A DNA stretch of 64,000 nucleotides from Ruminococcus bicirculans (ex Wegman et al. 2014) (GTDB lineage: Bacteria; Bacillota; Clostridia; Oscillospirales; Ruminococcaceae). The stretch's first letter is position 1. Each line of letters starts with the position of its first letter. Shown here piece after piece: positions 1 to 64,000 of the stretch. The stretch lies in the NCBI RefSeq assembly GCF_000723465.1, contig NZ_HF545616.1:1426001-1490000 (forward strand), given 5' to 3'. A program made the translations under genes and the position numbers. The notes beneath the pieces were generated by a model. The model did not search any database and had not been told where the DNA came from. It saw nothing but the letters and a program-made list of their open reading frames with translations.

Positions 1-1
1 C

Positions 2-3000
2 ATCACAAAGGAGCTTGCCTACAAGGACGGAAAGTACAGCATCACATTGAATGACAGCAACGGCGTGCTTTCTGATTACAGCTTTTTAAGCTCTGACAGT
101 AATGTGAGTGTATCGAAGTCTGGAAATAAGCTGACAATCAGCTCCACTGTAGCTATCAGCGGTTCTGTCCGCATTACGGCAAAGAGGAACAATGTGCCGA
201 CTGTCAGCAGCAGTGCAAAGCTCATTGCCTATGGCGACCCGAACTTGCAGGATTTGGTAACAGGTGTGGAGAATGCTGATACCGTGTCTGCATATATCAA
301 TATCGAAACGCCGACAGGCACGATTGCCCTCAAAAAGACTTCTGAGGACGGAGTTGTGGAGGGCATCTCTTTTACAATCAAAGGTGATAACTTCAATAAA
401 ACAGTTAAGACAGGAAAGGACGGCTCTGTCTCCGTGGAGGGATTATTCCCTGGCACTTATACGGTCACAGAACAGTCTATTGACCGTTATGAGCCGCAGA
501 AAACCCAGACCGTCACACTTATCGGAGGAAAAACCTCTACTGTGACCTTCAGCAATACTTTGAAGCGTGGCAGTCTGGAAATCGTCAAGACTTCCGAGGA
601 CAATCTGGTGGAGGGAATGAAATTCCACCTTTATGGCACATCTTTAAGCGGCTTGCCTGTTGACGAGTATGCCGTGACTGATAAAAACGGACTGGCTAAG
701 TTTGAAAATGTCCTTATCAGTGGCGATACCCCGTATGTGGTTGAGGAAGTGGATACCGCAGTCCGCTATGTCGTTCCTGCTTCCCAGACAGCTCCGATTG
801 AATGGAACAAGGTCACAAAACGCAGCTTCGACAATGTGTTGAAGAAATTCCAAGTGACTGTGACAAAGACCGATGCAGAAACAGGTTCTCCGCAGGGCAA
901 TGCTTCCCTTGCAGGTGCGGTTTACGGCATCTATAAAGGTGAGGAACTGATTGACACCTACACGACTGATGAAAACGGTCAGTTTACGACCAAGTATTAT
1001 ATCTGTGATAATGATTGGACTGTCCGTGAAATCAGCCCGTCCGAGGGGTATCTTCTGGATACCGCAATCCACAAGGTAGGTGCAGAACCAGAGCTATACA
1101 CGGTAGAGCTGAACAGTACCGCAAACGATGTGAATGAACAGGTCATCAAAGGCAATATCGCACTCATCAAGCATACGGATAACGGGGAAACCCAGATTGA
1201 AACACCCGAAGAAGGTGCGGTATTTGAAGTGTTCCTCAAATCCGCAGGCAGCTATGAAAATGCAAAGGAAACCGAGCGTGATGTGCTGACATGTGACGAG
1301 AACGGTTTTGCCCAGACAAAGGATATGCCGTATGGCATTTATACCGTCCGCCAGACCTCTGGTTGGGAGGGGCGTGAACTGATGAAAGACTTTGATGTGT
1401 TTATCAGCAAGGACGGTCAGACCTACCGCTACCTTATCAACAACGCTAACTTTGAGAGCTATATCAAAATCGTAAAGAAAGATGCAGAAACAGGCAATAC
1501 AATCCCGTATGCAGGTGCAGGCTTCCAGATTTACGACCCGAATGGAAATCTTGTGACTATGACTTTCACTTATCCCGAAGTGACGACCATTGACACCTTC
1601 TATACTACGGCAGACGGCGACCTTATCACACCGCAGACATTGGAATACGGCAAAGGCTATTCCCTTGTGGAAGTACAAGCCCAGTATGGGTATGTCTTAA
1701 ATTCCGAGCCTGTTTATTTTGATGTGGTGCAGGAAAATTCCGAGGAAGAAAGCGGCATTACCGTTATTGAGGTAGTACGTTCCAATATGGCACAGAAAGG
1801 CACAATTACCGTAGAAAAGTCTGGCGAGGTATTCAGCTCCGTTGCAGGCGATAAGGGATTGTATCAGCCGATTTTCTCTGTCAGCGGTCTTGAGGGTGCA
1901 GTCTATGAAATTACCGCAGCCGAGGATATTGTCACTCTGGACGGGACGGTCAGAGCAAACAAGGGCGAGGTTGTAGATACCGTTACGACAGGAAAAGACG
2001 GTACAGTAAAATCCAAAGAACTGTATCTCGGAAAATATGAGGTTAAGGAAATCACAGCTCCGTATGGAATGGTGCTGAATGAGGAAGTCCGTTCTGTTGA
2101 GCTTGTGTATGCAGGACAGAATGTTGATGTAACGGAAACGGCTACTTCTTTCTATAATGAAAGACAGCGTGTTGAAATCGACCTCATCAAGAGCCTTGCC
2201 ATTGATGAAGCCTACGGCATTGGCAAGAATGGAGAAATCTTTGATGTGACCTTTGGCTTGTATGCGGCGGAGGAACTCACAGCCGCAGATGGAAAGACCA
2301 TTCCTGCGGACGGTCTGATTGAGGTCATTTCCCTTGATGAAAGCGGTCACGGGAAAGCTATCAGCGACCTGCCGATGGGCAGCTATTATGTGCAGGAAAT
2401 CTCGACCAACTCCGCATATATTGTCAGCGATGCAAAATACCCTGTTACTTTTGAATACGCAGGACAGGATGCCGAAACTGTCCGCATCACAGCCAATGAG
2501 GGCGAAGCTATCACAAATGACATTATTTACGGCTCTGTAAGCGGTAAGAAATCTGATGAGGACGGAAAGGCTCTGGGAGGTGCAGTTATCGGTATCTTTA
2601 CGACAGGAACTACCGAGTTTACAAAGGAAAATGCGATTGCAGCTACCACATCAAAAGATGATGGTAGTTTTTCTTTTGCCAAAGTGCCGTATGGAACTTG
2701 GATAATCCGTGAAATCGAAAGCCCGAAGGGATATGTACTCTCCGAGGAAGAAATCGCCGTGACAATCGGCAAGGTGGACGAAGTTGTGGAAATCGAACTT
2801 GTCAACTACTTCATTAAGGGCAATATCGCTTTGACAAAGGTTGATGAGGATTATCCCGACAACAAGCTGTCTGGTGCGGTATTTGAGGTTTACTCCGATA
2901 CTAATGGCGATGGGAAACTGGATAAAGACGATACGCTGCTTGGCGAAATGAAAGAACTTGACGGCGGCGTTTACCAGATGAGTGAACTCCGCTACGGCAA

Positions 3001-3526
3001 ATATCTGGTAAAGGAAACCAAAGCTCCGACAGGCTTTGTGCTTGATGAAAATGTGTATTCCGTATCCGTTGAGGAGAACGGCAAGACCTACACCGTGGAA
3101 AATAAGGCGGGTGTAGGATTTATCAATGCAGCACAGAAAGGCTCTCTTAAAATCGTAAAGACTTCCTCTGACGGTAAAGTGGAGGGCTTCTCTTTCCGTG
3201 TGACAGGCGTGGACTATGACCAGACCTTTAAGACAGATAAGAACGGAGAAATCGTGATTGAGGGCTTGCGGATTGGCGACTATACCGTATCCGAAGTAAG
3301 CGACAAGGCTTCCGCAGGATATATCCTGCCTGCCGATAAACAGGCAACGGTCAAGGTGGACGCTACGGCTATCGTGCAGATGCACAATGAGTTCAGGGAT
3401 ACCCCGAAAACAGGCGATGACTTCAATCTGGGCTTATGGGTAAGCCTTGCAGCTCTGTCTGTTGTCGGTGCGGGCGTTCTCGGATTTGTCGGCTATAAGA
3501 ACAGAAAGAAGAAAAAGGAGGACTAA
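2..3526 (+). CDS. Multi-repeat Cna-B/SpaA-type surface protein with sortase signal (5' end outside window)
   Basis: The reading frame is open from base 2, so the start lies upstream; the TTG at 47 is only the first start-like codon in view. About ten Cna-B/SpaA-like beta-sandwich repeats follow each other. Each begins with a strand like G-S-L-E-I-V-K-T and ends with Y-x-V-x-E; the Lys and Glu are the usual partners of the internal isopeptide bond. The C-terminus has a sorting signal TPKTGD, a hydrophobic stretch (WVSLAALSVVGAGVLGFVGY) and a KNRKKKK tail, so the protein should be covalently attached to peptidoglycan. In this ICE family such proteins are thought to act as adhesins or mating-surface proteins. 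A class B sortase (26414) is encoded in the same element. The signal peptide and any N-terminal adhesin domain cannot be seen. Confidence 0.9.
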   Translation: MTKELAYKDGKYSITLNDSNGVLSDYSFLSSDSNVSVSKSGNKLTISSTVAISGSVRITAKRNNVPTVSSSAKLIAYGDPNLQDLVTGVENADTVSAYINIETPTGTIALKKTSEDGVVEGISFTIKGDNFNKTVKTGKDGSVSVEGLFPGTYTVTEQSIDRYEPQKTQTVTLIGGKTSTVTFSNTLKRGSLEIVKTSEDNLVEGMKFHLYGTSLSGLPVDEYAVTDKNGLAKFENVLISGDTPYVVEEVDTAVRYVVPASQTAPIEWNKVTKRSFDNVLKKFQVTVTKTDAETGSPQGNASLAGAVYGIYKGEELIDTYTTDENGQFTTKYYICDNDWTVREISPSEGYLLDTAIHKVGAEPELYTVELNSTANDVNEQVIKGNIALIKHTDNGETQIETPEEGAVFEVFLKSAGSYENAKETERDVLTCDENGFAQTKDMPYGIYTVRQTSGWEGRELMKDFDVFISKDGQTYRYLINNANFESYIKIVKKDAETGNTIPYAGAGFQIYDPNGNLVTMTFTYPEVTTIDTFYTTADGDLITPQTLEYGKGYSLVEVQAQYGYVLNSEPVYFDVVQENSEEESGITVIEVVRSNMAQKGTITVEKSGEVFSSVAGDKGLYQPIFSVSGLEGAVYEITAAEDIVTLDGTVRANKGEVVDTVTTGKDGTVKSKELYLGKYEVKEITAPYGMVLNEEVRSVELVYAGQNVDVTETATSFYNERQRVEIDLIKSLAIDEAYGIGKNGEIFDVTFGLYAAEELTAADGKTIPADGLIEVISLDESGHGKAISDLPMGSYYVQEISTNSAYIVSDAKYPVTFEYAGQDAETVRITANEGEAITNDIIYGSVSGKKSDEDGKALGGAVIGIFTTGTTEFTKENAIAATTSKDDGSFSFAKVPYGTWIIREIESPKGYVLSEEEIAVTIGKVDEVVEIELVNYFIKGNIALTKVDEDYPDNKLSGAVFEVYSDTNGDGKLDKDDTLLGEMKELDGGVYQMSELRYGKYLVKETKAPTGFVLDENVYSVSVEENGKTYTVENKAGVGFINAAQKGSLKIVKTSSDGKVEGFSFRVTGVDYDQTFKTDKNGEIVIEGLRIGDYTVSEVSDKASAGYILPADKQATVKVDATAIVQMHNEFRDTPKTGDDFNLGLWVSLAALSVVGAGVLGFVGYKNRKKKKED

Positions 3527-3529
3527 TTG

Positions 3530-3622
3530 ATGGACGCTAAAACTATTATCGCAATCGTGCTTGTCGTGTTCATTGTGGGTGCGGCGGTATGGCTGAATAT
3601 CCGTAACAGAAAGAATAAGTAA
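3530..3622 (+). CDS. Small single-membrane-span protein (30 aa)
   Basis: ATG at 3530 follows the surface-protein stop by 3 bases, with AAAAAGGAGG just inside the end of that gene as ribosome site. The product is 30 residues: a short acidic start, one hydrophobic helix (IIAIVLVVFIVGAAVWL) and a basic NIRNRKNK tail, so a type I/III single-pass membrane peptide is likely. Translational coupling to the surface-protein gene suggests a shared role in the envelope, but no function is known to me. Confidence 0.6.
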   Translation: MDAKTIIAIVLVVFIVGAAVWLNIRNRKNK

Positions 3623-3671
3623 GTGGTTTGGGCGGCTGAAAGATGCCGCCCTTTCCTTTATGGAGGTAACA

Positions 3672-3974
3672 ATGAGAAACCTTAAAACCATTGAAAAGAA
3701 AGTCAGGGCTGTTCTGGAAAAGAATGAGGATGCCAGAAATGACGATATGGTGCTGTATCTTGCACTTTGTAATGCCTGTCTGAAGGATGCAGGGGCAATG
3801 CCGCTTGCGGAGATAATGACGCAGCACAAATATCTCGGTCTGCCGAGCTTTGAGAGCGTCAGCAGGACACGCCGCAAGCTGCAGGCACGGTATCCAGAGC
3901 TTGCAGGGAGCCGCCCTGTTCAGAAAATGAGAGCCACGGGCGAGAAAGCTTATCGGCGTTATGCCAAAGAATAG
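3672..3974 (+). CDS. Conserved ICE protein of unknown function (100 aa)
   Basis: The ATG at 3672 is chosen because GGAGG (3662-3666) sits at proper distance; the upstream in-frame ATG at 3660 overlaps that ribosome site. The protein is mostly helical and basic at its end (SRTRRKLQARYPEL), which resembles a small DNA-binding or phage-type accessory protein. I do not recognise a named family. It is in the early accessory operon of the ICE, before the helicase gene. Confidence 0.65.
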   Translation: MRNLKTIEKKVRAVLEKNEDARNDDMVLYLALCNACLKDAGAMPLAEIMTQHKYLGLPSFESVSRTRRKLQARYPELAGSRPVQKMRATGEKAYRRYAKE

Positions 3975-3984
3975 AGAGGTGCTT

Positions 3985-4257
3985 ATGGACGAAGAAAAAC
4001 GCTCTAATCAGAACTATGAAATCATCGAGAGCTGTACTATCGGGAGTACAGAGCTTGTCATCGGTCACAATCCCAACGCACCCAACCCTTATGTGTGTTG
4101 GTACTGCAAGGGCGGCTCAAATTATTTCTGGGGTTATTACACGAATGAGCTTGATGATGCACGGCAAAAGCTGAATGAACGATACCAGTCAGAGTGCCGT
4201 ATGCCCTATAATCAGCCTGCCCAGAAGCAGAAAAACGGTGATGACCGTGAGCGATAA
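3985..4257 (+). CDS. Small ICE hypothetical protein with conserved aromatic core (90 aa)
   Basis: ATG at 3985 follows AGAGGTG (3974-3980), which makes it a better start than the upstream ATG at 3961. The core CWYCKGGSNYFWGYYTN is rich in aromatic residues and glycine and is followed by a helix. It looks like a compact single-domain protein. No function is recognised. Its 3' end overlaps the next gene by 17 bases. Confidence 0.6.
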   Translation: MDEEKRSNQNYEIIESCTIGSTELVIGHNPNAPNPYVCWYCKGGSNYFWGYYTNELDDARQKLNERYQSECRMPYNQPAQKQKNGDDRER

Positions 4258-4393
4258 AATAAAATATGACTGCACGACCTGTCCTTATCCCCGATATAAG
4301 GATGGGTCAGTTATTTTCTGCGATGTCTGTATCCGCAAGATTTTAGACGAGCAGAAGGAGAAAAAGGAAAGAAAGGAGCAGCCGAATGAGTAA
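4241..4393 (+). CDS. Small Cys-rich, probably zinc-binding ICE protein (50 aa)
   Basis: Starting at ATG 4241 (or GTG 4238), the protein is 50 residues with four cysteines arranged as CTTC and CDVC about 16 residues apart, a typical zinc ribbon or knuckle. A strongly charged Lys/Glu helix ends it. It overlaps both neighbours (17 bases upstream, 8 bases downstream), which fits a tightly packed operon with translational coupling. No specific function is known. Confidence 0.6.
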   Translation: MTVSDKIKYDCTTCPYPRYKDGSVIFCDVCIRKILDEQKEKKERKEQPNE

Positions 4394-5093
4394 TGAAATA
4401 AAGACAAGACCTTTAACCCCGACAGAACAGAAATACACCTATGCCCAGAGCATGCAGCTTGAGGGGCAGACAGGCACTATCGGGCATCTGCGTGGTGACT
4501 TTGCCACAACGGGCTATGGCTTTTACACCACTTGGTTTGATACCAGACCCCAATGGAAATCTGACGAATTTAAGGCAGAGCTTGATACGGTCATCAATGC
4601 TTTACGGGAGGATAAAGGGCTTTTGCATAACCGCTATGATATGAGTGCGTTTGCAAGGCATTTTCCCGAAAGTGCTATCAAGGGTAACTATTGTATGGAG
4701 TACGGTTTCCGTGTGGATACGGAGAAACACGCTTTTCTGCTTCGGTGCAATCCCACCAAAGGCGACTATAATTTTTATTGCTATTGCTATGTGAAGGAAT
4801 GGCTTGATAAGCATATCCAGAAAGCAGAACAAGGTATCCGATTTATTGACCCTCAATATAAAGAACTGTTCCGTATCCCCGACGGCGGAAAGGTCATTGT
4901 CACGACTTCTTGGGGAGAAAAACGGGAGTATCCCTGCCGCTTCATTGATGAATACCATACCGAAGTCGGCAGCAATCTGTACCACATCTGCGAGTTTGCC
5001 GAGCGTATGCAGAAAAACGGGGCGACCTATGAGCCGAAACCTGCGGAGCAAACGCCGCAGAAAGAACCGAAGCACAAGGATTTAGAACGATAA
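4386..5093 (+). CDS. Conserved ICE accessory protein (235 aa), unknown function
   Basis: The ATG at 4386 follows GAAAGGAG at 4371-4378. The N-terminal half (MSNEIKTRPLTPTEQKYTYAQS, then a GHLRGDF segment) looks like a globular domain common in Tn1549-type elements. The C-terminal tail (PKPAEQTPQKEPKHK) is low-complexity and probably disordered. No catalytic motif is evident. It belongs to the accessory operon before the helicase gene. Confidence 0.7.
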   Translation: MSNEIKTRPLTPTEQKYTYAQSMQLEGQTGTIGHLRGDFATTGYGFYTTWFDTRPQWKSDEFKAELDTVINALREDKGLLHNRYDMSAFARHFPESAIKGNYCMEYGFRVDTEKHAFLLRCNPTKGDYNFYCYCYVKEWLDKHIQKAEQGIRFIDPQYKELFRIPDGGKVIVTTSWGEKREYPCRFIDEYHTEVGSNLYHICEFAERMQKNGATYEPKPAEQTPQKEPKHKDLER

Positions 5094-5107
5094 GGAGGAT
5101 TTAGAAT

Positions 5108-5314
5108 ATGGCTGTTAATCAGAAAGCCGTCAAGGTCTTGAATAAGGTCTTGGAAGCAGGCTTTACCGATGAAAAAGCGATTGCCGCTATGACTATGGAC
5201 GATATTCTTTCTATGCAGGGCATCACGGTTGGGGATATTACTCTCATCAATGACCTGCAAAAGAGCATTAAATCGAACAAGGTCATTTCTTTTCTTGGCG
5301 GTGGTGCGGAGTGA
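5108..5314 (+). CDS. Small helical ICE protein (68 aa)
   Basis: AAGGAGG at 5092-5098 precedes the ATG at 5108. The sequence has two alike helical units (LNKVLEAGFTDEKAIAAMT, then DDILSMQGITVGDITLIND), similar to small helix-hairpin-helix or SAM-like folds, so DNA or protein binding is plausible but unproven. It immediately precedes the large helicase gene and is likely co-transcribed. Confidence 0.6.
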   Translation: MAVNQKAVKVLNKVLEAGFTDEKAIAAMTMDDILSMQGITVGDITLINDLQKSIKSNKVISFLGGGAE

Positions 5315-5361
5315 GCAAACAGGAATATTTGAAACAAAAACGATAAGGAGGTGTAGGTTGA

Positions 5362-8300
5362 ATGGCTGCGAAGTATCAGCTAATCACAGAGCTGTATCGG
5401 CGTACAGGCGTTGCGGTTGCAAAAAATCCGCAGGCGTGGCAGGGCTTTCTGTCCTCTGCCTGCCGCAACTATAAATGCCGTTATGACGAACAGCTTTTAA
5501 TATACGCCCAACGCCCCGATGCTGTCGCCGTTGCGAAGCTCGAAACTTGGAACAGGCAGTTCAAGCGTTGGGTCAATAAGGACAGCAAGGGTATTGCCGT
5601 ATTTGACCCGAAAGGTCGCAGGAATACGCTGAAATACTATTTTGATGTGTCCGACACCCACGAGGGCTATTATGGCAGCCGCCCTGTTCCGATATGGCAG
5701 ATGGATGAGCGATACGAGCAGGCTGTTATGGAAAGGCTCTCGGACAGGTTTGGAGATGTGGAAAGCACTGACCTTGCTTCTGCCTTAATGGAAACGGCAA
5801 AGAACGCCGTGGAGGACAATCTGCAAGACTATTTTTCTCAGTTAAAGGACTGCACGAAAGACAGCTTTTTGGAAGAACTGGACGACTTTAATATAGAAGT
5901 CATTTACAGGCGGCTGGCAGCAAACAGCGTTGCTTTTATGCTGATCAGCCGCTGCGGTCTGGATACGAATGAGTTTTTTGACCGAGAGGATTTTGCGGAT
6001 ATTGTAAATTTCAATACCCCTGCAATGATAAACGCCATCGGCGTTGCCACGAGCGATATTGCGGAAATGGCGTTACGGGAAATCTCACAGTCTATCCGAA
6101 ATGTGCAAATGGCGGAAAAAGACCAGAATCGCACCTTTGCACAAAGAACGCAGGCTCAGTATGATAAAGGCAGACAACAACCCGAAAGGAGCGAATACAA
6201 TGAGCGAAATCACTTACAGCAGACAGGGGGATTATCTTATTCCCGACCTAACATTACCGACAGAGCCAGAGCTTCCGCTTGGCAGGTACGCTTTGATGCA
6301 CAGGGATTATCTGGAGAAGCACAAACGAGTGACCTATCTCAACCTGCTGACATCGGGCAGGCTGAACGGGCATCTGCACGAGGTAGAGCAGACAGCACTC
6401 CAGAGGTTGGAGCTTCTGACGAAGCAGCTCTCAGCCGAGCAGGGCGTGACAGAGGAACTGAAAGAGAAAGCTCCGATGCAGTGGGTCGGACTGATGAACA
6501 ACATCCGCAGCCAAGCGGAGGAAGTGATACTGACCGAACTGATTTACAAGTAAGCGTTGCCAAAGAGGATGAGGTCAGGGTCAATCTTCCAACCGTAGAT
6601 GAACAAATCGAAATGATAGCAAAAGCAGAGGACGAAAAAGCCTCTGCTTTTGCTATTTCCAAAGAAGATATTGACTCCGTACTTCAGAAAGGCAGTGGCG
6701 TTGCGGACGGAAAATACCGCATCTACCGCCAATTTCAAAAGGGCGAGGACAGACAGAAAAATATTGAGTTCCTTAAAAATGAGTATGGAACGGGCGGCGG
6801 TACGCACATCTTCCCCGATGGTTTCAGCGGTCATTCTTGGCATGACAGCAAAGGTCTTGCCATTGACCGAAACGGCACTTATACCAATCACGACCTTGTG
6901 TTGAAATGGTCACAGGTTGAAAAGCGTCTGCGTGAGCTGATTAAGGATAACCGCTATCTCAATCCGAAAGAAAAAGAGCATTATGCCGATTATCTGGAGA
7001 GCGTGTCAGCCCCTCAATATGAGATTGACACCCAGAGGAAAATAGCAAGGCAGCGTTTTATCGACGCCCACCGTGACCTGCCGCCTGCCGACAAACGGGA
7101 TACCCTTGCTTTGCGGCTATCTGACTTTATCCGTGACTTGGACAGGTACGAAAAAGACCTGTTATCTGTTGTGGAACGAAGCGACCTTGCAGATGTTACC
7201 GCCGAGCAAATGGAACAGCACTTATCCGACCCCTCAACCGTTCAACAGCTCATAGACTTTCTTGCACAGGTACAATGGAAAACGACCTCAGTTTTCAGCC
7301 GCAGTAATGGGTGGAAGTTTACCGAGGAATTAAGGGAGCTGCACCCACTCCGCTACCTCTACAATGAGGGCGATGTGGTGTATATCGGTGCGGATAAATA
7401 TGAGATTGCAACACTTACCGAGGAAAAGGTTTATCTGCAAAATGCCGAGTTTCCTATCTTGGGACAGGAATACAGCCGAGCCGACTTTGAAGAAAAGCTA
7501 ACGGAAAATCCTGCAAATGACCATCTGAAAGTGGTCGTAACCGAGAAACAGAGGACAGAAACACCGTCCGAGAAAAAGCAGGACGGAATACAGTTTTCTA
7601 TCGGTTTTTCCGAACACCCTGCCTTTTATGACAGACAGCTTAATGACCGCTATACAGATTTGAGCTTTGCTCTGGGTAATAAGCTGCTTGGTATTTTGGA
7701 CGAGAAACAGCACCGTGAGCGTGAGGGCGATAAAAATATCGGGTGGTATCACAAGACCGATTTTGTTATCAAGGCTGTTATCGGCGGCGAGGAATTTAAC
7801 TATGAAGGGCGGTTTGATATTGGCGATGGTGAGGGCGATTTAATTGCCCACATTAAGAATTTTTACGATTATGCCTTATCGCCAAAGGGCGAACAGCTAT
7901 ATGGAGATGACCGAGAAAGCCTGCTCCGTGGCAGAGATGAGTTTATCCCATTCTTGGAACAGCACACCGAGCTGACCCAAGAGGAGGAAAAGCTCCTTGA
8001 TGAGATTATGGCTACCGAAAGTGATTGGTACAGGACAGCCGAGGAAGCCGAAGAAAAACCACAGGCGAATGCCGATAAAGTGAATGGCTCAGAAGCTCCT
8101 GTCATTGAAATGGAGCAATCCACAGATGACCTCATAGGCAGGGAAATCATCATAGATAACCGTAAATATCTCATTGAGAGCATTGGGAAAATCAGCGGTG
8201 ATGTGTCCCTGCGTGACATCACATTCCAGAACAATGTGGGCTTTCCGATAAACCGAGTGGAGAAAATCGGCTATATCCAAAAGCTATTGGAACAGGAAAA

Positions 8301-11300
8301 AACCGTACCACCCGAAGAAAAAACGGAAACTCTTGCCACAGACCGTCATAATTTCCGTATTAACGATGACGCCATCGGTGTCGGCGGAGCAAAAGAAAAG
8401 TTCCGAAACAATATGGCGGCAATCAACCTGCTGCACGAGCTTGAAATCGAAAACCGCCTTGCCACACCCGAAGAACAGGAAGTCCTATCTCGATATGTCG
8501 GTTGGGGCGGTCTTTCTAAGGCATTTGATGAACACAATGCGGCGTGGGCGGAGGAATTTAAGGAGCTATATGCCAGCCTATCCCCAGAGGAATACCGTGC
8601 CGCTATGGAGTCAACGCTGACCGCTTTTTATACGCCGCCTGTTGTTATCAAGGCGATGTATGACGCACTTGACCGCCTGGGCTTTTCACAGGGCAATATC
8701 TTGGAGCCGTCCTGCGGTACAGGCAATTTCTTTGGTCTGCTTCCCGAAAGTATGCAAAACAGCAAGCTCCACGGCGTGGAAATCGACTCTCTCACAGGCA
8801 GGATTGCAAAGCAGCTCTACCAAAAAGCGAACATTGCCATTGAGGGCTTTGAGAAAACAAATCTCCCAGACGACCATTTTGATGTAGTCCTCGGTAATGT
8901 GCCTTTTGGGGAGATAAGGGTCAATGACAGCCGATACAACGCCCAGAAATTTCTCATACACGACTACTTTTTCGCAAAGGCTCTGGATAAAGTCTGTGCC
9001 GGCGGCGTTGTGATGTTCATTACCTCAAAGGGTACGATGGATAAAGCAAGTCCAGAGGTACGCAAGTATATTGCCCAGAGAGCCGAGCTTTTAGGTGCTA
9101 TCCGTCTGCCAGACAACACCTTTAAGGCAAACGCAGGCACGGAGGTCACGAGCGATATTCTTATCCTGCAAAAGCGTGACCGAGTGATGGATATAGAGCC
9201 AGACTGGGTACACCTTGATACGGACGAAAACGGTGTTACGATGAACAGATATTTTGTCGAACACCCCGAAATGGTGTTGGGCGAGATAAAGATGGAAAAC
9301 ACACGCTTTGGTACTTTCGAGCCTGTCTGTAAAGCCCGTAAGGATATACCACTTTCCGAGCTTCTGTCTAATGCAGTTCAGAGGATAAACGGCGAAATCC
9401 CAGAGCTTGATAATAGGGTTGATGAAATCTCCGATGAGCAGGAGCTTTCCGTTCCTGCTGACCCGAATGTGCGTAACTTCTCTTTTACTCTGGTGGACGG
9501 CAGGGTTTACTTCCGAGAGAATGACCGTATGCAACCTGCTTCTGTGTCGATGACCGCAGAAAACCGTATTAAGGGACTTATCCAAATTCGTGACTGTGTG
9601 CGTAAGCTCATAGAGTATCAGACCGATGATTACCCAGAGGAAATGATACGCACCGAGCAGGAAAACCTCAACCGTCTGTATGATGTTTATACCGCAAAAT
9701 ACGGTCTAATCAACAGCCGAGGAAACTATCTTGCTTTTGCTTCAGATGAGAGCTACTTCCTTCTATGTTCTCTGGAGGTGCTTGATGATGAGGGCAACTT
9801 CAAACGGAAGGCAGATATGTTCACAAAGCGGACTATCAAACCCCACCGAGAAGTAACTTCGGTTGAAACTGCAAGCGAAGCCCTTGCCCTCTCTATCGGA
9901 GAGAAAGCCCGTGTTGATTTGCCTTATATGGAGCAGCTCACAGGCAAAACGCAGGCTGAGCTTGTACAGAATTTACAAGGTATTATCTTCAAAGTACCGA
10001 ACTGTGAGCCTGTTTCCTATGTAGCCGCAGACGAGTATCTGTCAGGAAATGTCCGAAACAAGCTGACGGTTGCGGAGCTTGCTGCGAAGAATGACCCAGA
10101 GCTTGCAGTTAATGTGGAAGCCTTGGAAAAGGTCATTCCCAAAGACCTCTCGGCGGCGGAAATCTCTGTCCGTCTGGGTGCAACTTGGATACCGCAGGAA
10201 GATATACAGCGGTTTGTGATGGAGCTTTTAACTCCGTCAAGTTATGCTGCAGGCAGATTAAAGGTACGATACACCCCGATAAACGGAGACTGGTTCATAG
10301 AGAATAAAAGCTCCGATATGGGGAATGTAAAGGCGGACAGCACCTATGGTACGAAAAGAGCTTCCGCCTATCGCATTATTGAGGACACCTTAAATCTGCG
10401 TGACACCCGTATCTTTGATTATGTGTATGACGAACACGGCAATAAAAAAGCGGTGTTCAATGCAAAGGAAACTACGGCGGCACAGGCGAAGCAGGAAGTC
10501 ATCAAGCAGGCATTTCAGGATTGGATATGGAAAGACCCAGAACGGCGAAACCGTCTTGTCCGTTATTACAACGACACTTTTAACTCTGTGCGACCCCGTG
10601 AATATGACGGAAGCCATATCACTTTCGGAGGTATCAGTCCAGAAATCACACTAAGAGCACATCAAGTCAACGCCATCGCCCATATCCTTTATGGCGGCAA
10701 TACGCTCCTTGCCCATAAGGTGGGAGCAGGCAAAACCTTTGAAATGGTAGCCGCCGCACAGGAAAGCAAACGGCTCGGTTTATGTCAGAAATCTATGTTT
10801 GTTGTGCCGAATCATCTTGTCGGTCAGTGGGCTTCTGAGTATCTGCGGCTCTATCCGAGTGCAAATATCCTTGTTACAACAAAGCAGGATTTTGAAACAG
10901 GAAACCGCAAGAAGTTCTGCGGTAGGATTGCCACAGGCGACTATGATGCAGTCATTATTGGGCATTCTCAGTTTGAAAAAATTCCGATGAGCATAGAACG
11001 ACAGCGGGAACAGTTGGAGAAGCAGCTTGATGATATTGAGCGTGGCATTGATGATGTGCAGGCTTCCAAAGGCGAGCAGTTCACGGTCAAACAGCTAATG
11101 AAAACCCGAAAGGCAATCAAGACGAAGCTCGAAAAGCTTAACGACACCAAGCGTAAGGATACGGTTATCGACTTTGAACAGCTCGGCGTTGACAGGCTTT
11201 TCATTGATGAGAGCCATTTTTATAAGAATTTGTACCTCTACACCAAGATGCGAAATGTAGGCGGTATCGCCCAGACCGAAGCCCAGAAATCAAGCGACCT

Positions 11301-13122
11301 CTTTATGAAATGCCGCTATCTGGACGAAATCACGGGCAACCGTGGCACGGTTTTCGCAACGGGTACGCCTGTCAGCAATTCAATGGTTGAGCTGTACTCC
11401 GTTCAGAGGTACTTGCAGTATGACACCCTTGCACAGAATGGTTTGCAGCATTTTGACAGTTGGGCTTCTACCTTTGGAGAAACGGTTACAGCTCTGGAAT
11501 TAGCACCCGAAGGCACGAATTACCGAGCCAAGACGAGGTTTGCCAAGTTCTATAACCTGCCAGAGCTGATGCAGATGTTCCGTGAGGTGGCGGATATACA
11601 GACCGCCGATATGCTAAAGCTCCCCGTGCCAAAGGTCAATTACCACAATATTAAGACCAAGCCGAGCGAGATACAGACTGAGATGGTAGCTTCCCTTGCG
11701 AAGCGGGCTGAGAAAGTCAGGGCAAGGCTTGTCGAGCCGAACATCGACAATATGCTCAAGATAACCAATGACGGGCGGAAACTGGCTCTTGACCAGAGAA
11801 TGATTGACCCGATGCTGCCAGATGACCCAGACAGTAAAGTCAATGCCTGCGTGGATAATGTGTACCGTATCTGGGAGGAACACGCCGATACCAAAGCGAC
11901 ACAGCTTGTGTTCTGCGACCTGTCCACCCCGAAAAATGACGGTACTTTCAATGTCTACGACGATATGAGGGAGAAGCTGATAGCCCGTGGTATCCCGGCT
12001 GGGCAGATACGTTTTATTCACGAAGCGACCACCGATGCACAGAAAAAAGAGTTGTTCGGCAAGGTCAGAAGCGGCGAAGTCCGTGTGCTGCTCGGCTCTA
12101 CTCCGAAGATGGGAGCAGGTACGAATGTGCAGGACAGGCTCATAGCAATCCATAACCTTGATTGTCCGTGGCGTCCTTCCGACCTTGAACAAAGGCAGGG
12201 ACGTATTGAACGGCAGGGCAATATGTTCCCAGAGGTGGAGGTTTACCGCTATGTGACCGAGCAGACTTTTGATGCCTACCTCTATCAGTTGGTGGAGAGC
12301 AAACAGAAATTTATCAGCCAGATAATGACGAGCAAAAGCCCTGTCCGTTCTGCCGAAGATGTGGACGAGGTTGCCCTGTCCTTTGCGGAGGTTAAAATGC
12401 TTGCCACAGGCGATGCCCGTTTTAAGGAAAAGATGGATTTGGATATACAGGTTTCCAAGCTCCGAGTGTTAAAGCAGAGTTACCTTTCCGAGCATTACGA
12501 CCTTGAGGACAGAGTGCTGAAATACTATCCCCAGACCATTAAGGAGTATGAGGAACGCATTGCAGGCTATGAAAATGATGCAGCTCTTGCCGAGCAGCAC
12601 AAGCCGCAGGGTGAGGATAAGTTTTGCCCGATGACCCTAAAAGGCGTGACCTATACCGAAAAGGCAGATGCAGGCGAAATGCTCCTTGCAATCTGCAAGG
12701 ACTATCCGATGTCTGCACCTACCGAAATCGGCAGCTATCGAGGTTTCCAAATGGAGATTTATTATGATACCGTCAACGCCCATTACTGTATGAACCTTTG
12801 CGGAAAAGCAAAGCATAAGGTAGATTTAGGTGCTGATGCCCTCGGAAATCTGACCCGAATTGAAAACGAGCTGTCAAAGCTCCCTGCCAGACTGGAAGCT
12901 GCCAAGACCAAAAAGGCGGAAACTATCGCACAGCTTGAAACCGCAAAGGAGGAAATCAAGAAGCCTTTTGCCTTTGAAGATGAGTTGAAAGAAAAAGCGG
13001 AACGGCTGAACGCTCTTAACATTGAGCTGAATCTAAATGAAAAAGATACTTCCGTTATGGATACCGAGCCAGAGCAGACAGAAGAACAGCCCGAAAGAAA
13101 ATATGCAAGTCGGGAGAGATAA
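5362..13122 (+). CDS. Giant ICE protein: N6-adenine methylase-like plus SNF2-type helicase (2586 aa)
   Basis: The start is ATG 5362 after AAGGAGGTG. Residues 1-230 resemble the LtrC/ArdC-like N-terminal region of ICE helicases. Residues about 280-398 are a charged, Ser/Ala/Arg-rich linker read from the tnpV DNA in another frame. A Rossmann methylase core has motif I LEPSCGTGNF (about 1114) and motif IV as NVPF (1179-1182) instead of the usual NPPY/F. The helicase part has Walker A AHKVGAGKT (1784-1792), DESH (1949-1952), ATGTP (1999-2003), GSTPKMGAGTN (from 2245) and QRQGRIERQG (2277-2286), the SNF2/superfamily 2 set. A coiled coil ends the protein. Such proteins occur throughout Tn1549-type ICEs and are thought to protect or process the transferred DNA. 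Whether the methylase is active is uncertain. Confidence 0.88.
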   Translation: MAAKYQLITELYRRTGVAVAKNPQAWQGFLSSACRNYKCRYDEQLLIYAQRPDAVAVAKLETWNRQFKRWVNKDSKGIAVFDPKGRRNTLKYYFDVSDTHEGYYGSRPVPIWQMDERYEQAVMERLSDRFGDVESTDLASALMETAKNAVEDNLQDYFSQLKDCTKDSFLEELDDFNIEVIYRRLAANSVAFMLISRCGLDTNEFFDREDFADIVNFNTPAMINAIGVATSDIAEMALREISQSIRNVQMAEKDQNRTFAQRTQAQYDKGRQQPERSEYNERNHLQQTGGLSYSRPNITDRARASAWQVRFDAQGLSGEAQTSDLSQPADIGQAERASARGRADSTPEVGASDEAALSRAGRDRGTERESSDAVGRTDEQHPQPSGGSDTDRTDLQVSVAKEDEVRVNLPTVDEQIEMIAKAEDEKASAFAISKEDIDSVLQKGSGVADGKYRIYRQFQKGEDRQKNIEFLKNEYGTGGGTHIFPDGFSGHSWHDSKGLAIDRNGTYTNHDLVLKWSQVEKRLRELIKDNRYLNPKEKEHYADYLESVSAPQYEIDTQRKIARQRFIDAHRDLPPADKRDTLALRLSDFIRDLDRYEKDLLSVVERSDLADVTAEQMEQHLSDPSTVQQLIDFLAQVQWKTTSVFSRSNGWKFTEELRELHPLRYLYNEGDVVYIGADKYEIATLTEEKVYLQNAEFPILGQEYSRADFEEKLTENPANDHLKVVVTEKQRTETPSEKKQDGIQFSIGFSEHPAFYDRQLNDRYTDLSFALGNKLLGILDEKQHREREGDKNIGWYHKTDFVIKAVIGGEEFNYEGRFDIGDGEGDLIAHIKNFYDYALSPKGEQLYGDDRESLLRGRDEFIPFLEQHTELTQEEEKLLDEIMATESDWYRTAEEAEEKPQANADKVNGSEAPVIEMEQSTDDLIGREIIIDNRKYLIESIGKISGDVSLRDITFQNNVGFPINRVEKIGYIQKLLEQEKTVPPEEKTETLATDRHNFRINDDAIGVGGAKEKFRNNMAAINLLHELEIENRLATPEEQEVLSRYVGWGGLSKAFDEHNAAWAEEFKELYASLSPEEYRAAMESTLTAFYTPPVVIKAMYDALDRLGFSQGNILEPSCGTGNFFGLLPESMQNSKLHGVEIDSLTGRIAKQLYQKANIAIEGFEKTNLPDDHFDVVLGNVPFGEIRVNDSRYNAQKFLIHDYFFAKALDKVCAGGVVMFITSKGTMDKASPEVRKYIAQRAELLGAIRLPDNTFKANAGTEVTSDILILQKRDRVMDIEPDWVHLDTDENGVTMNRYFVEHPEMVLGEIKMENTRFGTFEPVCKARKDIPLSELLSNAVQRINGEIPELDNRVDEISDEQELSVPADPNVRNFSFTLVDGRVYFRENDRMQPASVSMTAENRIKGLIQIRDCVRKLIEYQTDDYPEEMIRTEQENLNRLYDVYTAKYGLINSRGNYLAFASDESYFLLCSLEVLDDEGNFKRKADMFTKRTIKPHREVTSVETASEALALSIGEKARVDLPYMEQLTGKTQAELVQNLQGIIFKVPNCEPVSYVAADEYLSGNVRNKLTVAELAAKNDPELAVNVEALEKVIPKDLSAAEISVRLGATWIPQEDIQRFVMELLTPSSYAAGRLKVRYTPINGDWFIENKSSDMGNVKADSTYGTKRASAYRIIEDTLNLRDTRIFDYVYDEHGNKKAVFNAKETTAAQAKQEVIKQAFQDWIWKDPERRNRLVRYYNDTFNSVRPREYDGSHITFGGISPEITLRAHQVNAIAHILYGGNTLLAHKVGAGKTFEMVAAAQESKRLGLCQKSMFVVPNHLVGQWASEYLRLYPSANILVTTKQDFETGNRKKFCGRIATGDYDAVIIGHSQFEKIPMSIERQREQLEKQLDDIERGIDDVQASKGEQFTVKQLMKTRKAIKTKLEKLNDTKRKDTVIDFEQLGVDRLFIDESHFYKNLYLYTKMRNVGGIAQTEAQKSSDLFMKCRYLDEITGNRGTVFATGTPVSNSMVELYSVQRYLQYDTLAQNGLQHFDSWASTFGETVTALELAPEGTNYRAKTRFAKFYNLPELMQMFREVADIQTADMLKLPVPKVNYHNIKTKPSEIQTEMVASLAKRAEKVRARLVEPNIDNMLKITNDGRKLALDQRMIDPMLPDDPDSKVNACVDNVYRIWEEHADTKATQLVFCDLSTPKNDGTFNVYDDMREKLIARGIPAGQIRFIHEATTDAQKKELFGKVRSGEVRVLLGSTPKMGAGTNVQDRLIAIHNLDCPWRPSDLEQRQGRIERQGNMFPEVEVYRYVTEQTFDAYLYQLVESKQKFISQIMTSKSPVRSAEDVDEVALSFAEVKMLATGDARFKEKMDLDIQVSKLRVLKQSYLSEHYDLEDRVLKYYPQTIKEYEERIAGYENDAALAEQHKPQGEDKFCPMTLKGVTYTEKADAGEMLLAICKDYPMSAPTEIGSYRGFQMEIYYDTVNAHYCMNLCGKAKHKVDLGADALGNLTRIENELSKLPARLEAAKTKKAETIAQLETAKEEIKKPFAFEDELKEKAERLNALNIELNLNEKDTSVMDTEPEQTEEQPERKYASRER
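6200..6553 (+). CDS. tnpV: TnpV-family protein nested in another frame of the helicase gene
   Basis: A 117-residue frame starts at ATG 6200 behind AGGAG (6187-6191) and ends at 6553, wholly inside the helicase gene but in a different frame of the same strand. The protein reads MSEITYSRQGDYLIPDLTLP at its start and contains LNGHLHEVEQ and MQWVGLMNNIRSQAEEVILTEL, which I recognise as the transposon-encoded TnpV family. TnpV is a small accessory protein of mobile elements with no established biochemical role. The good ribosome site, full family length and conserved motifs argue for real translation. The helicase frame across the same DNA is low-complexity, as expected if tnpV is the frame under selection. 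Confidence 0.75.
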   Translation: MSEITYSRQGDYLIPDLTLPTEPELPLGRYALMHRDYLEKHKRVTYLNLLTSGRLNGHLHEVEQTALQRLELLTKQLSAEQGVTEELKEKAPMQWVGLMNNIRSQAEEVILTELIYK

Positions 13123-13199
13123 TGCGGTTTGCATATTTGTATTGCTGATTTCTGGGAAGTATAATAGGTGTAGATTAGTAAATGTCGGAGGTGAAAGGT

Positions 13200-13529
13200 G
13201 TGCTTGATAATTTCAGATTTGAAACCTTTGTTGATGTGCATAGCAACATCTTTGCTGAATATCTAAGCTCCGTTATCGCAAAGCTGCCCAAAGACAATCC
13301 AGAATACCGTTCCATAGAGGAAAGGATAGAGGAACTCTACAAGGAGTATCCAAAAGTGATGGAGGCTCTGGATACGGAAAAGCCGAGCGATTTATCCGAG
13401 CAGGAGTGTAAGACTTTGATAGAAGTTTTGGAGCTTCGGAACAGGCTCAGCGATATGCAGCAGGAAGCAATCTATTTCAGAGGGTGCTATGACAGCGTTG
13501 GGTATCTCAAAAAGGCAGGAATTTTATAA
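13200..13529 (+). CDS. Small helical ICE protein (109 aa), unknown function
   Basis: GTG 13200 is preferred because GGAGGTG (13187-13193) lies at normal distance; the in-frame ATG at 13182 is upstream of that site. The protein is acidic and almost all helix, with paired heptad-like segments (SIEERIEELYKEYPKVMEAL, LIEVLELRNRLSDMQQEAI). It probably forms a small coiled-coil dimer. Its position between helicase and primase genes suggests an accessory role in ICE DNA metabolism. It is the last conserved ICE gene before the AT-rich insertion. Confidence 0.65.
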   Translation: MLDNFRFETFVDVHSNIFAEYLSSVIAKLPKDNPEYRSIEERIEELYKEYPKVMEALDTEKPSDLSEQECKTLIEVLELRNRLSDMQQEAIYFRGCYDSVGYLKKAGIL

Positions 13530-13566
13530 CCAAGAACGGCGGCATTGGCGTGGAGCTGATGCCGCT

Positions 13567-13585
13567 TTTACATAGCCGCAGAGGT
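13567..13585. repeat. Left copy of short direct repeat flanking the cargo gene
   Basis: TTTACATAGCCGCAGAGGT at 13567-13585 matches 14902-14919 except for one extra C. The two copies lie just outside the AT-rich cargo gene, as expected for an insertion or for recombination at short homology. Confidence 0.55.
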
Positions 13586-13649
13586 GGAAAAATGCATACC
13601 TTTGTGGTACAATTAGAACAATAAAGTAAGCAAGAAGGTTGGTTTAGAT

Positions 13650-14894
13650 ATGGATATTAGATTTAGCACATATAATGATTTTCTAACTGAATATCAAACA
13701 TACAAATTAGATAAATGCAGTAATTGTGAAGGAGTGCGAGAGTTAATTGACGATGATGTAACAGTCGTTATAGAAAATAGAACGCTCCATTTTCCAGAGT
13801 TACTTGTTCTTTGTTGTAATAAATGTGGAGATAAATGTCTGCCCGAATATTCCAAACAAATTATAGATGGTGCATATAAGTCTATGATAGAACAAGAACA
13901 GTTTGTAGGAGAGTTTGTTTCAAAAAGCTACAAAAAGAAATTTGAATATTGTAAAGAAACAGATTATAAATACGACCATAAAGATTATTATAATATCCCT
14001 GGTCTTTGTTATGATGAGGAACATTCAACAGAAGGTTTTTTGACACCTGTTTATTTCGATAGAAAAGCACTTATATATTTTATTTCTGTTCCCGATTTTG
14101 AAGTGGATATTTTCTCAGAAACCTATGGACACATAGGTAAGAAAGACCCAGAGGGAGTATATATATATGATTGGGATGTGCCATTTGGTTTTAACAGTAA
14201 TGGAAAGTTAGTATTTTGGTTGGGCGATTTGAATTATATGGATACTCAGAGCCAAGCGATTTTAAAAGGATTTAATGTTGACTCAGACCATTTAATCGTT
14301 GATTCAGAGTTCTTTCAAGCACAAATGAACTGTACTTTTAGTAAGCCTATTATAGAGAAACAAATTCTAATGAATAAGGACAGCTTCATTTCAAACATTA
14401 AGAAAAAATACAACATTGATTTAGCCCATTTAGACGAAGAATGTTCGGAACACGCTAAAAACATCAAGCGTCCGCTTGTTTTCACAGAGCAAAGTGTTTC
14501 TGGTGTAATAAATGCTTTTGACAAGGTGTTGGTAGAGGGCTTTAATGTTGGACGGTTGAGAGAATTGTATGAGGCATTATATTCTGAAAATGAAAGAGAT
14601 GCTCAATACGGAAAGTGGCAGTCAATTCGTCTTATCAAAGAAATATTGCTGAAATTCTGCAATGGAATTGGAAATACGATTGATGTTGAAAAATTGATTT
14701 CGCCGTTGTATATTCTTCACGATTATCGAATATATTTTGACCATTTGCTTTCAATGGATAAACAAGAAAGCACCAAAGCCCATATAGTTGAGACATTAGG
14801 TGTTCAAAATTTTAGTGAGCAAGAAGCAATTTATTTAGAGGAAATAGACCGTCTTAATAAACTGTTTCAGTATTTGGTGTTGTTATCAAAATAA
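13650..14894 (+). CDS. Unidentified AT-rich cargo protein with N-terminal zinc-ribbon-like region (414 aa)
   Basis: ATG 13650 is preceded by AGAAGG. The N-terminus has CSNC at about residue 23 and CCNKCGDKC at about residue 54, like the YgiT/MqsA-type zinc ribbon. The central part is rich in aromatic and acidic residues (for example VYIYDWDVPFGF) and the last 130 residues are helical. I do not recognise the family. The gene is much richer in A and T than the ICE genes on both sides, has its own spacer, and is bracketed by a near-direct repeat (13567-13585 and 14902-14919). It therefore looks like an acquired cargo gene, perhaps for defence or regulation; that role is a guess from position only. 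Confidence 0.75.
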   Translation: MDIRFSTYNDFLTEYQTYKLDKCSNCEGVRELIDDDVTVVIENRTLHFPELLVLCCNKCGDKCLPEYSKQIIDGAYKSMIEQEQFVGEFVSKSYKKKFEYCKETDYKYDHKDYYNIPGLCYDEEHSTEGFLTPVYFDRKALIYFISVPDFEVDIFSETYGHIGKKDPEGVYIYDWDVPFGFNSNGKLVFWLGDLNYMDTQSQAILKGFNVDSDHLIVDSEFFQAQMNCTFSKPIIEKQILMNKDSFISNIKKKYNIDLAHLDEECSEHAKNIKRPLVFTEQSVSGVINAFDKVLVEGFNVGRLRELYEALYSENERDAQYGKWQSIRLIKEILLKFCNGIGNTIDVEKLISPLYILHDYRIYFDHLLSMDKQESTKAHIVETLGVQNFSEQEAIYLEEIDRLNKLFQYLVLLSK

Positions 14895-14901
14895 CATATC
14901 G

Positions 14902-14919
14902 TTTACATAGCCGAGAGGT
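14902..14919. repeat. Right copy of short direct repeat flanking the cargo gene
   Basis: TTTACATAGCCGAGAGGT, the partner of 13567-13585. It also forms the 5' arm of the terminator-like hairpin that follows. Confidence 0.55.
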
Positions 14920-14956
14920 TTTCGTTTAACGAAAGCCCCTCGGCTATTTCTATTTT
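14910..14956 (+). terminator. Strong hairpin with T-rich tail after cargo gene
   Basis: GCCGAG (14910-14915) pairs with CTCGGC (14939-14944), and GGTTTTCG pairs with CGAAAGCC inside; TATTTCTATTTT follows. This is a rho-independent terminator or attenuator between the cargo gene and the primase gene. Confidence 0.65.
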
Positions 14957-14975
14957 CTGGAGGTGATTTTATTGA

Positions 14976-15968
14976 ATGAGAACTAACAGACCCTATGTGC
15001 AGATTGACCCAGATGTGCTTGAACGGGTACGCCAGATTGACCTGTTATCCTATCTGCGTGAGTTTGAGCCGAGCAATCTCGTTAAGGTCAAAGGCACAAG
15101 TAATGTGTACTGTACCGCAGAACACGACAGCTTAAAGATTTCCAACGGCAAATGGTATTGGTGGTCGAGAGGTTTCGGCGGCTATTCTGCCCTCGACTAT
15201 CTGATAAAAGTCAAGGAATATGACTTCGTAGAAGCCGTGGAAATTCTTACAGGACAGGCGTTGGCGGACTGGAAACCGCCGCCCCCTGCCGAGAAAAAAG
15301 ATGAGCCAAAGGTGCTTCTCTTGCCGCCGAAGTTTAAGAACTGCGACAGAGTTTTGCAGTATCTTTTCGGGCGTGGTATTGACTATCAGCTCATACAGGA
15401 GTGCGTTGCAGACGATACAATTTATGAGAGCGCCGACTATCACAACGCCGTTTTTATCGGCAAAGATGAAAGCGGAACACCCAAATATGCGGCTCTTAGA
15501 AGTACGCTCGGCAGCACTTTCAAACAGGATGCATCGGGCAGCGACAAAAGGTATTCGTTCCGACTTCTGGCAAGAGAGCCGACAGATACCGTGCATTTAT
15601 TTGAAGCCGCCATTGATTTACTGTCCTATGCCACTTATCTGAAATGCGAGGGCAAGGACTACAAATCGGAAAGTCTGCTTTCTCTTTCAGGCGTGTATCA
15701 GCCAAAGAAAGAGATGAAGGACTGCAAAATCCCCATAGCTCTCACAACTTTTTTGAGTGCCAATCCACAAATTAAGACCATAGTTCTGCATCTGGATAAT
15801 GATAAGGTAGGCAGGCTTTGTACCGCTACTTTGAAAGAACTGTTGCAGAAAGACTACAAAATCGTTGATGATCCACCGCCTGTCGGCAAGGACTTCAACG
15901 ATTTTTTGTTGTCCTATCTGGAAATTGCAAGACCTATGCCCAAGCGTGAAAGGAGTGATGCCCGTTGA
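14976..15968 (+). CDS. DUF3991/toprim domain protein, primase-like (330 aa)
   Basis: GGAGGTG at 14959-14965 precedes ATG 14976. The N-terminal part has the CHC2-like layout of ICE primases (YCTAEHDSLKIS, WYWWSRGFGGYSALDYL), corresponding to DUF3991. The C-terminal toprim fold shows the conserved acidic residue in HLFEAAIDLLSYA and the DxD-like HLDNDKVGR, then GKDFNDFLL. Proteins of this type are considered primases or DNA-processing factors that help replicate the incoming single strand. A proline-rich linker (PPPPAEKKDEP) separates the domains. Confidence 0.82.
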   Translation: MRTNRPYVQIDPDVLERVRQIDLLSYLREFEPSNLVKVKGTSNVYCTAEHDSLKISNGKWYWWSRGFGGYSALDYLIKVKEYDFVEAVEILTGQALADWKPPPPAEKKDEPKVLLLPPKFKNCDRVLQYLFGRGIDYQLIQECVADDTIYESADYHNAVFIGKDESGTPKYAALRSTLGSTFKQDASGSDKRYSFRLLAREPTDTVHLFEAAIDLLSYATYLKCEGKDYKSESLLSLSGVYQPKKEMKDCKIPIALTTFLSANPQIKTIVLHLDNDKVGRLCTATLKELLQKDYKIVDDPPPVGKDFNDFLLSYLEIARPMPKRERSDAR

Positions 15969-16042
15969 TTGTGTAGTAGATTCTCACCAGAAAGACACCG
16001 AAACCAAATCAAAATTTAGTGCTGAAAGCGAGGAATGAACCA

Positions 16043-16336
16043 TTGAAAAAGTATGATGTAACCCTTACCGCCCATTATCAAAAGACCGTTTCCGTCTATG
16101 CAGAAAGCCCCGAACAGGCAAAGGAAAAAACAAAAATTATCCTGTTCGATACCGACCTTATCAACTTTACCGATGATGATTTTGTCTGCGGCGAAGCCGA
16201 TATTACCGAGCAGAGAGAGGACGGGCTTGACGGTGTTGGCGAGAATACACCACAGGAAAATGAAGATTGTTCGGACTGCCCGTACTTCTGCCCTGTGTGC
16301 GGTGAGTGTATGTATGAGGACGATTGCGAAGAATGA
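16043..16336 (+). CDS. DpnD/PcfM-family protein with Cys-rich tail (97 aa)
   Basis: KKYDVTLTAHYQKTVSVYAES and the FDTDLINFTDDDF segment match the DpnD/PcfM family found next to conjugation genes. The C-terminus holds two closely spaced Cys pairs (CSDCPYFCPVCGEC) that could bind zinc. I chose the TTG at 16043 (the family starts near KKYDV), with GAGGA just upstream; a GTG at 16019 would add 8 residues. It lies just before the candidate oriT hairpins. The function of the family is not known. Confidence 0.65.
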   Translation: MKKYDVTLTAHYQKTVSVYAESPEQAKEKTKIILFDTDLINFTDDDFVCGEADITEQREDGLDGVGENTPQENEDCSDCPYFCPVCGECMYEDDCEE

Positions 16337-16354
16337 GATGTCTTACCAAGCACT

Positions 16355-16398
16355 GAATTTGGTTAGCCAAATTCGCTTGTTAGGGGGCAGCCCCCTAA
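16355..16398. other. Candidate origin of transfer: two adjacent perfect hairpins
   Basis: GAATTTGG (16355-16362) pairs with CCAAATTC (16367-16374) around a 4-base loop. TTAGGGGG (16380-16387) pairs with CCCCCTAA (16391-16398) around CAG. Both lie in the short non-coding gap before the MobC and relaxase genes, where oriT commonly sits, and a GGGGGCAGCCCCC hairpin is often seen near relaxase genes of Firmicute elements. The exact nick site cannot be read from the sequence. Confidence 0.5.
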
Positions 16399-16428
16399 TA
16401 CCCCGTGAGAACAGAAAGGAGTTCAAGA

Positions 16429-16581
16429 ATGAGTGAGTTCTTATTTTTCATTATCGGCACAATGCTCGGCGGTCTGTTCGGCGTTGTGTGTATGTGCTGC
16501 TTGCAGATAAACAGACTTTCCGAGAGAAAGGAAGAGGACAATGCGAAAAAGAAATGTGCAGATACTTTTCCGTCTGACTGA
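16429..16581 (+). CDS. DUF3789 small membrane protein (50 aa)
   Basis: MSEFLFFIIGTMLGGLFGVV is an N-terminal membrane helix with a small-residue face (GTMLGGLFG), followed by CMCCLQINRL and a charged tail; this is the DUF3789 pattern. AGAAAGGAG (16413-16421) precedes the ATG. The 3' end overlaps mobC by 41 bases. DUF3789 proteins are frequent beside MobC in this ICE family; their role is unknown. Confidence 0.7.
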   Translation: MSEFLFFIIGTMLGGLFGVVCMCCLQINRLSERKEEDNAKKKCADTFPSD

Positions 16582-16870
16582 GGAGGAAGCCGAACACCTT
16601 AATGAGCTTGTGCGGAAATCGGGTCGCTCAAAAGAAGCCTTTTTAAGAGAAATGGTAAGGGGCTATCAGCTCTGCGAAAAGCCCGACCCAGAGTTCTATA
16701 AAATGATGCGTGAGCTGTCCGCTATTGGCAACCGTATCAATCAGCTTGCGGTTAAGGCAAACGCCCTCGGCTTTGTGGATACCCCGATGCTCCGTGAGGA
16801 AGCAAGGAAGTGGCACGAATTTCAGATTGAAATTCGCAAAAGGTATCTGCTTCCACGCAGGTCATCGTAA
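16541..16870 (+). CDS. mobC: MobC-type relaxosome accessory protein (109 aa)
   Basis: The N-terminus (RNVQILFRLTEEEAEHL) begins with the beta-strand and helix of a ribbon-helix-helix DNA-binding fold. The helical C-terminus includes IGNRINQLAVKANALG, the signature of the MobC family. Such proteins bind oriT and help the relaxase nick. The stop overlaps the relaxase start by one base, so the two are translationally coupled. GGAAGAGG precedes ATG 16541. Confidence 0.85.
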   Translation: MRKRNVQILFRLTEEEAEHLNELVRKSGRSKEAFLREMVRGYQLCEKPDPEFYKMMRELSAIGNRINQLAVKANALGFVDTPMLREEARKWHEFQIEIRKRYLLPRRSS

Positions 16871-18282
16871 TGGCGGTCTGCGAGATATGGGATGTGCGTG
16901 GCAGGCTCGACCACCCAATCGACTATGCCGAAAATCCCGAAAAGACAGCCAACCCCAAATACACCGAAGCCGACCTGCAGGCGATGGTCGATGTAATGGA
17001 GTACGCTACTAATAAGAATAAGACCGAGCAGCGTTTCTTTGTCACAGGCGTAAACTGTGACCCGACCACCGCTAGAGATGAAATGATGATTACCAAAGCG
17101 GGGTGGAACGACACGAGCGAGATTGTCTGTTACCACGGCTTTCAGAGCTTCAAGCACGGTGAGGTTACGCCAGAGCAGGCTCACGAAGTCGGCGTTAAAC
17201 TTGCTGAGCGAATGTGGGGCAACAGATTTCAAGTCATCGTTGCCACCCATCTGAATACCGACTGCCTGCATAATCACTTTGTCGTGAACTCTGTTTCTTT
17301 TGCTGACGGTATGCACTACCACGACAACAAAGCAAATCTGCGGCTGCTCCGTCAGCGCTCCGATGAGCTTTGCCGTGAGTATGCCCTGTCCGTCATCGAA
17401 CACCCAAGCGGCAAGAAAAAGCCCTACGCCCTTTACCAAGCCGAAAAGCAGGGGCGACCCACGAGGGATAATGTTGCAAGACAGGCGGTGGACGAAGCTA
17501 TCAGCAAATCATTCACGCTGAAAGACTTTGACCGCCAGTTGGCAGAAATGGGCTACCGCATAAACTTTGACCCCAACCGCAAGTATTGGACGATTATCGG
17601 CAAGGGCTGGCAAAGACCCAAGCGGCTTTATAAGCTCGGAGAGGAATACACCAATGACAGGATTATGGAGCGTATCAGAGAAAATTCCTATGCGGTCAAA
17701 TTCCAGAGCTTCTCGGAGCCACAGCCACAGATTAAGGTCTATCGGGTCAAAGGCTCTTTGAAGAACGCTAAGAAAATCGGTGGCTTGCGTGGACTGTATC
17801 TCCATTACTGCTACAAGCTCGGTATCCTGCCAAAAGGCAGAAAACAAAATTATGCACGGCTTCATTATCTCTTAAAGGACGACCTTATGAAGATGGAAGC
17901 CATCACACAGGAAACAAGGCTGCTTTGCCGCAATCACATTGATACGGCGGAGCAGCTTTGTTCATATAAAGGCTCTCTGGAAACGGAGATGTCTGCCCTG
18001 CTTCAGAAGCGAAAGGAGCTTTACTCCAAATCCCGCAGGATAAGCGGCGAAGAAAAGGAAGCGGTCAAGGCAGAGATTTCCGATATTTCGGGGCGGCTGA
18101 AAGTTATCCGAAAGGAGGTCAGACTGTGCGAGGGCATTTCCGCCCGTAGTGATACCCTCAAGGAAAAATTGCAGACGATACGGGCAGACGAAAACGAACA
18201 GCGAAGAAAGGAGCTGATGAAGAATGAACACAGGCGGCGAAGCGGCAGAACAAATCGTCCGAATGAGCTTGGAGGGCTTTGA
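16870..18282 (+). CDS. Conjugative relaxase, MobA/VirD2 type (470 aa)
   Basis: The relaxase domain fills about residues 1-190. Three histidines, H127 and the pair H134/H136 in CLHNHF, form the metal-binding triad. The nucleophilic Tyr should be near the N-terminus (Y19 in HPIDYA is a candidate). The C-terminal half is basic and helical with a coiled-coil region. The enzyme nicks one strand at oriT, stays bound to the 5' end and pilots it to the coupling protein. It follows mobC with a one-base overlap and overlaps the PcfB-like gene by 59 bases. Confidence 0.88.
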   Translation: MAVCEIWDVRGRLDHPIDYAENPEKTANPKYTEADLQAMVDVMEYATNKNKTEQRFFVTGVNCDPTTARDEMMITKAGWNDTSEIVCYHGFQSFKHGEVTPEQAHEVGVKLAERMWGNRFQVIVATHLNTDCLHNHFVVNSVSFADGMHYHDNKANLRLLRQRSDELCREYALSVIEHPSGKKKPYALYQAEKQGRPTRDNVARQAVDEAISKSFTLKDFDRQLAEMGYRINFDPNRKYWTIIGKGWQRPKRLYKLGEEYTNDRIMERIRENSYAVKFQSFSEPQPQIKVYRVKGSLKNAKKIGGLRGLYLHYCYKLGILPKGRKQNYARLHYLLKDDLMKMEAITQETRLLCRNHIDTAEQLCSYKGSLETEMSALLQKRKELYSKSRRISGEEKEAVKAEISDISGRLKVIRKEVRLCEGISARSDTLKEKLQTIRADENEQRRKELMKNEHRRRSGRTNRPNELGGL

Positions 18283-19036
18283 GGTCGCTGCCAAAATCAC
18301 AGGTGCAGGTGCGAAGAACATCGCTATCCTGTTGTATTCCATTCTCAAAGAAGAAAAGAAAACCAAAGGAAAAGCAAGGCTGACAAGTATGCTCCGTTCT
18401 GGCAAGGAGCTGAAAGTCTTTACCGTCAAAAGCGCCGACTTAAAGAAGTTCACGCAGGAAGCAAAAAAATACGGTGTGCTTTACTGCGTCCTCACGGACA
18501 GAAAAAACAAAGACCCAAATGCAGAGGTCGATGTCATCGCTCGTGCCGAGGACGCATCGAAAATCAGCCGTATTGTGGAACGCTTTAATCTTGCTTCGGT
18601 GGATACCGCTTCTATTGTGACGGAAGCTGAGAAATCCAAAGATGCAAAGGACGGTCAGCCAGAGCCAGATATTGGCGTGCAGGAAAAGGCGGAGAAAGAT
18701 AAGCTGCTTGACGAGCTTATGGGCAAGCCTGTCCAGAAGGAGGAAAACGCCCCAAACCCCTCGGTGGCAAAGACAGAAAAATCCCCTCAGTCCGAGCCTA
18801 CCTCAGAGCAGCCAAAGAAGTCCGCAGAGGGGGCTACTATGACTAAGGAGAAACCTTCTGTCAGAGAGGAACTGCGGAAAATCAAGGAGAGCCGCAAGGA
18901 GCAGGAAGCAGAGATTGGCACTTCCGCCCTGGACAAAAGCGGAGCTTCCGACAGGGCGAAAAGTGCTAACAGGAAAACGGAGCATAAACAGCCCCAGAGA
19001 AAGAAAAAGAAACCAAAATCCAAAGAAACGAGGTAA
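18224..19036 (+). CDS. PcfB-like DUF3801 protein (270 aa)
   Basis: Residues 1-130 (LEGFEVAAKITGAGAKNIAI, FTVKSADLKKFTQEAKKYGV, AEVDVIARAEDASKISRIVE) match DUF3801, which includes PcfB of pCF10, a relaxosome factor that links relaxase to the coupling protein. The remainder is a long charged, disordered tail ending in a very basic stretch (QPQRKKKKPKSKETR) that could bind DNA. It starts inside the relaxase gene. Confidence 0.78.
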   Translation: MNTGGEAAEQIVRMSLEGFEVAAKITGAGAKNIAILLYSILKEEKKTKGKARLTSMLRSGKELKVFTVKSADLKKFTQEAKKYGVLYCVLTDRKNKDPNAEVDVIARAEDASKISRIVERFNLASVDTASIVTEAEKSKDAKDGQPEPDIGVQEKAEKDKLLDELMGKPVQKEENAPNPSVAKTEKSPQSEPTSEQPKKSAEGATMTKEKPSVREELRKIKESRKEQEAEIGTSALDKSGASDRAKSANRKTEHKQPQRKKKKPKSKETR

Positions 19037-19042
19037 ACAGCT

Positions 19043-19906
19043 ATGAGTATTTACGATGTATTCAGCGGCGGCAACAGACCTTTTGATAAAGAGGAATGGG
19101 CTGCCGCAAAGCAGGCACAGCGGAAAGAAGCCTATGAGCTGATTGACAATACCTGCTCTGAAATGATGGCAAGCGGCGACAGCTTCCGTCAGTATCTTGA
19201 TGTGCAGGGTCGCTTTGACCGCTACTCCGTGGCTAACGCTATTCTGGTATCAGCACAGATGCCCGAAGCAACGCAGCTTAAAGAGTACAACAAATGGAAA
19301 GCGAGCCGTGTCTATGTGAACAAGGACGCACAAAAAATCATTATTCTTGAGCCGAGCAAGGAATACACCCGTGAGGACGGGACAAAGGGCGTCTCCTACA
19401 ATGCCAAAGTGGTTTATGACATTTCTGAAACCTCGGCAAAGGACAGGCAGCAGGAACAGGAGCCGAAATCCATGCGTGAGCTTGTGTCGGCTCTGATTGA
19501 TGCAAGCCCTGTACCCTGTGTTCCTGTCGGTGAGCTTGAACTGCCTGCCTATTATGACAGCTCTCAGCAGACCATTTTTGTCAAGAAGGGGCTTTCCGAG
19601 GAAGTGCTGTTCGTGAGTATGGCAAAAGAAGTGTCGGCGGCGGTCTATGATTTTAAGTACAACGAGAGCCGTGATGCTTCCGATTTCAAATCCTTCTGCG
19701 TTGCCTATATGGTAAGCTCCCGTTACGGTGTGGATACCAGAGGTTTTGACTTTTCCAGACTTCCCAGAGAGTGTGCGGAAATGGATACGCAGGCGTTCAA
19801 GGGAGAGCTTGGCACGATGCGTGATGTTCTGGGCGAAATCCAGAGCGATATGTATAAGAGTATGGAGAAGAACAAGTCTGCAAAGAACAAAGAGCAGGAA
19901 CGCTAA
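19043..19906 (+). CDS. ArdC/LtrC-like single-strand DNA-binding-domain protein (287 aa)
   Basis: The N-terminal 110 residues (FDRYSVANAILVSAQMPEAT, then WKASRVYVNKDAQKIIILEP) fit the ArdC N-terminal domain, known from antirestriction proteins and LtrC-like plasmid proteins. The C-terminal half (YDSSQQTIFVKKGLSEEVLF and following) resembles the degenerate metallopeptidase-like region of these proteins, but I see no HExxH motif. It may protect or bind the single strand during transfer. Confidence 0.68.
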   Translation: MSIYDVFSGGNRPFDKEEWAAAKQAQRKEAYELIDNTCSEMMASGDSFRQYLDVQGRFDRYSVANAILVSAQMPEATQLKEYNKWKASRVYVNKDAQKIIILEPSKEYTREDGTKGVSYNAKVVYDISETSAKDRQQEQEPKSMRELVSALIDASPVPCVPVGELELPAYYDSSQQTIFVKKGLSEEVLFVSMAKEVSAAVYDFKYNESRDASDFKSFCVAYMVSSRYGVDTRGFDFSRLPRECAEMDTQAFKGELGTMRDVLGEIQSDMYKSMEKNKSAKNKEQER

Positions 19907-19921
19907 TCGGAGGTGAAGACT

Positions 19922-20119
19922 ATGAGAGAGGAACGATACCATATCGCACTTGATAAGTACGATAAGAATATCGTCATCAACGCCTTAAACACCCTGCGTA
20001 CAAGGCAGTTACAGGAGGAACGCCCCACCGAGCCTGTTGACGAGCTGATAAGCAAGGTGGCACACGCTCCGACAAAAAAGGTTAAGGTCGTGCATTGCAG
20101 GTGCAATGAGGAACGATGA
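19922..20119 (+). CDS. Small conserved ICE protein (65 aa)
   Basis: GGAGG at 19910-19914 sets the start at ATG 19922. The protein is hydrophilic (YHIALDKYDKNIVINALNTL, then a linker and KKVKVVHCRC). It overlaps the start of the coupling-protein gene by 14 bases. No function is recognised; it recurs at this place in Tn1549-type elements as far as I know. Confidence 0.6.
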   Translation: MREERYHIALDKYDKNIVINALNTLRTRQLQEERPTEPVDELISKVAHAPTKKVKVVHCRCNEER

Positions 20120-21896
20120 CCAGAAAACGAGCCTAATCCTTTCTGTCTGCGGCATACTTCCTGTTGTATGGCTCGCCCTACTGACAGCACCCTATGTCAG
20201 CGGTGGTCTTGTAGAGATTATCCGAGGTCTGCCTGTGGCGATGGGCAATCCGTTTGAAATAACGATGTGTGAGGACAGCGTAAAGACTGTCCTTATTTTT
20301 TTACTTGCCTACGCTATGGGCATCGGCGTTTATTTTTCTACACGCAGGAACTACCGCAGGCGTGAGGAACACGGCTCTGCGAAATGGGGCAACGCAGGTG
20401 CTTTGAATAAGAAGTACCGAGATAAAGACCCGTCAGCCAATAAGCTCTTGACCCAGAATGTCCGTATCGGGTTGGACGGGAAAAAGCACCGCAGGAATCT
20501 GAATATTTTAGTCTGCGGTGGCTCTGGTGCGGGAAAAACGAGGTTTTTCTGCAAGCCAAATGCTATGCAGTGCAACACATCTTTTGTAATACTCGACCCA
20601 AAGGGCGAAATCGTCCGTGACATTGGCGGTCTATTGGAAAATAAAGGCTATGAGGTGCGTGTACTTGACCTTATCAATATGCACCGCAGCCATTGTTACA
20701 ATCCCTTTGTCTATCTGCGGAACGATAACGATGTTCAGAGGTTGGTAACAAACTTGTTTAAGGCGACCACGCCGAAAGGCTCACAGTCGCAAGACCCATT
20801 CTGGGATACGGCGGCGAGTATGCTGCTTCTGGCTCTGGTGTTCTATCTGAAATATGAAGCACCGCCAGACGAGCAGAATTTCCCGATGGTTATGGAGCTG
20901 CTCCGTGCAGGCGAAGTCCGAGAGGACGATGACAGCTATGTAAGCCCTCTGGATGAGCTGTTTGACCGTCTGGAAATGGTAAACCCAGAGCATATCGCCC
21001 TAAAGTATTACAGGGATTACCACTCTGGTAGTGCAAAGACCTTAAAGAGTATCCAGATAACCCTTGCCGCAAGGCTTGAAAAATTCAATCTGGAGAGCCT
21101 TGCAGGGCTTACCGCCACCGATGAGCTTGACCTGCCAAGTCTGGGAGAAAAGAAGGTCGCTCTGTTCGCTCTGATACCAGACAACGACACGAGCTTTAAC
21201 TTCCTTGTCAGTATCCTTTATACCCAGCTCTTTCAACAGCTTTTTTATCTGGCAGATCACAAGTACGGCGGAAGCCTGCCTGTGCATTGCCATTTCATAA
21301 TGGACGAATTTGCGAATGTTTCATTGCCTGATGACTTTGATAAAATCCTGTCCGTTATGCGTTCCAGAGGGGTATCGGTATCCATTATCCTGCAAAATCT
21401 GGCACAGCTCAAAGCCCTTTTTGAAAAGCAATGGGAAAGCATTGTCGGCAACTGCGATGAGTTTCTGTATCTGGGCGGCAACGAGCAAAGCACCCACAAA
21501 TATGTGTCAGAGCTTTTGGGCAAGGAAACCATTGATACCAACACCTACGGGAAAAGCTCTGGGCGAAGTGGTAACTATTCAACAAATTATCAGATTTCGG
21601 GGCGTGAGCTGATGACCCCAGACGAAGTGCGTATGCTTAATAACCGCTACGCACTTCTTTTTGTGCGTGGAGAACGCCCCGTTATGGACTTCAAGTATGA
21701 CATCTTGAAGCACCCGAATGTGAAGCTGACGGCTGACGGAGGGCAACCGCCGTATATCCACGGAGAGCCTACGCAGGCTGTCGCAACTCTTGTGTTTGAC
21801 AGTGATATTCCAGATAACGCCGTGAGCATGAAAGCTGTCAGCACTTCCTATGAGCTTCTGTCCGATGAGGACTTGGAAGAAATATTCAATTTATAA
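20106..21896 (+). CDS. VirD4/TraG-type coupling protein (596 aa)
   Basis: Two membrane helices lie in the first 85 residues. Walker A is GGSGAGKT (138-145), followed by ILDPKGE, and Walker B is IMDEFANV with D400-E401. SRGVSVSIILQNLAQL is the typical sensor region of TraG/VirD4 ATPases. The hexameric ATPase recruits the relaxase-DNA complex to the secretion channel. The length is normal for the family. The next gene starts 14 bases after the stop, with AAGGAGG. Confidence 0.9.
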   Translation: MRNDDQKTSLILSVCGILPVVWLALLTAPYVSGGLVEIIRGLPVAMGNPFEITMCEDSVKTVLIFLLAYAMGIGVYFSTRRNYRRREEHGSAKWGNAGALNKKYRDKDPSANKLLTQNVRIGLDGKKHRRNLNILVCGGSGAGKTRFFCKPNAMQCNTSFVILDPKGEIVRDIGGLLENKGYEVRVLDLINMHRSHCYNPFVYLRNDNDVQRLVTNLFKATTPKGSQSQDPFWDTAASMLLLALVFYLKYEAPPDEQNFPMVMELLRAGEVREDDDSYVSPLDELFDRLEMVNPEHIALKYYRDYHSGSAKTLKSIQITLAARLEKFNLESLAGLTATDELDLPSLGEKKVALFALIPDNDTSFNFLVSILYTQLFQQLFYLADHKYGGSLPVHCHFIMDEFANVSLPDDFDKILSVMRSRGVSVSIILQNLAQLKALFEKQWESIVGNCDEFLYLGGNEQSTHKYVSELLGKETIDTNTYGKSSGRSGNYSTNYQISGRELMTPDEVRMLNNRYALLFVRGERPVMDFKYDILKHPNVKLTADGGQPPYIHGEPTQAVATLVFDSDIPDNAVSMKAVSTSYELLSDEDLEEIFNL

Positions 21897-21910
21897 GGAG
21901 GATTTACCCT

Positions 21911-22267
21911 ATGAAACTTTTTAAGAAGAACGAGAACAAGAAAACCACGAAGCTGCCGATGACTGGAAAGGTTAAGAAAGGCTTTCGCTATTACTGTATG
22001 GCTGTTATGGCAATGACATTTGTGCTTGGTACTTCCGTAACCGCCTTTGCTGCCAATGACCCTATTCAGGTAGTCAACAATCTGTCCGATTTCATTTTCG
22101 GTCTGGTGAGGGCCGTCGGTATGATTATGCTCGGCTTTGGTATCGTGCAGATTGGTCTTTCCCTCAAATCCCACGACCCGTCCCAGAGAGCTAACGGATT
22201 TTTGACCCTTGCAGGCGGCGTTGTCATTACCTTCGCAAAGGAAATCTTGACTCTTATCACAGGCTAA
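21911..22267 (+). CDS. VirB2/Maff2-like small membrane subunit (118 aa)
   Basis: A basic start is followed by a secretion-type hydrophobic segment with a possible signal-peptidase site (GTSVTAFA-AN), then two more hydrophobic helices (DFIFGLVRAVGMIMLGFGIV and ANGFLTLAGGVVITFAKEIL). This is the size and topology of VirB2/TrbC pilins and of the Maff2 proteins of this ICE family. Its place between VirD4 and the VirB6-like gene fits. The exact family name is uncertain. Confidence 0.68.
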   Translation: MKLFKKNENKKTTKLPMTGKVKKGFRYYCMAVMAMTFVLGTSVTAFAANDPIQVVNNLSDFIFGLVRAVGMIMLGFGIVQIGLSLKSHDPSQRANGFLTLAGGVVITFAKEILTLITG

Positions 22268-22287
22268 GATAACAGACTGACACAAAA

Positions 22288-22335
22288 AGATAACGGGAGC
22301 AGATCCGCCGAGTGCGGAACTCGCTCCCGTTATCT
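22288..22335 (+). promoter_or_regulatory. Perfect 13-bp intercistronic hairpin
   Basis: AGATAACGGGAGC (22288-22300) pairs fully with GCTCCCGTTATCT (22323-22335), and CCGC/GCGG continues the stem inside. There is no T tract, so a terminator is less likely than an mRNA-stabilising or processing element between the pilin-like and VirB6-like genes. Confidence 0.6.
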
Positions 22336-22358
22336 AATATCATCAAGGAGGTGGTCAA

Positions 22359-23195
22359 ATGTCTGATAACTGGGTGGTACAGAATTTAGAGAACGCCCTA
22401 AACACTTGGAATGAGAAATTAGCCGAGATATGGCAGCTCGTTACCCAATCCCCAGAGAACTTTAAGGGCGGCACGATATGGAATGTCATCGTGGATATTC
22501 ACGGTGCGGTGCAGGCTATCGGACTTGCCCTGCTCGTGCTGTTCTTTGTTGTGGGTGTAATGCGTACCTGCGGAAATTTTGCAGAAGTCAAGCGACCAGA
22601 GCAGGCGTTGAAGCTGTTTATCCGCTTTGCCATTGCCAAAGGTGCAGTGACCTACGGATTGGAACTGATGATGGCACTGTTTAAGATTGTGCAGGGTATG
22701 ATTTCCACGATTATGAATGCCGCAGGATTTGGCTCGGCACAGCAGACGGTGTTGCCGCAGGAAATCGTGACAGCCGTTGAAGACTGCGGATTTTTTGAGA
22801 GTATCCCGCTATGGGCGGTCACGCTGATAGGCGGACTGTTTATTACGGTGCTGTCATTCATAATGATTATGTCGGTATACGGCAGGTTTTTCAAGCTGTA
22901 TATCTATACTGCCATAGCACCCGTACCCCTTTCCGCTTTTGCGGGAGAGCCGAGCCAAAGCGTTGGCAAGAGTTTCATTAAGAGCTATGCCGCTGTATGC
23001 CTTGAAGGTGCGGTTATCGTGCTTGCCTGCATTATCTTTTCCCTATTTGCTTCTTCTCCGCCTGTGGTCAATCCCGATGCGGCGGCGGTTACAATGGTAT
23101 GGAGCTATATCGGGGAGCTTGTGTTCAATATGCTCGTCCTTGTCGGTGCGGTCAAAATGGCAGACCGTGTTGTAAGAGAAATGATGGGCTTGTAA
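22359..23195 (+). CDS. VirB6/TrbL-like inner-membrane channel protein, CD1112 type (278 aa)
   Basis: Five to six hydrophobic segments are visible, for example VQAIGLALLVLFFVVGVM, VTLIGGLFITVLSFIMIMSV, GAVIVLACIIFSLF and ELVFNMLVLVGAVKM. The central GRFFKLYIYTAIAPVPLSAF is conserved in VirB6/TrbL-type proteins of Firmicute ICEs. It would form the membrane part of the type IV channel with PrgI and VirB4. GGAGGTGG precedes the ATG. Confidence 0.82.
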   Translation: MSDNWVVQNLENALNTWNEKLAEIWQLVTQSPENFKGGTIWNVIVDIHGAVQAIGLALLVLFFVVGVMRTCGNFAEVKRPEQALKLFIRFAIAKGAVTYGLELMMALFKIVQGMISTIMNAAGFGSAQQTVLPQEIVTAVEDCGFFESIPLWAVTLIGGLFITVLSFIMIMSVYGRFFKLYIYTAIAPVPLSAFAGEPSQSVGKSFIKSYAAVCLEGAVIVLACIIFSLFASSPPVVNPDAAAVTMVWSYIGELVFNMLVLVGAVKMADRVVREMMGL

Positions 23196-23209
23196 GGGAG
23201 GTGCTATGA

Positions 23210-23662
23210 TTGGAAGTCAAGATAAATAAGGAAATCCGTAATTATACGGAGAGTATGTTTTTTGGACTGTCCCTCAGACAGTTCATTTTTTCTGTCCTTG
23301 CCTGCGGCGTGGCGGTGGGTTTGTATTTTCTTCTCCGTCCACGGTTTGGTACGGAAACCCTCAGTTGGGTTTGTATCTTAGGTGCGTTCCCCTTTGCGGC
23401 AATGGGATTTATCAAATACAACGGTATGACCGCAGAGCAGTTTGTCTGGGCGTGGATTAAATCGGAATTTCTGATGCCGAAAAAGCTGATGTTCCTGCCA
23501 GATAATCTCTATTACGAAACGATGAAGCCGACCATTGAAGCCCATGAAAAAGGGTTGCCGACAGTACGGAAAAAGCAGAAAGGCAGGACACCTAAACCAA
23601 AGAAAACGAAAAAGAAAAAAGCGAAACGCAGCAAGGAGGTAAACAATGCTGAGAACTCTTAA
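23210..23662 (+). CDS. PrgI-family conjugation membrane protein (150 aa)
   Basis: The start is TTG 23210, since GGGAGG (23196-23201) fits it and the nearby ATG at 23206 opens a frame that stops at once. Two membrane helices follow (LRQFIFSVLACGVAVGLYFLL and LSWVCILGAFPFAAMGF) and the tail is extremely basic (KKTKKKKAKRSK). This is the PrgI family, the VirB3-like partner of VirB4. The end overlaps virB4 by 17 bases. Confidence 0.82.
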   Translation: MEVKINKEIRNYTESMFFGLSLRQFIFSVLACGVAVGLYFLLRPRFGTETLSWVCILGAFPFAAMGFIKYNGMTAEQFVWAWIKSEFLMPKKLMFLPDNLYYETMKPTIEAHEKGLPTVRKKQKGRTPKPKKTKKKKAKRSKEVNNAENS

Positions 23663-25979
23663 AAATCTGTTCAAGCAGGACAGGGAAAAGTTTGTTGTGC
23701 CGAAGTCGGTACAGAATGTTATCCCGATTAAGACAATCTGGGATGACGGCATATTCCTTGTCGGCAGGAACAAGTACGCAAAGACCTTTAAATTTGAGGA
23801 TATAAACTATGCCGTGGCAAGCCGTGAGGATAAGGAAGCAATGTTCCTTGAATACTCGGAGCTTCTTAATTCCCTTGACAGCGGTGCGACCACGAAAATC
23901 ACTATCAACAACCGTCGCTTGAACAAAGCTGATTTTGAACAGACTATTTTAATCCCAATGGCTGATGACGGTCTGGATAAGTACCGCAAGGAATACAACA
24001 AAATGCTTCTGGATAAGGCGACAGGGGCTAATTCCATCGTACAGGATAAGTATGTAACCGTATCTGTCTGCAAGAAGAATATCGAGGAAGCCCGAAACTA
24101 CTTCGCCCGTGTGGGTGCTGACCTTATCGCCCACTTTAACCGTCTGGGGTCGAAGTGTGTGGAACTGGACGCAGGCGACAAGCTGCGTATCTTCCACGAC
24201 TTCTACCGTACAGGAGAAGAAACAGCGTTCCACTTCGATATTACCCAGACGATGCGGAAAGGTCACGATTTCAAGGATTTTATCTGCCCTGATACCTTTG
24301 AATTTGAGAGCGACTGCTTCAGAATGGGTGACAGATATGGGCGTGTGATTTTTCTCAGAGAGTATGCGGCATATATCAAGGACAGTATGGTTGCGGAGCT
24401 TTGTGAGCTGAACAGGAATATGATGCTGTCCGTTGATATTATCCCCGTTCCCACAGATGAAGCCGTGCGGGAGGTGGAAAACCGTCTGCTTGGTGTGGAA
24501 ACCAATATCACGAATTGGCAGAGGAAGCAGAACCAGAACAACAATTTTTCTGCCGTTATCCCCTATGATTTGGAACAGCAGCGAAAAGAAAGCAAGGAAT
24601 TTCTGGATGATTTGACAACCCGTGACCAGAGAATGATGTTTGCCGTGCTTACGATGGTGCATACGGCAGATTCCAAAGAGCAGCTCGACAATGATACAGA
24701 AGCTCTCTTGACTACCGCAAGAAAGCATTTGTGCCAGTTTGCGGTGCTGAAATATCAGCAGATGGACGGATTGAATACAGCCCTGCCATTTGGTGTACGG
24801 AAGATAGATGCCCTGCGTACCCTCACAACAGAGAGCCTTGCAGTGTTTATCCCGTTCCGTGTGCAGGAAATCTACCACGAAAACGGTGTGTATTACGGTC
24901 AGAATGTCATCAGCAAAAATATGATTATCGCCAACCGTAGGCAGCTCCTTAACGGCAATTCCTTTATTCTCGGTGTGTCGGGTGCAGGAAAATCCTTTAC
25001 CGCAAAGGAAGAAATGACAAATATCATTCTGACCGACCCCAACGCTGATATTATCATCATTGACCCAGAGCGTGAGTATTCCCCGCTTGTTAAGGCAATG
25101 CAGGGAGAAGTCATTCATATCTCTGCGACAAGTGAAAATCACATCAATGCTATGGATATGAACTCCGATTACGGTGACGGTGCAAACCCTGTCATTCTGA
25201 AATCGGAGTTTATTTTATCCCTTTGCGAACAGCTCATCGGCGGCACGAACTTGGGAGCAAAGCAGAAATCCATCATTGACCGCTGTACGGCAAGCGTGTA
25301 CCGCTATTATCAGCAGGGCAACTATATGGGAACGCCGCCCACCTTGCAGGACTTCCGTGAGGAACTGTTAAAACAGAATGAGCCAGAAGCACAGGAAATC
25401 GCCCTTGCGATTGAGCTGTTTACGGACGGGTCGCTCAACACCTTTGCAAAGCACACGAATGTTGATACCCACAGCCGCCTTATCTGCTATGACATTCTGG
25501 ATTTGGGCAAGCAGTTACAGCCTATCGGCATGCTTGTCGTGCTTGACAGTATCTTAAACCGTATCACACAGAACAGAGCCAAAGGCAGAAACACTTTTAT
25601 TTTCATTGATGAAATCTATCTGCTCTTTCAGCACGAATACTCTGCCAACTTCCTCTTTACCCTCTGGAAGCGTGTGCGTAAATACGGTGCGTACTGTACG
25701 GGTATTACGCAGAATGTAGACGACCTTTTGCAGAGCCATACCGCAAGGACGATGCTTGCCAACAGCGAATTTATCATTATGCTTAACCAAGCGTCCACGG
25801 ACAGACTTGAGCTTGCCAAGCTCCTTAATATCTCCGACCTTCAGATGAGTTATATCACGAATGTCGGTGCAGGGCAGGGATTACTCAAAGTTGGCAGCTC
25901 CCTTGTACCGTTTGTAAACAAGTTTCCACGCAATACCGAGCTTTACAAACTGATGACAACCAAGTTCGGTGAGGTCTAA
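23646..25979 (+). CDS. VirB4-like conjugation ATPase, CD1110 type (777 aa)
   Basis: The N-terminal half is a VirB4/TraE-like domain. Walker A is GVSGAGKS (443-450) and Walker B is IFIDEIYLLF with D655-E656; the later GITQNVDDLL segment is the usual sensor motif of the family. The protein energises assembly and transport by the type IV channel. Its length is normal. It starts inside prgI and is followed after 15 bases by the DUF6075-like gene. Confidence 0.9.
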   Translation: MLRTLKNLFKQDREKFVVPKSVQNVIPIKTIWDDGIFLVGRNKYAKTFKFEDINYAVASREDKEAMFLEYSELLNSLDSGATTKITINNRRLNKADFEQTILIPMADDGLDKYRKEYNKMLLDKATGANSIVQDKYVTVSVCKKNIEEARNYFARVGADLIAHFNRLGSKCVELDAGDKLRIFHDFYRTGEETAFHFDITQTMRKGHDFKDFICPDTFEFESDCFRMGDRYGRVIFLREYAAYIKDSMVAELCELNRNMMLSVDIIPVPTDEAVREVENRLLGVETNITNWQRKQNQNNNFSAVIPYDLEQQRKESKEFLDDLTTRDQRMMFAVLTMVHTADSKEQLDNDTEALLTTARKHLCQFAVLKYQQMDGLNTALPFGVRKIDALRTLTTESLAVFIPFRVQEIYHENGVYYGQNVISKNMIIANRRQLLNGNSFILGVSGAGKSFTAKEEMTNIILTDPNADIIIIDPEREYSPLVKAMQGEVIHISATSENHINAMDMNSDYGDGANPVILKSEFILSLCEQLIGGTNLGAKQKSIIDRCTASVYRYYQQGNYMGTPPTLQDFREELLKQNEPEAQEIALAIELFTDGSLNTFAKHTNVDTHSRLICYDILDLGKQLQPIGMLVVLDSILNRITQNRAKGRNTFIFIDEIYLLFQHEYSANFLFTLWKRVRKYGAYCTGITQNVDDLLQSHTARTMLANSEFIIMLNQASTDRLELAKLLNISDLQMSYITNVGAGQGLLKVGSSLVPFVNKFPRNTELYKLMTTKFGEV

Positions 25980-25994
25980 GAAAGGAGGTCTTTT

Positions 25995-26399
25995 ATGGCT
26001 GATATTAAATTCCGTGATACGGCTCACCGTGATTTCTTTCTGGAAAATATGATGAAATGCAGAGTGAACGACTGTTATCATAGGGCGTTTTTCTATGTGA
26101 TGGGTATCGCTTCGGAAACGAGGGCGAACATCAACCAGATGTTCAATTTCAAGGAGGACTGCATCGAGCCAGAGGGTATGCACGGCGGCTGGCAGACAAG
26201 CGGAACAGTCAAGGTCTGCCATCTTGCTTTTAACCTTTGGAACGGGTATGCAGAGGAAGGGCGGGAACGGTATTTCACGCCAGAGGAGTTGTTCTGCTGT
26301 GAGTTTGCTCCCTACTTTATGGAGGGTATCAAGGTCAGATACCCCGAATATTGCAGGGAGCTTCCTGCTCCCAGAAAACAGACGGAAATTTCAAGATAA
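25995..26399 (+). CDS. DUF6075-like ICE protein (134 aa)
   Basis: AAAGGAGG precedes ATG 25995. The pattern CYHRAFFYVMGIASETR, FNFKEDCIEPEGM, then GGWQTSGTVKVCHLAFNLWNGY fits what I remember of DUF6075, a family found on mobile elements of Clostridia. It looks cytoplasmic and mostly helical. Its role in transfer is unknown. The family name is recalled, not verified. Confidence 0.65.
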   Translation: MADIKFRDTAHRDFFLENMMKCRVNDCYHRAFFYVMGIASETRANINQMFNFKEDCIEPEGMHGGWQTSGTVKVCHLAFNLWNGYAEEGRERYFTPEELFCCEFAPYFMEGIKVRYPEYCRELPAPRKQTEISR

Positions 26400-26413
26400 G
26401 AAAGGAAAAGCCT

Positions 26414-27187
26414 ATGAAGAATTATAAATCTATTATCTGTGTTGTAGCCGCCGTGTGCCTGTTAGGTACGGCGGCTTTTTGTGGCTTCCGCATTTATCAT
26501 TACTATGCAGAGGTGGACGAGCAGACGGAAGCCTTTGAGGAGATTGCCGAGATGGTAGAGCAGGCTCCCACGGATGAAACCGTGCCAGACGATGCCCCTG
26601 TCAGCGAGGGAGAAGATGTGCTTGCCAAGTATCAGAAATTGTATTTACAGAATGAGGATATGGTGGGTTGGATTTCCATAGCCGGCACAACAATCAATTA
26701 TCCTGTGATGCAGAGCAGGAACAATCCGAATTTTTATCTGAAGCACAATTTTGAAAAAGAGTACAGCGACTTAGGTACGCCTTATGTGCAGGAGAATTGT
26801 AATATTGCCGAAAGTGACAATCTGGTTATCTACGGTCATCACATCAAGAGTGGCAAGATGTTTGGAGCGTTGGAGGATTACAAGTCCAAGAGCTTCTATG
26901 AGGAACACAAGACTATTCAGTTTGATACCCTCACAGAGCAGGCAGAGTATGAAATCGTCGCTGTATTTAAGACTGTGGCGTACAGTTCTGAGGGATTCCG
27001 ATACTACGACTTTGTTGATGCGGAGAATGAGGAAGAATTTAATTCCTATGTCGGGAAGTGCAAGGAGCTTGCTTTGTATGATACAGGTGTGATCGCTGAA
27101 TACGGCGACAGGCTCATTACCCTTTCCACCTGCGAATACTCCGCACAGAACGGCAGACTCGTTGTAGTGGCAAAAAAGGTCGGCTGA
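26414..27187 (+). CDS. Class B sortase (257 aa)
   Basis: ATG 26414 is chosen since the ribosome site AAAGGAAAAG lies just upstream and the signal-anchor helix (SIICVVAAVCLLGTAAFCGF) begins right after it. The sortase fold carries YGHH (H142/H143) and the catalytic TLSTC with C240, followed by Arg in the YSAQNGRLVVVAKK strand; TLSTC with that strand is the class B pattern. It probably anchors an ICE surface protein, the Cna-B protein at 2-3526 being the obvious candidate, although that protein's TPKTGD signal is closer to an LPXTG signal than to the NPQTN-type signal of classic SrtB. Confidence 0.85.
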   Translation: MKNYKSIICVVAAVCLLGTAAFCGFRIYHYYAEVDEQTEAFEEIAEMVEQAPTDETVPDDAPVSEGEDVLAKYQKLYLQNEDMVGWISIAGTTINYPVMQSRNNPNFYLKHNFEKEYSDLGTPYVQENCNIAESDNLVIYGHHIKSGKMFGALEDYKSKSFYEEHKTIQFDTLTEQAEYEIVAVFKTVAYSSEGFRYYDFVDAENEEEFNSYVGKCKELALYDTGVIAEYGDRLITLSTCEYSAQNGRLVVVAKKVG

Positions 27188-27222
27188 TTTGAACGCAAAT
27201 CCTCTGGGAAAGGAGGTTTTCT

Positions 27223-28998
27223 ATGGCTGATATTAAAACCAGAGATGCGGTTAAAGGCACGATAAAGACCATAGATAAAGCCACCATAGCCAGTGAACGT
27301 ATGAAATCTGCCTATGTGGGGATAAAGGACAAGGCGGAACAGGGATATTACGCTGATGAAAACTCTGCCACAGAATATGCTGCGGACAGGATTTCTTATG
27401 TGGCAGACCGTGTAAAGGACGAAGGTATCCACCAGTTCAATAAGCAGGGGCAAAAGGCAGTCAAGACAACGCAGGAGAATATCGGTAAGGCAAAAGATAA
27501 AATAACCGATTTCAAGCAAAGTCGGGCAGTCAAAGCCGCAGAGCAGAAAGCAGCACAGAATATGTCAGAACAACACGGTTTGCAGATCCGTCACGGGGCT
27601 GCAAGCCGTTCCTCTGCCCCCGATGTTTCCCAGACAGCAAAATCGCAGTTGATAAAGACCCGACAGCAGGGGCAAAAAATGATTAAGACCACAGCCCGAA
27701 ATGCAGAAAAAGCGGTGAAAACAACTGCTAAGGGAACAGTCAAGACTACCGAAAAGGGAATTAAAACCGCACAGGCAACTTCTAAGGCGGCGATTAAAAC
27801 GACGGAAACCTCGGTAAAAACGGCACAGGCAGCGGCAAAGGCTTCTGCGAAAACTGCCCAAAAGGCAGCACAGGCGGCAAAAGCCACCGCAAAGGCAACC
27901 GCTGAAGCAACAAAAGCTACGGTCAGAGCCACCATAGCTGCGGTCAAGGCGATTATTGCAGGAACAAAAGCTCTGATTTCCGCTTTAATTGCAGGTGGTT
28001 GGATTGCAGTTGTGATTATTCTCATTGTTGTCCTGCTCGGCTGTGCTGTTTCCCTGTTTGGTGGCGGAAGCGGGAGCAACGCCTATACCCCTGTCAGTGC
28101 AGAGGTGGAAGCCTATGAGCCTTTGATACAGAAATATGCCAAACAGTACGGTATTCCCGAATATGTGGAGCTTATCAAGGCGGTAATGATGCAGGAAAGT
28201 GGCGGGCGTGGACTTGACCCGATGCAGGCGGCGGAGGGCAGCTTTAACACAAGGTATCCCCACGAGCCGAACGGGATACAAGACCCAGAATATTCGATTG
28301 AGTGCGGTGTACAGGAATTAAAGGCTGCCCTTATCTCTGCCGAGGTAGAAAACCCGATTGATATGGAGCATATCAAACTTGCCTTGCAGGGTTACAATTT
28401 CGGCAACGGCTATATCTCGTGGGCTAAGACTAACTATGGCGGCTATTCCTATGCCAATGCGGTAGAGTTCTCCACCATGCAGGCGGCACGGTTAGGTTGG
28501 GACAGCTATGGCGACACGCAATATCCCGCCCATGTGCTGCGGTATTATCCATACGGGAGAGCGTTCACAAGCGGCGGTAACCAGGCGATTGTGGAGGTCG
28601 CTTTGACACAGCTCGGCAATGAGGGCGGTCAGCCTTATTGGAGTTGGTACGGCTTTGAGGGGCGTGTGGAATGGTGTGCCTGCTTTGTGTCTTGGTGTGC
28701 CGACCAATGTGGCTATATCGAAAGCGGGATTATCCCAAAATTCGCAGGCTGCGTGGACGGTGCAAATTGGTTTAAGGGTAACGGACAATGGAAAGACCGA
28801 AGCTATGAGCCGTCGGCAGGCGATATTATCTTTTTTGATTGGGAAGGCGACGGAGAAACCGACCATGTAGGCATTGTGGAGAAATGCGAAAACGGTGTCG
28901 TTTACACCGTGGAGGGTAACTCTGGCGACACTTGCAGGCAAAATCAATATACGGTTGGAAGTAGCTCCATCTATGGTTACGGTGTTCCTGCCTATTAA
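27223..28998 (+). CDS. VirB1/CwlT-type bifunctional wall hydrolase: lysozyme plus CHAP/NlpC-like domain (591 aa)
   Basis: Residues 1-255 are a cytoplasmic, Ala/Thr/Lys-rich helical region with many TAKATAKA-like repeats. One membrane helix follows (about 258-280). Outside, a lysozyme-like domain has catalytic Glu in KAVMMQESGGRG (about 325), and the C-terminal domain has Cys485 in EWCACFVSW and His548 in DHVGIVEK, as in CHAP/NlpC peptidases. This is the layout of Tn916 CwlT with an unusually long inner tail. It cuts peptidoglycan locally so the transfer channel can cross the wall. GGAGG precedes the ATG. Confidence 0.87.
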   Translation: MADIKTRDAVKGTIKTIDKATIASERMKSAYVGIKDKAEQGYYADENSATEYAADRISYVADRVKDEGIHQFNKQGQKAVKTTQENIGKAKDKITDFKQSRAVKAAEQKAAQNMSEQHGLQIRHGAASRSSAPDVSQTAKSQLIKTRQQGQKMIKTTARNAEKAVKTTAKGTVKTTEKGIKTAQATSKAAIKTTETSVKTAQAAAKASAKTAQKAAQAAKATAKATAEATKATVRATIAAVKAIIAGTKALISALIAGGWIAVVIILIVVLLGCAVSLFGGGSGSNAYTPVSAEVEAYEPLIQKYAKQYGIPEYVELIKAVMMQESGGRGLDPMQAAEGSFNTRYPHEPNGIQDPEYSIECGVQELKAALISAEVENPIDMEHIKLALQGYNFGNGYISWAKTNYGGYSYANAVEFSTMQAARLGWDSYGDTQYPAHVLRYYPYGRAFTSGGNQAIVEVALTQLGNEGGQPYWSWYGFEGRVEWCACFVSWCADQCGYIESGIIPKFAGCVDGANWFKGNGQWKDRSYEPSAGDIIFFDWEGDGETDHVGIVEKCENGVVYTVEGNSGDTCRQNQYTVGSSSIYGYGVPAY

Positions 28999-29004
28999 GA
29001 ATGG

Positions 29005-29044
29005 GCAAAAGAAAAACCAGAGGTTTATTCCTCTGGCTCTTTTG
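29005..29044. terminator. Bidirectional terminator between wall hydrolase and XRE gene
   Basis: CCAGAGG (29017-29023) pairs with CCTCTGG (29030-29036); the outer GCAAAAG and CTTTTGC extend the stem and give T runs on either strand. It serves the converging transfer operon and the minus-strand regulator gene. Confidence 0.75.
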
Positions 29045-29384
29045 CCTTACATAGACCGCTGACAGTTGCTTCTATTACGAGCAACTCTTTATCATTTAGT
29101 TTGTCGAGTTCTGCGTCTAAGCGTCTGCGGACGGAACTTTTCTTGACCTCATTATCTGGGAATATGTATTCATCAACTGATACACCGAACATCGTCACAA
29201 GCTGAATGAACAACTCCAGACTTGGCTTTTGCCCCTCATTTTCAATCGCTTGAAGATGTCTTGGGTCATAATCCACAATACGAGAAAGCTCATCTCTGGT
29301 CATACCTTTTGCTGTCCTTGCTTTTTTGATTGCCTGCCCTATCGGTGTAAAATCGAAGTCAAAATCATTGTTTCTTGCGTCCAT
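29025..29384 (-). CDS. XRE-family transcriptional regulator (119 aa)
   Basis: The start at 29384 follows AAGGTGGTGAG; an upstream ATG at 29405 overlaps the possible promoter. A helix-turn-helix of Cro/CI type occupies about residues 15-70 (IGQAIKKARTAKGMTRDELS, VDYDPRHLQAIENEGQKPS, VSVDEYIFP). It faces the small HTH gene at 29580. Regulators at this place in ICEs typically repress the adjacent promoter; two palindromes in the intergenic region (29416-29452) are candidate sites. Confidence 0.82.
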   Translation of the reverse strand: MDARNNDFDFDFTPIGQAIKKARTAKGMTRDELSRIVDYDPRHLQAIENEGQKPSLELFIQLVTMFGVSVDEYIFPDNEVKKSSVRRRLDAELDKLNDKELLVIEATVSGLCKAKEPEE

Positions 29385-29415
29385 AAACTCACCACCTTGT
29401 ATCAATATAATGCTT

Positions 29416-29452
29416 CTATTATATTTTACAGAAATAATAGTTCTTATAGAAC
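29416..29452. promoter_or_regulatory. Two palindromes, candidate operators for the XRE regulator
   Basis: CTATTAT (29416-29422) pairs with ATAATAG (29434-29440), and GTTCTTATAGAAC (29440-29452) is a 13-base palindrome. Both lie between the divergent genes, just upstream of the XRE start. Confidence 0.4.
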
Positions 29453-29521
29453 GGTCTGAAATCCCTTGTATTAGGATATAAAATCTCTACTTGTAAGATA
29501 TAAAAATTCACATTTGCATAG

Positions 29522-29550
29522 TTGATATTGTTCGTTCAAACGGATATAAT
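29522..29550 (+). promoter_or_regulatory. Consensus-like sigma-A promoter for the HTH/two-component operon
   Basis: TTGATA (29522-29527), a 17-base spacer and TATAAT (29545-29550) make a near-perfect vegetative promoter 30 bases before the HTH gene. A TTGTAAG copy at 29491-29497 lies 25 bases upstream of the -35 box. Confidence 0.75.
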
Positions 29551-29579
29551 AGATACAGTACGATTTTAGGAGGTCAGAA

Positions 29580-29765
29580 ATGTTTGAATATATGACGGCA
29601 CAGGAAGCCGCAGAACTTTGGGGGATATCGGTGCGGCGTGTGCAACGGTTATGCAAAGAAAACCGTATTGAGGGTGTCCTAAATATAAATCGGGTGTGGC
29701 TTATTCCTAAAAGTTCAAAAAAGCCCGTTGATAAGCGGAGAAAGGTTACAGATTATGGAGAATAG
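29580..29765 (+). CDS. Excisionase-like small HTH protein (61 aa)
   Basis: TAGGAGG precedes ATG 29580. YMTAQEAAELWGISVRRVQR is a winged-helix start of MerR/excisionase type, followed by the NRIEGVLNINRVWLIP wing. Such proteins act as DNA-bending or regulatory factors. It overlaps the response-regulator gene by 11 bases and is probably co-regulated with it. Confidence 0.75.
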   Translation: MFEYMTAQEAAELWGISVRRVQRLCKENRIEGVLNINRVWLIPKSSKKPVDKRRKVTDYGE

Positions 29766-30456
29766 AATTTTATTACTAGAAGATGATGTAAGTTTAATAG
29801 ACGGACTGCAATATTCGCTAAAGAAAAATGGCTTCGATGTCGATTTTGTCCGTTCTGTGCAGGAAACTCTAACTTATTTATCTGAGATAGAAAAATACGA
29901 TATGCTCATCCTTGATGTCACATTGCCAGACGGAACAGGTTTTGAGATATGTGAAAAAGTACGAAAAAACGGAAGTCAGATACCGATTATTTTTCTGACA
30001 GCTTCTGATGAAGAAGTTAGCATTATTCGTGGTCTGGACTGCGGCGGTGATGACTACATAACAAAACCGTTTAAGTTAGGCGAGTTATGTTCACGCATAC
30101 GAGCGTTGCTGCGGCGGGCAGGGTTGTCCACTCAAGGAACAGGGGCAGTTATGGAATGTGGCGATATTAAGATAGACCTTTTAGGAAGCCGTGTCTTATT
30201 AAAGGGAAAAATATTAGAACTTACCGCCGCAGAATACCGTTTAATATGCCTGTTGGTAAAGAATGCAAACCGTATTATTACAAGAGATATTATTTTAGAC
30301 GAGTTATGGGACAGCACAGGAGATTATGTAGACAATAATACCCTTTCCGTCTATGTGCGACGACTGCGAGAAAAAATAGAAACAGACCCATCACATCCAG
30401 AACATTTACTAACAGTCCGAGGATTTGGTTATCAGTGGAAAGAGGTGGACGAATGA
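29755..30456 (+). CDS. OmpR/VanR-type response regulator (233 aa)
   Basis: The ATG at 29755 has AGAAAGG at good distance; an upstream TTG at 29728 lies inside the HTH gene. The receiver domain has the acidic pair EDD near the start, phosphoacceptor D54 in LILDVTLPDG and K in YITKPFKLGE. The C-terminal winged helix ends in YVRRLREKIE and VRGFGYQW, typical for OmpR/PhoB. It is encoded with its kinase and upstream of an ABC exporter, the layout of antimicrobial-peptide or cell-wall stress systems. Confidence 0.88.
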   Translation: MENRILLLEDDVSLIDGLQYSLKKNGFDVDFVRSVQETLTYLSEIEKYDMLILDVTLPDGTGFEICEKVRKNGSQIPIIFLTASDEEVSIIRGLDCGGDDYITKPFKLGELCSRIRALLRRAGLSTQGTGAVMECGDIKIDLLGSRVLLKGKILELTAAEYRLICLLVKNANRIITRDIILDELWDSTGDYVDNNTLSVYVRRLREKIETDPSHPEHLLTVRGFGYQWKEVDE

Positions 30457-31682
30457 ACTTCTTACATGATAAACATAGCCGTTATTATTGCATTTTCATT
30501 GTTACTCTTGTTTTGCTGCTTTTTTTGATGGGAATAGCTGTCATTGACACGCAAACGGCGGCTACCAAAGAAATGTTTTTAACACACAATAATGCGATTG
30601 CTACTTCTTTACTGGAAGAAGGAATTTCAAAGGAAGTAATTGCAACAGCCTTAATGAATACGGAAGCAGGCACTACAGGAAATAAGTTTTTAGCCGAAAT
30701 TGGTCTTTCAAACAGCACGGATATAGAAAATTTACCTTATGTATCTGCTGTTAAAAATACAATACTGACATCTCTGTTTGTGATGTTATTTCTATGGACG
30801 CTGCTTCTGTTTTTAGGTACAATGCTGTTTTTGTATCGTAGGGAAAGACTATATAGGGAATCAGAAAACATCATTAAGGACTACATAGATGGGAACTATA
30901 CTGTTCACCTTCCGCAATCTAACGAGGGAACTATTTACCAGCTCTTATCTTCTGTTGACCAATTGGCTACTATGCTTCAAGCAAAAAATGATACAGAACA
31001 AAAGACAAAAGAGTTTCTTAAAAATACAATTTCTGATATATCACATCAATTAAAAACGCCTCTGTCGGCACTTATGATGTATCAGGAAATTATTGAGAAT
31101 GAGCCAGAAAACTTCGAAACGGTCAAAGAATTTTCCTTAAAGATTGGAACTGCATTAAAGAGAATGGAACAGCTTATTCAATCTATGTTGAAAATCACAA
31201 GAATAGATGCAGGGAGCATCTATTTTGAAAAATCCAATTACAGTATCCCGAATATTATTAATCACGCAATTAGTGAATTGACAACACGGGCGGACAATGA
31301 AAAAAAGGAAATTGTGATAGATGGTGATTTGGAACAGATGCTTTACTGTGATATAGAGTGGACGGGCGAAGCCATTGGCAACATTATCAAAAACGCACTT
31401 GACCATACAGATACAGGGGGAAAAATCTCTATATCGTGGGAACAAACGCCCGCTATGATTAGAATATTTATTACGGATAACGGACACGGCATTTCCCAAG
31501 AGGATATACACCACATATTTAAGAGATTTTATCGAAGCAAAAATACTTCAGAAAGTCAAGGGATTGGACTTGGATTGCCATTAGCAAAGGCGATTGTTGA
31601 GGGACAAGGCGGTATTCTTTCTGTTCAGAGCGAGCGATTACAGGGAACAACCTTTACATTGTCTTTCCTTACGGAATCGTAA
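30453..31682 (+). CDS. VanS/BceS-like sensor histidine kinase (409 aa)
   Basis: AGAGGTGG precedes ATG 30453, which overlaps the regulator stop by four bases (ATGA). Two membrane helices (about 12-32 and 103-127) enclose an external sensor of about 70 residues. A HAMP-like segment leads to the H box SDISHQLKTPL (H198), N box IIKNALDHTD and G boxes DNGHGIS and GIGLGL. It should autophosphorylate and control the regulator at 29755. The external loop is larger than that of BceS kinases, so direct sensing of a ligand is possible. Confidence 0.87.
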   Translation: MNFLHDKHSRYYCIFIVTLVLLLFLMGIAVIDTQTAATKEMFLTHNNAIATSLLEEGISKEVIATALMNTEAGTTGNKFLAEIGLSNSTDIENLPYVSAVKNTILTSLFVMLFLWTLLLFLGTMLFLYRRERLYRESENIIKDYIDGNYTVHLPQSNEGTIYQLLSSVDQLATMLQAKNDTEQKTKEFLKNTISDISHQLKTPLSALMMYQEIIENEPENFETVKEFSLKIGTALKRMEQLIQSMLKITRIDAGSIYFEKSNYSIPNIINHAISELTTRADNEKKEIVIDGDLEQMLYCDIEWTGEAIGNIIKNALDHTDTGGKISISWEQTPAMIRIFITDNGHGISQEDIHHIFKRFYRSKNTSESQGIGLGLPLAKAIVEGQGGILSVQSERLQGTTFTLSFLTES

Positions 31683-31727
31683 GGTTAAATTCATCTGATT
31701 GTAAGCTGTTACTTCTATCCTTGTAAG
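31678..31727 (+). promoter_or_regulatory. Candidate response-regulator site before the ABC operon
   Basis: AAATTCATCTGATTGTAAG at 31687-31705 matches 34868-34886 in 18 of 19 bases. GTAAG repeats occur at 31680 and 31701 and TTGTAAG recurs at 31721, close to two helix turns apart, as OmpR-type dimers prefer. Confidence 0.5.
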
Positions 31728-31744
31728 AAAGGAGGTACTTATAA

Positions 31745-32440
31745 ATGGAAATCTTAAAAGTACAAAATCTGTGTAAAACATACGGAACTGGTGAGGCAAA
31801 AGTCGATGCTTTGAAAAATGTATCGTTCTCTCTGGAAAAAGGTGAGTTCGTTGCTGTCGTTGGAGAGTCTGGCTCTGGGAAGAGTACCCTGCTAAATTGT
31901 ATCGGTGCATTGGATGTTCCTACTTCTGGCACAGTCACGATGGATGGGAATAACTTATTTTCTATGAAAGAAGAAGAACGCACGATTTTCAGAAGGAGGA
32001 ATATCGGCTTTATTTTTCAGTCTTTTCAGCTTGTATCTGAATTGACGGTGGAACAGAATATAGCATTTCCGCTTCTTTTGGATTATCGCAAACCGAAAGC
32101 TTCTGATGTAGAAGAAATATTAGAATTGCTCGGCTTAACAGAACGAAGAAACCATTTGCCAAGCCAGCTTTCTGGCGGTCAGCAGCAGCGTGTCGCTATT
32201 GGCAGGGCATTGATTACAAAACCGAAGTTGATTCTTGCGGACGAGCCGACAGGCAATCTGGATAGCAAGAATAGCCAAGATGTTATTGATTTGCTGACAA
32301 AAGCATCCAGACATTACCAACAAACAATACTTATGATTACGCACAACAACGGTCTTACTTCTATGGTTGACCGTGTCTTGCGTGTCACAGACGGTGTGCT
32401 GACAGACTTGGGAGGTAATGCGAATGAAAAGTTATCTTGA
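31745..32440 (+). CDS. ABC transporter ATPase, MacB/BceA type (231 aa)
   Basis: AAAGGAGG precedes ATG 31745. Walker A is GESGSGKST (40-48), the signature is LSGGQQQR (142-149) and Walker B is LILADEPTGNLD with D166-E167. Size and sequence fit the LolD/MacB/BceA group that works with FtsX-type permeases. It overlaps the permease gene by 17 bases and is the likely target of the two-component system upstream. Confidence 0.9.
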   Translation: MEILKVQNLCKTYGTGEAKVDALKNVSFSLEKGEFVAVVGESGSGKSTLLNCIGALDVPTSGTVTMDGNNLFSMKEEERTIFRRRNIGFIFQSFQLVSELTVEQNIAFPLLLDYRKPKASDVEEILELLGLTERRNHLPSQLSGGQQQRVAIGRALITKPKLILADEPTGNLDSKNSQDVIDLLTKASRHYQQTILMITHNNGLTSMVDRVLRVTDGVLTDLGGNANEKLS

Positions 32441-34778
32441 CCTTGTTCCTATTTCTGCAAAAGTACATCGAAAGCAAAATCGTATGTCTATTATTTGCAT
32501 TGTATTGGCTGTCTTTCTGGTAACAGCTATTTTCGGTATGGCTGATATGTTTATCAGAGGGCAGATTTTGCAGGCACAGCAGGAAAACGGAAATTGGCAT
32601 ATTGGCATACAAAACATTAGTGATGAAGATGCAATGCTTATATCTTCCAGACCAGAGGTAGCTACTGTTGCCGATTATGGTACGCTGAATTTTCGAGGAG
32701 AACAAGAATATACTTTGCATGGAAAAAATGTGAGTATATGCGGTGGAAATGAAAGCATAGTTACAGAAATTTTTAATGTGTTGGATGAAGGGACGTTTCC
32801 TAAAACTGAGAATGAAGCAATGATATCAATCAATGCGAAGGATACGCTAAAGTTAAAAATTGGTGAGCAAATTGTAATTACAACGCCAAATGGAACGGAA
32901 TTCTCATATATTATTTCTGGCTTTATGAAAAATTCCGCAAACCTTATGCGTGAAGATGTTTATGGTGTGTTTTTGACAACAGATGGCTTTCGAACAATTT
33001 ACTCCAATGAAACAGATGTTAACCCATCTGAGTATACAATGTTTTTCGTGCTATTTGATAATAAAGGAAACATTCCAAAAGAGATAGCTGAGATTAAAGA
33101 ACAGTACGGATTGTCCGATAAACAAGTAACCGAAAATATAACATTGCTTGGTTTGATGGGGCAGAGTGATGATTCATTCATGGCACAGGTGTATACTGTT
33201 GCAATAATTCTATTTTTCCTCGTTTTGATGGCTGGCGTTTTAATGATTGCAAGTAGTATGAACACTAATGTGGCACAGCGAACAGAGTTTTTTGGAATGG
33301 TTCGTTGCATAGGGGCAACACCTAAACAGGTTATGCAGTTAGTACGTAAAGAGGTTATGAATTGGTGTCGCTTTGCAATTCCACTTGGTGTTATCGGCGG
33401 TATGGTATTGGTTTGGGTATTGTGTTTTATTTTGCGGCAGCTTAGTCCACAATATTTTGGTGGAATGCCTGCTTTTAGTATAAGCTATCCAAGTATTATA
33501 GCGGGTATTGTTGTTGGTTTGTTGACAGTTCTCCTTGCTGCCCGTTCTCCTGCTAAGAAAGCATCCAAAGTTTCTCCTTTGGCAGCGGTATCTGGAAATG
33601 CAAATGATTTACAACCTGTAAAAAAAGCGGCGAATACCAAGTTTTTCAAGATAGACACTTCTCTTGGTATTCATCATGCTAAAGCAAGCAAAAAGAATTT
33701 TATTTTAATGATTAGCTCATTTTCAATCAGTATTATTCTTTTTCTTGCATTTTCAGTAACTATTGATTTTATGAATCACACATTGACGCCTTTACAGCCG
33801 TGGACTGCCGATATATCTGTTATCAGTCCAGAAGATACCTGCTCGGTAAAGGCTGAATTTATTGAGGAATTACAGCAAAATCCCGCCGTAAAAAATGTTT
33901 ATGGGCGAATGTTTGCTTACAATGTTCCCGTAATCGTAAATGGCGAGGAAAAAGTTGTTGACCTTATTTCATATGAAGACATGCAGTTTGACTGGGCAAA
34001 GGACTATGTTTTGTCCGGCAGCTTGGAAAAAGCACAAAGTGAAAGTAATACAGGACTTATCGTTTTTGAGCCACAAAACGACATTGAGGTAGGCAATGTC
34101 ATTACCTTAAATTTGAATGGCAGCCAAGCTGATATGGAGATTGTCGGTATGTTATCTGACTGCCCATTTAATAATCGTCAAGATGTTGGCAAGCTCATTT
34201 GTTCTGAGGATACCTTTAGAAAACTGACGGGTGAAACGGATTATAGTATTATTGATATACAGTTATCTCAAAATGCCACAGAGAATGATGTAAATGAAAT
34301 ACACCGCTTGGTAGGCTCACAATATACATTTTCTGATGAGCGAATGGGTAATAGTAACACCCGTGGGGCTTACTATTGTTTTGGGCTTTTCATTTATGGC
34401 TTTTTGGTATTGATTGCATTGATTACACTATTCAATATCATAAATAGCATAGCTATGAGTGTGGTGGCAAAAATGAAACAATACGGAGTTTTTCGAGCGA
34501 TTGGATTAAGTAACAGGCAACTGGCTAAAATGATTATTGCCGAAGCATCTACCTATGCAATCACAGGTACTATTTGCGGTAGCGTTTTAGGAATAGTCTG
34601 TAACAAGATTTTATTTAGCAAACTTATAACCTATAAATGGGGCGATGCATGGAGTGTTCCTCTGGTTCAGCTTGGTATCATTATTGTTGTTGTTGCCATT
34701 GCAGTAATTTTGGCAGTAAGAAACCCCATTAAAAAATTGGAGAAAACATCTATCGTAGATATAATTAGTGTGCAATAG
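32424..34778 (+). CDS. FtsX-type ABC permease, duplicated architecture (784 aa)
   Basis: The start is ATG 32424, eight bases after GGAGG (32411-32415); the in-frame ATG at 32418 is too close. One membrane helix near residue 25 and a large external region (about 45-255) precede a three-helix FtsX core (about 260-390). A second set follows: helix about 433-455, external region about 460-650, and three helices (VLIALITLFNIINSIAMSVV and later). The protein is thus an FtsX tandem, like many peptide or lipid exporters. With the ATPase it probably exports or detaches a membrane-active compound; the substrate is unknown. Confidence 0.87.
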   Translation: MKSYLDLVPISAKVHRKQNRMSIICIVLAVFLVTAIFGMADMFIRGQILQAQQENGNWHIGIQNISDEDAMLISSRPEVATVADYGTLNFRGEQEYTLHGKNVSICGGNESIVTEIFNVLDEGTFPKTENEAMISINAKDTLKLKIGEQIVITTPNGTEFSYIISGFMKNSANLMREDVYGVFLTTDGFRTIYSNETDVNPSEYTMFFVLFDNKGNIPKEIAEIKEQYGLSDKQVTENITLLGLMGQSDDSFMAQVYTVAIILFFLVLMAGVLMIASSMNTNVAQRTEFFGMVRCIGATPKQVMQLVRKEVMNWCRFAIPLGVIGGMVLVWVLCFILRQLSPQYFGGMPAFSISYPSIIAGIVVGLLTVLLAARSPAKKASKVSPLAAVSGNANDLQPVKKAANTKFFKIDTSLGIHHAKASKKNFILMISSFSISIILFLAFSVTIDFMNHTLTPLQPWTADISVISPEDTCSVKAEFIEELQQNPAVKNVYGRMFAYNVPVIVNGEEKVVDLISYEDMQFDWAKDYVLSGSLEKAQSESNTGLIVFEPQNDIEVGNVITLNLNGSQADMEIVGMLSDCPFNNRQDVGKLICSEDTFRKLTGETDYSIIDIQLSQNATENDVNEIHRLVGSQYTFSDERMGNSNTRGAYYCFGLFIYGFLVLIALITLFNIINSIAMSVVAKMKQYGVFRAIGLSNRQLAKMIIAEASTYAITGTICGSVLGIVCNKILFSKLITYKWGDAWSVPLVQLGIIIVVVAIAVILAVRNPIKKLEKTSIVDIISVQ

Positions 34779-34808
34779 TTCTCAATATTATTGCATTCAT
34801 AGAGGGGC

Positions 34809-34848
34809 AGGCAGGTAATTCTTGAACGGAATTGTCTGCCTCTTTTAG
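34809..34848 (+). terminator. Terminator after the ABC permease
   Basis: AGGCAG (34809-34814) and AATTC pair with GAATT and CTGCCT (34836-34841), leaving a small internal bulge; CTTTT follows. Confidence 0.65.
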
Positions 34849-34857
34849 CTTACTATT

Positions 34858-34905
34858 TTGTAAGTCAAAATTCATCTAATTGTAAGGTTGGCTCTATATC
34901 ATAAT
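34858..34905 (+). promoter_or_regulatory. Candidate regulated promoter of the phosphoesterase gene
   Basis: TTGTAAG at 34858-34864 and 34880-34886, exactly 22 bases apart, enclose the AAATTCATCT element also found at 31687. CATAAT near 34900 could be the -10 box. The shared sequence suggests control by the response regulator at 29755. Confidence 0.5.
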
Positions 34906-34926
34906 ATAGGAAAGATGGAGAACACC

Positions 34927-35784
34927 ATGAAAAAACGATTATCTAAAAAAACTTTGATTTCTGTATGCACGTTGATTGCTGCTTTGATTATTTGGACTAT
35001 GTGGAGCAATACAGCTTTGATGTTGAGTACGGTGACTGTTTCAAGCAATCGTATCCCTGCCGCATTTAATGGTTTTCGGATAGCTCAAATATCCGACCTG
35101 CACAATGCAGTGTTCGGAGAAGACAATGCAGAACTGTTACAAATACTGTCAGAATGTGAGCCAAACATAATAGTAATAACGGGTGATTTAGTTGATGCTG
35201 AACATACGGACATTGATGTTGCCCTTGATTTTGCAAAAGAAGCTGTTCAAATTGCAGATACATATTATGTAACAGGCAATCACGAAGCCAGTTTGTCACA
35301 GTATGATGAGCTTAAAGCAGAACTTGAAAATACTGGTGTAGTTGTCCTTGAAGATAAAGCAATGCAGTTAGAATATAATGGAGATGACATTACGCTTATC
35401 GGACTTTCCGACCCAAGCTTTACGCTTAAAGGGGATATGTTTGGAGAAGTTCCTGCTATGGTTGATACGAAATTACGGGGACTAATCGGAGATAAAGACA
35501 ATTACACTATTTTGCTTTCACATCGCCCAGAATTGTTTGAAGCCTATGTAAATTGTGGTGTCGATTTAGTTTTAAGCGGTCACGCACATGGTGGTCAGTT
35601 TCGTTTACCGTTTATTGGCGGTTTGGTTGCTCCAAATCAAGGCTTGTTTCCAAAATATGATGCAGGCTTATATACGAAAGGTGACACAAATATGATTGTT
35701 TGCAGAGGACTTGGCAATAGTATAATCCCTATTCGATTTAATAACCGTCCAGAAATCGTGTTATTGGAGCTTATCGCAGAATGA
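34927..35784 (+). CDS. Membrane-anchored calcineurin-like metallophosphoesterase, YkuE type (285 aa)
   Basis: GGAG at 34917-34920 supports ATG 34927. An N-terminal membrane anchor (TLISVCTLIAALIIWTMW) precedes the phosphoesterase domain with all metal motifs: DLH in IAQISDLHN, GDLVD, GNHE, SHRPE and GHAHGGQ. YkuE-like enzymes act on the outer membrane face, and lipid-linked phosphates are plausible substrates. It has a terminator in front and its own likely promoter, so it is a separate unit of the same regulon. Confidence 0.85.
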   Translation: MKKRLSKKTLISVCTLIAALIIWTMWSNTALMLSTVTVSSNRIPAAFNGFRIAQISDLHNAVFGEDNAELLQILSECEPNIIVITGDLVDAEHTDIDVALDFAKEAVQIADTYYVTGNHEASLSQYDELKAELENTGVVVLEDKAMQLEYNGDDITLIGLSDPSFTLKGDMFGEVPAMVDTKLRGLIGDKDNYTILLSHRPELFEAYVNCGVDLVLSGHAHGGQFRLPFIGGLVAPNQGLFPKYDAGLYTKGDTNMIVCRGLGNSIIPIRFNNRPEIVLLELIAE

Positions 35785-35825
35785 TAGTAAGTAAATGTAT
35801 TTAATTTTGAAAGGTAGGTTGTAAC

Positions 35826-35999
35826 TTGAAGCAGACAGAATGGCTATTATGTCCTCTTTGCGGAAACAAAACCCGAAACAAAATCAGAGAGGACACAGTT
35901 TTGAAAAACTATCCCCTTTACTGCCCAAAATGTAAACAGGAAACATTGATTGATGTAAAGAATTTACAAATAACCGTCATCAAAGAGCCAGACGCATAA
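35826..35999 (+). CDS. Cysteine-rich KTR protein (57 aa)
   Basis: The start is TTG 35826, seven bases after GGTAGG. The protein has CPLCGNKTR near its start and CPKCK about 20 residues later, a zinc ribbon with the KTR motif that gives the family its name. It is a frequent companion gene on Firmicute resistance elements. No enzymatic role is known. Confidence 0.75.
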   Translation: MKQTEWLLCPLCGNKTRNKIREDTVLKNYPLYCPKCKQETLIDVKNLQITVIKEPDA

Positions 36000-36004
36000 G
36001 ATGC

Positions 36005-36052
36005 AGAGCCGATGAACAAGTGAGTAATCGCAGTTTGTCGGCTCTGTTTTTA
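36005..36052 (+). terminator. Terminator after the KTR gene
   Basis: AGAGCCGA (36005-36012) pairs with TCGGCTCT (36038-36045), followed by GTTTTTAT. Confidence 0.75.
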
Positions 36053-36138
36053 TATAACCATAGGTAGGACAAGCCCGCCGAATAAAAAAAACGGTGCTTT
36101 GGTGGGCGGCTTTGTCACGCCCAGACTAAATTTTACTG

Positions 36139-36168
36139 CCCTCTAAACCCGTTTTCGAGTTTGGAGGG
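36139..36168 (+). promoter_or_regulatory. Hairpin that masks a ribosome binding site
   Basis: CCCTCTAAACCCG (36139-36151) pairs with CGAGTTTGGAGGG (36156-36168) around TTTT, with one mismatch and one G-T pair. The 3' arm contains GGAGGG, the ribosome site of the 22-codon frame starting at 36175. This looks like a translational switch or attenuator in the leader of the sigma-like gene. Confidence 0.6.
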
Positions 36169-36174
36169 ATTTTT

Positions 36175-36243
36175 ATGTGTTGGTCAAGCACGACCATCAC
36201 GCTGCTTATCAGAAGCAGCAGTTATTTACATAGTGTCACGTAG
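36175..36243 (+). CDS. Possible 22-residue leader peptide
   Basis: ATG 36175 lies 7 bases after GGAGGG and encodes MCWSSTTITLLIRSSSYLHSVT before TAG at 36241. It is preceded by the masking hairpin and lies 245 bases before the sigma-like gene, a layout typical of a leader ORF used for attenuation. Translation is unproven. Confidence 0.35.
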   Translation: MCWSSTTITLLIRSSSYLHSVT

Positions 36244-36444
36244 AAGTGAGGATAACTTATTAAAAAAAGCCTTGCTTGCTCGTGGCACTTTTCTACTTTT
36301 CGAGTAGAAGTCACATATCTATATCATAGAGATAATTATGCGTGTTGCCGTAGAGGTCTTAGTACCTTTGCGGCTTTTTGTTTGTCGTTTTTTGTCGCAA
36401 CACAGGATAAACCTGCTTCTGGCATTGGGTGCCGTAGCCCACCT

Positions 36445-36480
36445 CAATCTGAATTTCTCAAAAAAATTCAGATTGGAGGT
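36445..36480 (+). promoter_or_regulatory. Perfect 12-bp hairpin abutting the sigma-gene ribosome site
   Basis: CAATCTGAATTT (36445-36456) pairs with AAATTCAGATTG (36464-36475); the last G is the first base of GGAGGT (36475-36480). Folding would limit ribosome access to the gene at 36488. Confidence 0.6.
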
Positions 36481-36487
36481 ATACATT

Positions 36488-36916
36488 ATGGCTTACAACA
36501 AAGCCAGAGAAGAAAAGAAATGGCGGCTCTGGAAAGAAGCCGAGGAAAAGCAGTTACGGAGCTTGGGGGTTAGCGAAGACACTATAGAACAGCTCCGTGT
36601 TCATGATTGGGCGATTTTTAATTCTGACAGACGGTACTATCAGCGTATGCAGGAAGCAGGTACATACCTTGATGAAGTCGCAGAGGATACAACACCACCC
36701 GAAATAAAAACGGTTGAGGACTTTTTGGATAACATCGAAAATCAGCAGCTCTACCAAGTTTTGATTAAAGTGGACAGGCTTACTTTGCAGGCAGTTCTGT
36801 TGCAGTTACAGGGATTTTCTATCGCTGAAATTGCTCTGATGCTCGATATGAAAGAGTACACCGTTTATAAGCGGTTGAGCAGGCTCAAAGAAAAAATAAA
36901 AAAACTTTTAGGATAG
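36488..36916 (+). CDS. Sigma-70-like (region 4) ICE regulator (142 aa)
   Basis: GGAGGT at 36475-36480 precedes ATG 36488. The C-terminal 60 residues (LTLQAVLLQLQGFSIAEIAL, then YTVYKRLSRLKEKIKKLL) form a sigma region 4-like helix-turn-helix; the N-terminal part is a charged helical domain. Similar proteins (compare Orf7 of Tn916) drive or control transfer and excision genes. Its long structured leader suggests post-transcriptional control. Confidence 0.75.
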   Translation: MAYNKAREEKKWRLWKEAEEKQLRSLGVSEDTIEQLRVHDWAIFNSDRRYYQRMQEAGTYLDEVAEDTTPPEIKTVEDFLDNIENQQLYQVLIKVDRLTLQAVLLQLQGFSIAEIALMLDMKEYTVYKRLSRLKEKIKKLLG

Positions 36917-36946
36917 TGTCCAAAAAAGCACTTTCCCACGGGCTAC

Positions 36947-36980
36947 AGGGTGAGAGGACAAAAACCTCTTACCCTGTTTT
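36947..36980 (+). terminator. Terminator after the sigma-like gene
   Basis: AGGGTGAGAGG (36947-36957) pairs with CCTCTTACCCT (36965-36975, one G-T pair), followed by GTTTTCC. Confidence 0.65.
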
Positions 36981-37501
36981 CCTTTGTGTGGCGAAAACGG
37001 GATAGCTCCTTGACAACCGAATACCCATTCGCCAAATACTTTCTCTTTGTGATTGCGATGAGCATAAGCGTGTGCAGCGGTACGCCACGACCTGCCGAGC
37101 GGCAGCGAGCGATTGAAAGGTGGTGAGCCTATCTTTACCGACTCAAAATATCGGGCAGCTCCCGATTTCGCCATAACCCACAAAGAGGATAATGATACTC
37201 CCGTCCAGTCACAGTCCGAGCGTGAAAAAACCGTCGCAGGCAATGAGGGCGGCTCTGTCAGAACGACAGTTGGGGTGGAACTCCCGTGGCGTCAGTTCGC
37301 TGCTGACCGTTTGGCGACTTCCCATAGCATTTCGGGGTGTCGAGGACAAGTTGAAATGCTTCTATCATATCAGCCAAACGAAAGGCGGTCATAAGAACAG
37401 AGATATTGTTAAGATACTTCCGACCTTAAATACTTCCTTGCGTTTGGCTGCCTACATAGGCAGGAAGCACCTGTCTAAATCATATTGGGAGGTCAAACAC
37501 A
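36981..37501. other. Non-coding stretch before the toxin gene
   Basis: About 520 bases without a convincing gene. Short overlapping frames exist (37113-37394 and 37192-37518) but lack ribosome sites and protein-like composition. Visible elements are CTGCCTACATAGGCAG, a near-palindrome at 37448-37463, and a GGTGGTG at 37120 that leads to no good frame. I suspect conserved ICE regulatory or accessory DNA. Confidence 0.45.
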
Positions 37502-37858
37502 ATGGAAAGAATTATTAAGCGTGGCGACATTTACTATGCGGAGCTTAATCCCGTTATCGGCTCAGAACAAGGCGGCACAAGACCTGTACTTATCATTTCC
37601 AATGATATAGGAAACAAGCACAGCCCGACGGTAATCATTGCAGCAATTACGAGCCGAGTACACACAAAAGCAAAGTTGCCCACACATACCGCAGTAAGTA
37701 ATTATGAAAGGCTTGACAAGGACTCTGTTATCCTGCTTGAGCAGATACGGACGATTGATAAGCAGAGGTTAAAACAGTATATGGGAATGATGCCCAATAA
37801 CATAATGGCAAGAGTTAACAAGGCTCTTGCCATTAGTGTTGCACTTAAAAAAATATGA
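37502..37858 (+). CDS. PemK/MazF-type toxin (118 aa)
   Basis: [20 protein letters not shown] is the opening strand-loop of the MazF/PemK fold, followed by RPVLIISND and the conserved [17 protein letters not shown] region. These are ribosome-dependent or free mRNA endonucleases. GGGAGG precedes ATG 37502. No antitoxin frame is seen directly upstream, where MazE usually lies; the 50-residue protein at 37968 follows downstream behind a terminator. It may stabilise the element. Confidence 0.83.
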
Positions 37859-37908
37859 AAAAATGTGTAAAGCAGGTATGCGGGATAGATTTGCACATTG
37901 GTAAAAAT

Positions 37909-37949
37909 GCGGCTGTATTTCTATAATTTAGAGTACAGCCGCTTGTTTT
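37909..37949 (+). terminator. Terminator after the MazF-like gene
   Basis: GCGGCTGTA (37909-37917) pairs with TACAGCCGC (37934-37942), followed by TTGTTTTA. Confidence 0.75.
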
Positions 37950-37967
37950 ATAGCGGAGGTACTCATT

Positions 37968-38120
37968 ATGGGAAATGAAAACTATATCCAAAATCCAGAA
38001 TTGCAAAATGAACAGATGAAAGATGAAAACGAAGTATTTAATTCATTTATCAATGTTATGGTGCAGATAGTTGAAAAATACGGAAAGACAGTTTTGCAAG
38101 AATTGGATTGTGCTGCGTAA
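37968..38120 (+). CDS. Small acidic helical protein (50 aa) before the recombinase
   Basis: GCGGAGGT at 37953-37960 precedes ATG 37968. The product (MGNENYIQNPELQNEQ, then NVMVQIVEKYGKTVLQELD) is acidic and helical. No family is recognised. It sits right before the recombinase gene, where directionality factors or accessory proteins often lie, but it is not basic as excisionases usually are. The stop is inside a perfect inverted repeat (38112-38130). Confidence 0.6.
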   Translation: MGNENYIQNPELQNEQMKDENEVFNSFINVMVQIVEKYGKTVLQELDCAA

Positions 38121-38130
38121 GCTACGCAGC
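38112..38130. repeat. Perfect inverted repeat at the end of the small gene
   Basis: GCTGCGTA (38112-38119) and TACGCAGC (38123-38130) surround AGC. There is no T run, so it may be an mRNA-stability hairpin or a protein site. Confidence 0.45.
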
Positions 38131-38172
38131 CTTACATATCACATTTCCCTATAAAATTATGGAGGTGGTACG

Positions 38173-39843
38173 ATGAACAGAGAAGGAAAGAAATGTGTCC
38201 TGTATCCGAGAGTAAGTACCGAAATGCAGGTAGACGGATATAGCCTTGAAGGACAAAAAAACGGATTAAAACGATTTGCTGACCGAGAAGAAATGGAAAT
38301 TGTCGGTATCTATGAGGATGCGGGTAAATCAGGAAAATCTATTGAAGGACGCCCTGCATTTAAGAAAATGCTTTCCGATATAAAAAACGGATTGGAGATA
38401 GACTATATTCTGGTTTATAAACTTTCCCGTTTCGGAAGAAATGCAGCGGATATTCTAAATTCATTAGAGTTTGTACAATCTTATGGAATAAATCTTATTT
38501 GTATTGAAGAAGGAATTGACTCGTCACAGACAAGTGGAAAACTTTTAATCTCTGTTTTGTCTGCGGTTGCAGAAATAGAAAGAGAAAATATCATTGAACA
38601 GACAATGAATGGACGGAGAGAAAAAGCACGACAAGGTGGGTGGAATGGTGGATTTGCACCATACGGATATTATCTGAAAGACAATCAGCTCTTGATAGAA
38701 GAAACGGAAGCTGAAGCAATCAGAATTATATTTGATAAATTTGCTAATTCTGATATAGGACTTGGCGGAGTAGCAAAATATCTTAATCTTCAAGGTATAA
38801 AGAAGATACCTCGTCAGAACGGCACATTGGAAACTTGGAGCAGTCATTTTATACGGTTGATATTAGACAATCCTGTTTATTGTGGAAAGATTGCTTATGG
38901 CAGAAGAACACGAGAAAAGGTAAAAGGTACAAAAAATGAATATAAGCAGGTTCATGCAGAGGATTACATTCTGGAAGATGGACAACATGAAGGAATTATC
39001 AGCGAGGAATTGTGGCAAAAGGTTCACGCAAAGCGTATGGCAACAGGAATTAAACAGCCATCCAAAATCGGTAAGGATAGGTCACACCTTTTGACGGGGA
39101 TATTAAAGTGTCCCCTTTGTGGAAGTTCAATGTATACGAACAAACACGCTTGGACAAATAAAGACGGCACATACAAAGAGGTTTACTATTATATTTGTGG
39201 TAGAAATAAGCAGGAGCGAGGACATCATTGTGATTATAAAGCATCGCTAAGAAAAACAGATATTGAGCCACTTGTAATTGAAGCTGTTAAGGAATTGGTA
39301 AGCGATAAGTATTTTGCAAAAGAGATTGAAAAGCGTATTGGCGTACAGAACGATACAACAGCTATTGATAAGGAACTTGCCAATTACGAGAGTAAGCTGA
39401 AAGAAGTAGATTTGAATAAAGCCCGTCTGGAACGAGAGATTGATAATCTGCCTATTGATGCTCGTTTCAGAGAAAGGAAAATCCACGACATGACTTTAAG
39501 ACTTGATGCCTTGTATGATACGATTGTAGAGTTGGAAGAACGGATTGAAGATGCAAAGCTGAGAAAAAGTTCTATCGAAATGGAAACAATCACTCTGGAC
39601 AATATTTACAAGCTTATGCTGAATTTTGGAAAGCTCTATGATATAATAAGTGACGAGGAAAAGAAAAGCCTTATTACTTATCTCATAAAAGAAATTCAGA
39701 TATATCCAAATGGGGAGTCAGAGCAGCCTTTGAAGTCAATAGAGTTTAATTTCCCAATATATCGGGATGGTCAAGAGGTAAGGCGGCTCTTGTGGGAAAA
39801 AGGTAATACCGTTGAGACGGTTTGTTTGCTGTCAAGAAAATAA
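38173..39843 (+). CDS. Large serine recombinase, ICE integrase (556 aa)
   Basis: GGAGGTGG precedes ATG 38173. The resolvase domain carries catalytic Ser15 in YPRVSTEMQ, then GYSLEGQ, YKLSRFGRN and the Arg cluster. A recombinase domain (from about residue 165), a zinc ribbon (CPLCGSSM near 316 with a later CGR and C) and a coiled coil (about 400-470) follow: the large serine integrase layout. It carries out integration and excision of the ICE at short att sites. Being the last mobile gene, it marks the right end; the C-terminus GNTVETVCLLSRK reaches to within a few bases of the presumed att region. Confidence 0.9.
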   Translation: MNREGKKCVLYPRVSTEMQVDGYSLEGQKNGLKRFADREEMEIVGIYEDAGKSGKSIEGRPAFKKMLSDIKNGLEIDYILVYKLSRFGRNAADILNSLEFVQSYGINLICIEEGIDSSQTSGKLLISVLSAVAEIERENIIEQTMNGRREKARQGGWNGGFAPYGYYLKDNQLLIEETEAEAIRIIFDKFANSDIGLGGVAKYLNLQGIKKIPRQNGTLETWSSHFIRLILDNPVYCGKIAYGRRTREKVKGTKNEYKQVHAEDYILEDGQHEGIISEELWQKVHAKRMATGIKQPSKIGKDRSHLLTGILKCPLCGSSMYTNKHAWTNKDGTYKEVYYYICGRNKQERGHHCDYKASLRKTDIEPLVIEAVKELVSDKYFAKEIEKRIGVQNDTTAIDKELANYESKLKEVDLNKARLEREIDNLPIDARFRERKIHDMTLRLDALYDTIVELEERIEDAKLRKSSIEMETITLDNIYKLMLNFGKLYDIISDEEKKSLITYLIKEIQIYPNGESEQPLKSIEFNFPIYRDGQEVRRLLWEKGNTVETVCLLSRK

Positions 39844-40042
39844 AATCAAGTGCTGAAAAGTGGCGTATTTCCGGGCTTTTTCGGAGGTTTGGATTTGAAG
39901 CCAGACTTCTGAAAAAACTCGGTTTTCTTATATGGAAACATATCCACTGCAAAATATGTGTCAGCTTTTAACCTCGGATTAGATGTCACAATTTGAGACA
40001 GTGGATTAGATGTCAGGCATTTTGAGATGATTTTTGGAAAAT
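39844..40042. other. Probable right end of the ICE
   Basis: Base composition and gene content change after the recombinase. The attachment core cannot be placed because the left end is outside the window and serine integrase cores are only 2-3 bases. The stretch holds no gene, only the tandem GGATTAGATGTCA motif. Confidence 0.4.
39976..40015. repeat. Two direct copies of GGATTAGATGTCA
   Basis: Copies at 39976-39988 and 40003-40015 are 27 bases apart, each followed by an ATTTGAGA- or ATTTTGAGA-like stretch. Multiple such end repeats are seen at ends of some insertion sequences, so this may be a leftover IS end. Confidence 0.4.
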
Positions 40043-40050
40043 GAAAAAGG

Positions 40051-40293
40051 GTGACAACCAATCCGGCAGGACTGACTCCTATTGAAATCGGTCAGAGAGT
40101 AACCTATAAAGAGGCAAAATTAACATTTCTTTGTCAAAAGTTGTATCAGCATCAATTTTCCAAAGAGAATATTACAACTGAAGTTCAGGAGTATTATGCT
40201 TCCATGCCAAAAGTATATCCCGATTTCAATGGAGGCTGGCAACCACATATTGTTTTTGTAGGTGGAATTATAGAGGTTAGGGATGAGCGATAA
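40051..40293 (+). CDS. Short open frame of unknown status (80 aa), perhaps a gene remnant
   Basis: GTG 40051 opens a frame that reads like a real protein (LTPIEIGQRVTYKEAKLTFL, VYPDFNGGWQPHIVFVGGI), but there is no good ribosome site and the frame is closed by TGA just upstream. It may be a small gene or the 3' part of a gene cut by the ICE or by an insertion sequence. Confidence 0.35.
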   Translation: MTTNPAGLTPIEIGQRVTYKEAKLTFLCQKLYQHQFSKENITTEVQEYYASMPKVYPDFNGGWQPHIVFVGGIIEVRDER

Positions 40294-40314
40294 ATTGGGA
40301 TTTAGAGGATGTGA

Positions 40315-42246
40315 ATGAGCAGCATGAAGAAAACAAAAGAAGGAATTAATTTAAAAAAACTCCTTAGGCTGAAGAATACAGGCAGTATCTTTGTGATTGC
40401 GGGGCTTTTGACGATTTTTGTAATAGCGTCGTACACATTTATTCTGCAAAGTTCTTACACTAAGACTGCCCTTGAAACAGAAATCACACGTGACACTGCG
40501 AGTGCAGATGCAGTACACAAACTCGTGGATGGAAGAATCGGCAAAGAAGATTTTGATCAAATCAAAGATCAATCTGATGAAACGAAGCAATTATATAAGG
40601 ATATTTCTTCATATTTCAATGAAATCAGAACACTGAATTCTACTCGATATATTTATACCGCTACAAAAAATGAAGAAGGAAAACTCGTTTATGTGGTAGA
40701 CGGTTTGGATTCGGATGCGGATGATGTAAGACACCCTGGAGATTATATTGAGGAAGAAATGGTTCCGTATATTGATAGGGCTATTTCTGGGGAGAATGTG
40801 TACTCTCAGGATATCATTGATACAACATGGGGTCCGATTTTTACGGCTTGCTATCCTGTAAGAGCAAATTATGATGGGACAGGAGAAATCATTGGCGCAT
40901 TTTGCATTGAAATGGATATGCAATCAGCTTATGGAATGGTTGAAGAGACGAATCATATTTCCATCATCTGCGGTTTAGTCGCAGGAGCTGTATTGCTTTT
41001 AATTTGTCTATATACCTATTATGTTTACCAGAAAAGCAAGGCAGAAGAGCAAAAACAAAAACAATTATTAATGACCGCCGCTGAGGAAGCAGATGCTGCC
41101 AACAAAGCAAAATCTGCGTTTTTGCTTAGTATTAGCCATGACATCAGAACGCCGATGAATGCCATTATTGGATTTACAAACATTGCGCTTCACCAGAACA
41201 CGGTTTCAGATATACATGATAGCTTGGAGAAAGTTCAAAAAAGTTCGAATCATCTTCTCTCTTTGTTGAATGACGTTCTGGATTTTACTCGCATTGAAAG
41301 TGGAAAAGTTACTATTTCGCCCGAGCCGGTGGACATTACTCAATTGACGGATAACGTCCAGGCGATCATGAATGGACTTATTTATAATCGAGATCTTAAG
41401 TTTGAAGTACATCGAGAAATCCCAAAGAACCCATATGTCCTTGCGGATGTTGCGCGTATTCGGGAAGTTTTGGTGAATCTTCTTGGCAATGCTGTGAAAT
41501 TCACAAAGGACGGCGGAAAGATTACTTTGGATATCAGCAGTTACCCAGGAGCAGATGAGAAACATATCATAACTCGTTATGTTGTTCGAGATAACGGTAT
41601 TGGCATGAGCGAAGAGTTCCAGAAAAAATTATTCGATCCGTTTTCACAAGAAGATGATGCTAATGCCAGAACTCAATATAAGGGAACCGGTCTTGGTATG
41701 GCCATCACAAAAAAATATGTGGATATGATGGGCGGTTCGATCGCTGTTGAGAGCAAAAAAGGTGTAGGTTCTACATTCACAGTGGAGATCCCACTGGAGT
41801 TGTCAGAACAGGTTATTCAATCAGAACAAAAACAACATCTACATAGAGATTTGACGGGTATTCATGTTCTTATGGCTGAGGATAATGATCTAAATGCTGA
41901 ACTTGCTACGATGATACTGGAAGATGCTGGCACGACCGTAACACGCGCATCAGACGGAAAAGAAGTTGTGGATTTGTTTAAAAATCATCCACGAGGCACA
42001 TACGATCTTATTTTGATGGATATTATGATGCCAAACATGGATGGACACCAAGCAGCAAAAGCTATTCGAGCCTTGGGTATAGAGCGGCCCGATGCAGTTA
42101 CGATTCCAATTATAGCTTTGTCTGCAAATGCTTTTATAGATGATATTCAGGAATCCCTGGATTCAGGCATGAATGACCATATTTCCAAGCCGATTAACAT
42201 GGAGGAATTAATCGATACTATCACTAAATACATTAAACACGATTAG
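40315..42246 (+). CDS. Hybrid sensor histidine kinase with receiver (643 aa)
   Basis: GAGG at 40305-40308 precedes ATG 40315. Two membrane helices (about 23-45 and 222-244) flank a PAS/Cache-like external sensor. The kinase core has SISHDIRTPMNAI (H275), NLLGNAVKFT, DNGIGM and GTGLGM. The C-terminal receiver has phosphoacceptor D569 in LILMDIMMPN and the Lys in HISKPINMEEL. Such hybrid kinases are abundant in gut Clostridia; no output regulator is adjacent, so its target is unknown. It ends just before a bidirectional terminator shared with the AraC gene. Confidence 0.87.
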   Translation: MSSMKKTKEGINLKKLLRLKNTGSIFVIAGLLTIFVIASYTFILQSSYTKTALETEITRDTASADAVHKLVDGRIGKEDFDQIKDQSDETKQLYKDISSYFNEIRTLNSTRYIYTATKNEEGKLVYVVDGLDSDADDVRHPGDYIEEEMVPYIDRAISGENVYSQDIIDTTWGPIFTACYPVRANYDGTGEIIGAFCIEMDMQSAYGMVEETNHISIICGLVAGAVLLLICLYTYYVYQKSKAEEQKQKQLLMTAAEEADAANKAKSAFLLSISHDIRTPMNAIIGFTNIALHQNTVSDIHDSLEKVQKSSNHLLSLLNDVLDFTRIESGKVTISPEPVDITQLTDNVQAIMNGLIYNRDLKFEVHREIPKNPYVLADVARIREVLVNLLGNAVKFTKDGGKITLDISSYPGADEKHIITRYVVRDNGIGMSEEFQKKLFDPFSQEDDANARTQYKGTGLGMAITKKYVDMMGGSIAVESKKGVGSTFTVEIPLELSEQVIQSEQKQHLHRDLTGIHVLMAEDNDLNAELATMILEDAGTTVTRASDGKEVVDLFKNHPRGTYDLILMDIMMPNMDGHQAAKAIRALGIERPDAVTIPIIALSANAFIDDIQESLDSGMNDHISKPINMEELIDTITKYIKHD

Positions 42247-42480
42247 GAAAACAAAGAAGTTAATTCTGATTTACCTGTACCTTTTCAAAATCTTCTCTGC
42301 TGATTATGGAAGATCTGGAACAAAATGCGTGCTACTGATCCTGAATATGCACTTGCGATGAAAAATGCTGATATCGCTAAGGTTTGGCTGCTTGAAAATC
42401 TCTTCTAGCTGCAGGCTGATGAGATTGCAATTCAGACGTGTTTGGTAATGTAGCCATTCCTTATTTCTGATCAAAAATCA
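42247..42480. other. Gene-free stretch with possible coding remnant
   Basis: The frame around 42300-42400 (RATDPEYALAMKNADIAKVW) reads like protein but is broken by stops on both sides. It may be the leftover of a lost gene between the kinase and AraC genes; the family is not recognised. Confidence 0.3.
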
Positions 42481-42481
42481 A

Positions 42482-42526
42482 CAAAACTCGTTTGGTTTAG
42501 TTTTAGCCAAACGAGTTTTGTTTTTT
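42482..42526. terminator. Bidirectional terminator, kinase and AraC genes
   Basis: CAAAACTCGTTTGG (42482-42495) pairs perfectly with CCAAACGAGTTTTG (42507-42520), followed by TTTTTT, with an A run on the other side. Confidence 0.85.
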
Positions 42527-43391
42527 ACTCCCTGAGATTTTCTTTGAGTTTTACTTTTCGATATTCTTTTGGTGACATACCAATGTATTTATGAAACAGT
42601 CTGCTGAAATAAAGCGAATTGGTGTATCCAACCATATTTGCAATTTCAGTAATGGTGTAGTCCGTATTTTCTAACAAATTTTGTGCGTTGGAGATTCGCA
42701 GCTTTAAGATATATTGCAGCGGACTGGAACCTGTGATTTCTTTAAAGCACTGAATAAACCAACAGTTGCTAAGCCCTCTGGATTCGGAGTACTCCTCAAT
42801 GCTGATTTCTGTGTTGTAATTCTTACGAAAATAGTGCATCGCAAAAGCAACTTCTTTTTCACTGGTGCTGCTGAATTTCTTTGCACTCATGATTGCACGG
42901 CTTATCAAAACAAAAATATTTCGCAGCTGCAAAGAAATCAACTCATCATACCGTGGTCTGCAAAGCTGTAATTCCTGAATCATCTGACCAAATAACCACT
43001 GATAATCGGGAGATGTTCCAATATAGAGAATATTATTTTTCAGGTTGATATTGTAATACTTTAAAATTTCTTCTACTTCATTTCCGGTAAAATGCACCCA
43101 ATAAACATCTGTTTGATCTGCACGATAATAAACATATTCCTGTGGTTGATCCGGCAAATATATAATAATATTTCCGGCTGAAACCGTTTTTTCTTCTCCA
43201 TGAATGAAAAAATGTCCTTTTCCGGAGGCAATATATAAAAGCTGATAATCTTTTCTTCCCTTCGGACGATGTGTTACTACTTCAGAACGATTTTTCACAC
43301 GATAATTTCCACAGCTTGTTACAATCAAAGGTTTCGTATTATCCACTACAGTAGATGTAGAGTTGTTCAAATAGGCAACATTCATAAACAT
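42525..43391 (-). CDS. AraC-family regulator of the lactose operon (288 aa)
   Basis: The start at 43391 has AAGGAGG eight bases upstream. Residues 1-150 form a cupin-type sugar-sensing domain (PKGRKDYQLLYIASGKGHFFI, AGNIIIYLPDQPQEYVY). The last 100 residues hold the double helix-turn-helix, including YSESRGLSNCWFIQCFKEIT and MVGYTNSLYFSRLFHKYIGM-SPKEYRK. It is divergent from the GPH permease and lacZ and most likely activates them in response to a galactoside. The three phased TTTGTG repeats between the genes are its probable sites. Confidence 0.87.
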   Translation of the reverse strand: MFMNVAYLNNSTSTVVDNTKPLIVTSCGNYRVKNRSEVVTHRPKGRKDYQLLYIASGKGHFFIHGEEKTVSAGNIIIYLPDQPQEYVYYRADQTDVYWVHFTGNEVEEILKYYNINLKNNILYIGTSPDYQWLFGQMIQELQLCRPRYDELISLQLRNIFVLISRAIMSAKKFSSTSEKEVAFAMHYFRKNYNTEISIEEYSESRGLSNCWFIQCFKEITGSSPLQYILKLRISNAQNLLENTDYTITEIANMVGYTNSLYFSRLFHKYIGMSPKEYRKVKLKENLRE

Positions 43392-43460
43392 AAAAAGCAC
43401 CTCCTTGATTCTATAACTATAGTATATCACACCTGAGCACTGATTACAAGAAAAATCCTA

Positions 43461-43520
43461 AACTTTGTGCATATATTTTATAACTTTGTGTATTTTTTAA
43501 GCCGTTTTGTGTGATATAAT
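43461..43520 (+). promoter_or_regulatory. Lactose operon promoter with three TTTGTG repeats at 21-bp spacing
   Basis: TTTGTG occurs at 43464, 43485 and 43506, exactly 21 bases apart; the first two are AACTTTGTG in full. TATAAT at 43515-43520 is the likely -10 box. Phased direct repeats ending at the promoter are typical of AraC-type activators. The -35 region (about 43492) is a T run, a weak box that would need an activator. Confidence 0.65.
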
Positions 43521-43732
43521 AGAGTTAAGAAATGAGAGGAAAGAATTAAAAAAAGACGTCTTTCATTGTAATTCCATGTTGAATTCAGTAAAAATTCTTT
43601 ATGCTCAAAAAAATAATCATCTATTCTGACGATGGCATTATTTCGTTTTTGCAAGATGAAAAGCAGTTCGTATCATTCGTTATGGAAAAATTCTGTCCAT
43701 GTGGGCATACAAACAATGAAAGGAGCTCTATT
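43521..43732 (+). promoter_or_regulatory. 5' leader of the lactose operon
   Basis: About 200 bases of untranslated leader before the permease. AAAGACGTCTTT (43552-43563) is a 12-base palindrome. An open frame extends upstream to 43601 but has no ribosome site and is not needed for the permease family. No riboswitch is recognised. Confidence 0.35.
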
Positions 43733-45130
43733 ATGAGCAAAGAAAAAACATACTTAAAGTGGTATAACAAAGTCGGTTATGGTTCCGGCGATGTTGCAGG
43801 GAACGTTGTCTATGCATTGCTGACATCATTCGTAATGATCTATCTTACCGACACGATTGGATTAAACGCAGGTGTTATTGGCGTTCTCATTGCTGTATCG
43901 AAGATTTTTGATGGAATAACAGACATCATTTTTGGTACGTTGATTGATAAGACACATACGAAAATGGGCAAGGCAAAACCGTGGATGCTTTATGGTTTTA
44001 TCGGCTGTGCAATTACCTTGATTGGTGTATTTGCAATCCCGATGAACATGGATAATTTTGCTCAGTACGCATGGTTCTTTATCTGCTACACACTTCTTAA
44101 CAGTGTATTTTATACGGCAAACAACATCGCATATTCTGCTCTGACCGCTCTTGTTACAAAGAACAGCAAGGAAAGAGTTCAGATGGGTTCTTATCGCTTT
44201 ATCTTTGCATTTGGAACAAGCCTCCTGATTCAGGCTGTTACATTCCAATTTGTTGAAGCAATGGGCGGTGGTGCAAATGGCTGGAGAACAGTCGCAATTA
44301 TTTATGCGGTTATCGGTCTTATTGTAAATACAATTTCCGCTCTTTCTGTAAAGGAACTTTCTGATGAGGAACTTGCAGACAGTGAAACAAAAACAGAAGA
44401 AACCAAATACAGTTTTGGAGAAGCATTCAAAATTCTCGTACACAACAAATATTATGTGATGATCACAGTAACCTATATTTTGCAGCAGTTCTATGGTGCG
44501 ATGATCGGTGTTGGAACATACTATGCAAAATATATTCTCGCAGATGAGAATATGTTCGGCACGTTTGCGTGGTTTATCAATATTCCTTTGATTATCGCCT
44601 TGATCTTCACTCCTACCATCGTACAAAAATGGAACGGCATGTATAAGCTGAACAAATACAGCTACATGGTAGCAACAGTTGGCAGACTTCTGGTAGCAGT
44701 TGCCGGATACATGGGAAACATTCCGCTGATGCTTGCATTTACAGCACTTGCAGCACTCGGTCAAGGTCCATGGCAAGGTGATATGAATGCAGTCATCGCA
44801 TCATGCTCTGAATATAGCTGGCTTACCAAACACAAGCACGTTGATGGAATCATGTACTCCTGCACATCACTTGGTGTAAAAATTGGTGGTGGACTTGGAA
44901 CAGCAATTGTCGGTCTTTTGCTCGACTTTAGCGGATTCAAGGGCACTTTGACAGTACAGCCTGATTCGGCTATCAATATGCTTCACATTATGTATCTCAT
45001 CGTTCCGTTTGCACTGGATCTGATCATCACATTTATTCTTTCTAAGATGAATGTTGAAAAGGCAAATGCGGAAATCAAAGAAAAACTTGGAATATCCGAA
45101 AATGAAGTTGTGATGGAATCACAGAACTAA
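43733..45130 (+). CDS. GPH-family sugar:cation symporter, probably lactose permease (465 aa)
   Basis: AGGAG at 43721-43725 supports ATG 43733, where the family begins (KWYNKVGYGSGDVAGNVVYA). About 12 membrane helices are visible, with the conserved loop DKTHTKMGKAKPWMLYG between helices 2 and 3 and a middle cytoplasmic loop. Proteins of the glycoside-pentoside-hexuronide family co-transport galactosides with Na+ or H+. The next gene, 15 bases on, encodes LacZ, so lactose or another beta-galactoside is the probable substrate. No fused EIIA domain is present, unlike LacS of streptococci. Confidence 0.87.
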   Translation: MSKEKTYLKWYNKVGYGSGDVAGNVVYALLTSFVMIYLTDTIGLNAGVIGVLIAVSKIFDGITDIIFGTLIDKTHTKMGKAKPWMLYGFIGCAITLIGVFAIPMNMDNFAQYAWFFICYTLLNSVFYTANNIAYSALTALVTKNSKERVQMGSYRFIFAFGTSLLIQAVTFQFVEAMGGGANGWRTVAIIYAVIGLIVNTISALSVKELSDEELADSETKTEETKYSFGEAFKILVHNKYYVMITVTYILQQFYGAMIGVGTYYAKYILADENMFGTFAWFINIPLIIALIFTPTIVQKWNGMYKLNKYSYMVATVGRLLVAVAGYMGNIPLMLAFTALAALGQGPWQGDMNAVIASCSEYSWLTKHKHVDGIMYSCTSLGVKIGGGLGTAIVGLLLDFSGFKGTLTVQPDSAINMLHIMYLIVPFALDLIITFILSKMNVEKANAEIKEKLGISENEVVMESQN

Positions 45131-48145
<3,015 letters not shown>

Positions 48146-48160
48146 GAAGAAAGGAAAGCA

Positions 48161-48670
48161 ATGAAAATACAAGATTTTCAAGACAAAGTTACTTATGGTG
48201 GATTTGATAATATCTTCGCAAATATTTATAAGCCACAGGATATAGAAAGTCAGAAATCTCGATATATGAGTGCTGTGGAGAAATTCACAGCACTGTATCC
48301 GAATAGAAATGATATACACGTTTATTCTGCTCCGGGTAGGACAGAAATCGGCGGTAATCATACCGATCATCAACATGGCTGTGTCATTGCAGGAGCAGTT
48401 GACTTAGATGTTATCGGTGTTGCAGCATTTCATCATGAAAACATCATCAGAATTAAATCAGAGGGATACGATGAATTTGCAGTTTCACTGGACGATTTGG
48501 ATGTTCATATCGGTGAAAAAGGTTCTTCTGAAATTGTCAGAGGGATTGCAGCTCGCTTTAAGGATTTAGGTGTAGAAATTTCCGGATTTGATATGTATAC
48601 AACTTCAACCGAACAGATAGATGCAGTGATTCACTTTGCAGCATATTCTGGTTTTGTCAATATCACTTGA
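48161..48670 (+). pseudogene. galK: Truncated galactokinase fused to a galE scrap
   Basis: The first 150 residues are a good galactokinase N-terminus with YSAPGRTEIGGNHTDHQHG, the substrate-binding signature. Homology stops after GFDMYTTST, where intact galactokinases continue into the phosphate-binding GSGLSSSAA. Instead EQIDAVIHFAAYS follows, the segment of UDP-glucose 4-epimerase that precedes its catalytic region, and the frame then ends. About 280 residues of galK and nearly all of galE are missing. The product cannot bind ATP and must be inactive. The ribosome site AGAAGGAAAG is intact. Confidence 0.8.
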
Positions 48671-49733
48671 CATTACTATAAACCGTTCTAAGCCAGAGAA
48701 AGATCCTCGTGATATTGCCGCTGCTAAATTGCAAAAAAAATCAGCCTATCCTCAATGTCAGCTTTGTGTTGAAAATATGGGATTCGCAGGTCATCAGACT
48801 CACCCTGCAAGACAAAATCTTCGTCCGGTAAAGTTGAATATCAACAGCCAAGATTGGTTCATGCAGTATTCTCCTTATGGATATTATAATGAACACTGCA
48901 TCGTCTTTAATAAACAGCATATTCCTATGACAATAAATGCACAGGTATTCAATAAACTGTTTGATTTTGTTGAGCAATTTCCACACTATTTTATCGGTTC
49001 AAATGCAGACCTTCCTATTGTAGGCGGTTCAATTCTAACGCATGAACACTTTCAAGGCGGCAATTATAATTTTGCAATGGCAAAAGCACCGATTGAAAGA
49101 ACATTTCTTTTGAAAAATTATATGAATGTTAGTGCCGGCATTGTAAAATGGCCGATGTCTGTGATACGTCTTTCTTCAAAAAACAGGAAGGCTTTGGCAG
49201 CTGCATGTGCTGATATTTTATCAAAATGGAGAACATATACGGATGAAGTGGTTGGAATTTTTGCAGAAACAGACGGAATTCTGCATAATACAATTACTCC
49301 AATTGCAAGAGCAACTTCTTCTGGATTTGAATGCGACTTGGTATTGAGAAACAATATTACAACGAAAGAAAGACCGTTAGGTGTGTTCCATCCGAATCTT
49401 ACCTTACATCATATCAAAAAAGAAAATATCGGATTGATTGAAGTGATGGGACTTGCTGTTCTTCCGGCGCGTTTAGCAGATGAACTGACACTTTTAAAAG
49501 GTGCAATGCTGTCCGGCAAAGAGATTGCTACAGATGATAAAATTGCATCTCATGCAATTTGGGCAAGTGAAATTCTAAAAAAATATTCTGATTTTAACGC
49601 TGATAATGCAATGGAGATTATTCGTTATGAAGTTGGCAGAGTTTTTGAACAGGTACTTGAAGATGCCGGAGTATTTAAGAGAGATAAACAAGGAAAAGAA
49701 GCATTTGCAAGATTTGTAGAACAATTAGGTTGA
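48666..49733 (+). pseudogene. galT: 5'-truncated galactose-1-phosphate uridylyltransferase, class II
   Basis: From DITINRSKPEKDPRDIAAAK to the end, the sequence is a Firmicute-type GalT, with CQLCVENMGFAG, LPIVGGSILTHEHFQGG and KWPMSVIRLS. The first 130-150 residues of the usual near-500 are absent, and the frame joins the galE scrap directly, in a different frame from galK. There is no ribosome site for the remaining frame. The active-site His region is kept, but without the N-terminal third the enzyme is unlikely to work. This is the right side of a galK-galE-galT deletion. Confidence 0.8.
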
Positions 49734-49746
49734 TTTGGAATATACG

Positions 49747-49787
49747 AAAATGAGCTATTGCATTATGTGCAGTAGCTCATTTTTAAT
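49747..49787 (+). terminator. Terminator of the lac-gal operon
   Basis: AAAATGAGCTA with TGCA pairs with TGCA-(G)-TAGCTCATTTTT between 49747 and 49785, with a T run on the + strand and an A run on the other side. Confidence 0.8.
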
Positions 49788-49809
49788 TTAATTATTCAAG
49801 GCTGAGAAT

Positions 49810-50199
49810 TTATTTCAGCACATCATCCAGTGGAATCCAATTATCTCCTGACATATCTTCAGTGTAGATTGTATTATTTATGTACAATTCCTCATCAATG
49901 TCACGCACAAAGCCCCAATGAAGGTTGTACTTCTTGGCGTATTCCTTAAATGCATTAAACTTATTTTCGACCTGACGGTCAATGTTTTTGGTGTGACCAG
50001 CCTGCATACGACCTTTAGTTTCGATAATCCAAATATTTACGCCAGTAGTCTTAATGATGTAATCAGGATAAAAGAGCCACTGCTTTCTGATACCATTCAC
50101 ATAGACGATAGAAAGATACTGTTGACCAGAGTCACCATTTTTGTAAACCTATTCTACACTATCAAAGGATATGTGCGTTATCTGAATTTTGTTGACTTT
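49810..50199 (-). pseudogene. C-terminal remnant of a type III restriction/DEAD helicase subunit
   Basis: On the minus strand VYKNGDSGQQYLSIVYVNG, then LFYPDYIIKTTGVNIWIIETKG match the C-terminal nuclease region of type III restriction (Res) proteins; D in FYPDY and E-x-K in IETKG are its PD-ExK residues. A TAG at 50149-50151 interrupts the frame upstream, and nothing remains of the helicase part. The remnant is about 130 codons long, against roughly 900 for a full gene. Confidence 0.7.
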
Positions 50200-50313
50200 T
50201 TATATTTGTATGCTATAATATAATTACTGCCTAATATAAAATGCACTGATGAGTAGTGTCATTATCTTAAATTTGAGGTTTGAGAGTAGTGTAATTTTAT
50301 ATGGTAGTAAAAT

Positions 50314-50541
50314 TTCCAAGACAGGATATTGTTCTTACACCAAAAACTGAAAATAGATTATTTTTTTTTTGGATGAAAGATATGAGCAGGGATTTCCGTT
50401 GGATGAGAATGAATCGTTCTACATTGGAAAGTCGATAGCCGGATTGAAGTTGAATCAGTCGGCACAGAATCCGATTACATATCTGTATCCACTGGAGAAA
50501 GATAAAATTCATATTTAACGAAATTGACAAATCGGAATTTG
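50314..50541. repeat. Direct repeat, copy A (before MATE gene)
   Basis: 228 bases matching 52199-52425 with few differences, the main one being the length of a T run (10 against 8). It encodes on the plus strand the degraded end of a protein ending YLYPLEKDKIHI. The promoter side of the MATE gene lies directly behind it. Confidence 0.8.
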
Positions 50542-50604
50542 AGAAGGTAAGTGAATGGGATATCACGATACAAGATACCAAAGATACCATGGAGGAATAT
50601 GATA

Positions 50605-51948
50605 ATGTCGAAAGATGAGTATTTGATAACCGATACGCCCTTCAAAGCGTTGACGGTTTTTGCAATGCCAATGATTATTGGAAGTTTCTTTCAACAAATA
50701 TACAATATGGCCGACTCTGTTATTGTCGGCCAGTTTGTTGGTTCTTCCGCACTTGCAGCTGTCGGTGCATGTGCAGCATTGACCAATGTGTTCATTTGTG
50801 TGGCACTGGGAGCCGGTGTCGGAGCCGGTGTGCTTGTGAGCCGTTATTTCGGAGCCAGGGAGTATGGCAAAATGAAAACAATCGTGTCAACCTCCTTGAT
50901 TAGCTTTTTGCTTCTAAGTATAGTCCTTGGTGTTTTTGGCTTTTTCTTCGCCAACTCGTTGATGAGTGGACTGCAAACCCCTGTCGACATACTGGATGAT
51001 GCAGTACTGTATCTGCGGGTCTATTTTGTGGGCTTTCCGTTTCTGTTTATGTATAACATTCTTTCTACCATGTTCACCTCAATCGGCGAATCCAAAATTC
51101 CGCTAGGACTGCTGATTTTTTCGTCCATACTGAATATTTTAATGGATCTTTGGATGGTAGCCGGGCTAGGTCTCGGTGTGTTCGGTGCGGCTATTGCAAC
51201 CCTGATTGCACAGGGAATTTCTGCCGTGTTTTCGTTTTTGATCTTTCTGTCTCGGATGCGGCAATACAAGAGCTCCTTTAGTAGGTTCGACCGGCAGGAG
51301 CTCTATTCCATGCTTCGCATTGCGGTACCATCGGTTTTGCAGCAGTCCACAGTGTCTATCGGTATGATGATCGTGCAGGCAGTAGTAAATCCTTTCGGTA
51401 CACAGGCACTCGCCGGGTATGCAGCAACGATGAGGGTGGAAAATGTTTTTTCATTGATCTTTGTATCCATCGGCAATGCGGTTTCGCCGTATGTTTCCCA
51501 GAATCTTGGTGCAAAGAAAATTGATCGTATCAAAAAAGGCTACCATGTTGCACTGGTGCTGGATCTGTGTTTTGCGGTCATTGCGTTAGTGACCATTGAA
51601 GTGCTGCATACGCAGATCTCATCACTGTTTTTAGGAAAAGACGGAACGGCGTTTGCCTATCAGGTATCTGGTGATTATATGAGGTGGCTTGGTTACTTTT
51701 TCATCTTCATGGGTATCAAGATGGCAACCGATGGAGTTCTTCGCGGTCTCGGAATTATGCGTCCGTTCCTCGTTGCAAATATAGTGAATCTTGCGATTCG
51801 TCTGTCCGTTGCCCTGATCTGTGCACCACGTTTCGGCATTGCCTTTGTCTGGCTTGCGATACCAGTTGGCTGGCTTGCAAACTTTTTAATCTCCTATGTG
51901 GCTCTTAGGAGATCATGGCCGACTGATAAAATGGCATCCATTAGTTAA
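50605..51948 (+). CDS. MATE-family efflux transporter (447 aa)
   Basis: GGAGG at 50591-50595 fits ATG 50605 better than ATG 50599. Twelve membrane helices in two related halves are visible. The first half has the MATE signatures PMIIGSFFQQIYNMADSVIVGQF and GAGVGAGVLVSRYFGA; the second has PSVLQQSTVSIGMMIVQAVVN and GYAATMRVE. Such proteins export cationic drugs or metabolites using Na+ or H+. The gene is wedged between two copies of a duplicated sequence, so it may have been moved or amplified there. Confidence 0.88.
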   Translation: MSKDEYLITDTPFKALTVFAMPMIIGSFFQQIYNMADSVIVGQFVGSSALAAVGACAALTNVFICVALGAGVGAGVLVSRYFGAREYGKMKTIVSTSLISFLLLSIVLGVFGFFFANSLMSGLQTPVDILDDAVLYLRVYFVGFPFLFMYNILSTMFTSIGESKIPLGLLIFSSILNILMDLWMVAGLGLGVFGAAIATLIAQGISAVFSFLIFLSRMRQYKSSFSRFDRQELYSMLRIAVPSVLQQSTVSIGMMIVQAVVNPFGTQALAGYAATMRVENVFSLIFVSIGNAVSPYVSQNLGAKKIDRIKKGYHVALVLDLCFAVIALVTIEVLHTQISSLFLGKDGTAFAYQVSGDYMRWLGYFFIFMGIKMATDGVLRGLGIMRPFLVANIVNLAIRLSVALICAPRFGIAFVWLAIPVGWLANFLISYVALRRSWPTDKMASIS

Positions 51949-52121
51949 ATTCCAGTTTGTAGGGATGACATGAAAAATGAAGTTTAAGGAACAGAACTTT
52001 ACCCTGTTTGCCTATACAAATTATAGAGCAATTCAAGGTTATCACAGGCTCGAACCACTAGATTTTAAGGGAAAAGGTGCGTTCCACCATTTTCTTGTAC
52101 AATAGGGGTTGAGTATGTTTT
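51947..52121. repeat. Direct repeat, copy C (after MATE gene)
   Basis: 175 bases nearly identical to 53055-53229. It holds a 42-codon frame (51977-52105, starting MKFKEQNFTLFAYTNYRAIQ). The four differences inside the frame are all synonymous. Confidence 0.8.
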
Positions 52122-52400
52122 CGGTGTTTACAACTCTTTGATTGTTGCCGTATATAAGCCATCAGAGTGGTTTGTATGTAAAGAGGCAAAGGACAGACTT
52201 CCAGGACAGGATATTGTTCTTACACCAAAAACTGAAAATAGATTATTTTTTTTGTGGATGAAAGATATGAGCAGGGATTTCCGTTGGATGAGAATGAATC
52301 GCTCTACATTGGAAAGTCGATAGCCAGATTGAAGTTGAATCAGTCGGCACAGAATCCGATTACATATCTGTATCCACTGGAGAAAGATAAAATTCATATT
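52122..52400 (+). pseudogene. Frameshifted C-terminal part of an unidentified protein
   Basis: One frame reads VEYVFGVYNSLIVAVYKPSEWFVCKEAKDRLPGQDI and continues to TENRLFF; after a run of eight T the sensible frame shifts to DERYEQGFPLDENESLYIGK and ends at KDKIHI. So a single protein end of about 90 residues is split at the homopolymer. The family is not recognised. Copy A upstream of the MATE gene has the same break with ten T. Confidence 0.55.
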
Positions 52401-52425
52401 TAATGAAATTGACAAATCGGAATTT
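52199..52425. repeat. Direct repeat, copy B (matches copy A)
   Basis: Matches 50314-50541. Together with copy C it forms one continuous block here (51947-52425), of which A and D are separate halves on either side. Confidence 0.8.
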
Positions 52426-52441
52426 ACGGAGGAAAATAGTA

Positions 52442-52750
52442 ATGGCACTGTTCCTACTGATTACATATATAGTAATTTTTATATTTCAAATAATATTATT
52501 TGTGATAACCATTCGCAAGAAAACAAAAAAAATTTGGCGGATATTGTTTTCGGCAGAACTAATTCCGCTGCTTATATCCATAGGACTGATGATTTACTAT
52601 AATAATCTTCCTGGATATGGATTTATGCCAGGACTAACTTATTTGGGAGAAGTATTGTTTAGTTCTGGAGCGGTTGTTTTGTACTGTATAAGTTTCCTGA
52701 TTTCTATATGCAGTTATATTGCAATTTCAAATAAACAAAGGAAACGCTGA
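52442..52750 (+). CDS. Small three-helix membrane protein (102 aa)
   Basis: ACGGAGG (52426-52432) supports ATG 52442. Three hydrophobic helices are visible (LLITYIVIFIFQIILFVITI, IPLLISIGLMIYY, GAVVLYCISFLISICSYIAI), with basic loops. No family is recognised. It follows directly on repeat copy B, which ends just before its ribosome site. Confidence 0.5.
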   Translation: MALFLLITYIVIFIFQIILFVITIRKKTKKIWRILFSAELIPLLISIGLMIYYNNLPGYGFMPGLTYLGEVLFSSGAVVLYCISFLISICSYIAISNKQRKR

Positions 52751-52849
52751 ATAAATCGTTTCTGCCGTTTTTTCACAGTCCTCTCAGTGACGTATTTTCG
52801 AGCGTTGCTCAAAACGGCGAAACGAATGCCTCGCATTAATCAGCTTTTT
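52746..52849. repeat. Long imperfect hairpin element, possibly a MITE or terminator
   Basis: GCTGA and TCAGC (52746-52750 and 52840-52844) are the ends of a 99-base structure in which CGTTTC and GCCGTTTT on the left pair with AAAACGGC and GAAACG on the right. TTTTT follows the right end. It could terminate the small membrane gene or be a small palindromic repeat element. Confidence 0.5.
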
Positions 52850-53054
52850 CTAAACTTAATTTGAGGTGTTCCACTTGTGTGTTTATTTGAGTTCCTTGAA
52901 TGAGTTTAAATATTATGTTAATATTTTAAAGAAGTTGGCGTGTAGTTGATTAGAAAGATAAATCGAAATTTGTGAGGATAAAATGATAAGTCAGAGAGTA
53001 CAGAACAATATAGAAGCCATGATCTGGTTCCCTCTTTCTATCTGGTAGATTAAC
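52850..53054. other. Gene-free AT-rich spacer
   Basis: No convincing frame, promoter pair or repeat was seen between the long hairpin and repeat copy D. Small broken frames are present (for example near 52983, ATGATAAGTCAG) but stop soon. Confidence 0.4.
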
Positions 53055-53229
53055 AAATTCCAGTTTGTAGGGATGACATTAAAAATGAAGTTTAAGGAAC
53101 AGAACTTTACCTTGTTTGCCTATACAAATTATAGGGCAATTCAAGGTTATCACAGGCTCGAACCACTAGATTTTAAGGGAAAAGGTGCGTTCCACCATTT
53201 CCTCGTACAATAGGGGTTGAGTATGTTTT
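53055..53229. repeat. Direct repeat, copy D (matches copy C)
   Basis: Matches 51947-52121 over 175 bases. It holds the same 42-codon frame (53085-53213). Sequence after 53229 is unrelated to that after copy C. Confidence 0.8.
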
Positions 53230-53431
53230 TCGTTGAACAACCGAGCCACGTGGAGTGTGTGGTATTGATAACAAGGAAAGCGCAGTAAATCAGGACAGTT
53301 AGCTTAGCGGTGTGGTTTACACACATTGGTTAAACATGCCGCTTTTTATAGGGCATGGCAGTTTAGCGTATAGGATAATATGTTTGTGGTGACAACAGTT
53401 CCACAGCGATACAAGTAACGTTGGAGATATT

Positions 53432-53896
53432 ATGGATAGAACTGTAAGAAATGCAGCAAAAGCATTAATTATTAAAGATGATAAGATGTTGGCAATCAAA
53501 ATAAGTGACGGAAAAGAAGAATGGTATATTATGCCCGGCGGCGGACAAGATGTGGAGGAACTTCTTCCTGAAGCAGTTTGTAGAGAAGTGGCAGAAGAAA
53601 TGGGATTGCGGGTAGTTGTGAAAGATTTAGCGTTTGTTATAGAGGGTTTACATGGAGAAAAATTTCATCGTGTAGATTTGGTGTTTTTATGTGAGTATAT
53701 TGGAAAACTTGAAAATGCCGTCTTGCAAAGTGATACAAATCAAGTTGGATATGATTGGTTAGATATTAAAACATTAAATACAACACCATTATATCCTTCA
53801 AAATTACGCCGACAGATCATGAATTTGTATGAAGGAAAAGCGTATAAAGTTTATTTAGGAAATGAAGAAATTGGAGACCCGGAAGTAACAGACTAA
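53432..53896 (+). CDS. NUDIX hydrolase (154 aa)
   Basis: The NUDIX box GGGQDVEELLPEAVCREVAEEMG (about 37-59) has all the key residues (G, E, REVAEE, G). NUDIX enzymes cleave nucleoside diphosphates linked to another group; the substrate cannot be told. TTGGAGA precedes ATG 53432. The next gene follows after 19 bases. Confidence 0.85.
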   Translation: MDRTVRNAAKALIIKDDKMLAIKISDGKEEWYIMPGGGQDVEELLPEAVCREVAEEMGLRVVVKDLAFVIEGLHGEKFHRVDLVFLCEYIGKLENAVLQSDTNQVGYDWLDIKTLNTTPLYPSKLRRQIMNLYEGKAYKVYLGNEEIGDPEVTD

Positions 53897-53915
53897 ATAA
53901 TGAAGGAACTTGTTT

Positions 53916-54647
53916 ATGAGAAGAGTGATACCAGCAAATAAAGTAAATCATGATTATGAGAAAGTATTGAGTGAATTTGTGTCAGCCTTAAAAAATAGAT
54001 TAGGTGAATACTTATTAATGGTTTATTTGACTGGAAGTTATGCGAGAGGAGATGCAAATGATAATTCTGATTTAGACGTGTTTTGTATCTTTAGTACAAT
54101 AAATCAATATGTCTTAGAAAATGTTGGGCATTGTGCAAGAAACACATCTATCCCTTATGATTTGTTGGAGATAAATACTCAATGCTTATCCGTAGACGAA
54201 TATAAAAGCAAAATATTTGAAGATTGGTCAGAATATGCAATTGCTGAACTAAATAGTGTTTTATTGTATGGTGAGCAATTGGTGAAAATCGAAAATATAA
54301 ATGAAAAGATACAGTTATCCTATAAGAAAAATTTAGCAAATATTTTAATGAGTGTTCGCCATTATATATGTGTAGATGAGCCAAAAGAATTACTTACGCA
54401 CCAAAAAATTTCGACATATATTTTGAAGCCGCTCATGTTTGCATTAAGACAAGAACGCTTTTGTGCAACAGGAGTTTATCCCTTGTCGATAGAAAGTTTA
54501 TTAGAATCGTATCAGGATGATAATAGAATTATGGTTGAATACTTTCTAAATAAGGAAAGATTTGAAACGGACATTTTGTCTGATCATAAGGATGTTCTGA
54601 TGTTTCTTAATGATAAAATACAAAACTTTCTTGAAAATGATTTATAA
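53916..54647 (+). CDS. Nucleotidyltransferase-domain protein, aminoglycoside-adenylyltransferase-like (243 aa)
   Basis: AAGGAA at 53903-53908 fits ATG 53916. The N-terminal polymerase-beta-like motif is LTGSYARGDANDNSDLDVF, with GS and the DxD metal pair; a helical C-terminal domain follows (YILKPLMFALRQERFCATGVYP), as in AadA/ANT(9)-type proteins. It may modify a small molecule, possibly an antibiotic; that is inferred from the fold only. Confidence 0.78.
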   Translation: MRRVIPANKVNHDYEKVLSEFVSALKNRLGEYLLMVYLTGSYARGDANDNSDLDVFCIFSTINQYVLENVGHCARNTSIPYDLLEINTQCLSVDEYKSKIFEDWSEYAIAELNSVLLYGEQLVKIENINEKIQLSYKKNLANILMSVRHYICVDEPKELLTHQKISTYILKPLMFALRQERFCATGVYPLSIESLLESYQDDNRIMVEYFLNKERFETDILSDHKDVLMFLNDKIQNFLENDL

Positions 54648-54656
54648 TTAGATAGC

Positions 54657-54767
54657 ATGAAGAAAGCATATATACGAACCCTTTATATCGCAGAAATGGG
54701 CATGTCTTTATATGAAAAGTTTGGATTTGTGCAAATGAAGAATGAAATGGAGTACATTGAAATTTAG
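54657..54767 (+). pseudogene. C-terminal remnant of a GNAT acetyltransferase
   Basis: The 36-residue frame ends in EMGMSLYEKFGFVQMKNEMEYIEI, the last strand-helix-strand of many GNAT enzymes (ALYEKxGF). The acetyl-CoA binding part is absent. No ribosome site is seen. Confidence 0.6.
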
Positions 54768-54783
54768 CAAATAGGAAGAAAAT

Positions 54784-57342
54784 ATGAAAAAAACAGTAAT
54801 AGGCATAATTGCCCACGTCGACTCAGGCAAGACAACGCTTTCGGAAGCAATGCTTTATTTGTCTGGCAAAATAAGAAAGGTCGGACGTGTAGACCACGGT
54901 GACGCTTTTCTTGACACGGATATGATTGAAAAATACAGAGGTATAACTGTTTTCTCAAAACCCGCAGAATTTGAATATAAAAACACATCTTTCACCTTGC
55001 TTGACACACCTGGTCATGTCGATTTCTCAGCGGAAACTGAGCGTGCCTTGCAGGTGCTTGATCTTGCAGTGCTTGTTATAAGCGGCACTGACGGTGTGCA
55101 GAGCCACACTCAAACTCTTTGGAGGCTGTTAAAGCGTTATAACGTCCCAACCTTTGTTTTTGTAAATAAAATGGACTTGGACGGCGCTGATAAAACCTTC
55201 GTCATGAACAGTTTAGAGGGTCGTCTTGGCAGTGGATTTGTGGATTTCTGCCGTATGAAGTCCGAAGTCGCAGAGGATTGCGCCCTTTTTGATGAAAATA
55301 TTATGAATGAGTTTCTTGAATCGGGATCAATGTCTGACAAGATACTGTCAGATGCCGTGGCTCATAGAAAAGTATTTCCATGCTTTTTCGGCTCAGCTTT
55401 AAAATCACAGGGCATAGAAAAATTTATGAACGCCATTGCAGAGCTTGCACCGTGTGTATATGACAGCGGTACTTTTGGTGCAAAAGTGTATAAAATTTCA
55501 GAGGACGGTGGCTCACGCCTGACTTTTATGAAGATAACAGGGGGCTGTCTTAAGGTTAGAGATCTAGTAGATTACACATCGGCTGACGGTGAAAGCTTCT
55601 CAGAAAAGGTCAGCAGGATAAGAATATATTCAGGGGCAAAATATCGTAATGCGGATAAGGCTGAAACTGGCGTTGTTTGCGCTGTTGAGGGGTTGACTAA
55701 AACCTATGCAGGGCAGGGATTTGGTTTTGAGCAGGATTCTGCAAAACCACTGTTGGAGCCTGTTCTTACCTATCGTGTCGAGCCTGTGTTTGATTTGGAT
55801 ATGCACACTCTGCTGTCGTATTTCCGTGTGCTTGAAAATGAAGATCCACAGCTTCACGTCGATTGGAATGAACAGCTTGGCGAAATACATGTCAGTATAA
55901 TGGGTGAGGTGCAGCTTGAAATACTGAAAAGCATTTTCAAGCGGCGCTTTGATATCGACATTGATTTTGGCGAGGGAAGCATTGCATACAAAGAAACTAT
56001 TGAGAAAACGGTTTACGGCTATGGTCACTATGAGCCGCTCAGGCATTATGCTGAGGTGCATTTGAAGCTTGAGCCGCTGGAGCGTGGCAAGGGTCTGCGT
56101 TTTGCAACCGAATGCAGTGAAGATACGCTGGACAAAAATTGGCAAAGACTTATTCTTACCCATTTGCAGGAGAAAAAGTATCTTGGCGTTCTCACAGGCT
56201 CTCCTATTACAGATATGAAAATAACGCTCGTTTCGGGAAGAGCGCACCTTAAACACACAGAGGGCGGCGACTTCCGTCAAGCAACATATCGTGCCGTCAG
56301 ACAGGGACTTAGAAACGCAAAGTCCGTTCTTCTTGAGCCTTATTACAGCTTTACACTTGAAGTGCCACAGCAGAACGTGGGACGTGCTATAACAGATATA
56401 CAGAACATGGGCGGAGTTTTCTCACAGCCAGAGGTATCGGGCGAATTTTCCGTTATAAAGGGAAGCGCACCAGTGGCGGAAATGCGTGGATATCAGTCGC
56501 AGGTCATAAGCTACACAAAGGGCGTTGGAAAGCTGATATGCACTTCTGACGGTTACCGTGAATGTCATAATACAGAAGTTGTGCTTGAAGAATATGGCTA
56601 TGATCCTGACAGAGATCTTGAAAATACGGCAGATTCTGTATTTTGCTCTCATGGCGCAGGTTACAATGTCAAATGGAACGAAGTTCCTGATAAGCTTCAC
56701 ATACCTCCAGAGGACAAACGCAGGCAGGTTTCTCAGCCACAGACATACGCTCGTGCCGAAGATTTTGTAAGACGTGCAGTAAGTGATAAGGAGCTTATGG
56801 AGATATTTGAGCGCACTTACGGAAAGATAGAACGTGATAAGTACTATGCGATGCGCAGACCTGAAAAATCTGTAAAGTCAGCGTCAAAGCTGAAGCAGAT
56901 ATACTCAGGCGTGGAATATTTGCTGGTTGACGGCTATAACATAATTTTCTCTTGGGACGAGCTGAAAAAGGCTGCCAACGAGAGCCTTGACCTTGCACGA
57001 AGTATGCTTGTGAACAGGCTTTGCAACTATCAGGGATACAAGCAATGTGAGCTGATACTAGTCTTTGACGCATACAAGGTCAAAGAGCAGGAGCGTGTAG
57101 TGGAAAATTACCACAATATCAGTATAGTTTACACCAAAGAAGCCGAAACGGCTGATACTTATATCGAACGCACTGCTCACAAGCTCAGCCGAGAGCATAA
57201 GGTAAGGGTCGCCACATCTGACGGCATGGAGCAGGTCATAATCATGGGCAGCGGTGCTTTCAGAATGTCAGCTCAGGAGCTTCACGAGGACGTTATCCGT
57301 GTGGAAAAAGAGATAAGAGAATATATCTCCAATATGAAATAA
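54784..57342 (+). CDS. TetM/EF-G-like GTPase fused to a YacP/Rae1-type NYN nuclease domain (852 aa)
   Basis: Residues 1-650 are an EF-G-like translation GTPase close to ribosomal protection proteins: G1 AHVDSGKTT, G2 RGITV, G3 DTPGH, G4 NKMD, then domains II-V with GEIHVSIMGEVQLEIL. After a linker, residues about 710-850 are an NYN/PIN-like nuclease: LLVDGYNIIF (D716, N719), LVFDAYK, AETADTYIE and ATSDGMEQ, as in YacP (Rae1), a ribosome-associated mRNA endonuclease of Bacillus. Length is about 200 residues above TetM. The fusion suggests a factor that enters the ribosomal A site and cuts or clears mRNA. Tetracycline resistance is possible but not shown. AGGAAG precedes the ATG. Confidence 0.85.
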   Translation: MKKTVIGIIAHVDSGKTTLSEAMLYLSGKIRKVGRVDHGDAFLDTDMIEKYRGITVFSKPAEFEYKNTSFTLLDTPGHVDFSAETERALQVLDLAVLVISGTDGVQSHTQTLWRLLKRYNVPTFVFVNKMDLDGADKTFVMNSLEGRLGSGFVDFCRMKSEVAEDCALFDENIMNEFLESGSMSDKILSDAVAHRKVFPCFFGSALKSQGIEKFMNAIAELAPCVYDSGTFGAKVYKISEDGGSRLTFMKITGGCLKVRDLVDYTSADGESFSEKVSRIRIYSGAKYRNADKAETGVVCAVEGLTKTYAGQGFGFEQDSAKPLLEPVLTYRVEPVFDLDMHTLLSYFRVLENEDPQLHVDWNEQLGEIHVSIMGEVQLEILKSIFKRRFDIDIDFGEGSIAYKETIEKTVYGYGHYEPLRHYAEVHLKLEPLERGKGLRFATECSEDTLDKNWQRLILTHLQEKKYLGVLTGSPITDMKITLVSGRAHLKHTEGGDFRQATYRAVRQGLRNAKSVLLEPYYSFTLEVPQQNVGRAITDIQNMGGVFSQPEVSGEFSVIKGSAPVAEMRGYQSQVISYTKGVGKLICTSDGYRECHNTEVVLEEYGYDPDRDLENTADSVFCSHGAGYNVKWNEVPDKLHIPPEDKRRQVSQPQTYARAEDFVRRAVSDKELMEIFERTYGKIERDKYYAMRRPEKSVKSASKLKQIYSGVEYLLVDGYNIIFSWDELKKAANESLDLARSMLVNRLCNYQGYKQCELILVFDAYKVKEQERVVENYHNISIVYTKEAETADTYIERTAHKLSREHKVRVATSDGMEQVIIMGSGAFRMSAQELHEDVIRVEKEIREYISNMK

Positions 57343-57343
57343 A

Positions 57344-57383
57344 AAAAACGATTTTCTGAAAATAACCAGAAAATCGTTTTTTT
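57344..57383. terminator. Bidirectional terminator after the GTPase gene
   Basis: AAAAACGATTTTCTG (57344-57358) pairs perfectly with CAGAAAATCGTTTTT (57367-57381), with T and A runs outside. It serves both the GTPase gene and the minus-strand TAXI-gltS operon. Confidence 0.88.
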
Positions 57384-57384
57384 G

Positions 57385-57564
57385 CTATCTTTTCCTTTTT
57401 TTGGACTTTATTTTTATCTCAGGTATTGCTAAGTTGTCGAATATTACGCCTGATTCGCTATTATTTTCGTTTTCATCATTCTCAGTTTTTACATCTTCAA
57501 CGTGAACTTCTGGAAAAGCAAGGTTATCTGTATAACAGTCAAGATGTTTGTTCTTTTTGTTCAT
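57385..57564 (-). CDS. Small hydrophilic protein downstream of gltS (59 aa)
   Basis: Minus-strand ATG at 57564 lies eight bases after GGAGG, 15 bases behind the gltS stop, and the frame ends just before the terminator. The product has an acidic, Asn-rich middle (EDVKTENDENENNSESG) and a very basic end (KIKSKKRKR). No family is recognised. Position and ribosome site make it the likely last gene of the TAXI-gltS operon. Confidence 0.55.
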   Translation of the reverse strand: MNKKNKHLDCYTDNLAFPEVHVEDVKTENDENENNSESGVIFDNLAIPEIKIKSKKRKR

Positions 57565-57578
57565 ATTCTTTTCCTCCG

Positions 57579-58772
57579 TTAATTAATAAAGTTGATAAAT
57601 CCTGTTATAACAAGGCTGTTTATAAAATCGGCAAACATACTTCCAACAATAGGAACAAGCATATAAGCCTTTATTGAAGGGGCAAATTTTGCTGTTAAAG
57701 CCTGCATATTAGCCATAGCGTTTGGCGTTGCACCTATTCCGAAGCCGCAAGTTCCTGCCGCAAGCACTGCCGCATCATAGTTTCTTCCCATTATATTATA
57801 TACGATAAAGTATGAGAACATTGCCATAAGAAGCACCTGTGCAACCAGCATGATTATCATAGGCAATGCAAGCTCGGCAAGCTGCCAGAGTTTCAATGTT
57901 ATCATGGCTATTCCGAGAAAAAGTGAAAGACAAATACCACCGATATCATTTATTTCACCCATGTGTATGTGTATTTTACCGCTGTATTCACCGATGTTTC
58001 TCATAAATGCTGCAACGATCATTGATCCGATATACACAGGAAAAGTCATGCCTGAATATGAAAGCACCCATGATACAAACGTGCCTATTCCCATTGCTAT
58101 CGCAAGCTGATAAGCTGCAGGTGCGTACATGCTTACAGAACGGTGATGTTTTTGTTCGTCCTCGACAAGTATAGAGTCGTCCTCAGGAATAACAGTTTTC
58201 AGCAGATCATGTTTGAGTATAAGCTTTCTGCCGATAGGTCCGCCCATTACAGAGCCTATAATCAATCCAAAAGTTGCCGCCGCAGTGCAAAGGCTTGTGG
58301 CACCTTGCAGACCAAGGTCTTCAAGCACAGTGCCGAATGCTCCCGATGTTCCGTGACCGCCTACCATTGGGATAGATCCTGTACACATACCTACCAGTGA
58401 GCTTACTCCTAATAGCTTTGAAAGTCCTACGGCAACCGCATTCTGCGCAAATATCAGCACTATCAGGCATAATAAAAATACAATAAGGCTTTTGCCTCCT
58501 GCTTTCAAAACTTTAATGTTTGCCTGAAAGCCGACAGAAGTGAAGAACATGACCATGCAAACTGTTTTTAGCGTTTCATCAAACTGAAATTCGACTATTC
58601 CTGCGACGTGAAGAATACATGATATGATAGCAAAAATAACTCCGCCGATGACAGGAGAGGGAATACAGAAGGTTTCAAGAAATCTGACTTTCTTTTTGAG
58701 AAATCCTCCTAAATACAAGACTCCTACTGCCACCGCAAGAGTTTGATACATATCCACATTTATTGTTTTCAA
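57579..58772 (-). CDS. gltS: GltS-type sodium/glutamate symporter (397 aa)
   Basis: Ten or more membrane helices with the inverted-repeat layout of the ESS family are visible. The two re-entrant signatures are GSIPMVGGHGTSGAFG in the first half and AAGTCGFGIGATPNAMANM in the second. GltS imports glutamate with Na+. The start overlaps the end of the TAXI gene by four bases (ATGA), so the two are translationally coupled; that pairing is unusual and suggests transport fed by the binding protein. The true substrate could differ from glutamate. Confidence 0.88.
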   Translation of the reverse strand: MKTINVDMYQTLAVAVGVLYLGGFLKKKVRFLETFCIPSPVIGGVIFAIISCILHVAGIVEFQFDETLKTVCMVMFFTSVGFQANIKVLKAGGKSLIVFLLCLIVLIFAQNAVAVGLSKLLGVSSLVGMCTGSIPMVGGHGTSGAFGTVLEDLGLQGATSLCTAAATFGLIIGSVMGGPIGRKLILKHDLLKTVIPEDDSILVEDEQKHHRSVSMYAPAAYQLAIAMGIGTFVSWVLSYSGMTFPVYIGSMIVAAFMRNIGEYSGKIHIHMGEINDIGGICLSLFLGIAMITLKLWQLAELALPMIIMLVAQVLLMAMFSYFIVYNIMGRNYDAAVLAAGTCGFGIGATPNAMANMQALTAKFAPSIKAYMLVPIVGSMFADFINSLVITGFINFIN

Positions 58773-59731
58773 ATTTGATCCTCCTCTGTTATAGCAGTTC
58801 CAATGCTGTTATAATATTCCACTGCCCCTTTATGAAAAGCACACGGGATATTATCTGTCGCAAATTTTGTGTCATTATTCGCAAATGAGATCCTTTTCTT
58901 TATCTGGTTATTTTCCTCAAAAAGCATTTCCGTGATATCTGCTACAGTGTCGCTGTCCATCTTTTGGCTTGCCACAAGAACAGCCTTTACGCCGACAGTC
59001 TTGATGTCCTCGTCAATGCCTTTATAAGTTCCTGCCTTTATTACAGTTTCATAGTATCCGTCATAAAGATTCGTCATATATGATATCGTTCTGTCATCAA
59101 GAGGCAATATTCTTATATCCATTTCCTCAGAAAGCTGTGTTATAACATCACATGGAGCACCAAGTACCACGAAAAATGCATCGATAGAGCCGTTTTTAAG
59201 TGCCTCAGCAGACTTCTGATAGTTCATGTTGCACACATCTATCATGTTATAGTCAAGACTTACAGAGTTTAAAATGTACTCAGCATTTTTTGCTACGCCA
59301 GAATCTTCTTCGCCCACAGAGACCTTTTTGCCTTTAAGATCAGCAGGAGTTTGAATATCTGAGTCAGCCGGAACGATTATCTGAAAAGACTCCATGTAAA
59401 GAGCCGCAACTGCACGGACGTTGTTTATTTTGTTACCATTAAAATCTCCTGTGCCATTCACTGCTTCAGACAGGACATCGCTCTGGACTATTCCCATGTT
59501 GATAAAGCCGTCCTTTAAAAGCCTCATATTAGCCTGAGAACCAGCCGTTCTTATATTTGTGATGTTTTCATCAATATCACTGAGAGTGTCAGCAAATTTA
59601 TAATATATACCACCTTCGTTGCCGGATCCCAGTTTTATCTCAGAGCGTTTACAGCAAGAGCAGAACATTGTAAGTATAGCAACTGTAACAATAAATATTA
59701 TTGTATTTTTTATTTTTCGCAATCCGATCAT
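58769..59731 (-). CDS. TAXI-family solute-binding lipoprotein (320 aa)
   Basis: A signal segment (TIIFIVTVAILTMFCSC) leads to a lipobox-like FCSC with Cys26 as probable lipid anchor. The mature protein has the TAXI pattern: LGSGNEGGIYYKFADTLSD, AGSQANMRLLKDGFINMGIVQSD, then ADLKGKKVSVGEEDSG and DAFFVVLGAP. TAXI proteins normally deliver glutamate-like or other acidic solutes to a TRAP permease, but none is present here. The ATG at 59731 touches the AAAGGA site; a TTG at 59722 has better spacing and may be the true start. Confidence 0.85.
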   Translation of the reverse strand: MIGLRKIKNTIIFIVTVAILTMFCSCCKRSEIKLGSGNEGGIYYKFADTLSDIDENITNIRTAGSQANMRLLKDGFINMGIVQSDVLSEAVNGTGDFNGNKINNVRAVAALYMESFQIIVPADSDIQTPADLKGKKVSVGEEDSGVAKNAEYILNSVSLDYNMIDVCNMNYQKSAEALKNGSIDAFFVVLGAPCDVITQLSEEMDIRILPLDDRTISYMTNLYDGYYETVIKAGTYKGIDEDIKTVGVKAVLVASQKMDSDTVADITEMLFEENNQIKKRISFANNDTKFATDNIPCAFHKGAVEYYNSIGTAITEEDQI

Positions 59732-59849
59732 TCCTTTCTAAAATATTCAAAAAGTTATCCTACTGATAATATCATATCCATATTTGCATTAAACATATAC
59801 TTCATATAAAAAAATCACCTATCAGCTTTTTGGTATTATCATTGAGGTT
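59732..59849 (-). promoter_or_regulatory. Upstream region of the TAXI-gltS operon
   Basis: 118 AT-rich bases between this operon and the terminator of the next one must hold its promoter. Several TATxAT-like boxes are present on the minus strand, but I cannot choose a -35/-10 pair. Confidence 0.35.
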
Positions 59850-59878
59850 AAAAAAGCCACACCGAGCGTGGCTTTTTC
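59850..59878 (-). terminator. Terminator of the MoxR-DUF58-transglutaminase operon
   Basis: AAAAAGCCAC and GTGGCTTTTT form a perfect stem around CGAGC-type loop bases, four bases after the stop of the transglutaminase gene on the minus strand. Confidence 0.85.
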
Positions 59879-59881
59879 TCT

Positions 59882-62563
59882 CTAATATAGACAGTAAACA
59901 AATTTTGCATTAAGAAGCTTAGCGCCCGAAAGCTTTGGCAGGACGATCTTGTCCTTTACGATTTCAAAATAAGAAAGTGCGGTTTCGAGTTCCCCATCAG
60001 ATATTACTGAGTTGCTCATTTCCGCTTTGACAGCAAGTTCTCCGATATATTTTATCATATGAGAGAAATCATTGATTTGCATTTCCTGGCATTTTTCTGT
60101 TAATCTGTCACAAAGCTGTAAGTCTGTAATATTTCTGCTGTCGGTAATGCCTATAAGCTTTAAATATTTGAGCATATAGCGGTATACCGCCACAGTGCGT
60201 GATCTATTGTCCCCATTACTTAGTTCCGAACGCATTTTCTTTACCTTAACATCTCTATGGACTACAACGCCGAAGGCTATAAGCAGAAGTCCGCCCATAG
60301 TGATGAAAATTCCTACAAATGAGCCATGGTCGCTGTTGTTTTCTGTTATTCTTGATGAAACAGAAGTTTTCCCAGCGCCTGACATCACTCCGGCACCATG
60401 TCCGTTGCTTGCAGAATTTGTTTTCTTTGTTGTTGAAGTTTTTGAACTGTTTGCAGGCTTTTTAGTAACCACTGAAGTTGTGCCACCCTGACCGCCATTT
60501 TGTGTGGTAGTCGTAGGCTTGCTTTCTGTGCTTTTAGTTGTTGTAACTTCCTTAGGGTCTTTCTCTTGTTGCGTAAGATTAGGATTATCATTATCATAAC
60601 CTGGTGTGAATTCTGCAGGATACCAACCTGCATTGTCTATAAATACCTCAGCCCATGCGTGCGCACATTTGTCCTTTACACTTACCTCGTATGTTGAATC
60701 ATCTTCAGGTTCACCGAGCTGTGAATTAAGCACCACATATCCCTCTACATATCTTGACGGATAGCCAAACATTCTTAAAAGCTCTGCACCCGCTGTTGCG
60801 AAATATGAACAATAGCCCTCCTTTTGTGTACCTAAAAAATAATCTATGAAATCTTCACCTTTTGGAGTAACACCCGGTTCAAGGGTATAAGTGAAGTTAT
60901 CAGAGAAATAGTTTTTTATTGCAGTGCTTATTTCTTCATAAGTCCAATCACCCTTGTGGTAAATATCCACGCCAAGATATTCGTTGAGTATCTCTTTATA
61001 TGCCTTATCAAGCTCATCAGACTTTGAAACGTCCATATATTTCTGGTGAACAAACTCTGAGTAAGCGTCAACACCTCTGTCCTTATTAACAGACAATGCA
61101 GGCACTTCTGTGGCTATAGCCTCAGGGAGAGCTTCAAGTCTTTCTTCTATAAGAGAGGGGTCAAAATAGTAAAGAGAATACTTTGTTGAACTTAATTTGA
61201 CATATGACTCAGTGGTAGGACGCATTTTTTTATCGTCTGTATTTCCATCACTTGAATATAAAGAAGCGTATGGCGCATACACAAATTTCTTGCTTGCGCC
61301 GAGAACAGATACAGAAATCTGAGCAGGGGTCAGATCAGCGTATTTTCGTTGGATAAGGTCATAATCCAGATCCTGCACCCATATCTTGCCTTGCTCAAAA
61401 TCATCAGAGAAGGTGTCTTCATTGCCATTCACGTCAACAGGAGTCCAGCTATTGTCGTTATAAACGCCTGCTACATATCCACGGAGATATAGTGTATTAG
61501 AGAATTTTGGAGTGACCACTTTTAGTGCTGTTGAGCCGTTGAAGCTAATGCCTGCTGTCTTGCCAAGAACGCCTCCGTTTGTGCCACCAACTGTTTTTAT
61601 ACCAAACAGATCAAATCCGCCGTCATAATCTGAAAAAGCATTTCTCAGGTCAGAGAGAGAGAAATTTGACACTGCTGTAGAAATATCATGTCTGTATTTT
61701 GCAAATGACTCAGGACGTGTAAAGCCTGTTATTGCTGAGAAAAGCATAATAACTACAAGTACCAACGAACTTAAAATAGCCGTGAATTTCATGAATACGT
61801 TATAGAAACAAGCTTTTTGCTTTTCAGATGTAAAATAAAACGTGCGTTTTCGCTCATGCACCGCAAAGGTGTTTTTTCTTCCTGCCTTGTTAGTTGTGTG
61901 GTTTATTATGTGCAGTGCAAGCACTGTCACCCAGCATACAAACAGACCAATAACAGTCCACATTGACGGCTCCCAGCCCCAATACATTCCAAGCTCGAAA
62001 ACAGGAAATGTAATGATGAACAGCAGTGGAAAATCTATCCTATAAAGGCAGGCTGCTGCCGTTCCAAGGCAAACAAGAGTTATAAAAAATACGAAAAAAT
62101 TTGACGCAAGATATGGGTAGTCGATAGTAGAAATCCCACTAAGCTGAACGCCAAGAGTTGAGTTAGGTTGATTTGCCCTTGAAAGATATCTGTCTATAAC
62201 AACGAACAAGCCGTATTTTATTGTAGATATCCTGCTCACAAGGTAAATTACATGAAGTATCATCACACCAAGTGCAGAAAACTTAATTATCTTGTGTGAC
62301 GATTTCATCAGACCAAACACAAGTGAAAGCATGGCGGAGTAATATATGATCGTGGTCTTGTATATTTCCATATCAAGGAATGATACTGCCATAAACGCTG
62401 TGCATATGGTCGTCACAAAGGTCAGAAGTATCTGAAACCCTAGAAATGAGCCTGAATTATGTTCACGCTCACAATTCATAAGGATATCTCCGTCAATGCA
62501 GATACCATTGCTGCTGATAAATCCTATATCTTTGTTTTTGCTTTTTATTCTTTTCTTTTTCAT
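59882..62563 (-). CDS. Membrane transglutaminase-like protein (893 aa)
   Basis: AAAGGTGACAAC precedes the minus-strand ATG at 62563; an upstream ATG at 62605 lies inside the DUF58 gene. Six or so membrane helices in the first 270 residues and one later helix (about 300) resemble the TgpA/DUF3488 layout. The external transglutaminase core has Cys585 in EGYCSYFATAGAELLR and His635 in CAHAWAEVF; the third residue is Glu in WYPAEFTPG where many relatives have Asp. A Thr/Ser/Lys-rich linker (about 680-740) precedes a last helix and a cytoplasmic tail. It is encoded with MoxR and DUF58, a common trio of unknown assembly or maturation function. Confidence 0.85.
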   Translation of the reverse strand: MKKKRIKSKNKDIGFISSNGICIDGDILMNCEREHNSGSFLGFQILLTFVTTICTAFMAVSFLDMEIYKTTIIYYSAMLSLVFGLMKSSHKIIKFSALGVMILHVIYLVSRISTIKYGLFVVIDRYLSRANQPNSTLGVQLSGISTIDYPYLASNFFVFFITLVCLGTAAACLYRIDFPLLFIITFPVFELGMYWGWEPSMWTVIGLFVCWVTVLALHIINHTTNKAGRKNTFAVHERKRTFYFTSEKQKACFYNVFMKFTAILSSLVLVVIMLFSAITGFTRPESFAKYRHDISTAVSNFSLSDLRNAFSDYDGGFDLFGIKTVGGTNGGVLGKTAGISFNGSTALKVVTPKFSNTLYLRGYVAGVYNDNSWTPVDVNGNEDTFSDDFEQGKIWVQDLDYDLIQRKYADLTPAQISVSVLGASKKFVYAPYASLYSSDGNTDDKKMRPTTESYVKLSSTKYSLYYFDPSLIEERLEALPEAIATEVPALSVNKDRGVDAYSEFVHQKYMDVSKSDELDKAYKEILNEYLGVDIYHKGDWTYEEISTAIKNYFSDNFTYTLEPGVTPKGEDFIDYFLGTQKEGYCSYFATAGAELLRMFGYPSRYVEGYVVLNSQLGEPEDDSTYEVSVKDKCAHAWAEVFIDNAGWYPAEFTPGYDNDNPNLTQQEKDPKEVTTTKSTESKPTTTTQNGGQGGTTSVVTKKPANSSKTSTTKKTNSASNGHGAGVMSGAGKTSVSSRITENNSDHGSFVGIFITMGGLLLIAFGVVVHRDVKVKKMRSELSNGDNRSRTVAVYRYMLKYLKLIGITDSRNITDLQLCDRLTEKCQEMQINDFSHMIKYIGELAVKAEMSNSVISDGELETALSYFEIVKDKIVLPKLSGAKLLNAKFVYCLY

Positions 62564-62573
62564 GTTGTCACCT

Positions 62574-63767
62574 TTATAGACATATTTCCTGTATGCTTTC
62601 GGCAACGTGTTTTGCAGTAACGTTCACGACCTCTGCAAACTCATCGTTTATAACGTCGTCTTTCTTTTTATTCGTGATAAGCATATAGGAATAGCGGAAC
62701 GCCAGATCGTTATCGTTCATAACGCCGCTGAGATTGCTGTTATATGCGGGAGAAAAATACATCAAGTGACCGCATTTATATCTCTCAGGCTCATTGATGT
62801 AATTTATCATAGACAGGTCAGGCTCATCATAAACAGAAGCCTGCAACAGCAGACTTATAAGCAGCCTTGCACTTTCTTCGTCTGTAACGTTCACTACTTC
62901 GCTCAAATCTTTCTTTTTATCATACCACACTACCTTATGAGGTGTGTCATTTTCTATGAGATAATAGGATATAGACGCTATAGCCTCTACAAGAGTATCA
63001 TATATGAGCATATAATCGTCTGTATTTGTATCAAGGTGGAGATCCGCCATAAGCACGATAGAGTTTGATATTGGCAGAGAGTAATCCTTGACCATGGTCT
63101 TATCCTGCTTTGCAGTAAGCTTCCAATGTATCCTGTTTATTTTGTCACCATCATGATATTCGTGTATATCAAAAATCTCAGAGGGATCATCGCCCTTTGA
63201 TGTCTTGGAATAATCATCGGTTTCAAGACCCATTTCAGCATAATTGGCAATGTTGTTTTCGATAGGTATATAGTCAGGAACTATAGTGAAAGTACTTTCG
63301 CCAAAAAGTTTGGAAGCAGCGTCGGTGCTTACTCTTATCTTGAAAAGCTTCAGCATATCAACAATGCGACAGCGTTTTATGTTCATTCTGACAGTGCCAT
63401 AATGCTTTGCAGAAACGTGCAAAGTAAGATACTGAACATCATCAGGATAAAGGGGAGTGTTTATCTTCATTGTATTTTTGTCGCCGTCAAGAGTGTTGTA
63501 ATATTCTATCTCTATAATCATATTGGCGACAGGCAACTTTGAACGGTTTTGCAATCTCAGCACAACAGGTATCTTTGACGATCTGCCTGCGGTTTTCTGA
63601 GTGTTCACAAAACCAACGCTTATTTTCTTTGACATTTTTTTGAGCATAACGAATAAGATTATAGGCATAACAAGTAAAAATGCAAAGAGATAAAAAGAGA
63701 AGCTACCAACATATAATATATAGAAAAAGATAGAGGCGATAAATAATATTATATATAAAACCAGCAT
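62574..63767 (-). CDS. DUF58 protein (397 aa)
   Basis: GGAGGAGC precedes the minus-strand ATG at 63767. Two membrane helices in the first 45 residues anchor the protein. The DUF58 signature is visible as FDIHEYHDGDKINRIHWKLTAKQDKTMVKDY, split here as FDIHEYHDGD and INRIHWKLTA; a von Willebrand A-like fold follows. DUF58 proteins are partners of MoxR ATPases. The gene starts 11 bases after the MoxR stop and ends 10 bases before the transglutaminase start. Confidence 0.85.
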   Translation of the reverse strand: MLVLYIILFIASIFFYILYVGSFSFYLFAFLLVMPIILFVMLKKMSKKISVGFVNTQKTAGRSSKIPVVLRLQNRSKLPVANMIIEIEYYNTLDGDKNTMKINTPLYPDDVQYLTLHVSAKHYGTVRMNIKRCRIVDMLKLFKIRVSTDAASKLFGESTFTIVPDYIPIENNIANYAEMGLETDDYSKTSKGDDPSEIFDIHEYHDGDKINRIHWKLTAKQDKTMVKDYSLPISNSIVLMADLHLDTNTDDYMLIYDTLVEAIASISYYLIENDTPHKVVWYDKKKDLSEVVNVTDEESARLLISLLLQASVYDEPDLSMINYINEPERYKCGHLMYFSPAYNSNLSGVMNDNDLAFRYSYMLITNKKKDDVINDEFAEVVNVTAKHVAESIQEICL

Positions 63768-63778
63768 TTGCTCCTCCG

Positions 63779-64000
63779 TTACTTGCTAACTCTAGGAACC
63801 TGAACTGAGGAAATAACTCCTTTGAGTATCTGTTCTCCTGTTAAGCCGTTTATCTTTGCCTTTGAGCTGAACACAAGTCTGTGAAGAACAACGTCCTTGA
63901 AGCTGTATATAACGTCATCGGGGATAACATAATCTCTGCCCTTAAGAAGCGCCGTCGCCTTTGTCATTCTTAGTAGTGCGATAGTTCCTCTAGGTGAAAG
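63779..64000 (-). CDS. MoxR-family AAA ATPase, C-terminal part only
   Basis: The frame runs off the right edge of the window. The visible 73 residues include LSPRGTIALLRMTKATALLK, the sensor 2 Arg region of MoxR ATPases, then GRDYVIPDDV and VLHRLVFSSKA of the lid domain. MoxR proteins are chaperone-like ATPases that act with DUF58/VWA proteins. The Walker motifs lie outside the window. Confidence 0.85.
   Translation of the reverse strand, partial: LSPRGTIALLRMTKATALLKGRDYVIPDDVIYSFKDVVLHRLVFSSKAKINGLTGEQILKGVISSVQVPRVSK

Follow-up and report, generated by a model that had tools for sequence, protein, structure and literature searches.

The window analysed here is a stretch of 64,000 nucleotides of Ruminococcus bicirculans DNA (contig NZ_HF545616.1, positions 1,426,001 to 1,490,000). 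In it, a tnpV ORF lies wholly within a 2586-codon methylase/SNF2 ORF of a mobile element, on the same strand (Table 1). The tnpV ATG starts at the second base of helicase codon 280 and the overlap covers helicase codons 280–398; tnpV codon positions 1, 2 and 3 thus coincide with helicase positions 2, 3 and 1. A sequence-only reading of the window had described a 117-residue frame of full family length, with its own ribosome site, inside the 2586-codon gene. The ORF positions, the AAAGGAG motif and the Pfam alignment bear this out: the protein matches PF14198 with 144.9 bits against a curated cut-off of 27, over model positions 1–111 of 111. A close TnpV occurs in the window's genome as a single copy, and the Pfam model adds weaker ones, one of them above the cut-off.

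Table 1. Features of the nested tnpV locus in the window, and plasmid loci (coordinates of each locus) with an incompletely recorded gene pair
Feature	Position	Strand	Remarks
tnpV	6200..6553	+	117 codons and a stop codon; +1 to the helicase frame; Pfam PF14198 E 1.1e-42; dNN/dSN 0.172; AlphaFold2 pLDDT 89.7
tnpV Shine-Dalgarno AAAGGAG	6185..6191	+	8 nt upstream of ATG; AGGAG kept in 83/83 loci
Host gene (2586 aa): ArdC-like N-terminal domain, linker, LPD25, methyltransferase, SNF2 helicase	5362..13122	+	
Predicted folded N-terminal domain, helicase residues 1-271	5362..6174	+	AlphaFold2 blocks mostly pLDDT >90; dN/dS 0.118
Helicase-frame linker (predicted disordered), residues 279-404, nearly co-extensive with tnpV	6196..6573	+	pLDDT <50; dNN/dNS 0.89; stops over tnpV 0 in 147/147 distinct linked genes
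PLSDB plasmid loci with one gene of the pair cut, missing or unlisted	L255 7986-15662; L254 7965-14222; L256 7959-16501		

AlphaFold2 modelling of TnpV (65 alignment rows) gave a confident beta hairpin plus helices. The TnpV proteins of Tn4451 and of Clostridium difficile transposons, which belong to the same family (PF14198) as the full-length protein of the window, are postulated to aid excision by their likeness to lambda Xis; in the accessible text of that report they are encoded by a separate gene and nesting is not mentioned (PMC3158075). Searches of the PDB returned 5 matches by sequence, at E 0.039 or worse and none an excisionase, and 31 by predicted fold, none at E 0.001 or better and none titled excisionase. 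These structure searches gave no usable lead to a function of TnpV, and PADLOC had no match to the protein.

On the host side, AlphaFold2 modelling of helicase residues 1–465 (56 rows) gave a confident N-terminal domain up to about residue 271. Its top PDB folds were ArdC of R388 (including 6i89), with probabilities of 0.98 and 0.82 but weak E values of 0.035 and 0.041; by sequence, the N-terminus had no PDB match up to E 0.1. PADLOC matched the helicase partially to the helicase and methyltransferase models of defence systems. The low-confidence stretch (residues 279–404) is nearly the overlap itself, and the segment that the overlap encodes in the helicase frame is predicted to be an unstructured linker. 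The low pLDDT and the hydrophilic peptide agree with the disorder-like character first described for this frame. The peptide is, however, only slightly more hydrophilic than versions obtained by permuting synonymous TnpV codons (−1.22, compared with −1.16 for the permuted versions, with the lower value in 102 of 116 genes), and we therefore consider the predicted disorder to be largely a by-product of reading TnpV DNA in the helicase frame.

The start of tnpV is strongly conserved. In a tight clade of 83 loci, ATG and AGGAG are present in 83/83 and the stop is at the same position in 82/83. Among the nested tnpV genes whose start is reached by the profile, ATG with a Shine-Dalgarno motif occurs in 106/108, and stand-alone tnpV genes have the same type of start. 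These features bear on the idea that translation shifts out of the helicase frame immediately upstream of the overlap, yielding an ArdC–TnpV fusion and no free TnpV. Such frameshifting would have room to act in the window, where the TnpV frame is also open upstream of its ATG (173 aa, against 117 aa for the gene). However, the Shine-Dalgarno motif and ATG stand at start-site spacing in 83/83 loci, the TnpV frame is open for only 1–15 codons before the profile match in 23/70 loci of the family sample and 13/19 of the phylum sample described below, and stand-alone genes share the start type. We regard frameshifting as very improbable.

The two frames of the overlap differ sharply in their constraint. 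In the tight clade, heterozygosity by tnpV codon position was 0.229 at position 3, 0.116 at position 1 and 0.078 at position 2; the last is the helicase wobble position, which is thus the least variable. This ordering follows TnpV codon positions, as in a coding frame, and leaves next to no likelihood to the notion that conservation here reflects a site in RNA or DNA instead of a protein. We estimated dN/dS in the overlap by an OLGenie-like count (own implementation, Jukes-Cantor, bootstrap over codons). For 63 distinct sequences of the tight clade, the TnpV frame had a dNN/dSN of 0.172 (0.107–0.261) and the helicase frame a dNN/dNS of 0.888 (0.608–1.307). The non-coding third frame scored a dNN/dNS of 0.649 (0.436–1.011) in the same set and 0.680 in a set of 116 nested genes, so that the method carries a bias of 0.65–0.68 in size; in the 116 genes, the TnpV frame had 0.194 and the helicase frame 0.931. 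The helicase-equivalent frame of 61 stand-alone tnpV genes gave 1.043 (0.875–1.261), and the helicase frame of a distant nested set 1.259 (1.047–1.490), the latter at high divergence.

Single-frame estimates showed the same pattern. The helicase frame had a dN/dS of 0.118 before the overlap (nucleotides −799 to −100 from the tnpV start) and 0.204 after it; within the overlap, the value was 0.175 in the TnpV frame and 1.57 when read as helicase. The dS of TnpV (0.472) was not below those of the helicase (0.413 and 0.321). No amino-acid constraint on the helicase frame was found in the overlap (dNN/dNS 0.89–0.93, with intervals including 1), and the dNN/dSN and dNN/dNS values rule out the helicase frame as the constrained one. 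The sequence-only reading had named constraint on the helicase frame alone as the outcome that would count against its proposal; the codon-position rates of both frames gave the reverse, with the constraint in the TnpV frame. Selection holds the TnpV amino acids, but in the helicase frame it holds only openness.

This openness is visible in the choice of TnpV codons. A stop arises in the host frame when a TnpV codon ending in T stands before AA, AG or GA. Since an earlier split into nested and stand-alone genes had used host-frame stops as its criterion, its stop counts (0/3873 against 299/1941) were circular, and the genes were recounted with a helicase N-terminal match upstream as the sole criterion of linkage, excluding 7 genes too near a sequence end. 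Every one of the 147 distinct linked genes is in phase +1 and free of stops in both the host and the TnpV frame, whereas 71/73 unlinked genes contain 1–11 host-frame stops. The two stop-free unlinked genes are a stand-alone tnpV with a stop-free equivalent frame of 162 aa (L289) and a tnpV within an open helicase frame that lacks a detectable N-terminus (L041). Stop-forming T-ending codons before AA, AG or GA numbered 0/4966 in linked genes against 344/2320 in unlinked ones, and in other contexts T-ending codons numbered 1699/11529 against 1387/5802. Because T-ending codons are scarcer in linked genes elsewhere too, a general codon shift explains part of the stop avoidance, but only part.

Randomised versions of the gene point in the same direction. 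Recoding the window's TnpV with helicase codon usage gave a mean of 7.3 host-frame stops and 0/5000 stop-free draws; with stand-alone tnpV usage, the mean was 6.3 and P(0) 0.0004. Permuting the gene's own synonymous codons gave a mean of 4.15 and P(0) 0.0024, and recoding with pooled nested-gene usage, the mildest null, gave 3.3 and P(0) 0.026. Gene by gene, with the stop-based classes, permutation led to an expectation of 2.77 stops per nested gene (mean P(0) 0.057), and stand-alone genes, with 4.84 stops observed against 6.49 permuted, were somewhat depleted as well.

These counts also bear on whether only TnpV is translated in the overlap, the helicase being made as separate proteins and the open frame being a by-product of composition. 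Such a state is compatible with the unconstrained amino-acid sequence of the helicase frame over tnpV and with the general scarcity of T-ending codons in linked genes. On the other hand, composition leaves the complete absence of T-ending codons from stop-forming contexts in linked genes unaccounted for; the helicase frame is stop-free over tnpV in 82/82 loci found by TnpV alone (L031–L112); and it is constrained on both sides of the overlap. Separate helicase proteins accordingly have only a slim chance of being the correct description.

Taken together, we consider it probable, at roughly 0.85, that tnpV is an embedded gene with independent initiation at 6200 and that, translated in the helicase frame, the segment yields a disordered tether with no stop. 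Ribosomes would start at tnpV's own Shine-Dalgarno motif and ATG within the helicase message and make a folded TnpV of 117 aa. Ribosomes coming from the helicase start would pass through the segment in their own frame and make a disordered tether that joins the ArdC-like domain to the methylase/helicase body, with selection keeping the TnpV amino acids and the helicase frame merely open. We infer that both products are translated; the segment thus appears to have two uses, as the gene of a small folded protein and as an open, disordered tether. The weakest step of this explanation is the purpose of the nesting. It may tie TnpV to the helicase as both act in the same conjugative DNA-processing step, a tentative proposal to which we give slightly less than an even chance; TnpV having no confident PDB match, it is based on the co-divergence of the two proteins described below.

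The arrangement is widespread. The 82 loci found by TnpV-seeded scans, being the best 80 of 116 genome loci and 2 viral loci, are biased to close relatives; one of them, in Blautia glucerasea (L031), is nearly identical to the window's copy. Eleven of them (L041, L051, L064, L066, L076, L081, L094, L099, L103, L110 and L111) carry a second, stand-alone tnpV about 6.4–9.2 kb downstream of the nested one and about 45–54% identical to the window's TnpV; these second copies contain 1–8 stops each in the helicase-equivalent frame, against 0 in the nested copies. Searching 297 genomes of the family with the helicase N-terminus alone matched 73 genomes, and 77 loci were examined: 30 returned by the search, 39 picked at E values up to about 1.5e-8, and a further 8 with short frames. 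A TnpV or TnpV-like frame is nested in the host frame at the same place, always +1, in 70/77. This tally used two profiles, the second of which was built from divergent nested ORFs, with 5 of its 7 members (L171, L173, L178, L179 and L180) among the 70. Pfam TnpV E values for divergent nested ORFs were 4.5e-10 (L171), 4.7e-8 (L173), 9e-6 (L178, scoring just below the curated cut-off) and 4.5e-8 (L180). The 7 non-nested loci comprise 4 whose frames end before the site (L310, L312, L314 and L315) and 3 long helicases (L175, L177 and L181).

In the phylum sample, the helicase N-terminus matched 24 of 398 genomes, and 19 of the 28 loci examined were nested, again always +1; the other 9 matched weakly (17–40 bits), and their frames do not exceed 750 aa. 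Of the 16 non-nested loci of both samples, 13 are thus short, truncated or weak matches. Nested TnpV is present in Cohnella (own profile, 100 bits), in Virgibacillus (Pfam TnpV 2e-21) and, in a gene resembling a cut-off helicase, in Listeria innocua (Pfam TnpV 1.1e-6); the ArdC-type gene of Terribacillus contains no nested TnpV-like ORF. When the same 398 genomes were searched with PF14198, 31 matched, with about 60 matches, and 42 loci were examined (30 returned and 12 chosen; L281 and L298 overlap): 15 were nested, all with a helicase N-terminus, 24 were stand-alone, none with one, and 3 had no hit. Nesting thus extends to helicases whose N-termini are only about 23% identical, and it occurs in several of the phylum's families and in named Clostridia and Bacilli. 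Such an overlap had initially been thought rare; among the loci examined for this gene family it is the usual state. A search for helicase genes lacking the segment, proposed at the same time, yielded the three long ones, and the nested gene is therefore not indispensable inside the helicase gene. At another locus (L151, 2540–3397), the helicase frame is shortened and is followed, in another frame, by an ORF that by eye resembles a site-specific recombinase, which would fit a small element lodged in the helicase gene.

The nested TnpV and the helicase have diverged in step. Distances between helicase N-termini and between nested TnpV proteins correlate with a rho of 0.87 (n=89), and 0/500 permutations were as high. 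In a tree of helicase N-termini (71 rows), L175 lies inside a nested clade with support of 100/100 and 99/96, and because of this place it has probably lost its nested gene; L177 and L181 are weakly placed. A stand-alone TnpV-like gene lies 14 kb before L175 in the same genome and shares 57% identity with the nested TnpV of L171, a neighbour of L175 in the tree, and we infer that this gene and the L175 helicase belong to one element. No TnpV was found within 20 kb on each side of L177, nor on most of the contig of L181. In a TnpV tree, the split into nested and stand-alone genes needs 5 changes, 3 of them forced, and the deep lineages are nested with stand-alone ones among them; this tree has too few columns, unsettled bootstrap values and a midpoint root. 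A recent local insertion of tnpV is ruled out, as nesting is common to several families, and the spread among relatives indicates that the arrangement is an ancient embedded gene.

It had been proposed that an inserted tnpV left the host frame open and became a disordered linker. The part of this proposal in which a single segment is used in two frames, with a predicted disordered linker on the helicase side, agrees with our results; entry into an existing helicase gene is only a possibility, as nesting reaches down to about 23% identity and the distances of the two proteins correlate. An insertion long ago, by a stand-alone tnpV into a pre-existing helicase gene, concerns the origin only and is compatible with the embedded, dually read gene. 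In favour of such an entry, tnpV often occurs as a stand-alone gene, some helicases have neither nested gene nor linker (L175, L177 and L181), and TnpV is the folded, constrained frame; against it, L175 probably represents a loss, and the most divergent TnpV lineages are nested with stand-alone ones among them, as far as midpoint roots can tell. We therefore hold ancient insertion to be a possible but doubtful origin. Another, somewhat less likely scenario is that the embedded state is the old home: TnpV would have been born or fixed in the ArdC–SNF2 linker of an early conjugative element as an obligate partner of that protein, and transposon tnpV genes (e.g. that of Tn4451) would be escapees. 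The window's own genome would then show one escape, in the form of the helicase that lost its nested gene and the stand-alone copy 14 kb away.

Embedded genes in the +1 frame are already known. The phage spanin genes Rz/Rz1 occur in embedded, overlapped and separated versions, with the o-spanin genes mostly unannotated, according to the accessible text of PMC6139136, and, as in the embedded version, tnpV is a small gene wholly inside a larger one on the same strand in the +1 frame. The tnpV pair shares with Rz/Rz1 the position inside the host gene in another frame, start signals of its own, as judged from sequence, and constraint on the inner frame. It differs in the overlap, where the host frame shows stop avoidance only and no amino-acid constraint. 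Moreover, while the spanins are known partners in lysis, the host here is a helicase gene of 2586 aa, stand-alone relatives of TnpV are numerous and the partnership is putative.

In streptococcal conjugative elements, snf2 is known as a place where smaller, tnpV-carrying elements insert, a situation different from nesting, as far as described in the accessible text of PMC9815147. In the one Streptococcus agalactiae snf2 record inspected, a +1 ORF of 136 aa follows AGGAGG and covers residues 264–400 of the open SNF2 frame. It is weakly TnpV-like (Pfam TnpV E 0.013, below the cut-off; hhalign probability 53.6), DUF2972 matches it better (E 0.0025), and its kinship is unsure. The TnpV literature searched, in the text available and mostly from papers open without subscription (including PMC3158075, PMC11913394, PMC9815147, PMC10782964 and PMC6435816), yielded no report of tnpV nested in a helicase gene. 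None of the papers searched described this pair, how far it extends among relatives or the difference in constraint between its frames.

If the dual reading is correct, the pair would be a widespread and old same-strand gene-in-gene arrangement in bacteria with unequal constraint, on sequence in one frame and on mere openness in the other. It would be a system in which to study the maintenance of dual coding, and would connect TnpV with a conjugative helicase. Some gaps in the annotation of mobile elements may have the same cause, as on three PLSDB plasmids (Table 1). In the PLSDB gene tables, which are stated to be incomplete, TnpV is listed for a Monoglobus plasmid and the SNF2 gene begins only at 11097; for a Cohnella plasmid, TnpV and an antisense ORF are listed and the helicase is absent; and for a Ruminococcus albus plasmid, the helicase is listed and TnpV is absent.

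Several minor observations concern the surroundings of these genes. Just left of the window (L317, 15277–19094), a uracil-5-methyltransferase gene is followed by ParA and ParB genes, an arrangement that we take to resemble elements inserted at a rum-type site. At L199, the TnpV stretch runs in frame into a long frame that looks, by eye, like a membrane protein, with its last residues replaced. In a plasmid and a phage record (L223 and L224), a stand-alone tnpV sequence lies upstream of tetracycline-resistance genes.
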